Origin: Chloroflexota bacterium
GTDB lineage: Bacteria > Chloroflexota > Anaerolineae > UBA2200 > JACIWT01
Reading direction: 5' to 3'
Assembly: GCA_014360825.1 (NCBI GenBank)
Contig: JACIWT010000020.1
Span: forward strand, 1 to 37,644
DNA: 37,644 nucleotides
Part shown: positions 1-37,644 of the stretch, in pieces
How positions within the stretch are numbered: the first letter of the stretch is position 1
Layout: each line of letters starts with the position of its first letter
Notes under the pieces: generated by a model
Told to the model about the DNA's origin: nothing
Seen by the model: only the letters and a program-made list of their open reading frames with translations
Databases searched by the model: none
Translations under genes and position numbers: made by a program

Positions 1-395
1 GCGGTATTCCGGTCAGTGCCATTATATTTGGAGGCATCACAAATCCCCGGCACCACGTGGCCATTAGCCGCATACCCTGTATTCCCTCCACCCGTCGCCC
101 CCTCACACCGATCCGAAGCATCACATTCATGATATCGGTAAACATATTGATAATAATATGAGGTTGCCTGGTAGCATAGTTCGCAGTCATAAGCATACTT
201 AAACGTCCAAACAGAACAAGGGTCACCAGGTTGGCAACATTTGTTTTCTAAAGGCACACCGTTAGCCGCGCAATCTGACATTTCCACCCCATTGGATGTG
301 CAAGTGGCTTGGGCTAAGACCCTTTTGGGCAAGAAGAGGAAGCCCGTTATCAACAGAAGGAAAAAGAAAATCTGACAGGCTCGTTTAGTCATCAT
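1..395 (-). CDS. Cysteine-rich secreted protein, gene A of left cassette (partial, runs off the window)
   Basis: Start codon at 395 with the C-terminus cut by the window edge; about 131 residues are visible. It begins with a basic, hydrophobic signal peptide ending in a VLAQA-type cleavage site, followed by a Cys-rich region with about ten Cys visible. A segment reading YQYVYRYHECDASDRC matches YQYRYDYRSCGAYDSC in the protein at 35702-36409, so the two are homologous. Its ATG overlaps the stop of the upstream gene B as ATGA (392-395), and no Shine-Dalgarno sequence is visible, so translation is probably coupled to B. Function unknown. The Cys pattern suggests a disulfide-stabilised extracellular protein; that is inference. 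Confidence 0.7.
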   Translation of the reverse strand, partial: MMTKRACQIFFFLLLITGFLFLPKRVLAQATCTSNGVEMSDCAANGVPLENKCCQPGDPCSVWTFKYAYDCELCYQATSYYYQYVYRYHECDASDRCEGATGGGNTGYAANGHVVPGICDASKYNGTDRNT

Positions 396-946
396 TGAAA
401 ACTATTACTAGTAATTGGTAAGGATTCTCCATTCTTTTCTACGCTAAAATAAAAATTTACTTCTCTGGTAGAAGAAATCGACTCGCCGCTTACCCGAGTA
501 AGAACTTCACCCTTCCTTACCGCAAACGGCAGGGTTTCTGTTTCTCCTTGGAAAAAATAAACGGCTTTGTACCCCTCCCGACTGGTCAAAGAAATTGCTT
601 CGAAAGGCGTTCCGTCTTCGCTTTTCCCTGCTCCTCGGTTTGGCTCACCGGTGAATGCTGCCAGCAAGGGTGTTCCTTCGGGCAAGATAAATTCTAATCC
701 TACCAATTTACCTTCCCAATAAACTTCTTTTCCAGACTGACAGTAATCTTGAGGCACTGGACAACCGATAATGAAATCTTCTTTGGAAAGTTCTGGGGGA
801 GATGGAGAAATCTTTGGCTGGGGTTTCTGCCAAAAGGCTCCGTAGCGAGAGAGGGCAAAATTGAACCCGATGAGAACAATTATCGAAGAAATCAGAACGA
901 GAAGAGCAATTTTGGGGAGTTTAGAATCCTGGGCAGTTTCCATCAT
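392..946 (-). CDS. Membrane-anchored protein with degenerate M23/LytM-like domain (gene B, left cassette)
   Basis: 184 aa. One N-terminal membrane segment (about residues 12-32) is followed by the motif LSRYGAFWQKP, shared with the protein at 36406-36951, then a Pro-rich linker and a beta-rich domain. The end of that domain (RKGEVLTRVSG, then VNFYFSVEKNGESLPI) resembles the last strands of M23 peptidases, where the family has a GPHLHFEV-type motif. The metal-binding His pair is replaced here by N and Y, so peptidase activity is unlikely. It starts with ATG-ATG and no ribosome binding site; a promoter lies immediately upstream. The fold assignment is by eye. It could instead be a generic lipoyl-like barrel sandwich. 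Confidence 0.65.
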   Translation of the reverse strand: MMETAQDSKLPKIALLVLISSIIVLIGFNFALSRYGAFWQKPQPKISPSPPELSKEDFIIGCPVPQDYCQSGKEVYWEGKLVGLEFILPEGTPLLAAFTGEPNRGAGKSEDGTPFEAISLTSREGYKAVYFFQGETETLPFAVRKGEVLTRVSGESISSTREVNFYFSVEKNGESLPITSNSFQ

Positions 947-952
947 AAATTA

Positions 953-981
953 AGAATAGAAGATTAGGGAATTATTGTCAA
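953..981 (-). promoter_or_regulatory. Promoter of left gene B, apparently leaderless
   Basis: On the minus strand TTGACA (976-981) is separated by 17 nt from TATTCT (953-958). Only 6 nt separate the -10 from the ATG at 946, so transcription would start at or next to the start codon. The -35 overlaps the stop codon of gene C (978-980). The homologous gene B' has the same arrangement at 36961-36988. Confidence 0.6.
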
Positions 982-2537
982 GGGAGAGTGAAAACAAGAT
1001 CCCCCCGCTGATTCAAGATATCATCCGCATTAAAATCTAGGATGTTCTTTCCGTCTTCGCTAGGTATTGCTACCTGAATTTCCCCAGGAAACCAATTAGT
1101 AATTATTTTCTCGTTTTTTAACTTAAAAATGGCCTCTCCAATAAAAACTCCCTTTTTTTCTCCATATGTCAGGTCGGGAATTAAAACCTCCATGTTGTTC
1201 GGTAAAAAGAAACAATAGAGTATTTCTCCAGTACTATCAGCAACTACAGCCATATTGAATTTCGTCTTGTCAGGTACAAAGGCCTCGCGGATAAAAAAGA
1301 CAGTTCCCACTACTGGAGATCTAAAAACAGTTCCGGAATTTAAGCCTTTTAACCCAATAAATTTTAGCGTAGGATCACCATAAGGACTCTGTTCTTCCTC
1401 AATCTGCACTACCATTCCTCTCGGGTCAAACATTAGGGGAATCTTAAATTCTCCCCTCTGTCTCGCGTCTTCTTGGAGCTTTGCGATTACCTTTGGCTTA
1501 AGTCCAATCCACCCCCATCGTTCCTCGCCATTGACAAAGTATTTTTCTTTGGCATAAATCCCGGCCTCGCTGCCGGCGGGCAGGCCGTAGCGGTTGTCCA
1601 GGGTGACATAGGCTTTTCGGCCAGCATCCCATTTCAATCCCCACTCGGAAAGTTCCGGCGCTTCCGCGGTTGGCCGTTCGGGGGTGGGAAGGTGGATGAC
1701 CGTCCCCACAATCCTCGAATCCGTCTTTGCTCCCTCCAAGCACCGGTCCAGCCAGTATCGGAAAGCATGAGGGTGGTCCTCCTGAATCCTCCCCAGCCAC
1801 TCCACCACAATCTGCCGCCAAAGGCCCTGGTCCGGAAGCGTTTCATTTCTAAACCCCGGCATCCTCTCCGCCAGGGCGGGGTTCATCGCCGCCACTCTGA
1901 GCACCTCCAGCCGTCGCTGGTTAGCGTCGGTGATAGAAGCCAAAGTCGGATCATTCCGAACCAGGATTCGCCAAATACTCTCCTGGAAAACGTACTCATC
2001 GGTTACCCTTTGTCTTTGCCGCTCCGTCTGATAGAAGGGCCGCGTCCAATAGACGGAGTTGATTTTCTCGGCGTAGTAGGGGCTGGCGAGGATTTCGCTT
2101 TGGGAGACGATGTCTTCGAGGCGGATGGTGTAAGAGATGTATCCGGTCGGGGCAATCTGGGTGGGCGGGAACGCTTGCAAACTGGTTTGGCGGCCTATCG
2201 CGGCCCAGTCCCAGCGGGACTGGACAAGACCAGCCGGTGGATTCATCCACTGGCGACCGGCGTGGGCCGGGATTTCACTACCCACCGCGCCTGGAAATGC
2301 GATCTCCAGTAGGGGCAGCCGGCCGGTCGCCCCTACATCCCGGGCGTAACCGTCGAATTCCATTCGGTGGCGGGTATTCACAAGTGGGAGCCGTCTCCAG
2401 ACGGCGATACTCTGGTCGCAATCTGGAGATTGCTCCCCCGACTGGCCAGCCAGGGTGGGCAGAGTGCCCGAGGCGGCCGTCGCTACGAGAGTTAGGATGA
2501 GGGCCACCAGAATCTTCACCCTCGGTTCGCAGTTCAT
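978..2537 (-). CDS. Secreted protein of mosaic composition (gene C, left cassette)
   Basis: 519 aa from the ATG at 2537, chosen because a GGAGG sits 5 nt upstream and a clear signal peptide follows (MNCEPRVKILVALILTLVA, ending near TLAG). The open frame extends to a GTG at 2642, but that extension only translates hairpin repeats. Residues about 28-85 are encoded by palindromic elements; the middle (about 90-290) is unrecognised; the last ~200 residues resemble the protein at 37002-37644 (for example GEFKIPLMFDP against GILSFPLPFDP) and end in strands like a lipoyl/M23 barrel sandwich. Base composition changes at about 1560: AT-rich at the 3' end, GC-rich upstream. This may be a natural fusion or an assembly join. 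Function unknown. Confidence 0.6.
   Translation of the reverse strand: MNCEPRVKILVALILTLVATAASGTLPTLAGQSGEQSPDCDQSIAVWRRLPLVNTRHRMEFDGYARDVGATGRLPLLEIAFPGAVGSEIPAHAGRQWMNPPAGLVQSRWDWAAIGRQTSLQAFPPTQIAPTGYISYTIRLEDIVSQSEILASPYYAEKINSVYWTRPFYQTERQRQRVTDEYVFQESIWRILVRNDPTLASITDANQRRLEVLRVAAMNPALAERMPGFRNETLPDQGLWRQIVVEWLGRIQEDHPHAFRYWLDRCLEGAKTDSRIVGTVIHLPTPERPTAEAPELSEWGLKWDAGRKAYVTLDNRYGLPAGSEAGIYAKEKYFVNGEERWGWIGLKPKVIAKLQEDARQRGEFKIPLMFDPRGMVVQIEEEQSPYGDPTLKFIGLKGLNSGTVFRSPVVGTVFFIREAFVPDKTKFNMAVVADSTGEILYCFFLPNNMEVLIPDLTYGEKKGVFIGEAIFKLKNEKIITNWFPGEIQVAIPSEDGKNILDFNADDILNQRGDLVFTLP
1562..1587. repeat. Inverted repeat at the composition boundary inside gene C
   Basis: CGGCCT (1562-1567) and AGGCCG (1582-1587) flank a GCCGGC palindrome (1572-1577). 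The element sits where the AT-rich 3' part of gene C gives way to GC-rich sequence. Confidence 0.5.
2205..2223. repeat. Perfect 8-bp hairpin with 3-nt loop inside gene C
   Basis: CCAGTCCC, loop AGC, GGGACTGG. It has the same design (short perfect stem, 3-nt loop) as the array at 2578-2660 and is translated in frame. Confidence 0.55.
2309..2336. repeat. 28-bp near-perfect palindrome inside gene C
   Basis: Two 14-nt arms beginning GTAGGGGC and ending GCCCCTAC meet at a CCGGCCGG centre, with two mismatched positions. It lies within the palindrome-rich segment following the gene C signal peptide. Confidence 0.65.
2386..2437. repeat. 52-bp three-stem palindromic element, copy 1
   Basis: Outer stem GGGAGC/GCTCCC encloses two hairpins: GCCGTCT-CC-AGACGGC (2390-2405) and GCAATCT-GG-AGATTGC (2418-2433). 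Copy 2 at 2808-2859 has the same length and differs mainly in the linker between the hairpins. It is read in frame in gene C directly after the signal peptide. Confidence 0.75.
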
Positions 2538-2559
2538 GTTTTTCCTCCGTTCGCCATTT

Positions 2560-2781
2560 CTACGATTTCGCAGCCCCGCCCGGAAATGAAATTTCCGGGC
2601 TACGGTCACGAAGTCCCGCAGGGACTTCGCAGGCGTAGCCACCGAATTCTATTCGGTGGCGGGTATTGGCGCAGACAGGGTTCGTCCCAGCAGAAGCGGG
2701 CGCAGCGCTCAGGGTAGCGATTGCTGCCAGTACTACGATGAGTGCAACCAGAGCCATTTTCGCTCGTGCTTCAGGGTTCAT
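2560..2781 (-). CDS. Signal-peptide mini-ORF, copy 2 (probably a remnant)
   Basis: 73 aa. The ATG at 2781 is preceded by a GGAGGGAG ribosome site similar to that of gene C. The first 32 residues are a signal peptide (MNPEARAKMALVALIVVLAA, ending ASAG) related to those of gene C and the ORF at 2771-2962. The remainder translates the three-hairpin array and stops. It looks like a duplicated 5' gene end whose body was replaced by repeats, but a functional short secreted peptide cannot be excluded. Confidence 0.35.
   Translation of the reverse strand: MNPEARAKMALVALIVVLAAIATLSAAPASAGTNPVCANTRHRIEFGGYACEVPAGLRDRSPEISFPGGAAKS
2578..2660. repeat. Array of three perfect hairpins with 3-nt loops
   Basis: Three successive perfect stems: 10 bp (2578-2600, loop GAA), 9 bp (2609-2629, loop GCA) and 10 bp (2638-2660, loop TCT). 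Degenerate relatives of the first and third occur in gene C near 2290-2308 and 2350-2372, so these behave as modular repeat units. Confidence 0.8.
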
Positions 2782-2962
2782 GTTCTCCCTCCGTCCCTAC
2801 TCCCAGTGGGAGCCGTCTCCAGACGGCGATGCGCCGATCGCAATCTGGAGATTGCTCCCCCGACTGGCCAGCCAAGGCGGGCGCAGCGCTCAGGGCTACT
2901 ATCACTGCCAGGGCCAGGACGAGGGCAACTAAGATTATTTTCACCCTTGCTTCGGAACTCAC
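2771..2962 (-). CDS. Signal-peptide mini-ORF, copy 3 (probably a remnant)
   Basis: 63 aa from a GTG at 2962. A signal peptide (MSSEARVKIILVALVLALAV, ending PALAG) is followed by residues encoded by the 52-bp palindromic element (2808-2859), then a stop. SGEQSPDCD after the cleavage site also occurs in gene C. No ribosome site is evident. The GTG overlaps the stop of an upstream minus-strand open frame as GTGA, but that frame is not recognisable as a gene. Confidence 0.3.
   Translation of the reverse strand: MSSEARVKIILVALVLALAVIVALSAAPALAGQSGEQSPDCDRRIAVWRRLPLGVGTEGEHEP
2808..2859. repeat. 52-bp three-stem palindromic element, copy 2
   Basis: Same outer stem and two inner hairpins as the element at 2386-2437. 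Only the short linker between the inner hairpins differs noticeably. A right-half remnant (AGATTGCTCCCCTGAC) is present at 28022-28037. Confidence 0.75.
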
Positions 2963-3131
2963 AGTGCTGCTTTCACTTGCTGCCTGCAGACGACGAATCC
3001 ACGACCTGGCAAAGGTTCCAGGATCTTCACATGGCCATTATCGGGCAATGCACTCGGATTATAATGTGCCAGGTTGCCTTGGTCAAGCGTACGCATTCCG
3101 CGCTCAGATTTCGGTGCTATCCCCGCGCCTC

Positions 3132-3160
3132 TTGTCGCTTCGGCTGGAGCATAATATAAT
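3132..3160 (+). promoter_or_regulatory. Promoter for the carbonic-anhydrase-like / DUF2298 / ligase operon
   Basis: TTGTCG (3132-3137), 17-nt spacer, TATAAT (3155-3160), 28 nt before the start codon at 3189. The stretch 2963-3131 holds no gene I can support. Confidence 0.6.
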
Positions 3161-3188
3161 AGTGGTATCTCTCCAGGAAGGTCTGCAC

Positions 3189-3710
3189 ATGCAGTTGAAC
3201 ATCTCAACGGAACTCGTGCGCATCCATCCAACAGCCTACATTGCGCCGACGGCTGTACTGATCGGCGATATAACGATAGGTCCAGAGGCCAGTGTGTGGT
3301 ACGGCGCAGTGCTGCGTGGCGACTCGGCACCCATCATCGTAGGGGCTCGGTCCAATGTGCAAGACGGTTGTATCCTCCACGTGGACCCATCGGCCGGCGT
3401 CACATTAGGCGAAGGTGTCACGTTAGGCCACGGCGCTATCGTGCACGCCGCAACCGTGGGGAACAATGTGCTGGTTGGTATGCGGGCTACCGTGCTGGAT
3501 GGCGCCGTGATTGGCGACGATTGTATCATCGGAGCGGGAGCGGTGGTGACGCCGGGGATGATGGTGCCAGGAGGGTCACTGGTGATGGGCGTGCCAGGCA
3601 AGGTGGTGCGGGCATTGACTGCCCAGGAGATAGAATGGGTTAGGACGCGGGCCGAACACTACGTGAACTACACCCGGGTGTACCGCAGTCAGGCGGAAAA
3701 GCAGAGGTGA
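3189..3710 (+). CDS. Gamma-carbonic-anhydrase-like hexapeptide-repeat protein
   Basis: 173 aa. The ATG at 3189 follows an AGGAAG ribosome site (3175-3180) at 8 nt; the upstream open frame is discarded because it runs through promoter and repeats. The body is a left-handed beta-helix hexapeptide repeat (IGDITIG, VIGDDCIIGAGAVV), and His64, His81 and His86 (ILHVD, LGHGAIVHAA) sit where the family binds its metal. Length fits the YrdA/PaaY/gamma-CA group. Possible activities are CO2 hydration or acyl-transfer-related roles; the subgroup cannot be settled here. The stop overlaps the next gene start (GTGA), so the two are probably translated together. Confidence 0.85.
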   Translation: MQLNISTELVRIHPTAYIAPTAVLIGDITIGPEASVWYGAVLRGDSAPIIVGARSNVQDGCILHVDPSAGVTLGEGVTLGHGAIVHAATVGNNVLVGMRATVLDGAVIGDDCIIGAGAVVTPGMMVPGGSLVMGVPGKVVRALTAQEIEWVRTRAEHYVNYTRVYRSQAEKQR

Positions 3711-6127
3711 GCATGTTGGATATCATAGTCTGGTGGTTGGCGATCACGATGGTAGGCTTGGCAGCGGTCCCTCTTGCGGCACTGCTATTCCGTCGCCTCC
3801 CCAGTCGTGGCTATGTCTATGCCCGCGCCCTCGGGTTGCTTACTATAGGCTATGCCTTCTGGATGGGCGGTAGTCTCGGGGTCCTGGCTAACCATCGTGG
3901 CACCATTCTCATTCTGGTAGGTGCGCTAACCGTCGCTTCATCCTATTTGGCGCGGCGCAGCGGCGTAGGCTGGGCGCAACTCTGGCAGGAGAAGCGGGCG
4001 CTTATCGCGGTTACCGAGACGCTCTTCGCTGTTGCCTTCCTGGCCTATCTCTACTTTCGCGCTCACGACCCGAACATCCATCACACTGAGCAACCCATGG
4101 ATTTCGGCTTCATCAATGCCATCCTCCGTAGCCCGCGCTTCCCACCTAACGACCAGTGGATGAGCGGCTATGCCATCAGTTACTATTACTTTGGTTACTT
4201 GATCGCGGCGATGCTCATCAAACTGACCGGTGTGGCCTCTGGTGTGGGCTATAACCTTTCCCTGGGCTCCATTTTCTCCTTGGCCGTAGTGGGTGCGTTT
4301 GGACTGGTCTACGACCTGGTGGCCTGGCATCAACATGATAATGCCCGTGCAGATGAACGGCTACCGCTTGGGTTCGGCATCCTGGGTGGGGTGATGACGG
4401 TGGTGGTCGGCAATCTGGAGGGCTTCTTTGAATACCTGCGCGCGCAGGGTTGGGGCTCACCGGGTTTCTGGAAGTGGCTGGACGTGCCTGGCCTGGCAGA
4501 GGCCGTGCCCAGTGGCCAATGGTTCCCTGGCTTCGATTGGTGGTGGTGGCGGGCCACCCGTATTATCCAGGATATCAACACGGTCGGCAAGTTGCCCGAA
4601 GTCATCACCGAGTTCCCCGCTTTCAGTTTCATCTTGGGCGATTCGCACCCTCACGTGATGGCGCTGCCCTTCGCCATGCTGGCGCTGGCTGTAGCACTCC
4701 ACGTATTGCGTCAGGCCTCAGAGTCCGAACGGCCTGAGAGCGCGCCAGGGGCCCTGTTCTTGGGTCATTTCTCAGCACCGCCACTGGAACATTTGTTGCC
4801 ATTGATAATAGGGGCGCTCTTCTTCCTGAATAGTTGGGATTTCCCAACCTATGCGCTGGTGGTTACCGCTGCCTATGCCCTGGGGCGCTATCGCACGGCA
4901 GGGGCACGCGGCCTGGCACTGGTGGCTGACGTACTTGGCTTCGCAGCCTGGCTGGCTCTGTGGAGTGTGTTACTCTACATACCTTTCTATGTGGGCTTCC
5001 GCTCACAGGCAGGTGGGCCAAAAGCCGTCTTTTACGCCAAAACTCCATTGCACCAGTATCTGCTCATCTTCGGCTTCCCGCTCTATGTACTGGTGAGTTA
5101 CGCTGCCGTACGTCTCGTTGATGTACTCCGGCTAGAGGAAAAGCGCCAGGATGTATTAGCCTGGTTCGTGAGCAACTGGGCTACCATCCTAATGCTGGCA
5201 CTATTGGCCGGAGTAGTGCTGAGCGTGGTACTCCCTCGCGGTACAGAACCCGCAGCCCAGGCAGCGCGCTACGCCCTCCTGGGAACGCCACTCGTGCCAC
5301 TGTTGGCACTTTTCCTAGGGTTGGTGGCGATGCTGGCATGGTGGTGGGCCGGAGTGAAAAATCAGTCACTCAGTCACACCTACGCCTGCCTGTTGGCTGC
5401 AGTGGGCATATTGGTAACGTATTTCATGGAGTTTGTGTACATCAAGGATGACTTCGATGCCCGCATGAACACCGTGTTCAAGTTTTATTACCAGGGCTGG
5501 GTGCTCTTCGCCATCGCCGCCGCCTTTGCCGTGTACTATCTGCTGGCAGGTCGGGCACTGGAGCGCGGGCGAAAGTCAAACGCCCTGGGGCGATTTATCT
5601 GGGCGATGGCCTTCGTGATGTTGTTCCTGTGTACCCTATATTACCCTGTTGCTGGAGCCTACGCCAAAGCCGGTGGTTTCCGCAGCCCACCGAGCCTGGA
5701 TGGCGCGGCCTACGTGGCCAAAACAGACCCGGCCCAGTGGGCTGCCATCCGCTGGCTGGAGAAGGAGGTGGGCGGCGGCGTCACCGTTATCGCCGAGGCC
5801 TCCGGTGACGCCTACAATGCGGGACACAATCGCGTCTCGGCTTGGACGGGCATTCCCACTATTCTCGGTTGGGCCAACCACGAGCGGCAATGGCGGGGCA
5901 CGAGCGTGGATGTGGGGAAACGCGAGGCTGAAGTGCGTGAACTTTATACCACCAACAGTATGGAACGGCTTCGCGAATTGCTTGACACATATAACGTGCA
6001 GTACGTGTACGTGGGGCCAGTGGAGCGGGAGCGCTATCAAGTGTCTGAGTCTATGCTGGCCCGGTTTGACACCCTTATGGATCGGGTGTACGACCAGGAT
6101 GGGGTACGCATTTACAGACGCCGGTGA
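3707..6127 (+). CDS. DUF2298 multi-pass membrane protein (Chloroflexi/archaeal YYY family)
   Basis: 806 aa with many hydrophobic segments. The hallmark AISYYYFGYLIAAML lies near residues 160-175, the YYY motif that defines this family. A long N-terminal membrane domain is followed, after about residue 640, by a soluble C-terminal part. The family is thought to resemble GT-C-type glycosyltransferases, which is an inference and not demonstrated here. The GTG start at 3707 overlaps the preceding stop; an ATG at 3713, 5 nt after GAGG, is an equally good start. The last codon overlaps the ligase start (GTGA at 6124). Confidence 0.85.
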   Translation: MSMLDIIVWWLAITMVGLAAVPLAALLFRRLPSRGYVYARALGLLTIGYAFWMGGSLGVLANHRGTILILVGALTVASSYLARRSGVGWAQLWQEKRALIAVTETLFAVAFLAYLYFRAHDPNIHHTEQPMDFGFINAILRSPRFPPNDQWMSGYAISYYYFGYLIAAMLIKLTGVASGVGYNLSLGSIFSLAVVGAFGLVYDLVAWHQHDNARADERLPLGFGILGGVMTVVVGNLEGFFEYLRAQGWGSPGFWKWLDVPGLAEAVPSGQWFPGFDWWWWRATRIIQDINTVGKLPEVITEFPAFSFILGDSHPHVMALPFAMLALAVALHVLRQASESERPESAPGALFLGHFSAPPLEHLLPLIIGALFFLNSWDFPTYALVVTAAYALGRYRTAGARGLALVADVLGFAAWLALWSVLLYIPFYVGFRSQAGGPKAVFYAKTPLHQYLLIFGFPLYVLVSYAAVRLVDVLRLEEKRQDVLAWFVSNWATILMLALLAGVVLSVVLPRGTEPAAQAARYALLGTPLVPLLALFLGLVAMLAWWWAGVKNQSLSHTYACLLAAVGILVTYFMEFVYIKDDFDARMNTVFKFYYQGWVLFAIAAAFAVYYLLAGRALERGRKSNALGRFIWAMAFVMLFLCTLYYPVAGAYAKAGGFRSPPSLDGAAYVAKTDPAQWAAIRWLEKEVGGGVTVIAEASGDAYNAGHNRVSAWTGIPTILGWANHERQWRGTSVDVGKREAEVRELYTTNSMERLRELLDTYNVQYVYVGPVERERYQVSESMLARFDTLMDRVYDQDGVRIYRRR

Positions 6128-7779
6128 ATCAGGATATGTCCTCATTTGTCACATTCGCACGGTTGGGAGAAGCCCTTAGCGCCACCCACTCTCGCAAACG
6201 TATGGCGCAATTGATAGCCGATTACCTTCGTGGGCTCGCACCGGAAGAGATCTCTACCGCCGCACGGCTCATCATTGGCCGCGTCTTCCCCGAGTCTGAT
6301 GACCGCGTGCTGAACGTGAGCGGTAGCGCCGTGGATCGCGTCCTCCGCCAGGTGATTACATTATCTGAGGGCGAACGTCGGGCAGCGCTGGCCGGCGCAG
6401 TAGATTTCGGCGAGGCCGTGCAGGGCATGTTTGAGCACGGGCATCGCCTCGGGCCACAGGGATCACCCCTGACTCTCATGGACGTGTATCGCGCCTGCGA
6501 GGAAATAGCCGCGACCACTGGCCCCGGCTCGCGGGCAGTCAAGGATGCACTCCTGCGCGCCTTGCTCGAACGCGCTTCGCCAGTAGAGGCCAAGTATATC
6601 GTCAAGGTCGTGGTCAAGGAAATGCGTCATGGGGTCAGTGAGGGTATCTTGATGGATGGCATTGCGTTAGCCGCAGGCGTCCCGGCTAGTGAGATCCGGC
6701 GGGCCAACATGCTGGTCGGTGACGTGGGGCGCGTGGCAGAGATTGCATTGCGCGACGGGACAGATGGGTTGGCACGCCTTTCGGCAGGTGTTGGACGACC
6801 CATCAAGCCTATGCTGGCCCAGACCGCCGACGACATACCTTCCGCTTTCGAGATGTTGGGCGGGGAATTGGCTTTGGAATACAAGTTGGATGGAGCACGG
6901 CTGCAGATTCACGTCGCGGGTGACCGGGTTTGGCTTTTCTCGCGACATCTTTCCGATGTAACGGCGAGCCTGCCCGAGATTGTGGATTGGGTGCGACGCG
7001 GTTTCGCCGGCCACCAGGTTATCGCGGAGGGTGAGGTAATCGCGGTGGACCATAGAGGGCGCGTATTGCCCTTCCAGGACCTGATGCAGAGGATAGGGCG
7101 CGTGCACGAGATTGACCGGGCCCGCGAAGAAGTGCCGTTGCAATTACACCTCTTTGATCTGCTCTACCTGGATGGCAAATCACTTCTCGACCGGCCCAAC
7201 ACGGAGCGCTGGGCGGCACTGGAGCGAGTGCATGGCCCTTTGGCGTTGGTGAGGCGCATCGTGCCTCAGAGCATAGCGGAGGGCGAGGCCTTTCTCCAGC
7301 AGGCGCGGGCGGCGGGGCAGGAAGGACTGATGGCCAAAGCCCTGGACAGCCCATACACGCCAGGTGTGCGCGGGCGGCATTGGCTGAAGATCAAGCCCGC
7401 AGTCACACTCGACCTGGTCATCGTGGCCGCCGATTGGGGCTACGGGCGGCGGCATGGTTGGCTATCCAACTACCATCTGGCAGCCCGCGATGAGAACACG
7501 GGCGAATTCCTGGAGGTGGGCAAGACCTTCAAAGGCCTGACCGACGCCGAATTCCAGCAGATGACCAAAAGACTGCTGAGTCTTGAGACAGGACGTGGGC
7601 GATACACGGTCTACGTGCGGCCCGAGGTGGTGGTGGAGGTAGCGTTCAACAATATCCAACGTAGCCCGCAGTACAAATCGGGTGTGGCCCTGCGCTTCGC
7701 TCGCATCACCCGTTTCCGCCCGGACAAGAGGCCAGAGGAGGCCGACACCATTCAAACTATGCGGAAGATGCTTGGTTGA
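6124..7779 (+). CDS. lig: ATP-dependent DNA ligase, archaeal/eukaryotic type
   Basis: 551 aa. An N-terminal helical DNA-binding domain (1-225) is followed by the nucleotidyltransferase core. The adenylated Lys is K254 in KLDGAR; further motifs are LHLFDLLYLDG (341-351), EGLMAKA (400-406) and LKIKP (421-425), with an OB-fold C-terminal domain after that. The enzyme seals DNA nicks using ATP, unlike the NAD-dependent LigA found in all bacteria. Length matches archaeal Lig proteins. Start is the GTG overlapping the preceding stop; ATG at 6136 is the alternative. Its place behind a membrane protein gene gives no hint of a dedicated repair partner. Confidence 0.93.
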   Translation: MNQDMSSFVTFARLGEALSATHSRKRMAQLIADYLRGLAPEEISTAARLIIGRVFPESDDRVLNVSGSAVDRVLRQVITLSEGERRAALAGAVDFGEAVQGMFEHGHRLGPQGSPLTLMDVYRACEEIAATTGPGSRAVKDALLRALLERASPVEAKYIVKVVVKEMRHGVSEGILMDGIALAAGVPASEIRRANMLVGDVGRVAEIALRDGTDGLARLSAGVGRPIKPMLAQTADDIPSAFEMLGGELALEYKLDGARLQIHVAGDRVWLFSRHLSDVTASLPEIVDWVRRGFAGHQVIAEGEVIAVDHRGRVLPFQDLMQRIGRVHEIDRAREEVPLQLHLFDLLYLDGKSLLDRPNTERWAALERVHGPLALVRRIVPQSIAEGEAFLQQARAAGQEGLMAKALDSPYTPGVRGRHWLKIKPAVTLDLVIVAADWGYGRRHGWLSNYHLAARDENTGEFLEVGKTFKGLTDAEFQQMTKRLLSLETGRGRYTVYVRPEVVVEVAFNNIQRSPQYKSGVALRFARITRFRPDKRPEEADTIQTMRKMLG

Positions 7780-7879
7780 GTAGGAAGGCACTACTGCGCT
7801 CCCAATACCTCTGGATGCCAGACCTTGGTTCTATCGGATTCGCGTTGTTCTGACGCCAGGTAATCTTGGAGGACAGACC

Positions 7880-8914
7880 ATGCAGAGAGAAATCACAACC
7901 CCATCCCCCTTGCTTGACCAGAGTGGGGCCTTGGTGCAGGTGGGATGGGCCCGACAGCCGTACTTGGATTGCAACCTTGAGAATGCATATTTTTATCGCT
8001 GGCGTTCGTTGCAGACCCTGCGCATTAAAAGGTGGGACTATTACGGGGTGACCACGCCGGACTTTTTCTTCTCCGCTACCCTCTCTCATGTGGGCTACTT
8101 GGGCTTGGTCTTTGTTTACGTGTTAGATTTTGCCAGCGGCGACTTGGTGGAGGAGACCCTGATGGTGCCCTTGGGGCGCGGAATCCACTTGGCCCGTAAT
8201 AGCGACAGCGGCGACAGTTTCTTTGACAACGGTCGGGTCCGCGTTGCCTTTCGGCTGGAAAAGGGGAAGCGCTGCGTGCAGGTGGACTGGCCTGCCTTCC
8301 ATCGCGGCCAGGGTATCGCCGCTGACCTGACGCTGCACTGTCCCCAAGAACACGAATCCTTGGTCATCGTCATTCCCATGCGGGGCCAGCGCTTTTACTA
8401 CAACCGGAAAATCAACTGCCTGCCTACTGAAGGATGGATTCGGTATGGTCAGCGTCGTTTCGACTTACAACCTGATAAAGCCTTGGGCAATATGGACTGG
8501 GGTCGCGGAGTCTGGGAGTATCAGAGTTTCTGGGTGTGGGCTAGCGCCTCCGCTTTTCTAGACGACGGCCGTACGCTGGGATTGAACATGGGTTATGGCT
8601 TTGGCGACACCAGCGCTGCGACGGAGAACGCCCTCGTGCTAAATGGTCGCATTCACAAACTGGAGGAAGTTGCATTCGACTACGATTCTCACAACTTTAT
8701 GCGACCCTGGAGGATGCACTCCCCAGACGGGCGGTTGAGTCTGGAATTCGTGCCTTTCAAAGAGCGCGTGGCGAAGAGCAACCTCCTTCTATTGTACAGC
8801 GAGGTTCACCAGATGTTCGGCCGCTACAGTGGCACCCTACGTACCGATGAGGGTGAGGAATTGCGCATCCGTGACGTCATCGGCTTCGCTGAAGAACACC
8901 ACGCCCGATGGTGA
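7880..8914 (+). CDS. DUF2804 family protein
   Basis: 344 aa; ATG at 7880 with GGAGG (7867-7871). Conserved family stretches are visible: FYYNRKINCLPTEG near the middle, GNMDWGRGVWEYQSFW, and GFAEEHHARW at the C-terminus. No signal peptide or membrane segment. The predominantly beta sequence suggests a lipocalin-like or sugar-binding fold, but the function of the family is not known to me. It stands alone between the ligase and the convergent ATPase gene. Confidence 0.8.
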   Translation: MQREITTPSPLLDQSGALVQVGWARQPYLDCNLENAYFYRWRSLQTLRIKRWDYYGVTTPDFFFSATLSHVGYLGLVFVYVLDFASGDLVEETLMVPLGRGIHLARNSDSGDSFFDNGRVRVAFRLEKGKRCVQVDWPAFHRGQGIAADLTLHCPQEHESLVIVIPMRGQRFYYNRKINCLPTEGWIRYGQRRFDLQPDKALGNMDWGRGVWEYQSFWVWASASAFLDDGRTLGLNMGYGFGDTSAATENALVLNGRIHKLEEVAFDYDSHNFMRPWRMHSPDGRLSLEFVPFKERVAKSNLLLLYSEVHQMFGRYSGTLRTDEGEELRIRDVIGFAEEHHARW

Positions 8915-8938
8915 GCGATCCCTGTGGGACCAAGTCCC

Positions 8939-11209
8939 TTATTTTGGAGGTGCTTCTGTTCCGCATCTCGACCTCCATGGCGGCTTGTATCGGAGCAGTC
9001 GCATCCCGTTCAGTGTCACCATGAGCGAGGTTCCCATATCGGCGAAGACAGCCATCCACATTGTCGCTACACCCAGTACTGCTGCTACCAGAAACGCTGC
9101 CTTGATGAGCAACGATACGGCCACATTCTGACGGATAACGTTCAGCACAGCGCGGCTTAGGCCTATGGTCAGAGGCAGCCCACACAAGTCATCGGCCATG
9201 AGTGCCACATCTGCCGTCTCCAGGGCAGTGTCCGTCCCGGCAGCGCCCATTGCAATGCCCACGGTGGCCCGGGCCAGTGCCGGCGCGTCATTCACGCCAT
9301 CACCTACCATGGCTACACTGCCGTATTTGTCCAACAGCTGCTCCACTGCCATCACCTTGTCCTCTGGCAGGAGATTTGCGCGTATATCTTCCACCCCCGC
9401 TTCCCGGCCGATGGCCGCCGCCGTGCGCTCGTTGTCACCAGTGAGCATGATCGTGTGGCGGATGCCGAGCCGCCGCAGCGCTTCCACAGTAGTACGGCTG
9501 TCAGGGCGCACCTCGTCGGCTAGACCGATGATGCCGATCACCTCTTCGCCACGGCTTACCATCACCGCTGTCTTCCCCACCTCGTGCAATTGCCCCACCA
9601 AAGTGCACAGTCTCTCCTCGTGGACTACCTTTTCCTCAAAGAAGTTGTGACTGCCGACCAGACAGATTTCGCCGCCGATCAGCGCCGTGCCACCACGCCC
9701 GGCCAACGCCTGGTATTCCTGCGCCGCCTCGGGAGCAAGCCCCCGCGCCACTGCCTCCTCCACAATGGCCGCTGCCAGCGGGTGTTCGGAGTGTTGCTCC
9801 AGCGCTGCAGCGATGGCCAATAGTTCCTCAGCGGTGGCATTGTTGGTGGGGATCACATCCGTGACCACAGGCCGGCCCTTGGTGAGGGTGCCGGTCTTAT
9901 CGAATGCCACTGCGCTGATGCGCGCGAGCGCTTCTAAATACATACCACCTTTCACTAAAACGCCGCGCCGTGCTGCTGTGCTGATGGCAGAGACGATGGC
10001 CACCGGGGTGGAGATGACCAAGGCGCAGGGACAGGCGATGACCAGGAGCACCAATGCCCGGTAGAACCACTCGCTGAGGGCGGCACCCGTAAGTAGTGGG
10101 GGCAGAACTGCCACCGCCGCAGCAATAGCCACGATGATCGGGGTATAGTAGCCAGCAAAGGTATCCACGAAGCGCTGGGAGGGAGCACGTTTCCCCTGAG
10201 CCTCGCTCACCATTTGCAGGATGCGAGAGATTGTGTTGTCCTTGCTGAGCCGCGTCACGCGAATGATTAACGCGCCTTGACCGTTCACACTCCCCGCAAA
10301 TACCCCGTGTCCCTGTTCCACATCCACAGGCACAGACTCACCAGTAATGTGTGCCTGATTGACTGCCGATCGGCCCTCAATGATTTCGCCGTCCATCGGG
10401 ATTCTCTCGCCGGGCCGTACCAGGATGCGGTCGCCGACGCGGAGCGCCTCGACAGGTACGGTCTCCGTGTGGTCATTTCGGATGAGTGTGGCTGTTCGCG
10501 GGCTCAGGTCCATTAGAGAGCGGATGGTGCTGCGAGCGCGGTCCATTGTGTAAGCCTCCAGTGCGTTGCCCAGCGCGAAAAGGAAGATGACCACAGCTCC
10601 TTCGGTCCACTCGCCGATGAGCGTGGCTCCTATAGCAGCGATGGTCATGAGGGTGTTCATGTCTGGGCGGTGCGTGGTACGCAAGGCAACCCAACCGGCC
10701 TGTGCGGTGTAGAAACCCCCGGTTACCATGGCTAATAAGTAGGCAACGATGGAGGAGATCTCCGGCAGGCCGGAACGACCCAGCGCCCAACCAGTCAGCG
10801 CCAGTAGACCTGATATCACGGTTAGGAAGTCACGTCGCCGTCTCTTCCATAAGTCAGCCAAGTGCTTGCGTGAAGGAGCACGCTCCTGCGCAGGCACCCC
10901 GTGGCTCACTGAGAGGCTGTCATAGCCCGGTTTCCATGGGAACGACTCATCTGCTTCCACGCGGTAGCCGAGTTCATGGATTCGCTGGATGATGGAATCC
11001 CGCGGGACAACTTCGGCATCGTATTCTACCTGCAACGTGCCCGCCGCGAAGTTTACCTGTGCTTTTTGGACACCGTCCAGTTGGGTGACGGCTTGCTCTA
11101 TGGTCTTGGCACAATCAGCGCAATCCATCCCGCCGACGCGTAGCATCTCGAGCTGGCCGGGTCGTCCAGATTTCGTTTTATTGGGATCCTTCTTAGCCAT
11201 GGGCCACAT
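8939..11209 (-). CDS. Heavy-metal-translocating P1B-type ATPase (Zn/Cd/Pb exporter type)
   Basis: 756 aa. One N-terminal metal-binding domain with GMDCADCA (Cys30, Cys33), typical of the CadA/ZntA branch; a membrane CPC motif in ACPCAL (393-395); phosphorylated Asp437 in DKTGTLT; an SEHPLA motif; and the hinge GDGVNDAP. It exports metal ions across the inner membrane using ATP. Start at 11209 is preferred because AAGGA lies 7 nt upstream; ATG 11200 is possible. The start lies inside the end of the upstream arsR-type gene, so the two form a repressor-exporter operon. The exact metal is inferred from the CADCA and CPC motifs. Confidence 0.92.
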   Translation of the reverse strand: MWPMAKKDPNKTKSGRPGQLEMLRVGGMDCADCAKTIEQAVTQLDGVQKAQVNFAAGTLQVEYDAEVVPRDSIIQRIHELGYRVEADESFPWKPGYDSLSVSHGVPAQERAPSRKHLADLWKRRRRDFLTVISGLLALTGWALGRSGLPEISSIVAYLLAMVTGGFYTAQAGWVALRTTHRPDMNTLMTIAAIGATLIGEWTEGAVVIFLFALGNALEAYTMDRARSTIRSLMDLSPRTATLIRNDHTETVPVEALRVGDRILVRPGERIPMDGEIIEGRSAVNQAHITGESVPVDVEQGHGVFAGSVNGQGALIIRVTRLSKDNTISRILQMVSEAQGKRAPSQRFVDTFAGYYTPIIVAIAAAVAVLPPLLTGAALSEWFYRALVLLVIACPCALVISTPVAIVSAISTAARRGVLVKGGMYLEALARISAVAFDKTGTLTKGRPVVTDVIPTNNATAEELLAIAAALEQHSEHPLAAAIVEEAVARGLAPEAAQEYQALAGRGGTALIGGEICLVGSHNFFEEKVVHEERLCTLVGQLHEVGKTAVMVSRGEEVIGIIGLADEVRPDSRTTVEALRRLGIRHTIMLTGDNERTAAAIGREAGVEDIRANLLPEDKVMAVEQLLDKYGSVAMVGDGVNDAPALARATVGIAMGAAGTDTALETADVALMADDLCGLPLTIGLSRAVLNVIRQNVAVSLLIKAAFLVAAVLGVATMWMAVFADMGTSLMVTLNGMRLLRYKPPWRSRCGTEAPPK

Positions 11210-11555
11210 GATCCAATCCTTGGCGGAAAAGTATCTCCACGTGCGCGTCGTCCAGCGAATAATAGGCCATGCGCCCCTCCTTCCGGCGTTTTAGCAGGCG
11301 CAACTGGCGCAAAAGGCGCAACTGATGTGATACTGCCGACTGGCTGGCGCCCACTGCCGCGGCAATGTCGCACACGCAGAGTTCCCCAACCGCGAGGGCG
11401 GAGATAATACGCACGCGCGCCGGATCGCTCAGCGCTTTGAACGTCTCGGCCAGTCTGGTTGCAGTGAGGCCATCCACCATCTGTGCTTCGGCAGCCTGCA
11501 CTCTATCTTTATGGATGACCACAACCTCGCAGCGATCCTCATTGCGGTAGGGCAT
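11193..11555 (-). CDS. ArsR/SmtB-CadC-type metal-responsive repressor
   Basis: 120 aa winged helix-turn-helix protein. The alpha-3 thiolate motif ELCVCD (Cys60, Cys62) and an N-terminal Cys9 in DRCEV match the Cd/Pb/Zn-sensing site of CadC, but the second N-terminal Cys of CadC is absent. A C-terminal helix with D103, H105, H116 and H119 matches the zinc site of SmtB/CzrA, so both sites may be partly retained. AGGAGG lies 4 nt before the ATG. It overlaps the ATPase gene and would derepress it when metal binds; a fitting operator is at 11569-11594. Confidence 0.9.
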   Translation of the reverse strand: MPYRNEDRCEVVVIHKDRVQAAEAQMVDGLTATRLAETFKALSDPARVRIISALAVGELCVCDIAAAVGASQSAVSHQLRLLRQLRLLKRRKEGRMAYYSLDDAHVEILFRQGLDHVAHG

Positions 11556-11568
11556 AGGGCCTCCTGTG

Positions 11569-11594
11569 AATATATGAGCAATTTTTCATTTATT
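11569..11594 (-). promoter_or_regulatory. 12-2-12 operator for the SmtB/CadC-type repressor
   Basis: AATATATGAGCA, AT, TTTTCATTTATT: two imperfect inverted 12-mers (9 of 12 positions agree) separated by 2 nt, the layout known for SmtB/CadC operators. It overlaps the -10 of the repressor promoter, so binding would block polymerase. Confidence 0.65.
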
Positions 11595-11618
11595 ATCACA
11601 TCAACGCGGGTTTGTCAA
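11590..11618 (-). promoter_or_regulatory. Promoter of the metal-resistance operon
   Basis: Minus strand: TTGACA (11613-11618), with either TAATAA (11590-11595, 17-nt spacer) or GATAAT (11592-11597, 15-nt spacer) as -10. It overlaps the operator. Confidence 0.6.
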
Positions 11619-11725
11619 ACACGGGCAGATCGCCTTTTCTGTTATGAGACACTCCTGCTGTTCACATCCTGCGAGATAGTGCCGACCGCGGTTTTGAACA
11701 GCCCCATAAAACCTCCTCGCGAGAT

Positions 11726-11754
11726 TTGACAAGCAATCAATTTTGTGATAGAAT
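11726..11754 (+). promoter_or_regulatory. Promoter of the lacI-type regulator gene
   Basis: TTGACA (11726-11731), 17-nt spacer, TAGAAT (11749-11754): close to consensus. A LacI-type operator begins about 4 nt after the expected transcription start. Confidence 0.75.
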
Positions 11755-11764
11755 ATTTTTGAGA

Positions 11765-11777
11765 TTGAAACGGTTCA
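11765..11777 (+). promoter_or_regulatory. LacI-family operator O1 (autoregulatory)
   Basis: TTGAAACGGTTCA, a near-palindrome around a central CG as is usual for LacI-family sites. It lies just downstream of the regulator's own promoter. The identical 13-mer recurs at 12874-12886. Confidence 0.75.
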
Positions 11778-11798
11778 GAGGCGGCTGGTTAATAGACA

Positions 11799-12839
11799 AT
11801 GGCAACTATTCGCGATATTGCACGGCGGGCCGGTGTCTCTATCGGCTCCGTCTCCAACTACTTGAACAATCCGGACTTGGTAAGCGAGGAAACTCGCGAG
11901 AGCATTCGTCGGGCGATTCAGGAATTGGGCTATTACCCCCATGCCGCAGCCCGTAGCCTCAAATCCAATCAGACCCGTCGCGTTGGCTTGGTGCCCCTTA
12001 TCTCCCCGGAAGAGAACCGTAGCCTGGAGCCCAGCGATAATGCCTTTCTGGAGTTCCTGGCGGCCGTGAATACCACTGCGGCGGAGCAGGACTACGGCGT
12101 GCTACTTTATGCGGCAACCTCGCAGGCCGCGGAACTGTCCATCTACGAGCGATTGGTAGGCGAGAGGCAAGTCGATGGGTTGATCCTGATGGGCACCCGG
12201 GCGTTGGATGCGCGGATCGAGTTTTTGAGTAAGCAGCAGTTCCCGTTTGTTTCCTTTGGTCGTTCCCAGGTTAATATGAACCACGCCTATGTGGATGTGG
12301 ATGGTGCCAAAGGTATTGCCGAGGCAGTAAAGCATTTAGCCCAATTGGGTCACCGGCGGATTGGTTACATCGCGCCACCGAATGGATTGATGTGTGCTGT
12401 ACATCGGTGGGAAGGCTTTTGCAGCGCTATGGCGGAACATAACCTGCCTATTGATGATGAACTGGTGGTTGAGGGCGGGTTCTCAGAGAAATCGGGACAA
12501 GTGGCCATGCACTTGTTACTGGATTTGCCGCATCCCCCGACAGCGGTGATTGCTGCCAACGACCTGTGCGCATTCGGTGCTATGCGTGCCTTACAAATGC
12601 GCGGCCTCATAGCCGGGCAAGACGTTTCCATCGTAGGATTCGATGACATCCGCTTAGCAGCGCACTGGTACCCTTCACTGACCACGGTGTCACAACCCTT
12701 TCGACGCATTGGCTCCATTGTGGCTCAGATGCTACTAGATATCATCGCCGGTAAGGAGGTAGAACAGCACATCATCGTGGAGCCGCGCCTGGTCGTCCGA
12801 AACTCCACAGGCCCTCTAAAGCAAGTTGTGAAGGAGTAA
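11799..12839 (+). CDS. LacI-family transcriptional regulator of the alpha-glucan operon
   Basis: 346 aa. The N-terminal helix-turn-helix and hinge (TIRDIARRAGVSIGSVSNYL, residues 3-22) are followed by a periplasmic-binding-protein-like effector domain (VGLVPLISPEE onward), standard LacI length. The gene has a strong promoter but a weak ribosome site (GAGG far upstream). It precedes a sugar ABC transporter and two glucan hydrolases in the same direction, and matching operators lie before itself and before the transporter genes. The likely effector is maltose or a malto-oligosaccharide; that is inferred from the neighbours. Confidence 0.92.
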   Translation: MATIRDIARRAGVSIGSVSNYLNNPDLVSEETRESIRRAIQELGYYPHAAARSLKSNQTRRVGLVPLISPEENRSLEPSDNAFLEFLAAVNTTAAEQDYGVLLYAATSQAAELSIYERLVGERQVDGLILMGTRALDARIEFLSKQQFPFVSFGRSQVNMNHAYVDVDGAKGIAEAVKHLAQLGHRRIGYIAPPNGLMCAVHRWEGFCSAMAEHNLPIDDELVVEGGFSEKSGQVAMHLLLDLPHPPTAVIAANDLCAFGAMRALQMRGLIAGQDVSIVGFDDIRLAAHWYPSLTTVSQPFRRIGSIVAQMLLDIIAGKEVEQHIIVEPRLVVRNSTGPLKQVVKE

Positions 12840-12873
12840 TGATCTGGTTGTGCGGTTTTTTAAGGGCGTTGAA

Positions 12874-12902
12874 TTGAAACGGTTCATTTACAAGCGTCAT
12901 AA
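12874..12902 (+). promoter_or_regulatory. Promoter of the glucan operon with overlapping operator O2 (12874-12886)
   Basis: TTGAAA (12874-12879), 17-nt spacer, TCATAA (12897-12902); the -10 is poor. The operator TTGAAACGGTTCA covers the -35 and the start of the spacer, so regulator binding would exclude polymerase. Confidence 0.55.
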
Positions 12903-12930
12903 ATGTGGCGGTTTCTTGTAATTCGACGTG

Positions 12931-12944
12931 TTGCAACGGTTCAA
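12931..12944 (+). promoter_or_regulatory. LacI-family operator O3
   Basis: TTGCAACGGTTCAA differs from O1/O2 at one position in the shared 13 nt. It lies about 20 nt downstream of the proposed transcription start of the glucan operon and 57 nt after O2. Confidence 0.65.
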
Positions 12945-12961
12945 GCAACAAGGAGGTGCCT

Positions 12962-12982
12962 ATGACCCATTATAACCTGTAG
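12962..12982 (+). CDS. Seven-codon leader mini-ORF (MTHYNL)
   Basis: ATG ACC CAT TAT AAC CTG TAG is preceded by AAGGAGG at 6 nt, one of the best ribosome sites in the window. It lies between operator O3 and the binding-protein gene. It might tune ribosome loading or mRNA stability, or be a decayed start. Nothing shows that it is translated. Confidence 0.35.
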   Translation: MTHYNL

Positions 12983-13056
12983 TGCATCTTTTGCGTCTGG
13001 CAACGAGGAGGTTCCGTTCCCTTTTATCTCAGGTCAAAAGGAGGAAAAGAAAAGAG

Positions 13057-14382
13057 ATGAAAAAGACAAGTTTGACCATCATCGGCACCCTGATTATGAT
13101 GTGCATGGTTATCACAGCATGCGCCCCCGCGGCCACGCCGACAGCAGGACCGAGCCCCACTCCGGTGGTGATCAAGGAAACGGTCGTGGTGACACCGACG
13201 CCAGCGCCAGCGGGACCAGTGACCATTACCTTTTGGCATACTTACAACGAAGTGTCACCAGAAAATAAGATGCTAGTTGAGACCTTGATCCCGATGTTTG
13301 AGGCCGAGCATCCGAACATCAAAGTGGAGTCCCTTGTAGTGCCATGGGAGGACTTCCGCCGCAAACTGTTTGCGGCAATTGCGGGTGGCGTTGCCCCGGA
13401 CCTGATCCGATCGGACATCATCTGGGTGCCGGAGCTGGCCGATATGGGTGCACTGGTGGCGCTTGACGAGGCGATGCCCGACTTCGACCAGTATAAGAAG
13501 ATAATGTTTCCGGGTCCATTAAGCACCAACTATTGGAAAGGTCACTATTACGGTCTACCGCTGGACACAAATACCAAAGTCTGGTTATACAACAAGGAGA
13601 TGTACGATGCGGCAGGGATCACCGAACCGCCTAAGACGATGGATGACTTGGTAGCCCAGTGCGAGGCCATCAAGAAGGCCAATCCTAACGCATACCTATT
13701 TGCAGCTGATGGAACTTGGGCCTGGGTAATGCTACCTTGGATCTGGAGTTTTGGGGGCGATATCACCGATCCAGATGTTACGAGGGCGAGCGGCTATCTG
13801 AATGGCCCGAAGACCGTCGCCGCTTATGAATTCTGGCTGAAGATGTACAAGGACGGTTGTTTCGCTCCGGTTATACTTGGTAGCGGCATTGACCCCTGGA
13901 CCGGCTTTGCCCAAGACCTGTATGCCAGCCTGGACAACGGTCCTTGGATGTATCCTATCTTTGAGGCACAGTTCCCTAACAAAAAACTGCATGCCAGTCT
14001 CTTCCCGGCAGGCGATGGTGGGTCCATCAATGTGGTGGGAGGTGAAGACATCGTTCTCTTCAAGCAGTCAAAGCACCCGCAAGAGGCGATGGAATTCATC
14101 CGCTTCGCTCTGTCGCCGGAATATCAGCTCAAGATGGCCGAAGTGGGGCAAATCCCGGTCCGGATGGACCTGATCGAATCAGACTACATGAAGAACCATC
14201 CTTACTACCCCATTTTCCTCGAGCAACTGAAGACCTCCAAAGCACGTACGGCGCACCCAGCCTGGTCAAAGATGGACGAGATCGTCACTAATGCCGGGCA
14301 GTTGATCTTGCGCGGGGAGAAAACACCCCAAGAGGCACTTGACGAGGCAGCAGCCCAGATTGATGCCCTATTGGGGCAGTAG
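13057..14382 (+). CDS. Sugar ABC transporter substrate-binding lipoprotein (MalE-like family)
   Basis: 441 aa from the ATG at 13057, which gives a proper lipoprotein signal: basic start, hydrophobic core, and VITAC with the lipidated Cys22. AAAAGGAGG lies 12 nt upstream. A Pro/Thr linker with TPTPAP tethers the domain to the membrane, followed by the family opening VTITFWHTY and the bilobed fold (PDLIRSDIIWVPELA, WKGHYYGLPLDTN). It captures an oligosaccharide outside the cell and hands it to the two permeases downstream. The substrate, probably malto-oligosaccharide, is inferred from the GH13 and GH15 genes. A 14-bp hairpin follows the gene. Confidence 0.93.
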   Translation: MKKTSLTIIGTLIMMCMVITACAPAATPTAGPSPTPVVIKETVVVTPTPAPAGPVTITFWHTYNEVSPENKMLVETLIPMFEAEHPNIKVESLVVPWEDFRRKLFAAIAGGVAPDLIRSDIIWVPELADMGALVALDEAMPDFDQYKKIMFPGPLSTNYWKGHYYGLPLDTNTKVWLYNKEMYDAAGITEPPKTMDDLVAQCEAIKKANPNAYLFAADGTWAWVMLPWIWSFGGDITDPDVTRASGYLNGPKTVAAYEFWLKMYKDGCFAPVILGSGIDPWTGFAQDLYASLDNGPWMYPIFEAQFPNKKLHASLFPAGDGGSINVVGGEDIVLFKQSKHPQEAMEFIRFALSPEYQLKMAEVGQIPVRMDLIESDYMKNHPYYPIFLEQLKTSKARTAHPAWSKMDEIVTNAGQLILRGEKTPQEALDEAAAQIDALLGQ

Positions 14383-14389
14383 GTCGTTT

Positions 14390-14425
14390 GTCAAGGTCGG
14401 ACCCACTCGGTCCGACCTTGACTTT
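14390..14425 (+). terminator. Intra-operon hairpin after the binding-protein gene
   Basis: Perfect 14-bp stem (14390-14403 with 14409-14422), loop CACTC, then TTT. It lies between the binding-protein and first permease genes. It probably stabilises the upstream message or terminates part of the transcripts, giving more binding protein than permease. Confidence 0.7.
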
Positions 14426-14441
14426 CTACTAGGAGCCCGCT

Positions 14442-15335
14442 GTGAATCTCAAGATCATACGGAACAGCCTAGTACCATACCTTTTCCTGTTGCCTGGGCT
14501 ATTATTTCTTGGCACGTGGATTATCTACCCTATGGTAAGAGCCCTTCAGATCAGTTTCTTTGACTGGAATATAGTGCCTGGACAGGTCAGCGAATTCGTT
14601 GGTCTGAACAATTATGTCCGGACTATACACGATCCCCTCTTTTGGTTGTCGCTAAAAAACACCGTCATGTATGCTGCCGTGACCGTCTCTGGTCAATTGC
14701 TGTTCGGCTTGCTGGTGGCTCTTATCTTGGATCATGTGAGCAGGGGGCGTGTGTTTTTCCGCACGGTTTATTATCTACCAGTCGTTACATCCTGGGTGGT
14801 GGTTTCACTTCTTTTCAAGTACCTATTCAATGCTAGCCCATCTGGCCTGGTCAACTATTTTCTGGTGGATATCTTGCATGTATTATCCACACATATTCCG
14901 TGGTTGAACGAGCCTAAGACGGCATTTGTAGCAATATATTGCTTGGGCATCTGGAAGGGTGTCGGTTGGACTATGGTTATATTTCTGGCGGCGCTGCAAT
15001 CTATACCCGAGGAATATCATGACGCGGCCTCAATTGATGGGGCAAGTGGCTGGCAGATCATTCGTCATATCACGCTGCCACTGCTTGTTCCAACAATGAT
15101 CCTCGTTATGATTATGCTCACGATCGGCGCATTCCAGGCTTATATCCAAGTGGCATTGATCACCGGAGGCGGACCTTTGCACCGCACCGAAGTTCTGCTG
15201 AGTTATATGTATGAACGTGCCTTCAGGGACCGAGAATTTGGTTATGCCGCGGCGATTTCCTACGTACTGATCGGCCTCGTCTTCCTCATCAGCCAAGTGC
15301 AATTGCGCCTTTTGAAATCAGAACCCATGTACTGA
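14442..15335 (+). CDS. Sugar ABC transporter permease, MalF/UgpA type
   Basis: 297 aa; GTG start with AGGAG (14431-14435). About six membrane helices. The cytoplasmic EAA loop EEYHDAASIDGASGWQIIRH contacts the ATPase. It pairs with the next gene's product to form the channel. No ATPase gene is present in the operon, so a shared MsmK/MalK-type ATPase encoded elsewhere is expected. Confidence 0.93.
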   Translation: MNLKIIRNSLVPYLFLLPGLLFLGTWIIYPMVRALQISFFDWNIVPGQVSEFVGLNNYVRTIHDPLFWLSLKNTVMYAAVTVSGQLLFGLLVALILDHVSRGRVFFRTVYYLPVVTSWVVVSLLFKYLFNASPSGLVNYFLVDILHVLSTHIPWLNEPKTAFVAIYCLGIWKGVGWTMVIFLAALQSIPEEYHDAASIDGASGWQIIRHITLPLLVPTMILVMIMLTIGAFQAYIQVALITGGGPLHRTEVLLSYMYERAFRDREFGYAAAISYVLIGLVFLISQVQLRLLKSEPMY

Positions 15336-15374
15336 GCACAAGGCTTCGCAATCGGTTAGAAAGGAGTTTTCATC

Positions 15375-16214
15375 GTGAGCCGTTCGTGGGGGAAGCTTGT
15401 GACTAATATGCTACTCTACACGGTGCTGATCATCGGCGCGATAGCAACTGTATTTCCCTTTCTCTATATGATTTCCACTTCGTTGAAGGGCGCGGTCTAC
15501 ACCTTTGAATACCCGCCTCGACTCATGCCCACTGAACCCACATTGCACAATTTCGTGGCTGCCTGGACATCGAAAAGGTTTGACCAGTATTTTCTTAACA
15601 GCCTCTTAGTTACGCTCAGTACCACATTGCTGGTGGTTCTGTTTTCATCGATGATGGCATTTGCATTTGCTCGCTTCCAGTTTGTATTCAAGCAGCCGCT
15701 CTACTACAGCATAATGATTTTCATGATGATGCCTGCCATGACCCTGATAGTCCCTCAGTTCATGCTCGCTAGCCGTTTGAACTTGCTAAACAGTTTGCCC
15801 GGGTTGGTGTTAGTCTATGTTGCGCAGAATCTGCCCTTGAACACTTTCTTGCTGAGAGGCTTCCTCGAGCAAGTGCCTCGAGAGCTGGAAGAGGCAGCAC
15901 GAATCGATGGTGCCTCATCCTGGGATATCTATTGGCGGATTATGTTGCCGCTTTCCAAACCCGCGCTGGCGACGGCGGCTATCTTCTCATCCCTGGGCGC
16001 GTGGGATGAGTACGTCTGGGCACTCACCGTCCTAAATGACCCCAACAAACGGACCTTGCCGGTGGGCATCGCGGCATTTCACGGAGTGTTTTACTCAGAC
16101 TGGGGTCTGGTTTTTGCTGCCTCGCTGATCGCTATAGCACCAATCATCACCCTGTTTATCATCCTGCAAAGGTACTTTATCAAGGGCGTGATCACGGGCG
16201 CAATCAAAGGATAA
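15375..16214 (+). CDS. Sugar ABC transporter permease, MalG/UgpE type
   Basis: 279 aa; GTG start preceded by AAGGAG (15361-15366). Six predicted membrane helices and the EAA loop RELEEAARIDGASSWDIYWR. Second half of the heterodimeric channel, 39 nt after the first permease gene. The GH15 gene follows after 4 nt. Confidence 0.93.
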   Translation: MSRSWGKLVTNMLLYTVLIIGAIATVFPFLYMISTSLKGAVYTFEYPPRLMPTEPTLHNFVAAWTSKRFDQYFLNSLLVTLSTTLLVVLFSSMMAFAFARFQFVFKQPLYYSIMIFMMMPAMTLIVPQFMLASRLNLLNSLPGLVLVYVAQNLPLNTFLLRGFLEQVPRELEEAARIDGASSWDIYWRIMLPLSKPALATAAIFSSLGAWDEYVWALTVLNDPNKRTLPVGIAAFHGVFYSDWGLVFAASLIAIAPIITLFIILQRYFIKGVITGAIKG

Positions 16215-16218
16215 TTAT

Positions 16219-17325
16219 ATGCAATCCAGCCTCTACAAGTACAGCATCTCCGTTATTCTGCGTTATCAGGACGCCAGCGGGGCGTATGTGGCGTCTCCCA
16301 ATTTTGCGCCTTACCGCTACTGTTGGTTCCGCGATGGGGCCTTCATTGCTTACGCCCTGGATCTCGTGGGTGAGCATGAGAGTACTCGAAAATTTCACGA
16401 ATGGGCCAGCCAGACAGTTCTCCGTTACGAGTCCAAGGTCTTGCGATGCATCGAGAGTGCCCAACGAGGTATTGCACCACTAGCAAAGGAGTGCTTTCAC
16501 ACCCGTTTCACGTCGGAGGGAATGGAGGCAGAAGGGGACTGGGCTAACCATCAACTCGATGGACTCGGCACCTGGCTCTGGGCCATAATCCAGCACTTGC
16601 AGATGTCCGGAACTTGCGCCATGCCTGAGTCGTGGCAAAAGGCTATGGTCCTGGTGAGGGATTATCTAATGGCCCTTTGGCCATTCCCTTGCTATGATTG
16701 TTGGGAGGAGAACGGGGATAGAATTCACACTTACACTTTAGCCGCCATCTATGGGGGCCTCCGAGCAATAGCCGACCATTTGGGTGATCGCAGGGCTGGA
16801 GAGGCGGCCGAGGAGATCCGCTCTTTTGTCTTGGGCAATGCGGTACAAAAAGGGCACCTGGTGAAATTTGTTGGGAACCCAGAGGTAGATGCCAGTCTAT
16901 TGGCAGTAGCGACCCCCTATCGCTTGCTTGACGTCGGAGATCCTCTTATGCGCGACACTGTGGCGCGAATCGAACAGGAACTAGGCTCGCCAAGTGGTGG
17001 GCTACACCGGTATCGGCACGACACCTACTACGGGGGCGGGGAGTGGATCTTGTTGACCGCGTGGCTGGGTTGGTATTACGCGGAGAACGGGCAGCTGGAC
17101 CGCGCGCGGGCGATTCAAGCCTGGGTGGAAGCACAGGCCACACCGCGTGGCGACCTGCCCGAACAAGTGCCGGTCAACCTCAATGACCCCTCTTACTACC
17201 CGGTCTGGCTGGAGCGGTGGGGCACCATTGCCACGCCACTGTTGTGGTCGCACGCCTTGTATCTCATCTTGTGCGAGGCCTTGCAAGACCAACTCAATGG
17301 CACCACAGCAGGAGGAGTATCATGA
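16219..17325 (+). CDS. GH15-family glucoamylase-like alpha-glucosidase
   Basis: 368 aa. An (alpha/alpha)6 catalytic domain only: the opening RYCWFRDGAFIAYAL (33-47) is a GH15 signature, with the acid in CWEE (161-164) and the base Glu315 in GDLPEQV. The N-terminal beta-sandwich of bacterial glucoamylases is missing, so the protein is at the short end of the family. No signal peptide, so it should act in the cytoplasm on imported oligosaccharides, releasing glucose. Its last codon overlaps the GH13 start (ATGA, 17322-17325). Confidence 0.88.
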   Translation: MQSSLYKYSISVILRYQDASGAYVASPNFAPYRYCWFRDGAFIAYALDLVGEHESTRKFHEWASQTVLRYESKVLRCIESAQRGIAPLAKECFHTRFTSEGMEAEGDWANHQLDGLGTWLWAIIQHLQMSGTCAMPESWQKAMVLVRDYLMALWPFPCYDCWEENGDRIHTYTLAAIYGGLRAIADHLGDRRAGEAAEEIRSFVLGNAVQKGHLVKFVGNPEVDASLLAVATPYRLLDVGDPLMRDTVARIEQELGSPSGGLHRYRHDTYYGGGEWILLTAWLGWYYAENGQLDRARAIQAWVEAQATPRGDLPEQVPVNLNDPSYYPVWLERWGTIATPLLWSHALYLILCEALQDQLNGTTAGGVS

Positions 17326-18728
17326 CCGACGCAGGTTTTTCTTCCGTGGCGCCGGACTGGGTGCCAGACGCCATCTTCTATCAGATTTTCCCGGACCGGT
17401 TCTGCAATGGAGACCCATCAAACGACCCGCCCGGCACAGAGCCCTGGGGCAACCTACCTAACCGAGACAATTTCTTCGGAGGCGATCTAGCTGGGATCCT
17501 TGAAAAACTGGATTACTTGCAGGACCTCGGCGTCAACGCCCTGTACCTCAACCCAATCTTCCGGGCGCGGACCAACCACAAATACGATACCTGCGATTAC
17601 TTCGAGGTAGACCCGGCCTTTGGCAACAACGACCTGCTGAAGGAACTGGTCCGTGAATTGCACCACCGTGATATGCGGATCATCTTGGACGGTGTGTTCA
17701 ATCACTGTGGCGACGGGTTCTGGGCATTTGAGGACGTGAAAACACGAGGTGCTGCCTCACCCTATGCGGATTGGTTCATTGTGCGGTCGTATCCGATTCG
17801 TGCCAGCCCGCTCTCTTATTACACTTGTGGCGGTGCCTCGTACCTGCCGAAACTGAACTTGAACCATCGGCCGGCACGGGAATATGTCCTAAAGGTCGCC
17901 AAGTATTGGTTGGAAGAGGCTGGGATTGATGGTTGGCGGCTGGACTCGCCCTGCAGAATCCCGCTCGCGTTCTGGAGAAAATTCCGCGCTGCGGTGAAGG
18001 CGGTGAACCCCCAGGCCTATCTGGTCGGCGAGATCTGGCGCGACGCTGGTCCCTGGGTCCGAGGAGATGTATTTGATGGCATCACCAACTATCGCCTGCG
18101 TGAGTTGATCCTGGACTACTGTGTTGCGGGTATGCTGGATGCTGAAGACTTCGCCTTCGAGGTAGACATGCTGCACCAAGCCCTGGGCAATGCGGCGCCC
18201 GTCATGCTCAATCTGTTGGGCAGCCACGACACACCACGCATTCTCACTGTCGTCCGGGGCGACGTGGATCGTTTGTTGGTCGCCGTGGCGTTTCTGATGA
18301 CTACCGTAGGGGTGCCCCTCATCTATTACGGTGATGAGATCGGCCTGTGTGGCGATATGGACCCGGACTGCCGGCGAACGATGATCTGGGACGAGGCGCG
18401 GTGGGATCGCCGCATTTACGACGCGTACCGCAAACTGATCAATTTGCGGCGGGCGCACCCCGCATTGCGGCGCGGCCGCTTTGAGACGCTACTTGCTTTC
18501 GATGGAGTCTACGCATATCGGCGTGTGTATGAGGGGGATGAGGTGGTTGTCATCTTGAACCCCAAATCCGCCGTCGTGAACCTAGCAATCCCCACAGGCA
18601 GCGATACTGGCGTGTGGTATGACCTGTGGGCGCATCAAAAACGAACCACCACCAACGGTGTGCTTCTGTTCAACCGTGTGCCTGCTGTCAGTTTCACCAT
18701 CCTGGTGCCATCTGCTCTCGAGGTGTAG
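17322..18728 (+). CDS. GH13-family alpha-glucan hydrolase (neopullulanase / cyclomaltodextrinase-like)
   Basis: 468 aa from the ATG at 17322, with GGAGGAG upstream. All four GH13 regions are present: DGVFNH (123-128), GWRLDSP with nucleophile Asp208, VGEIW with acid Glu237, and SHDTPR (301-306). The opening PDAIFYQIFPDRFCNGD is typical of the maltodextrin-degrading subgroup, but the long N-terminal dimerisation domain of classical neopullulanases is absent. No signal peptide: a cytoplasmic enzyme cutting imported malto-oligosaccharides. Translationally coupled to the GH15 gene. Maltogenic amylase or oligo-glucosidase are alternatives. Confidence 0.9.
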   Translation: MTDAGFSSVAPDWVPDAIFYQIFPDRFCNGDPSNDPPGTEPWGNLPNRDNFFGGDLAGILEKLDYLQDLGVNALYLNPIFRARTNHKYDTCDYFEVDPAFGNNDLLKELVRELHHRDMRIILDGVFNHCGDGFWAFEDVKTRGAASPYADWFIVRSYPIRASPLSYYTCGGASYLPKLNLNHRPAREYVLKVAKYWLEEAGIDGWRLDSPCRIPLAFWRKFRAAVKAVNPQAYLVGEIWRDAGPWVRGDVFDGITNYRLRELILDYCVAGMLDAEDFAFEVDMLHQALGNAAPVMLNLLGSHDTPRILTVVRGDVDRLLVAVAFLMTTVGVPLIYYGDEIGLCGDMDPDCRRTMIWDEARWDRRIYDAYRKLINLRRAHPALRRGRFETLLAFDGVYAYRRVYEGDEVVVILNPKSAVVNLAIPTGSDTGVWYDLWAHQKRTTTNGVLLFNRVPAVSFTILVPSALEV

Positions 18729-18848
18729 TATTGCGTTGCACACCTATCGTGGTGAGTAGCGCCGTACCCAGTTAGATCAAGCTCAGAGAATATGGGAGAT
18801 GCGAATGTATCCTCCGCATTTGTCATTTCCCCTCCGCTCGCACCTCTA

Positions 18849-18877
18849 TTGACATCCCACCCTTTATGTGATATGCT
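18849..18877 (+). promoter_or_regulatory. Promoter of the penicillin-acylase-family gene
   Basis: TTGACA (18849-18854), 17-nt spacer, TATGCT (18872-18877), 66 nt before the start codon. I see nothing else in 18729-18943. Confidence 0.7.
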
Positions 18878-18943
18878 AAGGCCCAGAGCGAAGTGATGAG
18901 CCATTGATTGCAGATCAGAAATGCAAGACGAAAAGGAGGGGAT

Positions 18944-21331
18944 ATGCGAACACTGCGACGTATTATCCTGACATTGCTTGCCGTGGTCCTGATCATCGCT
19001 TTCGTGGCGGCCGGTGGCGCATACTTCTTCATCACCCGCAGCCACCCGACCATCAATGGCACAATCAAAGTGCCGGGGCTTCAGGCTGACGTGCAGATTT
19101 ATCGTGACCGCTGGGGCGTGCCCCACATTTATGCCCAAAACTTGCACGATCTCATCTTTGCTCAGGGCTACGTACACGCCCAGGACCGCCTGTGGCAAAT
19201 GGAGTTCAATCGGCGAGTGGCAGCGGGACGCCTCTCCGAAGTCCTGGGAGAAGCCACCCTCAAGAGCGACCGCTACCTGCGCACCATCGGTCTCTACCGG
19301 GCAGCGCAGAAAGACTTGGAAGTGTTAGACGCCGAGACCATCGCCATATTGCAAGCCTATGCCGATGGCGTCAATGCCTTTATCAGCACTCACCAAAATA
19401 ACCTTCCCTTGGAGTTCACATTGCTCGGCTTCAAGCCCGCTCCTTGGACGCCCCTGGATAGCCTGGGCTGGGGCAAAGTGATGGCCATGGATCTGAGTGG
19501 TAACTACGACAGTGAATTGCTGCGAGCGAAACTGCTGACGGTACTAAGCGAGGAGGAGATTCATGAGCTCCTGCCCCCGTATCCAGCCCAAGGGCCTTTT
19601 ATCATCCCGCCTGAAGCCCGCCAATACAGCAGTCTGGTGGACCCGCTTCTGGAGGAGTGGCTTGCCGTCCGCAACACTCTACAAATCGGGTGGGAAGGCG
19701 TCGGCAGTAACAACTGGGTGGTGGATGGCACGATGACTGCCTCTGGCAAGCCGCTTCTTGCGAATGACCCCCACTTGGGTATCCAGAACCCTTCCATTTG
19801 GTATGAGGTACATTTGGTCGGCGGGGGGCTGGATGTGATCGGTGCTTCCTTTCCGGGTGTGCCCTTGGTTATCATCGGCCACAACCAGAACATCGCCTGG
19901 GGTGTTACCAACGTTGGACCGGATGTGCAAGATCTTTATATCGAGAAGATCAACCCCGATAACCCCAACCAGTACGAGTACAAAGGCCGATGGGAGGATA
20001 TGCAGGTCATCCGCGAGGAGATTCTGGTGAAAGGCCGAAGCGAGCCGGAGATACTGAATGTGCGCGTCACCAGGCACGGCCCCATCATGTCGCCAGTCGT
20101 TGGAGTGGAAGACCAGGCCCTTGCTCTGCGTTGGACGGCGTTGGAAGGTGGGATGCTGTTCAAGAGTGTGATGATGTTGAACTACGCAGGCAATTGGGAG
20201 GAATTCCGCCAGGCACTGCGCTATTGGGCTGTGCCCTCGCAGAACTTCGTCTACGCCGACCGGCAGGGCAACATTGGCTACCAAACACCAGGCAACATTC
20301 CCATCCGCGCCCAGGGTCAGGGTCTGGTGTCTGTGCCAGGCTGGACGGGTGAATATGAGTGGACAGGCTACATCCCCTTCGAGGAGTTACCTTCAGTATA
20401 CAACCCGCCGAATCATTACATTGTGACGGCGAACAACAAGGTCGTGCCCGACTATTACCCCTACTTCATTTCCGCTGAATGGGCAGCCCCCTGGCGAGCG
20501 ATGCGCATCGAATCACAGATCCGGGGGCGCAGTGGCCTCACCATCCGAGACATGCGTGATATCCAGGCCGATACCTACTCCATCCCCGGTTCTATAATCA
20601 CCCCCTACATCCTGCAACTCAAGCCGGAGGGCTGGCTGGAAGAGCGCGCTATGGCCGAATTGGCGAAGTGGGACTACCGCGACGAGATTGACAGCATCGG
20701 GGCCTCTATCTTCGCCGCTACCTTCTATTTTCTGGCTCGTAACACTTTCGCCGATGAACTGGGTCTGGACCCGACCGCTAGTTATACCGGCAGCGGTGAT
20801 ATGACAAGCCGGGTGCTGGTGATGCTGATGGAACAGCCAGATAGCCATTGGTGGGACAACACTGCCACGCCGGCTGTCGAGAAGCGCGATGATATCCTGC
20901 ACCAGAGTTTCGCTCAAGCGCTGGAGTTGCTGGGCCGGCGCTATGGGGATATGCCTTCAGAGTGGCGGTGGGGGCGGCTGCACACAGCCAACTTCAATCA
21001 CGTGGTGGGCAGCGTCAAGCCGCTGAACTTACTTTTCAACATCGAGGGGGTGAGAGCGCGCGGCTCTGGGTTCACCCCCTGCGCGGCGGGCTTTGACTGG
21101 AACGATCCGTTCGAGGTGCGCGTGCTTGCTTCCTATCGGCAGATCATTGACCTGAGTAACCTAAATGCATCGGTCTCGGCGCACACCGTCGGGCAGTCGG
21201 GCCAGCCGTTGCACGCGCACTGGGGTGACCAAGTGAAGTTGTGGCAGGCTGTCGAGCATCATCCCATGCTCTACGACCGCGCTGTTATTGAGCAAGATCG
21301 CGAAGGGTTGCTGGTCCTGACGCCGAAATAA
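18944..21331 (+). CDS. Penicillin-acylase-family N-terminal-nucleophile amidohydrolase (S45)
   Basis: 795 aa from the ATG at 18944 (AAGGAGG 5 nt upstream). An N-terminal membrane anchor or signal (residues 7-30) is followed by the alpha-chain region (DRWGVPHIYA, GYVHAQDRLWQMEFNRR). The maturation site is Gly-Ser255 in GSNNWVV; Ser255 would become the catalytic N-terminus of the beta chain after self-cleavage. The family cleaves amide bonds of penicillins or acyl-homoserine lactones; the natural substrate is unknown here. Because it is exported it could act on external signals or cell-wall-related amides. It has its own promoter and terminator. Confidence 0.92.
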   Translation: MRTLRRIILTLLAVVLIIAFVAAGGAYFFITRSHPTINGTIKVPGLQADVQIYRDRWGVPHIYAQNLHDLIFAQGYVHAQDRLWQMEFNRRVAAGRLSEVLGEATLKSDRYLRTIGLYRAAQKDLEVLDAETIAILQAYADGVNAFISTHQNNLPLEFTLLGFKPAPWTPLDSLGWGKVMAMDLSGNYDSELLRAKLLTVLSEEEIHELLPPYPAQGPFIIPPEARQYSSLVDPLLEEWLAVRNTLQIGWEGVGSNNWVVDGTMTASGKPLLANDPHLGIQNPSIWYEVHLVGGGLDVIGASFPGVPLVIIGHNQNIAWGVTNVGPDVQDLYIEKINPDNPNQYEYKGRWEDMQVIREEILVKGRSEPEILNVRVTRHGPIMSPVVGVEDQALALRWTALEGGMLFKSVMMLNYAGNWEEFRQALRYWAVPSQNFVYADRQGNIGYQTPGNIPIRAQGQGLVSVPGWTGEYEWTGYIPFEELPSVYNPPNHYIVTANNKVVPDYYPYFISAEWAAPWRAMRIESQIRGRSGLTIRDMRDIQADTYSIPGSIITPYILQLKPEGWLEERAMAELAKWDYRDEIDSIGASIFAATFYFLARNTFADELGLDPTASYTGSGDMTSRVLVMLMEQPDSHWWDNTATPAVEKRDDILHQSFAQALELLGRRYGDMPSEWRWGRLHTANFNHVVGSVKPLNLLFNIEGVRARGSGFTPCAAGFDWNDPFEVRVLASYRQIIDLSNLNASVSAHTVGQSGQPLHAHWGDQVKLWQAVEHHPMLYDRAVIEQDREGLLVLTPK

Positions 21332-21333
21332 AA

Positions 21334-21363
21334 ACAGGGGGCACGGCAAGCCGTGCCCCCTGT
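21334..21363. terminator. Bidirectional terminator between convergent genes
   Basis: Perfect 14-bp stem (ACAGGGGGCACGGC / GCCGTGCCCCCTGT) with a 2-nt apex, between the acylase gene (+) and the phosphofructokinase gene (-). The A-run before it serves as a T-run for the minus strand; the plus side has no T-run. Confidence 0.8.
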
Positions 21364-21373
21364 GTCCTTCAGA

Positions 21374-22405
21374 CTAGTAGAAAATCTCCGCCAGATTGTA
21401 CAGTTCGGGGTCTACCTCCCGGATCCGCCCCACTACATCTTTGAGTGGTACGTCTACGATCTTGTTGCCTTGTATGGCTGCCATGTACCCGAACTTCTTC
21501 TCTTTAATCATGTCCGCCGCACGCACTCCCAGCCGAGTGGCTAGCACGCGGTCGAACACCGTCGGCGACCCGCCACGCTGCAAGTGGCCGAGAACCACGT
21601 AGCGGGTCTCAATTTTGGTGCGCTTCTCCAATTCTTGGGCCACTGTCGTACCGATGCCGCGCAAATCCAACCTCACATGGCCGAACGCATCGGCTTGCCC
21701 CAGTTGTTTCTCATCGTAGATGATCTCCTTGATCTTAGCACCCTCTGATACGACGATGATGCCAAAGCGCTTGCCCATGGCGAAGCGACGTTCTACGTGC
21801 TCGACACACTCCTGGATGCTGGAGGGCTTCTCGGGGATGAAAATGAAGTCTGCGCCACCTGCCAGCCCGCCTACAGTGGCCACCCATCCAGTGTAGCGAC
21901 CCATCACCTCTACCACGATCACGCGATGGTGTGCTTCCGCAGTGGTGTGCAGCCGATCCAGCGCATCGGCCACCACGGTCACGGCTGTGTCGAAGCCGAT
22001 GCAGTAATCTGTGCCGTACACATCATTATCCATGGTCTTGGGGATGCCCACCGCGGGAGCACCCAGTTCAGCCAGTTTGCCAGCGACGCCCAGCGTGTCA
22101 TCGCCGCCGATGGCCACTAGGGCATCCATATCAAACTTGCGCATATTGTCTATGACCCTTTGCACACCATTTTCGATCTTAAACGGATTGGTGCGCGAGG
22201 AACCCAGTATGGTGCCGCCTACATGCAGGATACCAGAGACGGATCGCATCCCCAAGGGCTCGATCATGCCTTCCAGCAAGCCCTTCCAGCCATCTTTAAC
22301 ACCCAAGACCTCGAACCCGTGTTCGAACGAACGGCGGGCTACCGCCCGTATGGCTGCATTAAGTCCTGGGACATCACCACCACCAGTTAGGATACCGACT
22401 CTCAC
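21374..22405 (-). CDS. pfkA: 6-phosphofructokinase with PPi-type active-site residues
   Basis: 343 aa, PfkA fold. It phosphorylates fructose 6-phosphate in glycolysis. GGDD at 100-103 has Asp where ATP-dependent enzymes carry Gly (E. coli Gly104), and PKTMDND at 122-128 has Lys where they carry Gly (E. coli Gly124). The Asp/Lys pair is the known signature of pyrophosphate-dependent enzymes, which work reversibly. It follows the aldolase gene by 17 nt, so the two are co-transcribed. The donor is inferred and needs assay. Confidence 0.9.
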   Translation of the reverse strand: MRVGILTGGGDVPGLNAAIRAVARRSFEHGFEVLGVKDGWKGLLEGMIEPLGMRSVSGILHVGGTILGSSRTNPFKIENGVQRVIDNMRKFDMDALVAIGGDDTLGVAGKLAELGAPAVGIPKTMDNDVYGTDYCIGFDTAVTVVADALDRLHTTAEAHHRVIVVEVMGRYTGWVATVGGLAGGADFIFIPEKPSSIQECVEHVERRFAMGKRFGIIVVSEGAKIKEIIYDEKQLGQADAFGHVRLDLRGIGTTVAQELEKRTKIETRYVVLGHLQRGGSPTVFDRVLATRLGVRAADMIKEKKFGYMAAIQGNKIVDVPLKDVVGRIREVDPELYNLAEIFY

Positions 22406-22422
22406 CTTACTCCCTCCTCCGC

Positions 22423-23346
22423 CTATTCCTCAGTCCCTCCAATCTTAGCGCTGCGGAATTGTTTGGGCGGACTGACGAAGCCACCGCCCGCGCTGATAAG
22501 CCCAGCGCTGCCGAATAGGCGTATTTTCTCCCGCACTGCTTCCTTCACCAACTTGCGGGAACGCTCCAAGTACTTGCGCGGGTCAATCTCGTCGGGATGG
22601 GCTTTGACCCCCTCATGTATGCCTTGCACAAACGCCTGGTTCAGATAGGTCGCCACGTTGATCTTGCAGAGGCCGGCTTCAATGCCTGCCAAGATACTCT
22701 CATGGGTGACACCTGAGGAGCCGTGCAACACCAGTGGCACATTCGTTGCCTTGCGAACAGCCACGATGCGGTCAATATCCAACTCCGCTTCCCGAACCTC
22801 CATACCATGCACCGATCCGCAAGCAATAGCCAGCGAGTCCGCGCCAGTTAGCCGGATGAACTCGGCCGCCTGATCGGGGTCGGTCATGAGGGCATGCACC
22901 TGTTCAGGCGAAAGTCCCTCCTCGATGCGGGCGACACGCCCCAGTTCGGCCTCCACTGGTATGCCGCAGATGTGAGCGATCTCGACAATTCTCTTGGTCG
23001 TAGCCACGTTTTCCTCAAATGACTTCTTCGAGCCGTCGTACATGAGGGAGGTGAATCCAGCGCGCAGGCAAAGCACGTTTTGGTCAAAATCGGTCCCGTG
23101 ATCCAGGTGCAATACCACAGGCACATCCACTAAACTCGCGGCGATCTTCACCATCCCTGCGGCGAATTCCAGCCCTGCGTAACGGATCGCACCTTGGCTT
23201 ACCTGAAGAATGACGGGGGCGCGCTCTTCCTGAGCCGTCTCCACGATGGCTTGAATCTGCTCCATATTGTTGGCGTTAAAGGCACCGATGGCGAAATGGC
23301 GCTCCAATGCTAATTGCAGCATTTCCTTGCTTGTAACAAGAGGCAT
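22423..23346 (-). CDS. fba: Class II fructose-bisphosphate aldolase
   Basis: 307 aa, zinc-dependent TIM barrel. HLDHG (80-84) holds catalytic Asp82 and zinc ligand His83; further His ligands are in GSVHG (His180) and VLHGSSG (His208). It splits fructose 1,6-bisphosphate into two triose phosphates. AAAGGAG lies 6 nt before the ATG. First gene of a two-gene glycolytic operon with the phosphofructokinase, catalysing the next step. Confidence 0.93.
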   Translation of the reverse strand: MPLVTSKEMLQLALERHFAIGAFNANNMEQIQAIVETAQEERAPVILQVSQGAIRYAGLEFAAGMVKIAASLVDVPVVLHLDHGTDFDQNVLCLRAGFTSLMYDGSKKSFEENVATTKRIVEIAHICGIPVEAELGRVARIEEGLSPEQVHALMTDPDQAAEFIRLTGADSLAIACGSVHGMEVREAELDIDRIVAVRKATNVPLVLHGSSGVTHESILAGIEAGLCKINVATYLNQAFVQGIHEGVKAHPDEIDPRKYLERSRKLVKEAVREKIRLFGSAGLISAGGGFVSPPKQFRSAKIGGTEE

Positions 23347-23399
23347 GACAGACTCCTTTCTGTTTCTTTTCGCGCTGCCGAATCAGACTAAACTGACGC

Positions 23400-23436
23400 A
23401 AAACAAGGGGCTATTCTCCCGTGAGGAATAAGCCCC
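23400..23436 (-). terminator. Terminator downstream of tRNA-Leu
   Basis: On the minus strand GGGGCTTATTC pairs with GAATAGCCCC (one bulged base) and is followed by TTGTTTT. It separates the tRNA from the aldolase operon. Confidence 0.7.
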
Positions 23437-23518
23437 GCCTGCGCACGATGATGAGCCGACTCCTAGCCTTGAGCCGAAATACTTGTCAAAATAGCCTGAA
23501 TGAGATAAGATAATCAGG

Positions 23519-23601
23519 TGCCGAAGGTGGGATTCGAACCCACACAGGGTTGCCCCCAACGGTTTTTGAGACCGCCGCGTATACCATTCCGCCACTTCGG
23601 C
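23519..23601 (-). tRNA. tRNA-Leu (anticodon CAA)
   Basis: 83 nt. The 7-bp acceptor stem GCCGAAG/CTTCGGC (23601 to 23520) is perfect with discriminator A. The anticodon loop CTCAAAA gives CAA, decoding UUG. A long variable arm (GGGGGCAACCC) marks a class II tRNA, and the T arm is GTGGG-TTCGAAT-CCCAC. The CCA end is not encoded. Confidence 0.96.
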
Positions 23602-23611
23602 GTCCTTCAAT

Positions 23612-23640
23612 AGTATAAGAGAAACGGCGGAATTAGTCAA
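23612..23640 (-). promoter_or_regulatory. Promoter of tRNA-Leu
   Basis: Minus strand TTGACT (23635-23640), 17-nt spacer, TATACT (23612-23617), 10 nt upstream of the mature tRNA 5' end. Confidence 0.8.
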
Positions 23641-23733
23641 ACACTTTGGTGTGAAGAGGTCAACGGCCTTTGGCTGTATTGCGGTGATCGTGCTCATCGC
23701 GTCACTAGCGCATTAGTATCGGAGAACTCGCTC

Positions 23734-24333
23734 GTGGACGAAAAGGCGGCTATCAGTGCTGCTCAGAAGGGCGACACCCAGGCGTTCAATCGCCTGGTGT
23801 TAATCTATCAGGGGCTGGCCTACAACGTGGCTTATCGTATGTTGGGCGATGAAGACGCCGCCGCTGACGCCACTCAAGACGCCTTTCTGTCCGCTTATCG
23901 GGCTATTGCTCAGTTTCGCGGAGGCTCCTTCAAGGCATGGCTACTACGCATCGTCACCAATGCCTGCTACGACCAACTTCGCCATCAGCAACGCCGCCCA
24001 GCTACCTCCCTCGATGACCTGATCGTGGACTCGGATCACAGCACCCTATTTGAAGACGAGCGTGAATCCCCTGAGCACTACGCTATCCGTCGGGAACTCG
24101 CACAGGAGATCCAGAAAGGACTGCGCACATTGCCCATCGAGCAGCGCGTGACCCTCATTCTCTCCGACATCCAAGGCCTGAGTTATGAGGAAATCGCCGC
24201 CGTGACAGGCACTTCTCTCGGTACGGTGAAATCCAGGCTCAGTCGTGGGCGCGCCCGCCTGCGTGACTATCTACGGGAAACGGGGGAACTTCTGCCAGCC
24301 CGTTATCGTCTACATAGTGAATCGCCGAAGTAA
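23734..24333 (+). CDS. ECF-type RNA polymerase sigma factor
   Basis: 199 aa; GTG start 9 nt after GGAG (23721-23724). Region 2 (DEDAAADATQDAFLSAYRAI) and region 4 (LPIEQRVTLILSDIQGLSYE, then GTSLGTVKSRLSRGRARL) are both present; no other domains. It is followed 17 nt later by an anti-sigma gene, the usual pairing for signal-responsive sigma factors. The stimulus cannot be read from the sequence. Confidence 0.93.
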   Translation: MDEKAAISAAQKGDTQAFNRLVLIYQGLAYNVAYRMLGDEDAAADATQDAFLSAYRAIAQFRGGSFKAWLLRIVTNACYDQLRHQQRRPATSLDDLIVDSDHSTLFEDERESPEHYAIRRELAQEIQKGLRTLPIEQRVTLILSDIQGLSYEEIAAVTGTSLGTVKSRLSRGRARLRDYLRETGELLPARYRLHSESPK

Positions 24334-24350
24334 CACAAGGGGTAGTTTGC

Positions 24351-25331
24351 ATGTCCCCATCTGCAAACAAAGTAAGTGCAACGGAACATGAGCGCTATCG
24401 GGAGGACCTCTCCGCGTATTTGGACCGACAGTTGGAGCCGGCTCGAATGGCTGAGGTCGAGGCCCATTTGGTAGCGTGCGAGGCTTGCCGAGAAGAACTA
24501 GCTTCTCTCGAGCAGACAGTGCTCTGGCTGCGCCAGTTACCGCCCGTTCGGCTGCCGCGTTCGTTTGTTATTCCGGTGGCGAAGCCCGCTCCGCAACGAG
24601 CCACGACACTGGGATGGACTTACGGCTACCTGCGCCTGGCAACTGCCCTGGCGATGGCGTTATTGGTGCTGGTAGTGTCGGGGGATCTTTTCCTGCAATT
24701 TGGGCTGGGTCCACAGGCGCCCGCGGCCCTGCCCGCGCCTGTGGCAATGCAGCCCGCGGAATTCGGGATCAAAGCCGTGCCGACGGAGCCAAGCGAACTG
24801 ACATTAGGCTTGGCTGGTGAAGAGGGAGTCGCAGAACCCACGCCCACACCCGATACGACATTGAGAGTTGCCTACGCACCCGTAGAATCGCCATCGCCAC
24901 AGTCGGTGGATGCGGGGGCGAAAGCGCTGACGCCTGAAGGACTGGGTATCGGTGAGACAATCGAATACACGCCCACGTACGCCGTGGTAGCCCGCGAATC
25001 ACCAGAGCAACCCACGCCGGAAACGGCTGCTGCCCTTACAAGCGAGGGCCAACGCGGCCAACCTCCATCGGTGGCACCACAGCCGACACCTGAGCCCACC
25101 GCCACGCCCAAACCCACCCTTGTGCCCCAACCAACGCCGACCTTGCTGGTGGTGGCCATGGAAAGGGGCGCGGGCCCAGTGCCCACTGTCCCACCACCTG
25201 CCCACGAGTACGCCCTCGTGCAATACGAGGACACGATCACACCACTTTTGCGGATGGTGGAGGTCGTCCTGTTGGTGTTGGTTGTTGTGCTGGTTGGGCT
25301 GACCTGGTGGGCGCGCCGAAGCCGGGTGTAG
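24351..25331 (+). CDS. Zinc-finger anti-sigma factor with long extracytoplasmic Pro/Thr region
   Basis: 326 aa. N-terminal anti-sigma zinc motif HLVACEAC (His39, Cys43, Cys46) for binding the upstream sigma factor. One membrane helix at about 95-117, then a roughly 180-residue Pro/Thr/Ala/Glu-rich region (PTPEPTATPKPT and similar), then a second helix at about 303-320 with a short basic tail. Two helices with a low-complexity loop outside suggest a sensor. Its last ~40 nt and the following terminator recur at 25904-26020, after hicA. Confidence 0.85.
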   Translation: MSPSANKVSATEHERYREDLSAYLDRQLEPARMAEVEAHLVACEACREELASLEQTVLWLRQLPPVRLPRSFVIPVAKPAPQRATTLGWTYGYLRLATALAMALLVLVVSGDLFLQFGLGPQAPAALPAPVAMQPAEFGIKAVPTEPSELTLGLAGEEGVAEPTPTPDTTLRVAYAPVESPSPQSVDAGAKALTPEGLGIGETIEYTPTYAVVARESPEQPTPETAAALTSEGQRGQPPSVAPQPTPEPTATPKPTLVPQPTPTLLVVAMERGAGPVPTVPPPAHEYALVQYEDTITPLLRMVEVVLLVLVVVLVGLTWWARRSRV

Positions 25332-25405
25332 ACGTCTGCTGCGCGAAGGTCAGGGGCGAGCGAGGTGGCCCCTGACTTTTGTTTTTCACCGATGCCATGT
25401 ATAAT
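25290..25405. repeat. ~116-bp direct repeat, left copy (anti-sigma 3' end, terminator, -10 box)
   Basis: Holds the last codons of the anti-sigma gene, a terminator and ATGCCATGTATAAT. It matches 25904-26020 closely, including an identical 40-nt terminator block. The hicBA pair lies exactly between the two copies. Confidence 0.85.
25349..25386 (+). terminator. Terminator of the sigma/anti-sigma operon
   Basis: GTCAGGGGC / GCCCCTGAC 9-bp perfect stem with a 10-nt loop, followed by TTTTGTTTTT. Confidence 0.9.
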
Positions 25406-25441
25406 TTGTTAAAGGAATGGTTGCGTGAAGGAGGCGAGGGG

Positions 25442-25648
25442 ATGAGGCAGGTGATTATTTACCCTGGCGAAGATGGCTATTGGGTGGCTGAGTGTCCTAG
25501 CCTGCCTGGTTGCATTAGTCAGGGCAAGACAAAAGAAGAGGCTATTGCGAACATCAGAGAAGCAATTCGGGGGTACATTGCTGCATTGGAGGAAGATCAT
25601 CTTCCTGTTCCAGAAGAACGCTTCGAAGCGCTTCTGGTGGCGGTATGA
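25442..25648 (+). CDS. hicB: HicB-family antitoxin
   Basis: 68 aa; AAGGAGG (25428-25434) 7 nt before the ATG at 25442, which is preferred over earlier starts that read back into the terminator. The partial RNase-H-like HicB fold is recognisable: YPGEDGYWVAECPSLPGC, then SQGKTKEEAIANIREAI. No separate DNA-binding domain, as in short HicB forms. It neutralises the HicA toxin encoded directly downstream with an ATGA overlap (25645-25648). The antitoxin-first order is the reverse of E. coli hicAB. Confidence 0.88.
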   Translation: MRQVIIYPGEDGYWVAECPSLPGCISQGKTKEEAIANIREAIRGYIAALEEDHLPVPEERFEALLVAV

Positions 25649-25866
25649 GCAAATTACCAAGGATTTCGGGCCGTGAGTGCGTCAAAGCATTGGGGAAAGC
25701 AGGCTTCTACTTCAAGCGGCAAGAAGGGAGCCACATCATCCTACGTCGGGATGATCCTTTCGCTCAAATTGTCGTTCCTGATCATAAAGAGCTGGATAGA
25801 GGCACACTGCGTGCGATCATCCGGCAGGCAGGTCTCAGCGTAGATGAATTCGTGAACTTGTTGTGA
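25645..25866 (+). CDS. hicA: HicA-family toxin (mRNA interferase)
   Basis: 73 aa, double-stranded-RNA-binding-like fold: SGRECVKALGKAGFYFKRQ followed by GSH, whose His is the catalytic residue of the family. HicA cleaves mRNA when the antitoxin is depleted. All expected residues are present, so it looks intact. Translationally coupled to hicB. The second copy of the direct repeat starts 38 nt after its stop. Confidence 0.88.
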   Translation: MSKLPRISGRECVKALGKAGFYFKRQEGSHIILRRDDPFAQIVVPDHKELDRGTLRAIIRQAGLSVDEFVNLL

Positions 25867-25903
25867 GGCCACTGTTTGGCTTCAGAAGGCATTTGTTGTC
25901 GGG

Positions 25904-26020
25904 CTGGTTGGGCTGACCTGGTGGGTGTGCCGAAGCCGGGCGTAGACGCGTGCTAGGTGATAGTCAGGGGCGAGCGAGGTGGCCCCTGACTTTTGTTTTT
26001 CGCCGATGCCATGTTATAAT
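25904..26020. repeat. ~117-bp direct repeat, right copy
   Basis: Near-copy of 25290-25405: a decayed anti-sigma gene end (its frame still ends in TAG), the same terminator and TATAAT. It supplies a terminator after hicA and a likely -10 (26015-26020, with TTGTTT at 25993-25998, 16-nt spacer) for the methylase gene. Confidence 0.85.
25963..26000 (+). terminator. Terminator of hicBA (duplicated copy)
   Basis: Same stem, loop and T-run as 25349-25386. Confidence 0.88.
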
Positions 26021-26071
26021 TTTATAAAGAAACTATGTTTGGGCTATACAAGACGCAGGGTAGTCGATAAA

Positions 26072-27361
26072 ATGAAAACTTGGCATAAGGTAATCATTGG
26101 CGATTCAAGAGATATGAAGGAGGTAGCGGATGAGTCCGTCCACCTCATTATTACTTCTCCACCCTACTGGCAGTTGAAAGACTATGGGAATGGAAGGCAG
26201 ATAGGCTTCAACGACAGTTATGAAGAATATATCAACAATCTCAATTTGGTTTGGAGTGAATGCCATAGAGTTTTGCACAAAGGATGCCGTTTGTGCATTA
26301 ACATCGGCGATCAGTTTGCGCGTTCTGTTTACTACGGAAGGTACAAAGTTATTCCAATAAGAACGGAAATCATTAAGTTTTGTGAAAGCGCGGGTTTCGA
26401 CTATATGGGGGCTATTATCTGGCAGAAAGTTACTACTTGCCATACAACCGGCGGAGCTACAGTGATGGGGTCTTTTCCCTATCCGCGAAATGGAATCCTC
26501 AAGCTGGACTACGAGTTTATTTTAATCTTCAAGAAATACGGAAATCCGCCAAGGGTAAGCAAAGAAATTAGAGAGCAATCGAAATTGACAGAAGAGGAAT
26601 GGCATCAGTACTTCACAGGACACTGGAACTTTCCAGGCGAGAAACAAGGCAAGCATCTGGCAATGTTTCCTGAGGAGTTACCGAAGCGCCTCATAAAAAT
26701 GTTTAGTTTTGTTGGTGATACAGTGCTCGACCCTTTTCTCGGAAGTGGCACAACCTCATTGGCTGCCAAGAATCTGAACAGGAACTCTATCGGATATGAG
26801 ATTAATGAAGATTTTCTTCCACTTATACAGAAAAAGGTTGGACTGGAGCAGGGAGCGCTTTTTGGAGATGTGATTTTTGAAATAATTAGACAGGAGGAGA
26901 TCAGAACAGACTTTAGAAACGCGATTCAAAGACTCCCTTATGTCTTCAAAGATCCGATACGGTTTGACAAAAGGATTGATCCGAGAAAGTTGAAATTTGG
27001 ATCGAAAATAGACAGTTCTTCTTCTGGGCGAGAAACGTGCTATTCTGTGAGAGAAGTCGTCTCACCAGAGATATTAGTTTTGCATAACGGACTGAGGGTC
27101 AGGCTACTAGGGGTGAGAGAAAGGCCGGAAAGGAGGCAGGAGGCAATTCAGTTCTTACGTGCAAAAACCCGTGGACAGAAAGTCTTCCTGAGATTTGACA
27201 CAATAAAATACGACGAAGAAAATAATTTACTTTGCTATCTTTACCTGCGGAACAAGACCTTTCTCAATGCCCATTTGATCAAAAATGGTTTAGTTGATGT
27301 AGATATCTCCCTCGACTACAAATATAGGTCGAGATTCTTGTCACAGAAGGTGGCAGAATAG
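26072..27361 (+). CDS. DNA methyltransferase (N4-cytosine type likely) with C-terminal SNase-like domain
   Basis: 429 aa from the ATG at 26072; the longer open frame reads back through the duplicated terminator. Catalytic motif TSPPYW (28-33) precedes the SAM motif DPFLGSGTT (220-228), the beta-class order used by N4-cytosine and some N6-adenine methylases. Residues about 325-429 resemble staphylococcal-nuclease folds (VRLLGVRERPE, VFLRFDTIKYDEENN, LNAHLIKNGLVDVD). One catalytic Arg position and an Asp appear replaced, so this part may bind rather than cut DNA. The restriction gene starts at the base after its stop. AT-richer than its neighbours, suggesting transfer. Confidence 0.85.
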   Translation: MKTWHKVIIGDSRDMKEVADESVHLIITSPPYWQLKDYGNGRQIGFNDSYEEYINNLNLVWSECHRVLHKGCRLCINIGDQFARSVYYGRYKVIPIRTEIIKFCESAGFDYMGAIIWQKVTTCHTTGGATVMGSFPYPRNGILKLDYEFILIFKKYGNPPRVSKEIREQSKLTEEEWHQYFTGHWNFPGEKQGKHLAMFPEELPKRLIKMFSFVGDTVLDPFLGSGTTSLAAKNLNRNSIGYEINEDFLPLIQKKVGLEQGALFGDVIFEIIRQEEIRTDFRNAIQRLPYVFKDPIRFDKRIDPRKLKFGSKIDSSSSGRETCYSVREVVSPEILVLHNGLRVRLLGVRERPERRQEAIQFLRAKTRGQKVFLRFDTIKYDEENNLLCYLYLRNKTFLNAHLIKNGLVDVDISLDYKYRSRFLSQKVAE

Positions 27362-28009
27362 ATGCCGAAAGAATGGATACTGAACCAAGCAAACATGCGC
27401 TGGCAGTTTAATAGACCCAGGAATGTGGGGAAGGTTTCAGAAGAGATAAGAAAATGCGCGCCCAAGTCTTTGGAAGAATGGGAGGATTATTACTATCGGA
27501 ATGTCTATCCCAAAGAACATTTAGAGCAATTAGGGCGGAAACTCTACATAAAAATCAGCGAGGTATGTCAGGCGGAAATCGAGAGTATTACTGAACAGGA
27601 TTGCGTGGATTTTGTGATCAATTTGGTAATCAATAGAACTTGTGATGGATATCACTCTGAGATACAGACAATCTACGGGCAATTGCAACAGGCGTTGGGT
27701 GTTAAGATAGAACCTGCGCCAGATGAGTGGGATAGAGGATACAATGTGGATTTTTTCATCAAAGTCAAAGACAAATACATCGGGCTTCAAATCAAACCAG
27801 CAGGATATCCCTATATTACACAGATCATCAATGAGTTAGAATTTCAGAAGCAGACCCACGAAAAATTCACTGCTAAATATGGCGGCAAGGTCTTCTACAT
27901 TATCTCAGTGCGTGAGGGGAAAAAGAAGGTCATCTACAATCCAGAAGTTATCGAGGAAATCAGGGGCGAGATCGAAAGATTAGAGGGAATAGACGGGGTG
28001 TATCGCTGA
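27362..28009 (+). CDS. MjaI-family type II restriction endonuclease
   Basis: 215 aa. The opening EWILNQANMRWQFNRPRNVG resembles the MjaI family. A PD-(D/E)xK-like site is visible: Asp130 in NVDFFIKV, then Gln143 and Lys145 in GLQIKPAG. The MjaI prototype cuts CTAG, so that target is a reasonable guess, not a demonstrated one. It directly abuts the methylase gene and shares its AT-rich composition. A half copy of the 52-bp palindromic element follows the stop. Confidence 0.72.
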   Translation: MPKEWILNQANMRWQFNRPRNVGKVSEEIRKCAPKSLEEWEDYYYRNVYPKEHLEQLGRKLYIKISEVCQAEIESITEQDCVDFVINLVINRTCDGYHSEIQTIYGQLQQALGVKIEPAPDEWDRGYNVDFFIKVKDKYIGLQIKPAGYPYITQIINELEFQKQTHEKFTAKYGGKVFYIISVREGKKKVIYNPEVIEEIRGEIERLEGIDGVYR

Positions 28010-28021
28010 AGTTGTGCCTGT

Positions 28022-28037
28022 AGATTGCTCCCCTGAC
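28022..28037. repeat. Half remnant of the 52-bp palindromic element
   Basis: AGATTGCTCCCCTGAC matches the right end of the elements at 2386-2437 and 2808-2859 with one difference. It lies 13 nt after the restriction gene stop. Confidence 0.4.
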
Positions 28038-28093
28038 AAATTTTGATAGTGCAGAGCTATCCAAGAAGAGGAACACAGATCTGAGCAGCGTAG

Positions 28094-29020
28094 GTGAGCC
28101 AATTGTTCACACCAGGTAAAGGTATCCAGCAGGGACTGGCGCGCACGCGACAGTCCTTTTTCGGGCGGGTGGCCGGGCTCTTCGGGGCCAGTGACATCAC
28201 GCCCCAACTGTATAGCGAACTCGAGGAGTTGCTCATCCAAGCCGATGTCGGTGTGGAGACCACCGTCGCTCTGGTGGAGGGCTTGCAAGAGGAGGTCAAT
28301 CGTCGCCATCTGCGTCGCGCCGCCGACGCCGGAACTCTCTTACGCCAGCAAATGATAGCCCTGCTGAACACACGCTCACACGTCTATCTGGCGGAGAAGC
28401 CGCCGCTGGCCGTCATCTTGGTGGTGGGGGTGAATGGCTCAGGCAAGACCACCAGCATTGCCAAACTGGCCCACTATCATCAGGCTCGTGGCGAGTCAGT
28501 CATCCTGGCCGCTGCTGATACCTTCCGCGCGGCGGCAATTGACCAATTGCGCGTGTGGGGGGATCGGCTGGGTGCGGATGTGATCGCCCACCAGCCTGGG
28601 GCAGACCCAGGGGCAGTGGTGTACGATGCGGTGCGCGCAGCCCTGGCCCGCAAGGCCGATGTGCTCATTGTGGACACCGCGGGTCGCCTGCATACCAAGT
28701 ACAACTTGATGCAGGAACTCAAGAAGGTGCACAGCATCGCCACTCGCGAACTGCCCGGTGCGCCCCACGAGACGCTCCTGGTGCTCGACGCCACAACCGG
28801 CCAGAACGGGTTAGCCCAGGCCACGCATTTCAGCCAGGCCGTGAACGTAACTGGCATTTTCCTGGCCAAACTCGACGGCACAGCCAAGGGGGGCATCGCC
28901 TTCGCCATTGCCCGGCAGTTGGGCCTGCCCATCCTATTCGTCGGCACAGGCGAGGGGTTAGACGACGTGGCTCCCTTCGACCCGACCGAGTTCGTGAACG
29001 GCCTATTCGAAAAATCGTAG
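28094..29020 (+). CDS. ftsY: Signal recognition particle receptor FtsY
   Basis: 308 aa. NG domain only: a four-helix N domain (1-100), P-loop GVNGSGKTT (112-120), the DTFRAAA motif, DTAGR and AKLDG GTPase motifs, and TGEGLDD near the end. It receives ribosome-bound signal recognition particle at the membrane. The acidic N-terminal A domain of E. coli FtsY is absent, as in many bacteria. GTG start. prfB follows 83 nt after its stop. Confidence 0.95.
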
Positions 29021-29036
29021 GAACCAACGAACGCAC

Positions 29037-29078
29037 ATCACGCATCACGTATCACGTATCACGTATCAATCATCACGC
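29037..29078. repeat. Six tandem heptamers before prfB
   Basis: Six 7-nt units: ATCACGC, three ATCACGT, ATCAATC, ATCACGC. They end 8 nt before the prfB ribosome site (AGGAGG, 29087-29092). Confidence 0.85.
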
Positions 29079-29103
29079 TTTATTCTAGGAGGTCTTCTCA
29101 AAA

Positions 29104-30211
29104 ATGGACGATTTACGCGAGAAATTGAACGATTTGCAACAGCGCATCCAACAAATCATGGTGCGTCTTTGACATCGCCGGACGCCAAGAACAGATCGCT
29201 GCTTTGGAGCAGCGCTCGGCTCAGCCGGACTTCTGGGATGATCCGCAGAGTGCCCAGGCTACGATGCAGGAATTGACCCGGCTGCGGGAAGATGTGGAGT
29301 TATGGAATGGGCTGTCTGAGCAGGTAAAGGAACTCTCTGGCTTGCTTGAACTGGCTGCCGCCGAAGATGACCAGAGCATAGCCGAGGAAATCGAGTCGGC
29401 CACCGCCCAGATCGAGGAGAAATTAGAGACTCTGGAATTCCAACTGCGCATGAGCGGCGAACACGATGCCAAAGACGCTATTCTCGCCATCCATGCCGGT
29501 GCCGGTGGCACCGAGTCCCAGGACTGGGCGGCCATGCTCCTGCGCATGTATCTGCGCTGGGCCGAGGACCATGGCTACAAGGCCACGATCATTGACTCCA
29601 CGCCCGGCGAGGAAGCAGGTATTAAGAGCGTTACCGTGACCATCGAGGGCCGCTACGCCTACGGCTACCTGCGCGCCGAGCGGGGGGTGCACCGTCTGGT
29701 GCGCTTGTCACCCTTTGACTCCGCACATCGCCGCCACACTTCCTTCGCTCTGGTAGAGGTCATCCCCGATATCGGCGAGGATGTTGAAGTCGAGATCAAG
29801 CCGGACGACGTGAAGATGGAGGTCTTCCGTGCCTCGAGCGCCGGCGGCCAACACATGCAGAAGAACGCTACCGCCGTGCGCCTGATCCATATCCCTACGG
29901 GAATTGTGGCCACCTGCCAGAACGAGCGCTCGCAGATGCAGAACCGTGAGACGGCGATGAAAGTGCTGCGGGCGCGACTGTACGAGATCGAGCGGCAGAA
30001 AAAAGAGGAGGAGAAAGCCCGGCTGAAAGGCGAGCACATCTCGGCTGGTTGGGGCAATCAAATCCGCTCTTATGTGCTGCATCCTTACCAGATGGTCAAA
30101 GATCTGCGCACTGGCCACGAGACCGGCAATGCAAACGCGGTGCTCGACGGTGAACTAGACTCATTCATTGAAGCCTATCTGCGTGACAGCATGGGAGAGG
30201 AACGGGACTAA
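29104..30211 (+). CDS. prfB: Peptide chain release factor 2, programmed +1 frameshift
   Basis: About 368 aa, encoded as 29104-29169 joined to 29171-30211. The first 22 codons end CTT, then an in-frame TGA (29170-29172), and the CTT-TGA-C slippery site lets ribosomes shift +1 and continue DIAGRQEQ. This is the classical RF2 autoregulation, in which low RF2 favours the shift. The stop-codon-reading motif SPF (RLSPFDS) and catalytic GGQ (SAGGQHMQKN) are present. The upstream enhancer is weaker than in E. coli: ATGGTG rather than AGGGGG. AGGAGG lies 11 nt before the ATG. Confidence 0.95.
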
Positions 30212-30489
30212 TTCATCGCCGAGGCGTGGAACGATGATCGAAAAGCGCATCCATATCTCCCGTCCGCTTGTGAGCCCCGATTTGGCGAAATTCAACAAAG
30301 TGGCTAAAATGAATATTACTTTTAGAAGGATTCCTGGCAACTGATGATAAGCAGGCGAGCCACTCCCGAGGCATTGGCGCTGACAAAGCTGCGTCGTGGA
30401 ATGTCTCGCCTCAACATTTTTCGGCTCGTCATTGAAGAGAGCACATAGTCAAGGATGATCATTCTGTTGCGGAAAGAGAGACGGAGAGC
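30212..30489 (+). other. Intergenic region with two unsupported micro-ORFs
   Basis: Short frames begin at ATG 30234 (MIEKRIHISRPL..., 36 codons) and ATG 30342 (MISRRATPEA..., 34 codons, ending TAG). Neither has a good ribosome site or a recognisable motif. They may be decayed gene remnants. Confidence 0.3.
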
Positions 30490-32466
30490 ATGCATCTATT
30501 GGCATACCCCTTGTTGACCGGTGCGCTTGCCCTCGTGGTCGTCGTCTACTTTGCCATCCGTATTCAGAGGGGCAGAATCGTCTCGGCCAAGATGGCCGAG
30601 ATCGCTGGTTATATCAGCATCGGCGCTCAGACATACCTGCGCCGGCAATTCATTACTATCCTCACGATCATGCCTATCATCGGGGCAGGCATTTACCTCA
30701 TGTTCGGATGGAAGGTGACTCTCACCTTCGTCTTGGGTGCTCTGGTATCTTTGCTCACTGGCTACCTGGGTATGACTGCGGCCACCCGTGCCAACGTGCA
30801 CATGGCCGACGGCGCTCGCCAATCACCCACCATGGCCTTCCGTATCGCTGTCCTGGGTGGCGCTATCATGGGCCTATGTGTGACTGGGTTCAGTCTCATC
30901 TCACTCTCTATCTTATATTTAATCTTTCGAGAGCCCGAACCATTGGTTGGTTTCGGCTTCGGCGCCAGTCTGGCTGCCCTCTTCGCCCAAGTCGGTGGGG
31001 GTATCTACACCAAGTCCGCAGATATAGGAGCGGATCTAGTTGGGAAAGTGGAGAAAAGAATCCCAGAGGACGATCCGCGAAACCCGGCGGTGGTCGCTGA
31101 CCTGGTTGGGGACAACGTGGGTGACTGCGCTGGCCGAGGGGCGGATCTCTTCGAGAGTTTTAGCGATGATATTGTAACCGGAATGGTCATCGGGGTGACG
31201 ATGATCCCCAGATATGGCATCGGCGCGCTGTTTTACCCCCTTGCCCTTCAGTCCACAGGGGTCTTGGCATCCCTGGCAGGGATCGCCATGACTCGCGCCT
31301 GGCGGAGGGAAATGGAACCCACGACCTCGTTCAACATCGGCCTACTGACGAACACCGTGTTGAGTCTCATGGGCGCGTTTTTCCTGATCAAGTTCCTCCT
31401 CAACGATATGGCTATTTTCTTTGCTGCGGTCTGTGGCATAGCGATCACTCTCGTGGCCTCGTTCGCCACGCGCTATTACGCGGGTATGACCGGCGCGCCA
31501 GTAAAGCGTATGGCGGAGGCTTGCAAGCGTAGCACTGCTCTGAACATCCTAACGGGTTTGGCCTACGGCTTGCAGAGCCCGCTCCTCTCTATCATTGCCA
31601 TCATGCTTGGGATCAGTCTCTCCTATGTGTTGTCGGGCGGTTCCCTGTTGGCCATCGTGACCGTGAACATCGGCACCGACTTGTTGATCGGCTTCATCAT
31701 GATGTCCGATGCCTTTGGTCCCATCACTGATAATGCCTCCGGCATCGCCGAGATGTCCAAAGCGGAGGCCCGCACTGTGAACTCCCTCTCCAGACTGGAC
31801 GCCGTTGGAAACACGATGAAGGCCATTACCAAAGCCTACGCCATGTCCTCGGGGACCATCACGGCTTTTACGATCTTCATTACCTTTTTCCAGAAAACCC
31901 AGGTAAATGCGATGAATGTTTCCCATCCGTTCAACCTAGCGTTCGTCTTCATCGGTGTGGCCGTACCCTACCTTATCTCCTCCCTGGTGATCGGCTCCAC
32001 CACCAAAACGGCATTCCAGATGGTGGATGAAGTGCGCCGCCAATTCCACGAGATCAAGGGTCTTTTGGAAGGCAAGGCTGCTCCAGACTACGCCCGGTGC
32101 GTGGATATCGCCACTCGAAACGCTTTGCGAGAGATGATCCTGCCGGGGTTCGTGGGTGTGGCTACCCCGTTTGCTGTGGGCCTTTTGTTCGGTGCGGAAG
32201 CGCTGGGCGCGCTCCTAATCGGGGTCATTGCCTCGGCCGCTCTCTTGGGACCGTTCTTCAATAATCTGGGCACTGCCCTCGACAATGCTAAGAAAGCGAT
32301 TGAAGTTAGGGGAATCCATAACTACGAGGCTGCGGAACACGAAGCGGCGGTCGTCGGTGATACTGTGGGCGACCCAATGAAGGACGTGGCTGGCCCGTCT
32401 CTGCTGATCTTGATCAAACTGGTCGGCATGATCGCGCTACTGATGGTCAGCCTGGTGCGTCGGTAA
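30490..32466 (+). CDS. hppA: Membrane-bound proton-translocating pyrophosphatase, K+-independent type
   Basis: 658 aa with about sixteen membrane helices. It hydrolyses PPi and pumps H+ out of the cytoplasm. The substrate-site segment ADIGADLVGKVEKRIPEDDP, then DNVGDCAGRGADLFE, is intact. GNTMKAIT (440-447) carries Lys444 and Thr447, the Lys/Thr pair that marks K+-independent enzymes. GGAG precedes the ATG. A terminator follows at 32471. It fits with the two PPi-type phosphofructokinases in the window. Confidence 0.95.
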   Translation: MHLLAYPLLTGALALVVVVYFAIRIQRGRIVSAKMAEIAGYISIGAQTYLRRQFITILTIMPIIGAGIYLMFGWKVTLTFVLGALVSLLTGYLGMTAATRANVHMADGARQSPTMAFRIAVLGGAIMGLCVTGFSLISLSILYLIFREPEPLVGFGFGASLAALFAQVGGGIYTKSADIGADLVGKVEKRIPEDDPRNPAVVADLVGDNVGDCAGRGADLFESFSDDIVTGMVIGVTMIPRYGIGALFYPLALQSTGVLASLAGIAMTRAWRREMEPTTSFNIGLLTNTVLSLMGAFFLIKFLLNDMAIFFAAVCGIAITLVASFATRYYAGMTGAPVKRMAEACKRSTALNILTGLAYGLQSPLLSIIAIMLGISLSYVLSGGSLLAIVTVNIGTDLLIGFIMMSDAFGPITDNASGIAEMSKAEARTVNSLSRLDAVGNTMKAITKAYAMSSGTITAFTIFITFFQKTQVNAMNVSHPFNLAFVFIGVAVPYLISSLVIGSTTKTAFQMVDEVRRQFHEIKGLLEGKAAPDYARCVDIATRNALREMILPGFVGVATPFAVGLLFGAEALGALLIGVIASAALLGPFFNNLGTALDNAKKAIEVRGIHNYEAAEHEAAVVGDTVGDPMKDVAGPSLLILIKLVGMIALLMVSLVRR

Positions 32467-32470
32467 AGGG

Positions 32471-32511
32471 AAGAGGCCCCGGCGGGATACAAGCGCTAGG
32501 GCCTCTTTTGT
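32471..32511 (+). terminator. Terminator after hppA
   Basis: AAGAGGCCC (32471-32479) pairs with GGGCCTCTT (32499-32507), followed by TTG-TTG. Confidence 0.75.
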
Positions 32512-32565
32512 TGCGGCCAAGTGGAATGCTATGTCGGAGTGGTAGTACATCGAAGGGGGTGCAAT

Positions 32566-33768
32566 ATGGGGGTTCGAGATTTGGACATCTTCACCCAGGC
32601 AGTCCATGCTGGGGAGCGCGCTTCGCCCTCAGATTTCATGCCCGTCAGTACGCCCGTGTACAACACAGTTGGCTTCCTCTACGATAGCGTGGATGACCTA
32701 CACGCTATCTTCGCCGGTGAGCGTGCGGGCTACGTCTATCCTCGCTACGGAAATCCCACCGTCGCTGCTCTCGAGCAGGCCGTGGCTGTTTTGGAGGGCG
32801 CAGACGAAGCCGTAGCATATGCCTCAGGGATGGCGGCCGTCCTGGGCGCGCTTCTAGGTGCGGGAGCCCAACAGGGCTCCACGGTCGTCGCAGCGCAGGA
32901 CGTATACGGAGCCACCTACGTGCTCCTTTCAACCCTCATGACTAGGCTGGGTGTCCGGGTCCAGTTCGTGGATGCTGCGGACACGGACACGGCGATTGAC
33001 CTCATCGCCTCGGAGAAACCGTTCGCCGTGCTTGTGGAGACGATTTCCAATCCCTTGCTCAAAGTTGCCGATGTGCCACGCCTGGCCAGCGCGGCTCATG
33101 CCGCCGGTGCGGCTCTCATAGTGGACAATACCTTCGCTACTCCCTGCATATTCCGCCCTCTGGAGTACGGCGCGGACTACGTGGTGCACAGTGCCACCAA
33201 ATACCTGGGTGGCCACGGCGACGTGATGGCGGGCCTCGTGGCTTGCAATGCCGAACGTGCTAAGATTTTGCGGGAGCAAATCAAATTGACCGGGGCGAAT
33301 CTGGGCCCCAACGAGGCCTGGCTGACCCTGCGCGGGCTGAAAACCATGCCCCTGCGTGTCCGCCAACATAGTATCAACGCGATGCTCATTGCCTCTTGGC
33401 TGGAGAAGCAGCCGAAGGTCGAGCGTGTGTATTATCCCGGCCTGCGGACCCATCCCCAGTGGCCACTGGTGCGAGCAATGTTCCCCGGGAACTGCTACGG
33501 TGGCATGGTCTCGTTCGAAATCAGAGGCGCAGGGCGGGCAGAAATATCGCGCTTCATGGACGCGCTGAAGTTAATCTTACCGGCCACAACACTGGGTGAC
33601 GTTTATACGTTGGTACTTTATCCTGCGGCGACGTCGCACCGAGTGCTCTCGACCGAAGCAAGAGCGAAATTGGGCATTACCGAAGGGTTAGTGCGCTTAT
33701 CGGTGGGCATCGAGGATGTTTCGGATATCATCGCCGACTTAGCCCAGGCGTTCGAGAGCATCGGATGA
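32566..33768 (+). CDS. PLP-dependent trans-sulfuration enzyme (cystathionine gamma-synthase/lyase family)
   Basis: 400 aa from the ATG at 32566 with AAGGGGG 6 nt upstream. Fold-type I aminotransferase: the PLP Lys is K212 in HSATKYLGGHGD, YPRYGNPT is the usual N-terminal motif, and SVGIED occurs near the end. Members make or split cystathionine, use O-acetylhomoserine with sulfide, or degrade methionine; the specificity cannot be decided by eye. A chromate-transporter gene follows 19 nt later, possibly linking the pair to sulfur or sulfate-analogue handling. Confidence 0.9.
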   Translation: MGVRDLDIFTQAVHAGERASPSDFMPVSTPVYNTVGFLYDSVDDLHAIFAGERAGYVYPRYGNPTVAALEQAVAVLEGADEAVAYASGMAAVLGALLGAGAQQGSTVVAAQDVYGATYVLLSTLMTRLGVRVQFVDAADTDTAIDLIASEKPFAVLVETISNPLLKVADVPRLASAAHAAGAALIVDNTFATPCIFRPLEYGADYVVHSATKYLGGHGDVMAGLVACNAERAKILREQIKLTGANLGPNEAWLTLRGLKTMPLRVRQHSINAMLIASWLEKQPKVERVYYPGLRTHPQWPLVRAMFPGNCYGGMVSFEIRGAGRAEISRFMDALKLILPATTLGDVYTLVLYPAATSHRVLSTEARAKLGITEGLVRLSVGIEDVSDIIADLAQAFESIG

Positions 33769-33787
33769 GGCGGGCAAGGAGATGACT

Positions 33788-34309
33788 ATGCGCGCGCTCT
33801 GGGATTTGCTAATAGCGTTTGGCAGAGTGGGTCTGTTCGGTTACGGTGGGGGGCCGAGCATGATACCGCTTTTGCAAGAGGAGGTGGTGGACCACTATCG
33901 TTGGTTGACCTTGGAGCAATTTGTAGATGCGCTGGCTATGGGCAACGCGTTGCCAGGACCCATCGTGGTGAAGATGGGCTATTATGTGGGACTGAAGGTG
34001 GCGGGATGGCCTGGGGCGATAGTGGCTACCTTGGGCATATCGCTGCCTGGCTTTCTCTTGATGGCCATCATGACAGCCTTCTTTATGCAGTACAAGGACT
34101 CACCCAAAGTCGCAGCCATGTTGAAAGCAGTGCGCCCTGTGGTGGTAGCACTCCTGGCGCTGGTGGTGTGGGAAGTGTTCCCAGTCTCCGTGAAATCCTG
34201 GGACACGGCGCTCATCTTGGGGGCGTCTTTCCTCCTCGTGGCTTTCACGAATATTCACCCGGCCCTGGTCATTACCGCAGCGGCTCTTCTGGGGCTGTTG
34301 GTGTATTGA
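33788..34309 (+). CDS. chrA: Chromate transporter (CHR family), single-domain form
   Basis: 173 aa. The family motif FGYGGGPSMIPLLQEEVV and the NALPGPIVVK stretch near the first helices are present; about five to six membrane helices. An ATG at 33782 directly abuts AAGGAG, so the ATG at 33788 (6-nt spacing) is the better start. It is half the length of classical ChrA, which has two CHR domains. Short proteins normally occur as adjacent pairs; no partner gene is present here, so it may form homodimers. Confidence 0.85.
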   Translation: MRALWDLLIAFGRVGLFGYGGGPSMIPLLQEEVVDHYRWLTLEQFVDALAMGNALPGPIVVKMGYYVGLKVAGWPGAIVATLGISLPGFLLMAIMTAFFMQYKDSPKVAAMLKAVRPVVVALLALVVWEVFPVSVKSWDTALILGASFLLVAFTNIHPALVITAAALLGLLVY

Positions 34310-34329
34310 GAAAGCGCCGCGGAGCAGGA

Positions 34330-34358
34330 AGGGGCGTTCGACCGAACGCCCCTATTTT
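34330..34358 (+). terminator. Terminator after the chromate transporter gene
   Basis: GGGGCGTTCG / CGAACGCCCC perfect 10-bp stem (34331-34340 with 34343-34352), then TATTTT. Its right arm overlaps the stop codon of the convergent phosphofructokinase gene. Confidence 0.8.
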
Positions 34359-35569
34359 GTTTTCGTGCGTGGGGCTACTGGGATGCGCGCCAGGCGGGCG
34401 TAAGGTGGCAATGGGTCGCCGATGAGCGGTCGTGCCCATTCTACGAAGGCTGACGTAACGTCGTGTCCACTGGGGGCGATGTATTCGTCGGGTAGCCGGC
34501 GCTCTTTGTTGGCGATCTCGGCCAGAGGGGCCAGGCCTGTGTCGCAATAGTAGACCGGGCCCGGCTGGCGCACCAGAGTGACCATGACGTCACTCTGGCC
34601 ACTCACAACTGCCTGCACGGCGGCACGACCCACACGATAGGCCTCGTCCAGGTCCACGGATGAGGCGGCGATCATCATGCTGCGCTGGAGATAGTTGGGC
34701 TTGTCTATCCGCACTTTCAGCCCCAATTCCTCGCGGATAAGCATCTCTGCACCGTCGGAGCAACCGCCTTTCATCCTATGTCCGAAGGCATCCACCTCGC
34801 TCCTCACCAGGGCTTCCCCCAGTGGCAGACCGTTCTCGTCCTCCACGCCCTCGCTCATGGCGATGACCACGTAGCCGCGCCGATCTACCTCGCGCTTCAC
34901 ATCGGCAATGAGTTTCTCTTTGGGCAGTCGCCGTTCCGGGAGATAGATCAGATGTGGCGAGTCGCCCTCCTCGTCCCGCGCCAGGGCGGATGCTGCCGTG
35001 AGCCAGCCAGCATTGCGGCCCATGATCTCGACGATCTTCACCGGGCTGCTCCGCCCCATGGCCTCCGTGTCACGCCCGGTATCCCGAAGGGCGATGGCCA
35101 CAAAACGGGCGGCGCTGCCGTAGCCTGGGCAATGGTCGGTGCCTACCAGATCGTTGTCCACGGTCTTGGGCACGCCGACGACGTGCAGTTCGTAGCCCAC
35201 ACCATCAGCCAACAGATGCAACTGGTGCGCTGTGTCCATGGAGTCGTTACCGCCAACGTAGAGGAAATAGCGGACGTTATGAGCCCGGAAGACCTCCAGG
35301 ATGCGGTCGTACTCTTCTTCCTTGACTTTGTGGCGCACGGTGCCCAGTGCTGCGGCAGGTGTGTGACGCAACCCCTCGAGGGTCTGCGGCGACTCACGGC
35401 CCAGGTCTATGAAATCCTCACTGAGCACGCCCTCAATGCCATTCACCGCCCCGTACACCGCACTGATCTGCGGATGTTCCAGGGCCTCGTGTATGATGCC
35501 GACCAGGGTGCTATTGATGGCCACGGTCGGCCCACCGGATTGACCAACGACCAGAACTCCTTTCGCCAT
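34352..35569 (-). CDS. Second phosphofructokinase, PPi-dependent-like long form
   Basis: 405 aa PfkA-fold protein. GGNDSMDTA (106-114) and PKTVDND (134-140) carry Asn and Lys at the two donor-selective positions. Lys there points away from the Gly/Gly ATP type, and long enzymes with GGND are usually annotated as diphosphate-fructose-6-phosphate phosphotransferases. GYGSAARF follows and the substrate region EIMGRNAGWLTA is intact. AGGAG lies 7 nt before the ATG and a good promoter lies at 35635-35662. Clearly different from the 343-aa enzyme at 21374, not a recent duplicate. Confidence 0.85.
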   Translation of the reverse strand: MAKGVLVVGQSGGPTVAINSTLVGIIHEALEHPQISAVYGAVNGIEGVLSEDFIDLGRESPQTLEGLRHTPAAALGTVRHKVKEEEYDRILEVFRAHNVRYFLYVGGNDSMDTAHQLHLLADGVGYELHVVGVPKTVDNDLVGTDHCPGYGSAARFVAIALRDTGRDTEAMGRSSPVKIVEIMGRNAGWLTAASALARDEEGDSPHLIYLPERRLPKEKLIADVKREVDRRGYVVIAMSEGVEDENGLPLGEALVRSEVDAFGHRMKGGCSDGAEMLIREELGLKVRIDKPNYLQRSMMIAASSVDLDEAYRVGRAAVQAVVSGQSDVMVTLVRQPGPVYYCDTGLAPLAEIANKERRLPDEYIAPSGHDVTSAFVEWARPLIGDPLPPYARLARIPVAPRTKTK

Positions 35570-35634
35570 CCTCGTGCTCCTCGCTCAGTTTGGCTTCGCC
35601 TTAGGACAGGGAAGACATTCTGCCCCTGTTCGCA

Positions 35635-35662
35635 ATTTTACGCTCTTGGTGTGACCAGTCAA
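35635..35662 (-). promoter_or_regulatory. Promoter of the second phosphofructokinase gene
   Basis: Minus strand TTGACT (35657-35662), 16-nt spacer, TAAAAT (35635-35640), 65 nt before the start codon. Confidence 0.7.
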
Positions 35663-35701
35663 GTAGTGAAATGCCCGTACCTCCTCTCCGGCCGCAAAAC
35701 A

Positions 35702-36409
35702 TCATCCAAACTCACCTAACCTGGAAATTGGCGTCGGCGTCGCGGCCGGAGGCGGCGTCGGGGTCGGAGCGCCTACACGACAAACCGCTGCTGGATCATC
35801 GCAAGAGGGATACGTACCAAATCCGCAAAATTTTGCTGTTGAGCCCGCCGGACAAGTGCCGGAAAACTGTCCGCCCTGACAATTCCCATTCACTGTTCCG
35901 TCGGCATTACAACAAATTTTATATATTCCCCCAACTGTACACCCGCTCGAATCACACCTTCCGGCGTTAAGCTTTGGATGGGCGGCAGTACAACTATCAT
36001 ATGCGCCGCAAGATCTATAATCGTAGCGGTATTGGTATAAGCATCTTCCCTCGAAGTCCGGGTTCGCCTTTTCCTGACATACCCCATAGCACCAGGTCCA
36101 TTGGGAAATAGTGCCGCAGTTGCTGGAACAACCACCTGAACTGGTACAACAGGTATTATCTGGAAAGCCGATAGCGGCTTGACATTCACTCAAAGAGGTA
36201 TCTGTCCAATTTTCGTATGGGCAGGGGGAATAGCAACAGGTCAACAATCTGCTCACATCATAGGCACAAATGGCAGAAGACCTACAACCTGCATCGGGAT
36301 GAGTCGGTCCGCAGCAATTGACCAATCCTAAAACAGGTCTTGGCCGGAAAAATAAGAAAACCCCGACCAAAACAACCAAGAATATTAACCTTATTAAAAT
36401 TTGTTTCAT
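35702..36409 (-). CDS. Cysteine-rich secreted protein, gene A' of right cassette
   Basis: 235 aa. Hydrophobic signal peptide (IRLIFLVVLVGVFLFF), then a mature region with 26 Cys including several CC pairs, and a Pro/Thr tail (PTPTPPPAATPTP). It shares the YQYxY...C...C segment and its cassette position with the partial protein at 1-395. The start overlaps the stop of B' as ATGA (36406-36409). Likely an extracellular disulfide-rich protein; no known family recognised. AT-richer than the core genes. Confidence 0.75.
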   Translation of the reverse strand: MKQILIRLIFLVVLVGVFLFFRPRPVLGLVNCCGPTHPDAGCRSSAICAYDVSRLLTCCYSPCPYENWTDTSLSECQAAIGFPDNTCCTSSGGCSSNCGTISQWTWCYGVCQEKANPDFEGRCLYQYRYDYRSCGAYDSCTAAHPKLNAGRCDSSGCTVGGIYKICCNADGTVNGNCQGGQFSGTCPAGSTAKFCGFGTYPSCDDPAAVCRVGAPTPTPPPAATPTPISRLGEFG

Positions 36410-36951
36410 TTTTTCTCTAAGCCGGCAGTCTTCAACATTTCTCGTGTTAGCCTCAACGGCTCACCATTTTTGAAAAGATAAAGGCCTAAGTTGCCACCAG
36501 AAAGACACCCAGGGCCTTCTCCCTTTTTGGTTGTAGCAATAACCTCTCCTTCGGCAACTTTCTTTCCCTCTCCTACTAAAACTCTGCCAAAAATAAGATA
36601 ACTGGCTGTTAGACCGTCACTTCTGGTCAGTTGGACATTGTCAAATTCAGTCCCTGGCACAACTTTGGAAACCTCTCCTTCAAAAACAGCATAAATCGGC
36701 GTTTCCGGAGGAAGGAAAAAAACTAAATGGTCAGAATCGGCAGCAGAGGTGGGAATAGTCTGCAGAAGCCCATCTTCTACTGGCGACGCCAAAAGAAATG
36801 GCGTGGGAGTAGGAAGAACGATTACAGAAGATGGTTTGGGCTTTTGCCAAAAAGCGCCATAACGAGAAAGAGCAAGATTAAAACCCAAAAGAAGGACAAT
36901 TAAGAAGCAAAGACTAGTAAGCAGGAATAATTTCTTTGAATCGGGCAGCAT
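36406..36951 (-). CDS. Membrane-anchored degenerate M23-like protein, gene B' of right cassette
   Basis: 181 aa. N-terminal membrane helix (about 9-27) followed by LSRYGAFWQKP, identical to gene B. The C-terminal domain follows the LytM pattern GRVLVGEGKKVAEGEVIATT, then GNLGLYLFKNGEPLRLT, but with Asn and Gly replacing the zinc-binding His pair. No ribosome site; a promoter sits 9 nt upstream. Together with B it forms a conserved family of probably non-enzymatic cell-wall or surface proteins (inference). Confidence 0.72.
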   Translation of the reverse strand: MLPDSKKLFLLTSLCFLIVLLLGFNLALSRYGAFWQKPKPSSVIVLPTPTPFLLASPVEDGLLQTIPTSAADSDHLVFFLPPETPIYAVFEGEVSKVVPGTEFDNVQLTRSDGLTASYLIFGRVLVGEGKKVAEGEVIATTKKGEGPGCLSGGNLGLYLFKNGEPLRLTREMLKTAGLEKK

Positions 36952-36960
36952 TAATTTTAA

Positions 36961-36988
36961 TCTATACCATGAGGGTATAATCTGTCAA
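36961..36988 (-). promoter_or_regulatory. Promoter of right gene B', nearly leaderless
   Basis: Minus strand TTGACA (36983-36988), 16-nt spacer, TATAGA (36961-36966). The -10 ends 9 nt before the ATG, leaving a leader of only a few nt. Confidence 0.6.
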
Positions 36989-37001
36989 GTGAAGGAGGAA
37001 A

Positions 37002-37644
37002 TTATCTAATATATACTAACCTACCTGCTTTGTCCCTCAAGAGATTAATAAAAGTAGTATCGTAACCTTCGGAGAAGTCTGGTTTAACAGTACATATTAC
37101 GAATTGGTAGCTTTCTCCAAACCCCGCGAAGTACGGAGGTAGGGTTTCCTTGGTCAATCTTAAAACTGGCTGTCCCGCGTTAACATAATTTCCTAGACTA
37201 TCCCAGTTAAAGCTCCTGGGTAAACCAAAGTCAAGTGCGACATTATTGAGAACAATCAAAAACCCTTTTGAGTTAGTCGTCCCGAATTTTTCCACCTTCC
37301 CGCTAAATGGGGCTTTGATAATTATACCCTCTTCTATGTTGCGAAAACATAGATGGATTTTAAGACTAGTATTTATCTCAACCAATCCGGATGATGAATT
37401 CGGATCAAAAGGCAGGGGAAAAGATAGGATTCCCTTCTTTTCCCATTGCTCTTTAACTGCCACTTCTGCTTGCTCGGCTGGCCAGCCGACAAATAACCCT
37501 TTGTGTTTTTCAAAATCAATCGCTGTAATCTCTGGATTCAGAACAATTTTATTTTCTGTGGCACTCCAATAAGCCATTATTTGATTATCTTGGTCTCTGT
37601 ATTCCCATCTTTTAGTGCGCTCGTTCCAAACTTCATCAAATCCA
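37002..37644 (-). CDS. Gene C' of right cassette (partial, 5' end outside the window)
   Basis: The frame is open to the window edge (GFDEVWNERTKRWEYR upstream of the first visible Met at 37577); about 213 residues are visible. It aligns loosely with the C-terminal part of gene C: GILSFPLPFDP, then IIIKAPFSGKVEKFG and NAGQPVLRLTKE. The last two read like the strands of a lipoyl/M23-type barrel sandwich. No catalytic residues recognised. Followed by B' and A' in the same order as the left cassette. Confidence 0.6.
   Translation of the reverse strand, partial: GFDEVWNERTKRWEYRDQDNQIMAYWSATENKIVLNPEITAIDFEKHKGLFVGWPAEQAEVAVKEQWEKKGILSFPLPFDPNSSSGLVEINTSLKIHLCFRNIEEGIIIKAPFSGKVEKFGTTNSKGFLIVLNNVALDFGLPRSFNWDSLGNYVNAGQPVLRLTKETLPPYFAGFGESYQFVICTVKPDFSEGYDTTFINLLRDKAGRLVYIR

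Follow-up and report, generated by a model that had tools for sequence, protein, structure and literature searches.

The window analyzed here is one whole contig (C20, 37,644 bp) of an Anaerolineae (Chloroflexota) MAG, labelled G000, which comprises 2.89 Mb on 64 contigs and is 98% complete. Each end of the window carries a cassette of three genes, C, B, and A, arranged in identical order on the minus strand with an ATGA overlap between B and A (Table 1), as a first, sequence-only reading had noted. The B and B' proteins have the LSRYGAFWQKP motif in common and are 33–35% identical overall (tblastn E 1e-17), and their resemblance is therefore not due to chance. A and A' also form one family, their heads aligning with invariant cysteines across copies. 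The cassette copies are homologous and diverged, which bears out the proposal of a gene family; an assembly echo was set aside, the copies being too diverged for it.

Table 1. Cassette features at the two ends of the window (positions in the window; -, minus strand)
Feature	Position	Strand	Description
Gene A, left	3..395	-	5' part only (131 aa), cut by the contig edge; signal peptide and cysteine-rich head
Gene B	392..946	-	N-terminal TM helix and inactive M23/LytM domain; LSRYGAFWQKP; in variable block
Gene C	978..2537	-	519 aa, ATG at 2537; N-terminal Sec signal peptide
Gene C domains			AlphaFold model: low-confidence region; helical ~171–266; P/T linker ~270–291; C-terminal inactive LytM fold
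C C-terminal domain	978..1610	-	~43% GC; diverged between loci; first piece of variable block
C 5' half, constant, host-like	1650..2537	-	57–62% GC; 83–92% nt identity to the C19 locus
54-bp dispersed repeat	2384..2437	.	In frame within C, directly after the signal peptide
Two degenerate tandem copies of C 5' end	2560..2960	-	Start codon and signal peptide; upstream of gene C
Gene A'	35702..36409	-	235 aa; signal peptide, cysteine-rich head, P/T linker
Gene B'	36406..36951	-	TM helix and inactive M23/LytM domain; Pfam PF01551 E 6e-8
Gene C'	37002..37643	-	Cut by the contig end, which removes the 5' half; C-terminal domain remains

In the AlphaFold model of C, the C-terminal domain is a beta domain predicted with confidence, and the N-terminal parts are low-confidence and helical only. 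The C-terminal domain aligns to M23/LytM structures with Z values of 8–8.9 after VIA re-alignment; Foldseek alone, run with full-length C, gave no match. The profiles of C and B match each other (hhalign E 9e-7), and the B profile matches M23, LytU, DipM, and LytM structures in the PDB, the Pfam Peptidase_M23 threshold being passed by B' only, with the left-copy B at 0.17. No Pfam LysM match was present in the B and C proteins scanned. When aligned to LytU, all 27 B and all 19 C proteins have lost the metal-binding and catalytic set (HxxxD, HxH), and a single stray His is the sole remnant at any catalytic position. Because of this loss, an active M23 peptidase was set aside; that both B and C are catalytically dead M23/LytM domains adds to the earlier description of a membrane-anchored M23-like protein. 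In G003, G022, and most Patescibacteria, a lipobox can be read by eye behind the C signal peptide, and C is probably a lipoprotein there; the C 5' half in G000 is without a lipobox. The C-terminal domain encoded by C' has its nearest relative in a Microgenomates C (locus L111). Further copies of the 54-bp repeat were observed on about ten other contigs, and one of the degenerate copies of the C start has an SD-like site.

The head of A is a cysteine-rich domain of ~180 aa in which certain C, W, D, and G positions hardly vary in an alignment across copies; its model has a mean pLDDT of 86. It had no Pfam or PDB match in profile searches, Foldseek, or VIA-align, and its best structural match, the lysenin pore (Z 3.4 over 57 residues), is unconvincing, which is no proof of a new fold. 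Because there is no structural match, any role given to the head is a guess. In Patescibacteria, A is usually long (731–1,885 aa where apparently complete), with a stalk of SdrD_B, Fn3, or PA14 domains according to Pfam, and also Ig-like ones. Using a search with a positive control, a DUF7305-like tail, which often ends in QEVAP, was found in 8 of 9 Patescibacteria genomes versus 0 of 7 Chloroflexota genomes; the Pfam matches to DUF7305 are weak and occur in A of loci L107 and L114. In Chloroflexota, A is short or truncated at differing points and joined to unrelated genes, and its function there may for this reason differ from that in Patescibacteria. A' itself is without stalk or tail domain, and the next gene is 6-phosphofructokinase-like. 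Among other A loci, the A of contig C32 has an internal deletion, and two loci (L021:11772-12272 and L028:2057-2557) share a 97% identical 3' end that includes an M28-like aminopeptidase gene. The gene directly 3' of A at L110:14259-15059, in one Microgenomates genome only, has a weak PilX_N match, hinting at a possible type IV pilus link.

A search of the whole genome located nine or ten C-B-A loci. The cassette reported earlier at the two window ends is thus real at both of them but is not merely a pair. Complete or nearly complete cassettes are C20-left, C19, C23-right, and C51; 3' parts were found at C20-right, C23-left, C26, C32, and C8, and also where C10 begins and where C2 ends. C 5' ends lie at the ends of C10, C21, C24, C41, and C16. 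If C51 and the C10 start are one locus, the 5 orphan 5' ends are opposed by 5 orphan 3' ends, and with the extra A at the C2 end the count comes to nine or ten. The C 5' half recurs at many contig ends of G000, and the contig ends fall within or beside this repeated half, or inside A. Contigs mostly break at cassettes because the C 5' half is a long, closely similar repeat, and C-B-A stands at both window ends because the cassette is repetitive in the genome.

Scanning 85,000 named genomes with the A alignment returned one Anaerolineae locus and three Microgenomates loci (Daviesbacteria, Levybacteria); at all 3 Microgenomates loci, A immediately follows B/C-like genes. Among sampled genomes, A was found in 17 of 374 of the Microgenomates class (2 of them weak matches), in 7 of 396 of the window's class, and in 5 of 380 across all Patescibacteria, numbers that are lower bounds since many matches lie at contig ends. 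Of the 18 Patescibacteria (Microgenomates) loci with an unambiguous A head and upstream sequence of 1 kb or more, 17 have an inactive-LytM gene directly upstream of A, and such genes directly precede A at every Chloroflexota locus with upstream sequence, B or C homologues being recognized at the Anaerolineae loci L066, L069, and L080. Gene order among the Patescibacteria loci is C-B-A in 5, B-C-A in 4, and other combinations elsewhere. The search of Chloroflexota and Patescibacteria that the sequence-only reading had proposed thus found B or C homologues directly upstream of A in other genomes, and the conservation of the operon across phyla supports its suggestion of an uncharacterized surface system, the surface location being predicted from signal peptides, TM helices, and lipoboxes. 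One Microgenomates cassette (L112:3392-6965) adjoins an integrase-like gene, IS481-like when read by eye, as well as another cysteine-rich secreted protein.

Comparison of loci within one genome shows that the cassette unit is constant-variable-constant. Two loci may be almost identical in the first ~290 residues of C or in the A stalk and tail; the variable block consists of the C-terminal domain of C, B, and the head of A, with 17–32% identity in C and A. The Microgenomates genome G474 has two C genes that match at 99.7% across an 888-bp stretch beginning 50 bp ahead of the ATG; residues 1–240 are 100% identical, identity is lost near residue 290 and is 17–28% (aa) from there on, and B and the A head differ likewise. 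The opposite flank is conserved in G524, where two loci, both far from the ends of long contigs, are 98.75% identical along 2,720 bp of A stalk and tail: residues 211–1070 of A are 93–100% identical, the heads 28–32%, and the upstream genes differ. A similar step occurs in G728 (96.9% over 325 bp up to the contig end). Each of these Patescibacteria genomes shows near-identity in one of the two flanks only. In G000, the C 5' half is ~88% identical (nt) between loci and the C-terminal domain 38–59% (contig C19 versus the left copy); for the C19/C51 pair, dS within the same gene C is 0.22 in the 5' half versus 1.19 in the C-terminal domain, and the A proteins of C23-right and C26 have heads with ~32% and distal parts with 70–82% aa identity. 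The three trees, built from the C-terminal domain of C, from B, and from the A head, are correlated (Mantel p 5e-5 to 0.007). The correlation is strong among the Chloroflexota cassettes (C-B r 0.87) and weaker among those of Patescibacteria, where C-B and C-A each give p about 0.04; the two G474 loci, L111 and L112, are grouped in the B and A trees but not in the C tree. This co-variation could come partly from simple linkage.

A variable block between constant flanks suggests that the flanks undergo recombination or gene conversion. A rival explanation is active antigenic or receptor variation, in which the extra loci would be a store of heads recombined into expressed sites, so that cells would switch the displayed C-B-A head and thereby change host or escape phages or competitors. 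A near-identical flank next to a diverged block within one genome (Patescibacteria G474, G524, and G728, and the window's G000), block boundaries that in some cases lie in or near P/T linkers, and multicopy cassettes at contig ends in several genomes are all compatible with such switching. However, most copies keep their signal peptide and an intact frame and look expressed rather than silent, and no recombinase was seen adjoining the Chloroflexota copies; we therefore regard switching as possible but unlikely.

The Chloroflexota cassettes show a jump in GC content inside gene C. Near codon 345, GC drops from a host-like 57–62% to 40–47% (from ~60% to ~42%), a low level that continues across B and most of A; the cassette loci of Patescibacteria have 32–49%, mostly 39–44%. 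The same contrast was observed in G003 and G076, G003 having a different N-terminal half of C. The phylogeny is also mixed: in an unrooted concatenated tree, the Chloroflexota cassettes scatter among those of Patescibacteria, with the window's right-hand cassette nearest G474 and G022 grouping with L084/L110. A single Chloroflexota clade is rejected (AU p 2e-8), as is a tree holding G000 and G003 together (AU p 0.003, or 0.0002 without long branches). The tree being unrooted, it is from GC, completeness, and prevalence that Microgenomates to Anaerolineae appears to be the simplest direction of transfer. Between an Anaerolineae MAG and a Microgenomates genome, a part of C with lipobox and P/T linker (L067:7488-7822 and L110:6824-7188) is 79% identical in DNA, suggesting recent transfer or contamination.

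Two further junctions were noted in these genomes. L148 (G076, contig C94) and L070 (the C10 start of G000) are 85.5% identical over 3.3 kb across an A-mutS2 junction; the 2 MAGs are placed in different families, and the identity may reflect a shared insertion, recent transfer, or a binning error. At L150:4344-5582 (G1234), an A fragment at the contig end is in frame with the C-terminal part of a yvcK-like gene, which is a chimera or a real insertion. Assembly or binning chimeras of Patescibacteria and Chloroflexota DNA would create fusions such as that of G1234, together with a GC change and many matches at contig ends. Yet foreign-like and host-like sequence share one open frame at several loci, the G003 cassette lies inside a 415-kb contig, and the A-mutS2 junction is present in two MAGs, which makes this explanation of the Chloroflexota cassettes barely credible. 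It is also quite improbable that an unrecognized mobile element carries the cassette and inserts it beside unrelated genes. The many dispersed loci with unrelated 3' neighbors, and the constant 5' end with stacked repeats opposite a variable 3' end, resemble one-ended transposition, but transposases, integrases, or common terminal repeats were not noticed in the Chloroflexota cassettes (no systematic search), two pattern-based queries of IMG/VR found no relative in viral contigs, and PLSDB plasmids contained no relative of A'.

The Chloroflexota cassettes might instead be decaying, non-functional leftovers of DNA transferred from Patescibacteria. This would fit the truncation of A at varied points and its fusion to unrelated genes, a frameshift in the B of C23-left, and stop codons in the cassette fragments of G1234 and G076. 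In all Chloroflexota pairs tested, however, dN/dS is 0.18–0.34 (about 0.2–0.3) for A, B, and both halves of C, and most loci have full reading frames. The Chloroflexota cassettes are therefore not simply relics, and decay is an improbable account of them.

We consider it somewhat probable that C-B-A serves the ultra-small Patescibacteria as an adhesin-display module, and that its co-evolving head block has been repeatedly transferred into Anaerolineae and kept there by purifying selection, its function being predicted from sequence. Since the LytM pair nearly always precedes A and co-diversifies with its head, it is best read as a docking platform. C, as a lipoprotein in most relatives, and B, through its one TM helix, would each hold an inactive LytM domain on the outer side of the membrane, and secreted A would dock on both domains by its cysteine-rich head. 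In Patescibacteria, the A stalk (SdrD_B, Fn3, PA14, Ig-like) and the DUF7305-like tail would then reach outward as an adhesin. The C C-terminal domain, B, and the A head would be cognate partners, inherited and exchanged as a single block between a constant 5' side, the N-terminal half of C, and a constant 3' side, the A stalk and tail. These flanks may be kept alike, and blocks moved between loci, by homologous recombination or gene conversion within the flanks, and blocks probably moved several times from Microgenomates-type Patescibacteria into Anaerolineae. G000 would accordingly represent a recipient in which foreign blocks came to lie behind a host-like C 5' half, giving nine or ten loci without an A tail and under purifying selection.

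An adhesin-display module of this kind would make the C-B-A operon a defined, clonable candidate for how Patescibacteria recognize or hold their hosts, with natural specificity types, and the repeated presence of the cassette in Chloroflexota would name a possible ecological partner. It would also be a surface system of bacteria in which the unit of exchange takes in parts of 3 genes. In both phyla, the cassette accounts for one class of breaks between MAG contigs. A far-fetched extension is that Anaerolineae domesticated adhesin heads of their own epibiotic Patescibacteria. Many different tail-less C-B-A blocks would then serve as decoys or self-markers: by occupying the contact partner, they would prevent matching epibionts from attaching, which, if true, would be a bacterial counterpart of envelope-derived immunity in animals.

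Literature searches covering Patescibacteria surface proteins, LytM pseudo-enzymes, pilus adhesins, and transfer to Chloroflexota returned no account of C-B-A, the nearest report being the suggested domain reshuffling in FhaB-like giants of a Patescibacterium (PMC11809585). We place the cassette among the variable modular surface adhesins, a kind already known, although its composition and its unit of exchange are undescribed. Known inactive LytM regulators act by binding partner proteins (PMC10336132). Like DipM, EnvC, and NlpD, and the related case of SpoIIQ, C and B have a LytM/M23 fold, a predicted envelope location, and lost metal ligands. What sets the cassette apart from these regulators is that at least 2 LytM genes immediately precede the gene for a large, cysteine-rich secreted protein, with whose head they co-diversify, and no amidase or divisome partner was noticed near the cassette. 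The A protein of Patescibacteria shares with modular adhesins a signal peptide and a long SdrD_B/Fn3/PA14 stalk; it differs from them in its new cysteine-rich head, its DUF7305-like tail, and its LytM partners nearly always upstream, and no LPxTG-type sorting signal was noticed in it. As a candidate host-binding protein of epibionts with a DUF7305-like tail, A also resembles PilY1/PilX pilus-tip adhesins such as PilX2 of Saccharibacteria (PMC12206443), from which it is set apart by the missing pilin N-terminus, the LytM partners, and a pilus link at one locus only (L110). A CDI/Rhs polymorphic toxin was set aside, as what varies in C is a LytM domain without activity, the scanned C, B, and A proteins have no toxin domain in Pfam, and no immunity gene was recognized. 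As in pilE/pilS and CDI/Rhs, a constant flank, homologous between copies, lies beside a variable segment in several to many copies per genome; in contrast to both, the variable segment of C-B-A is made up of the end of C, the whole of B, and the start of A.
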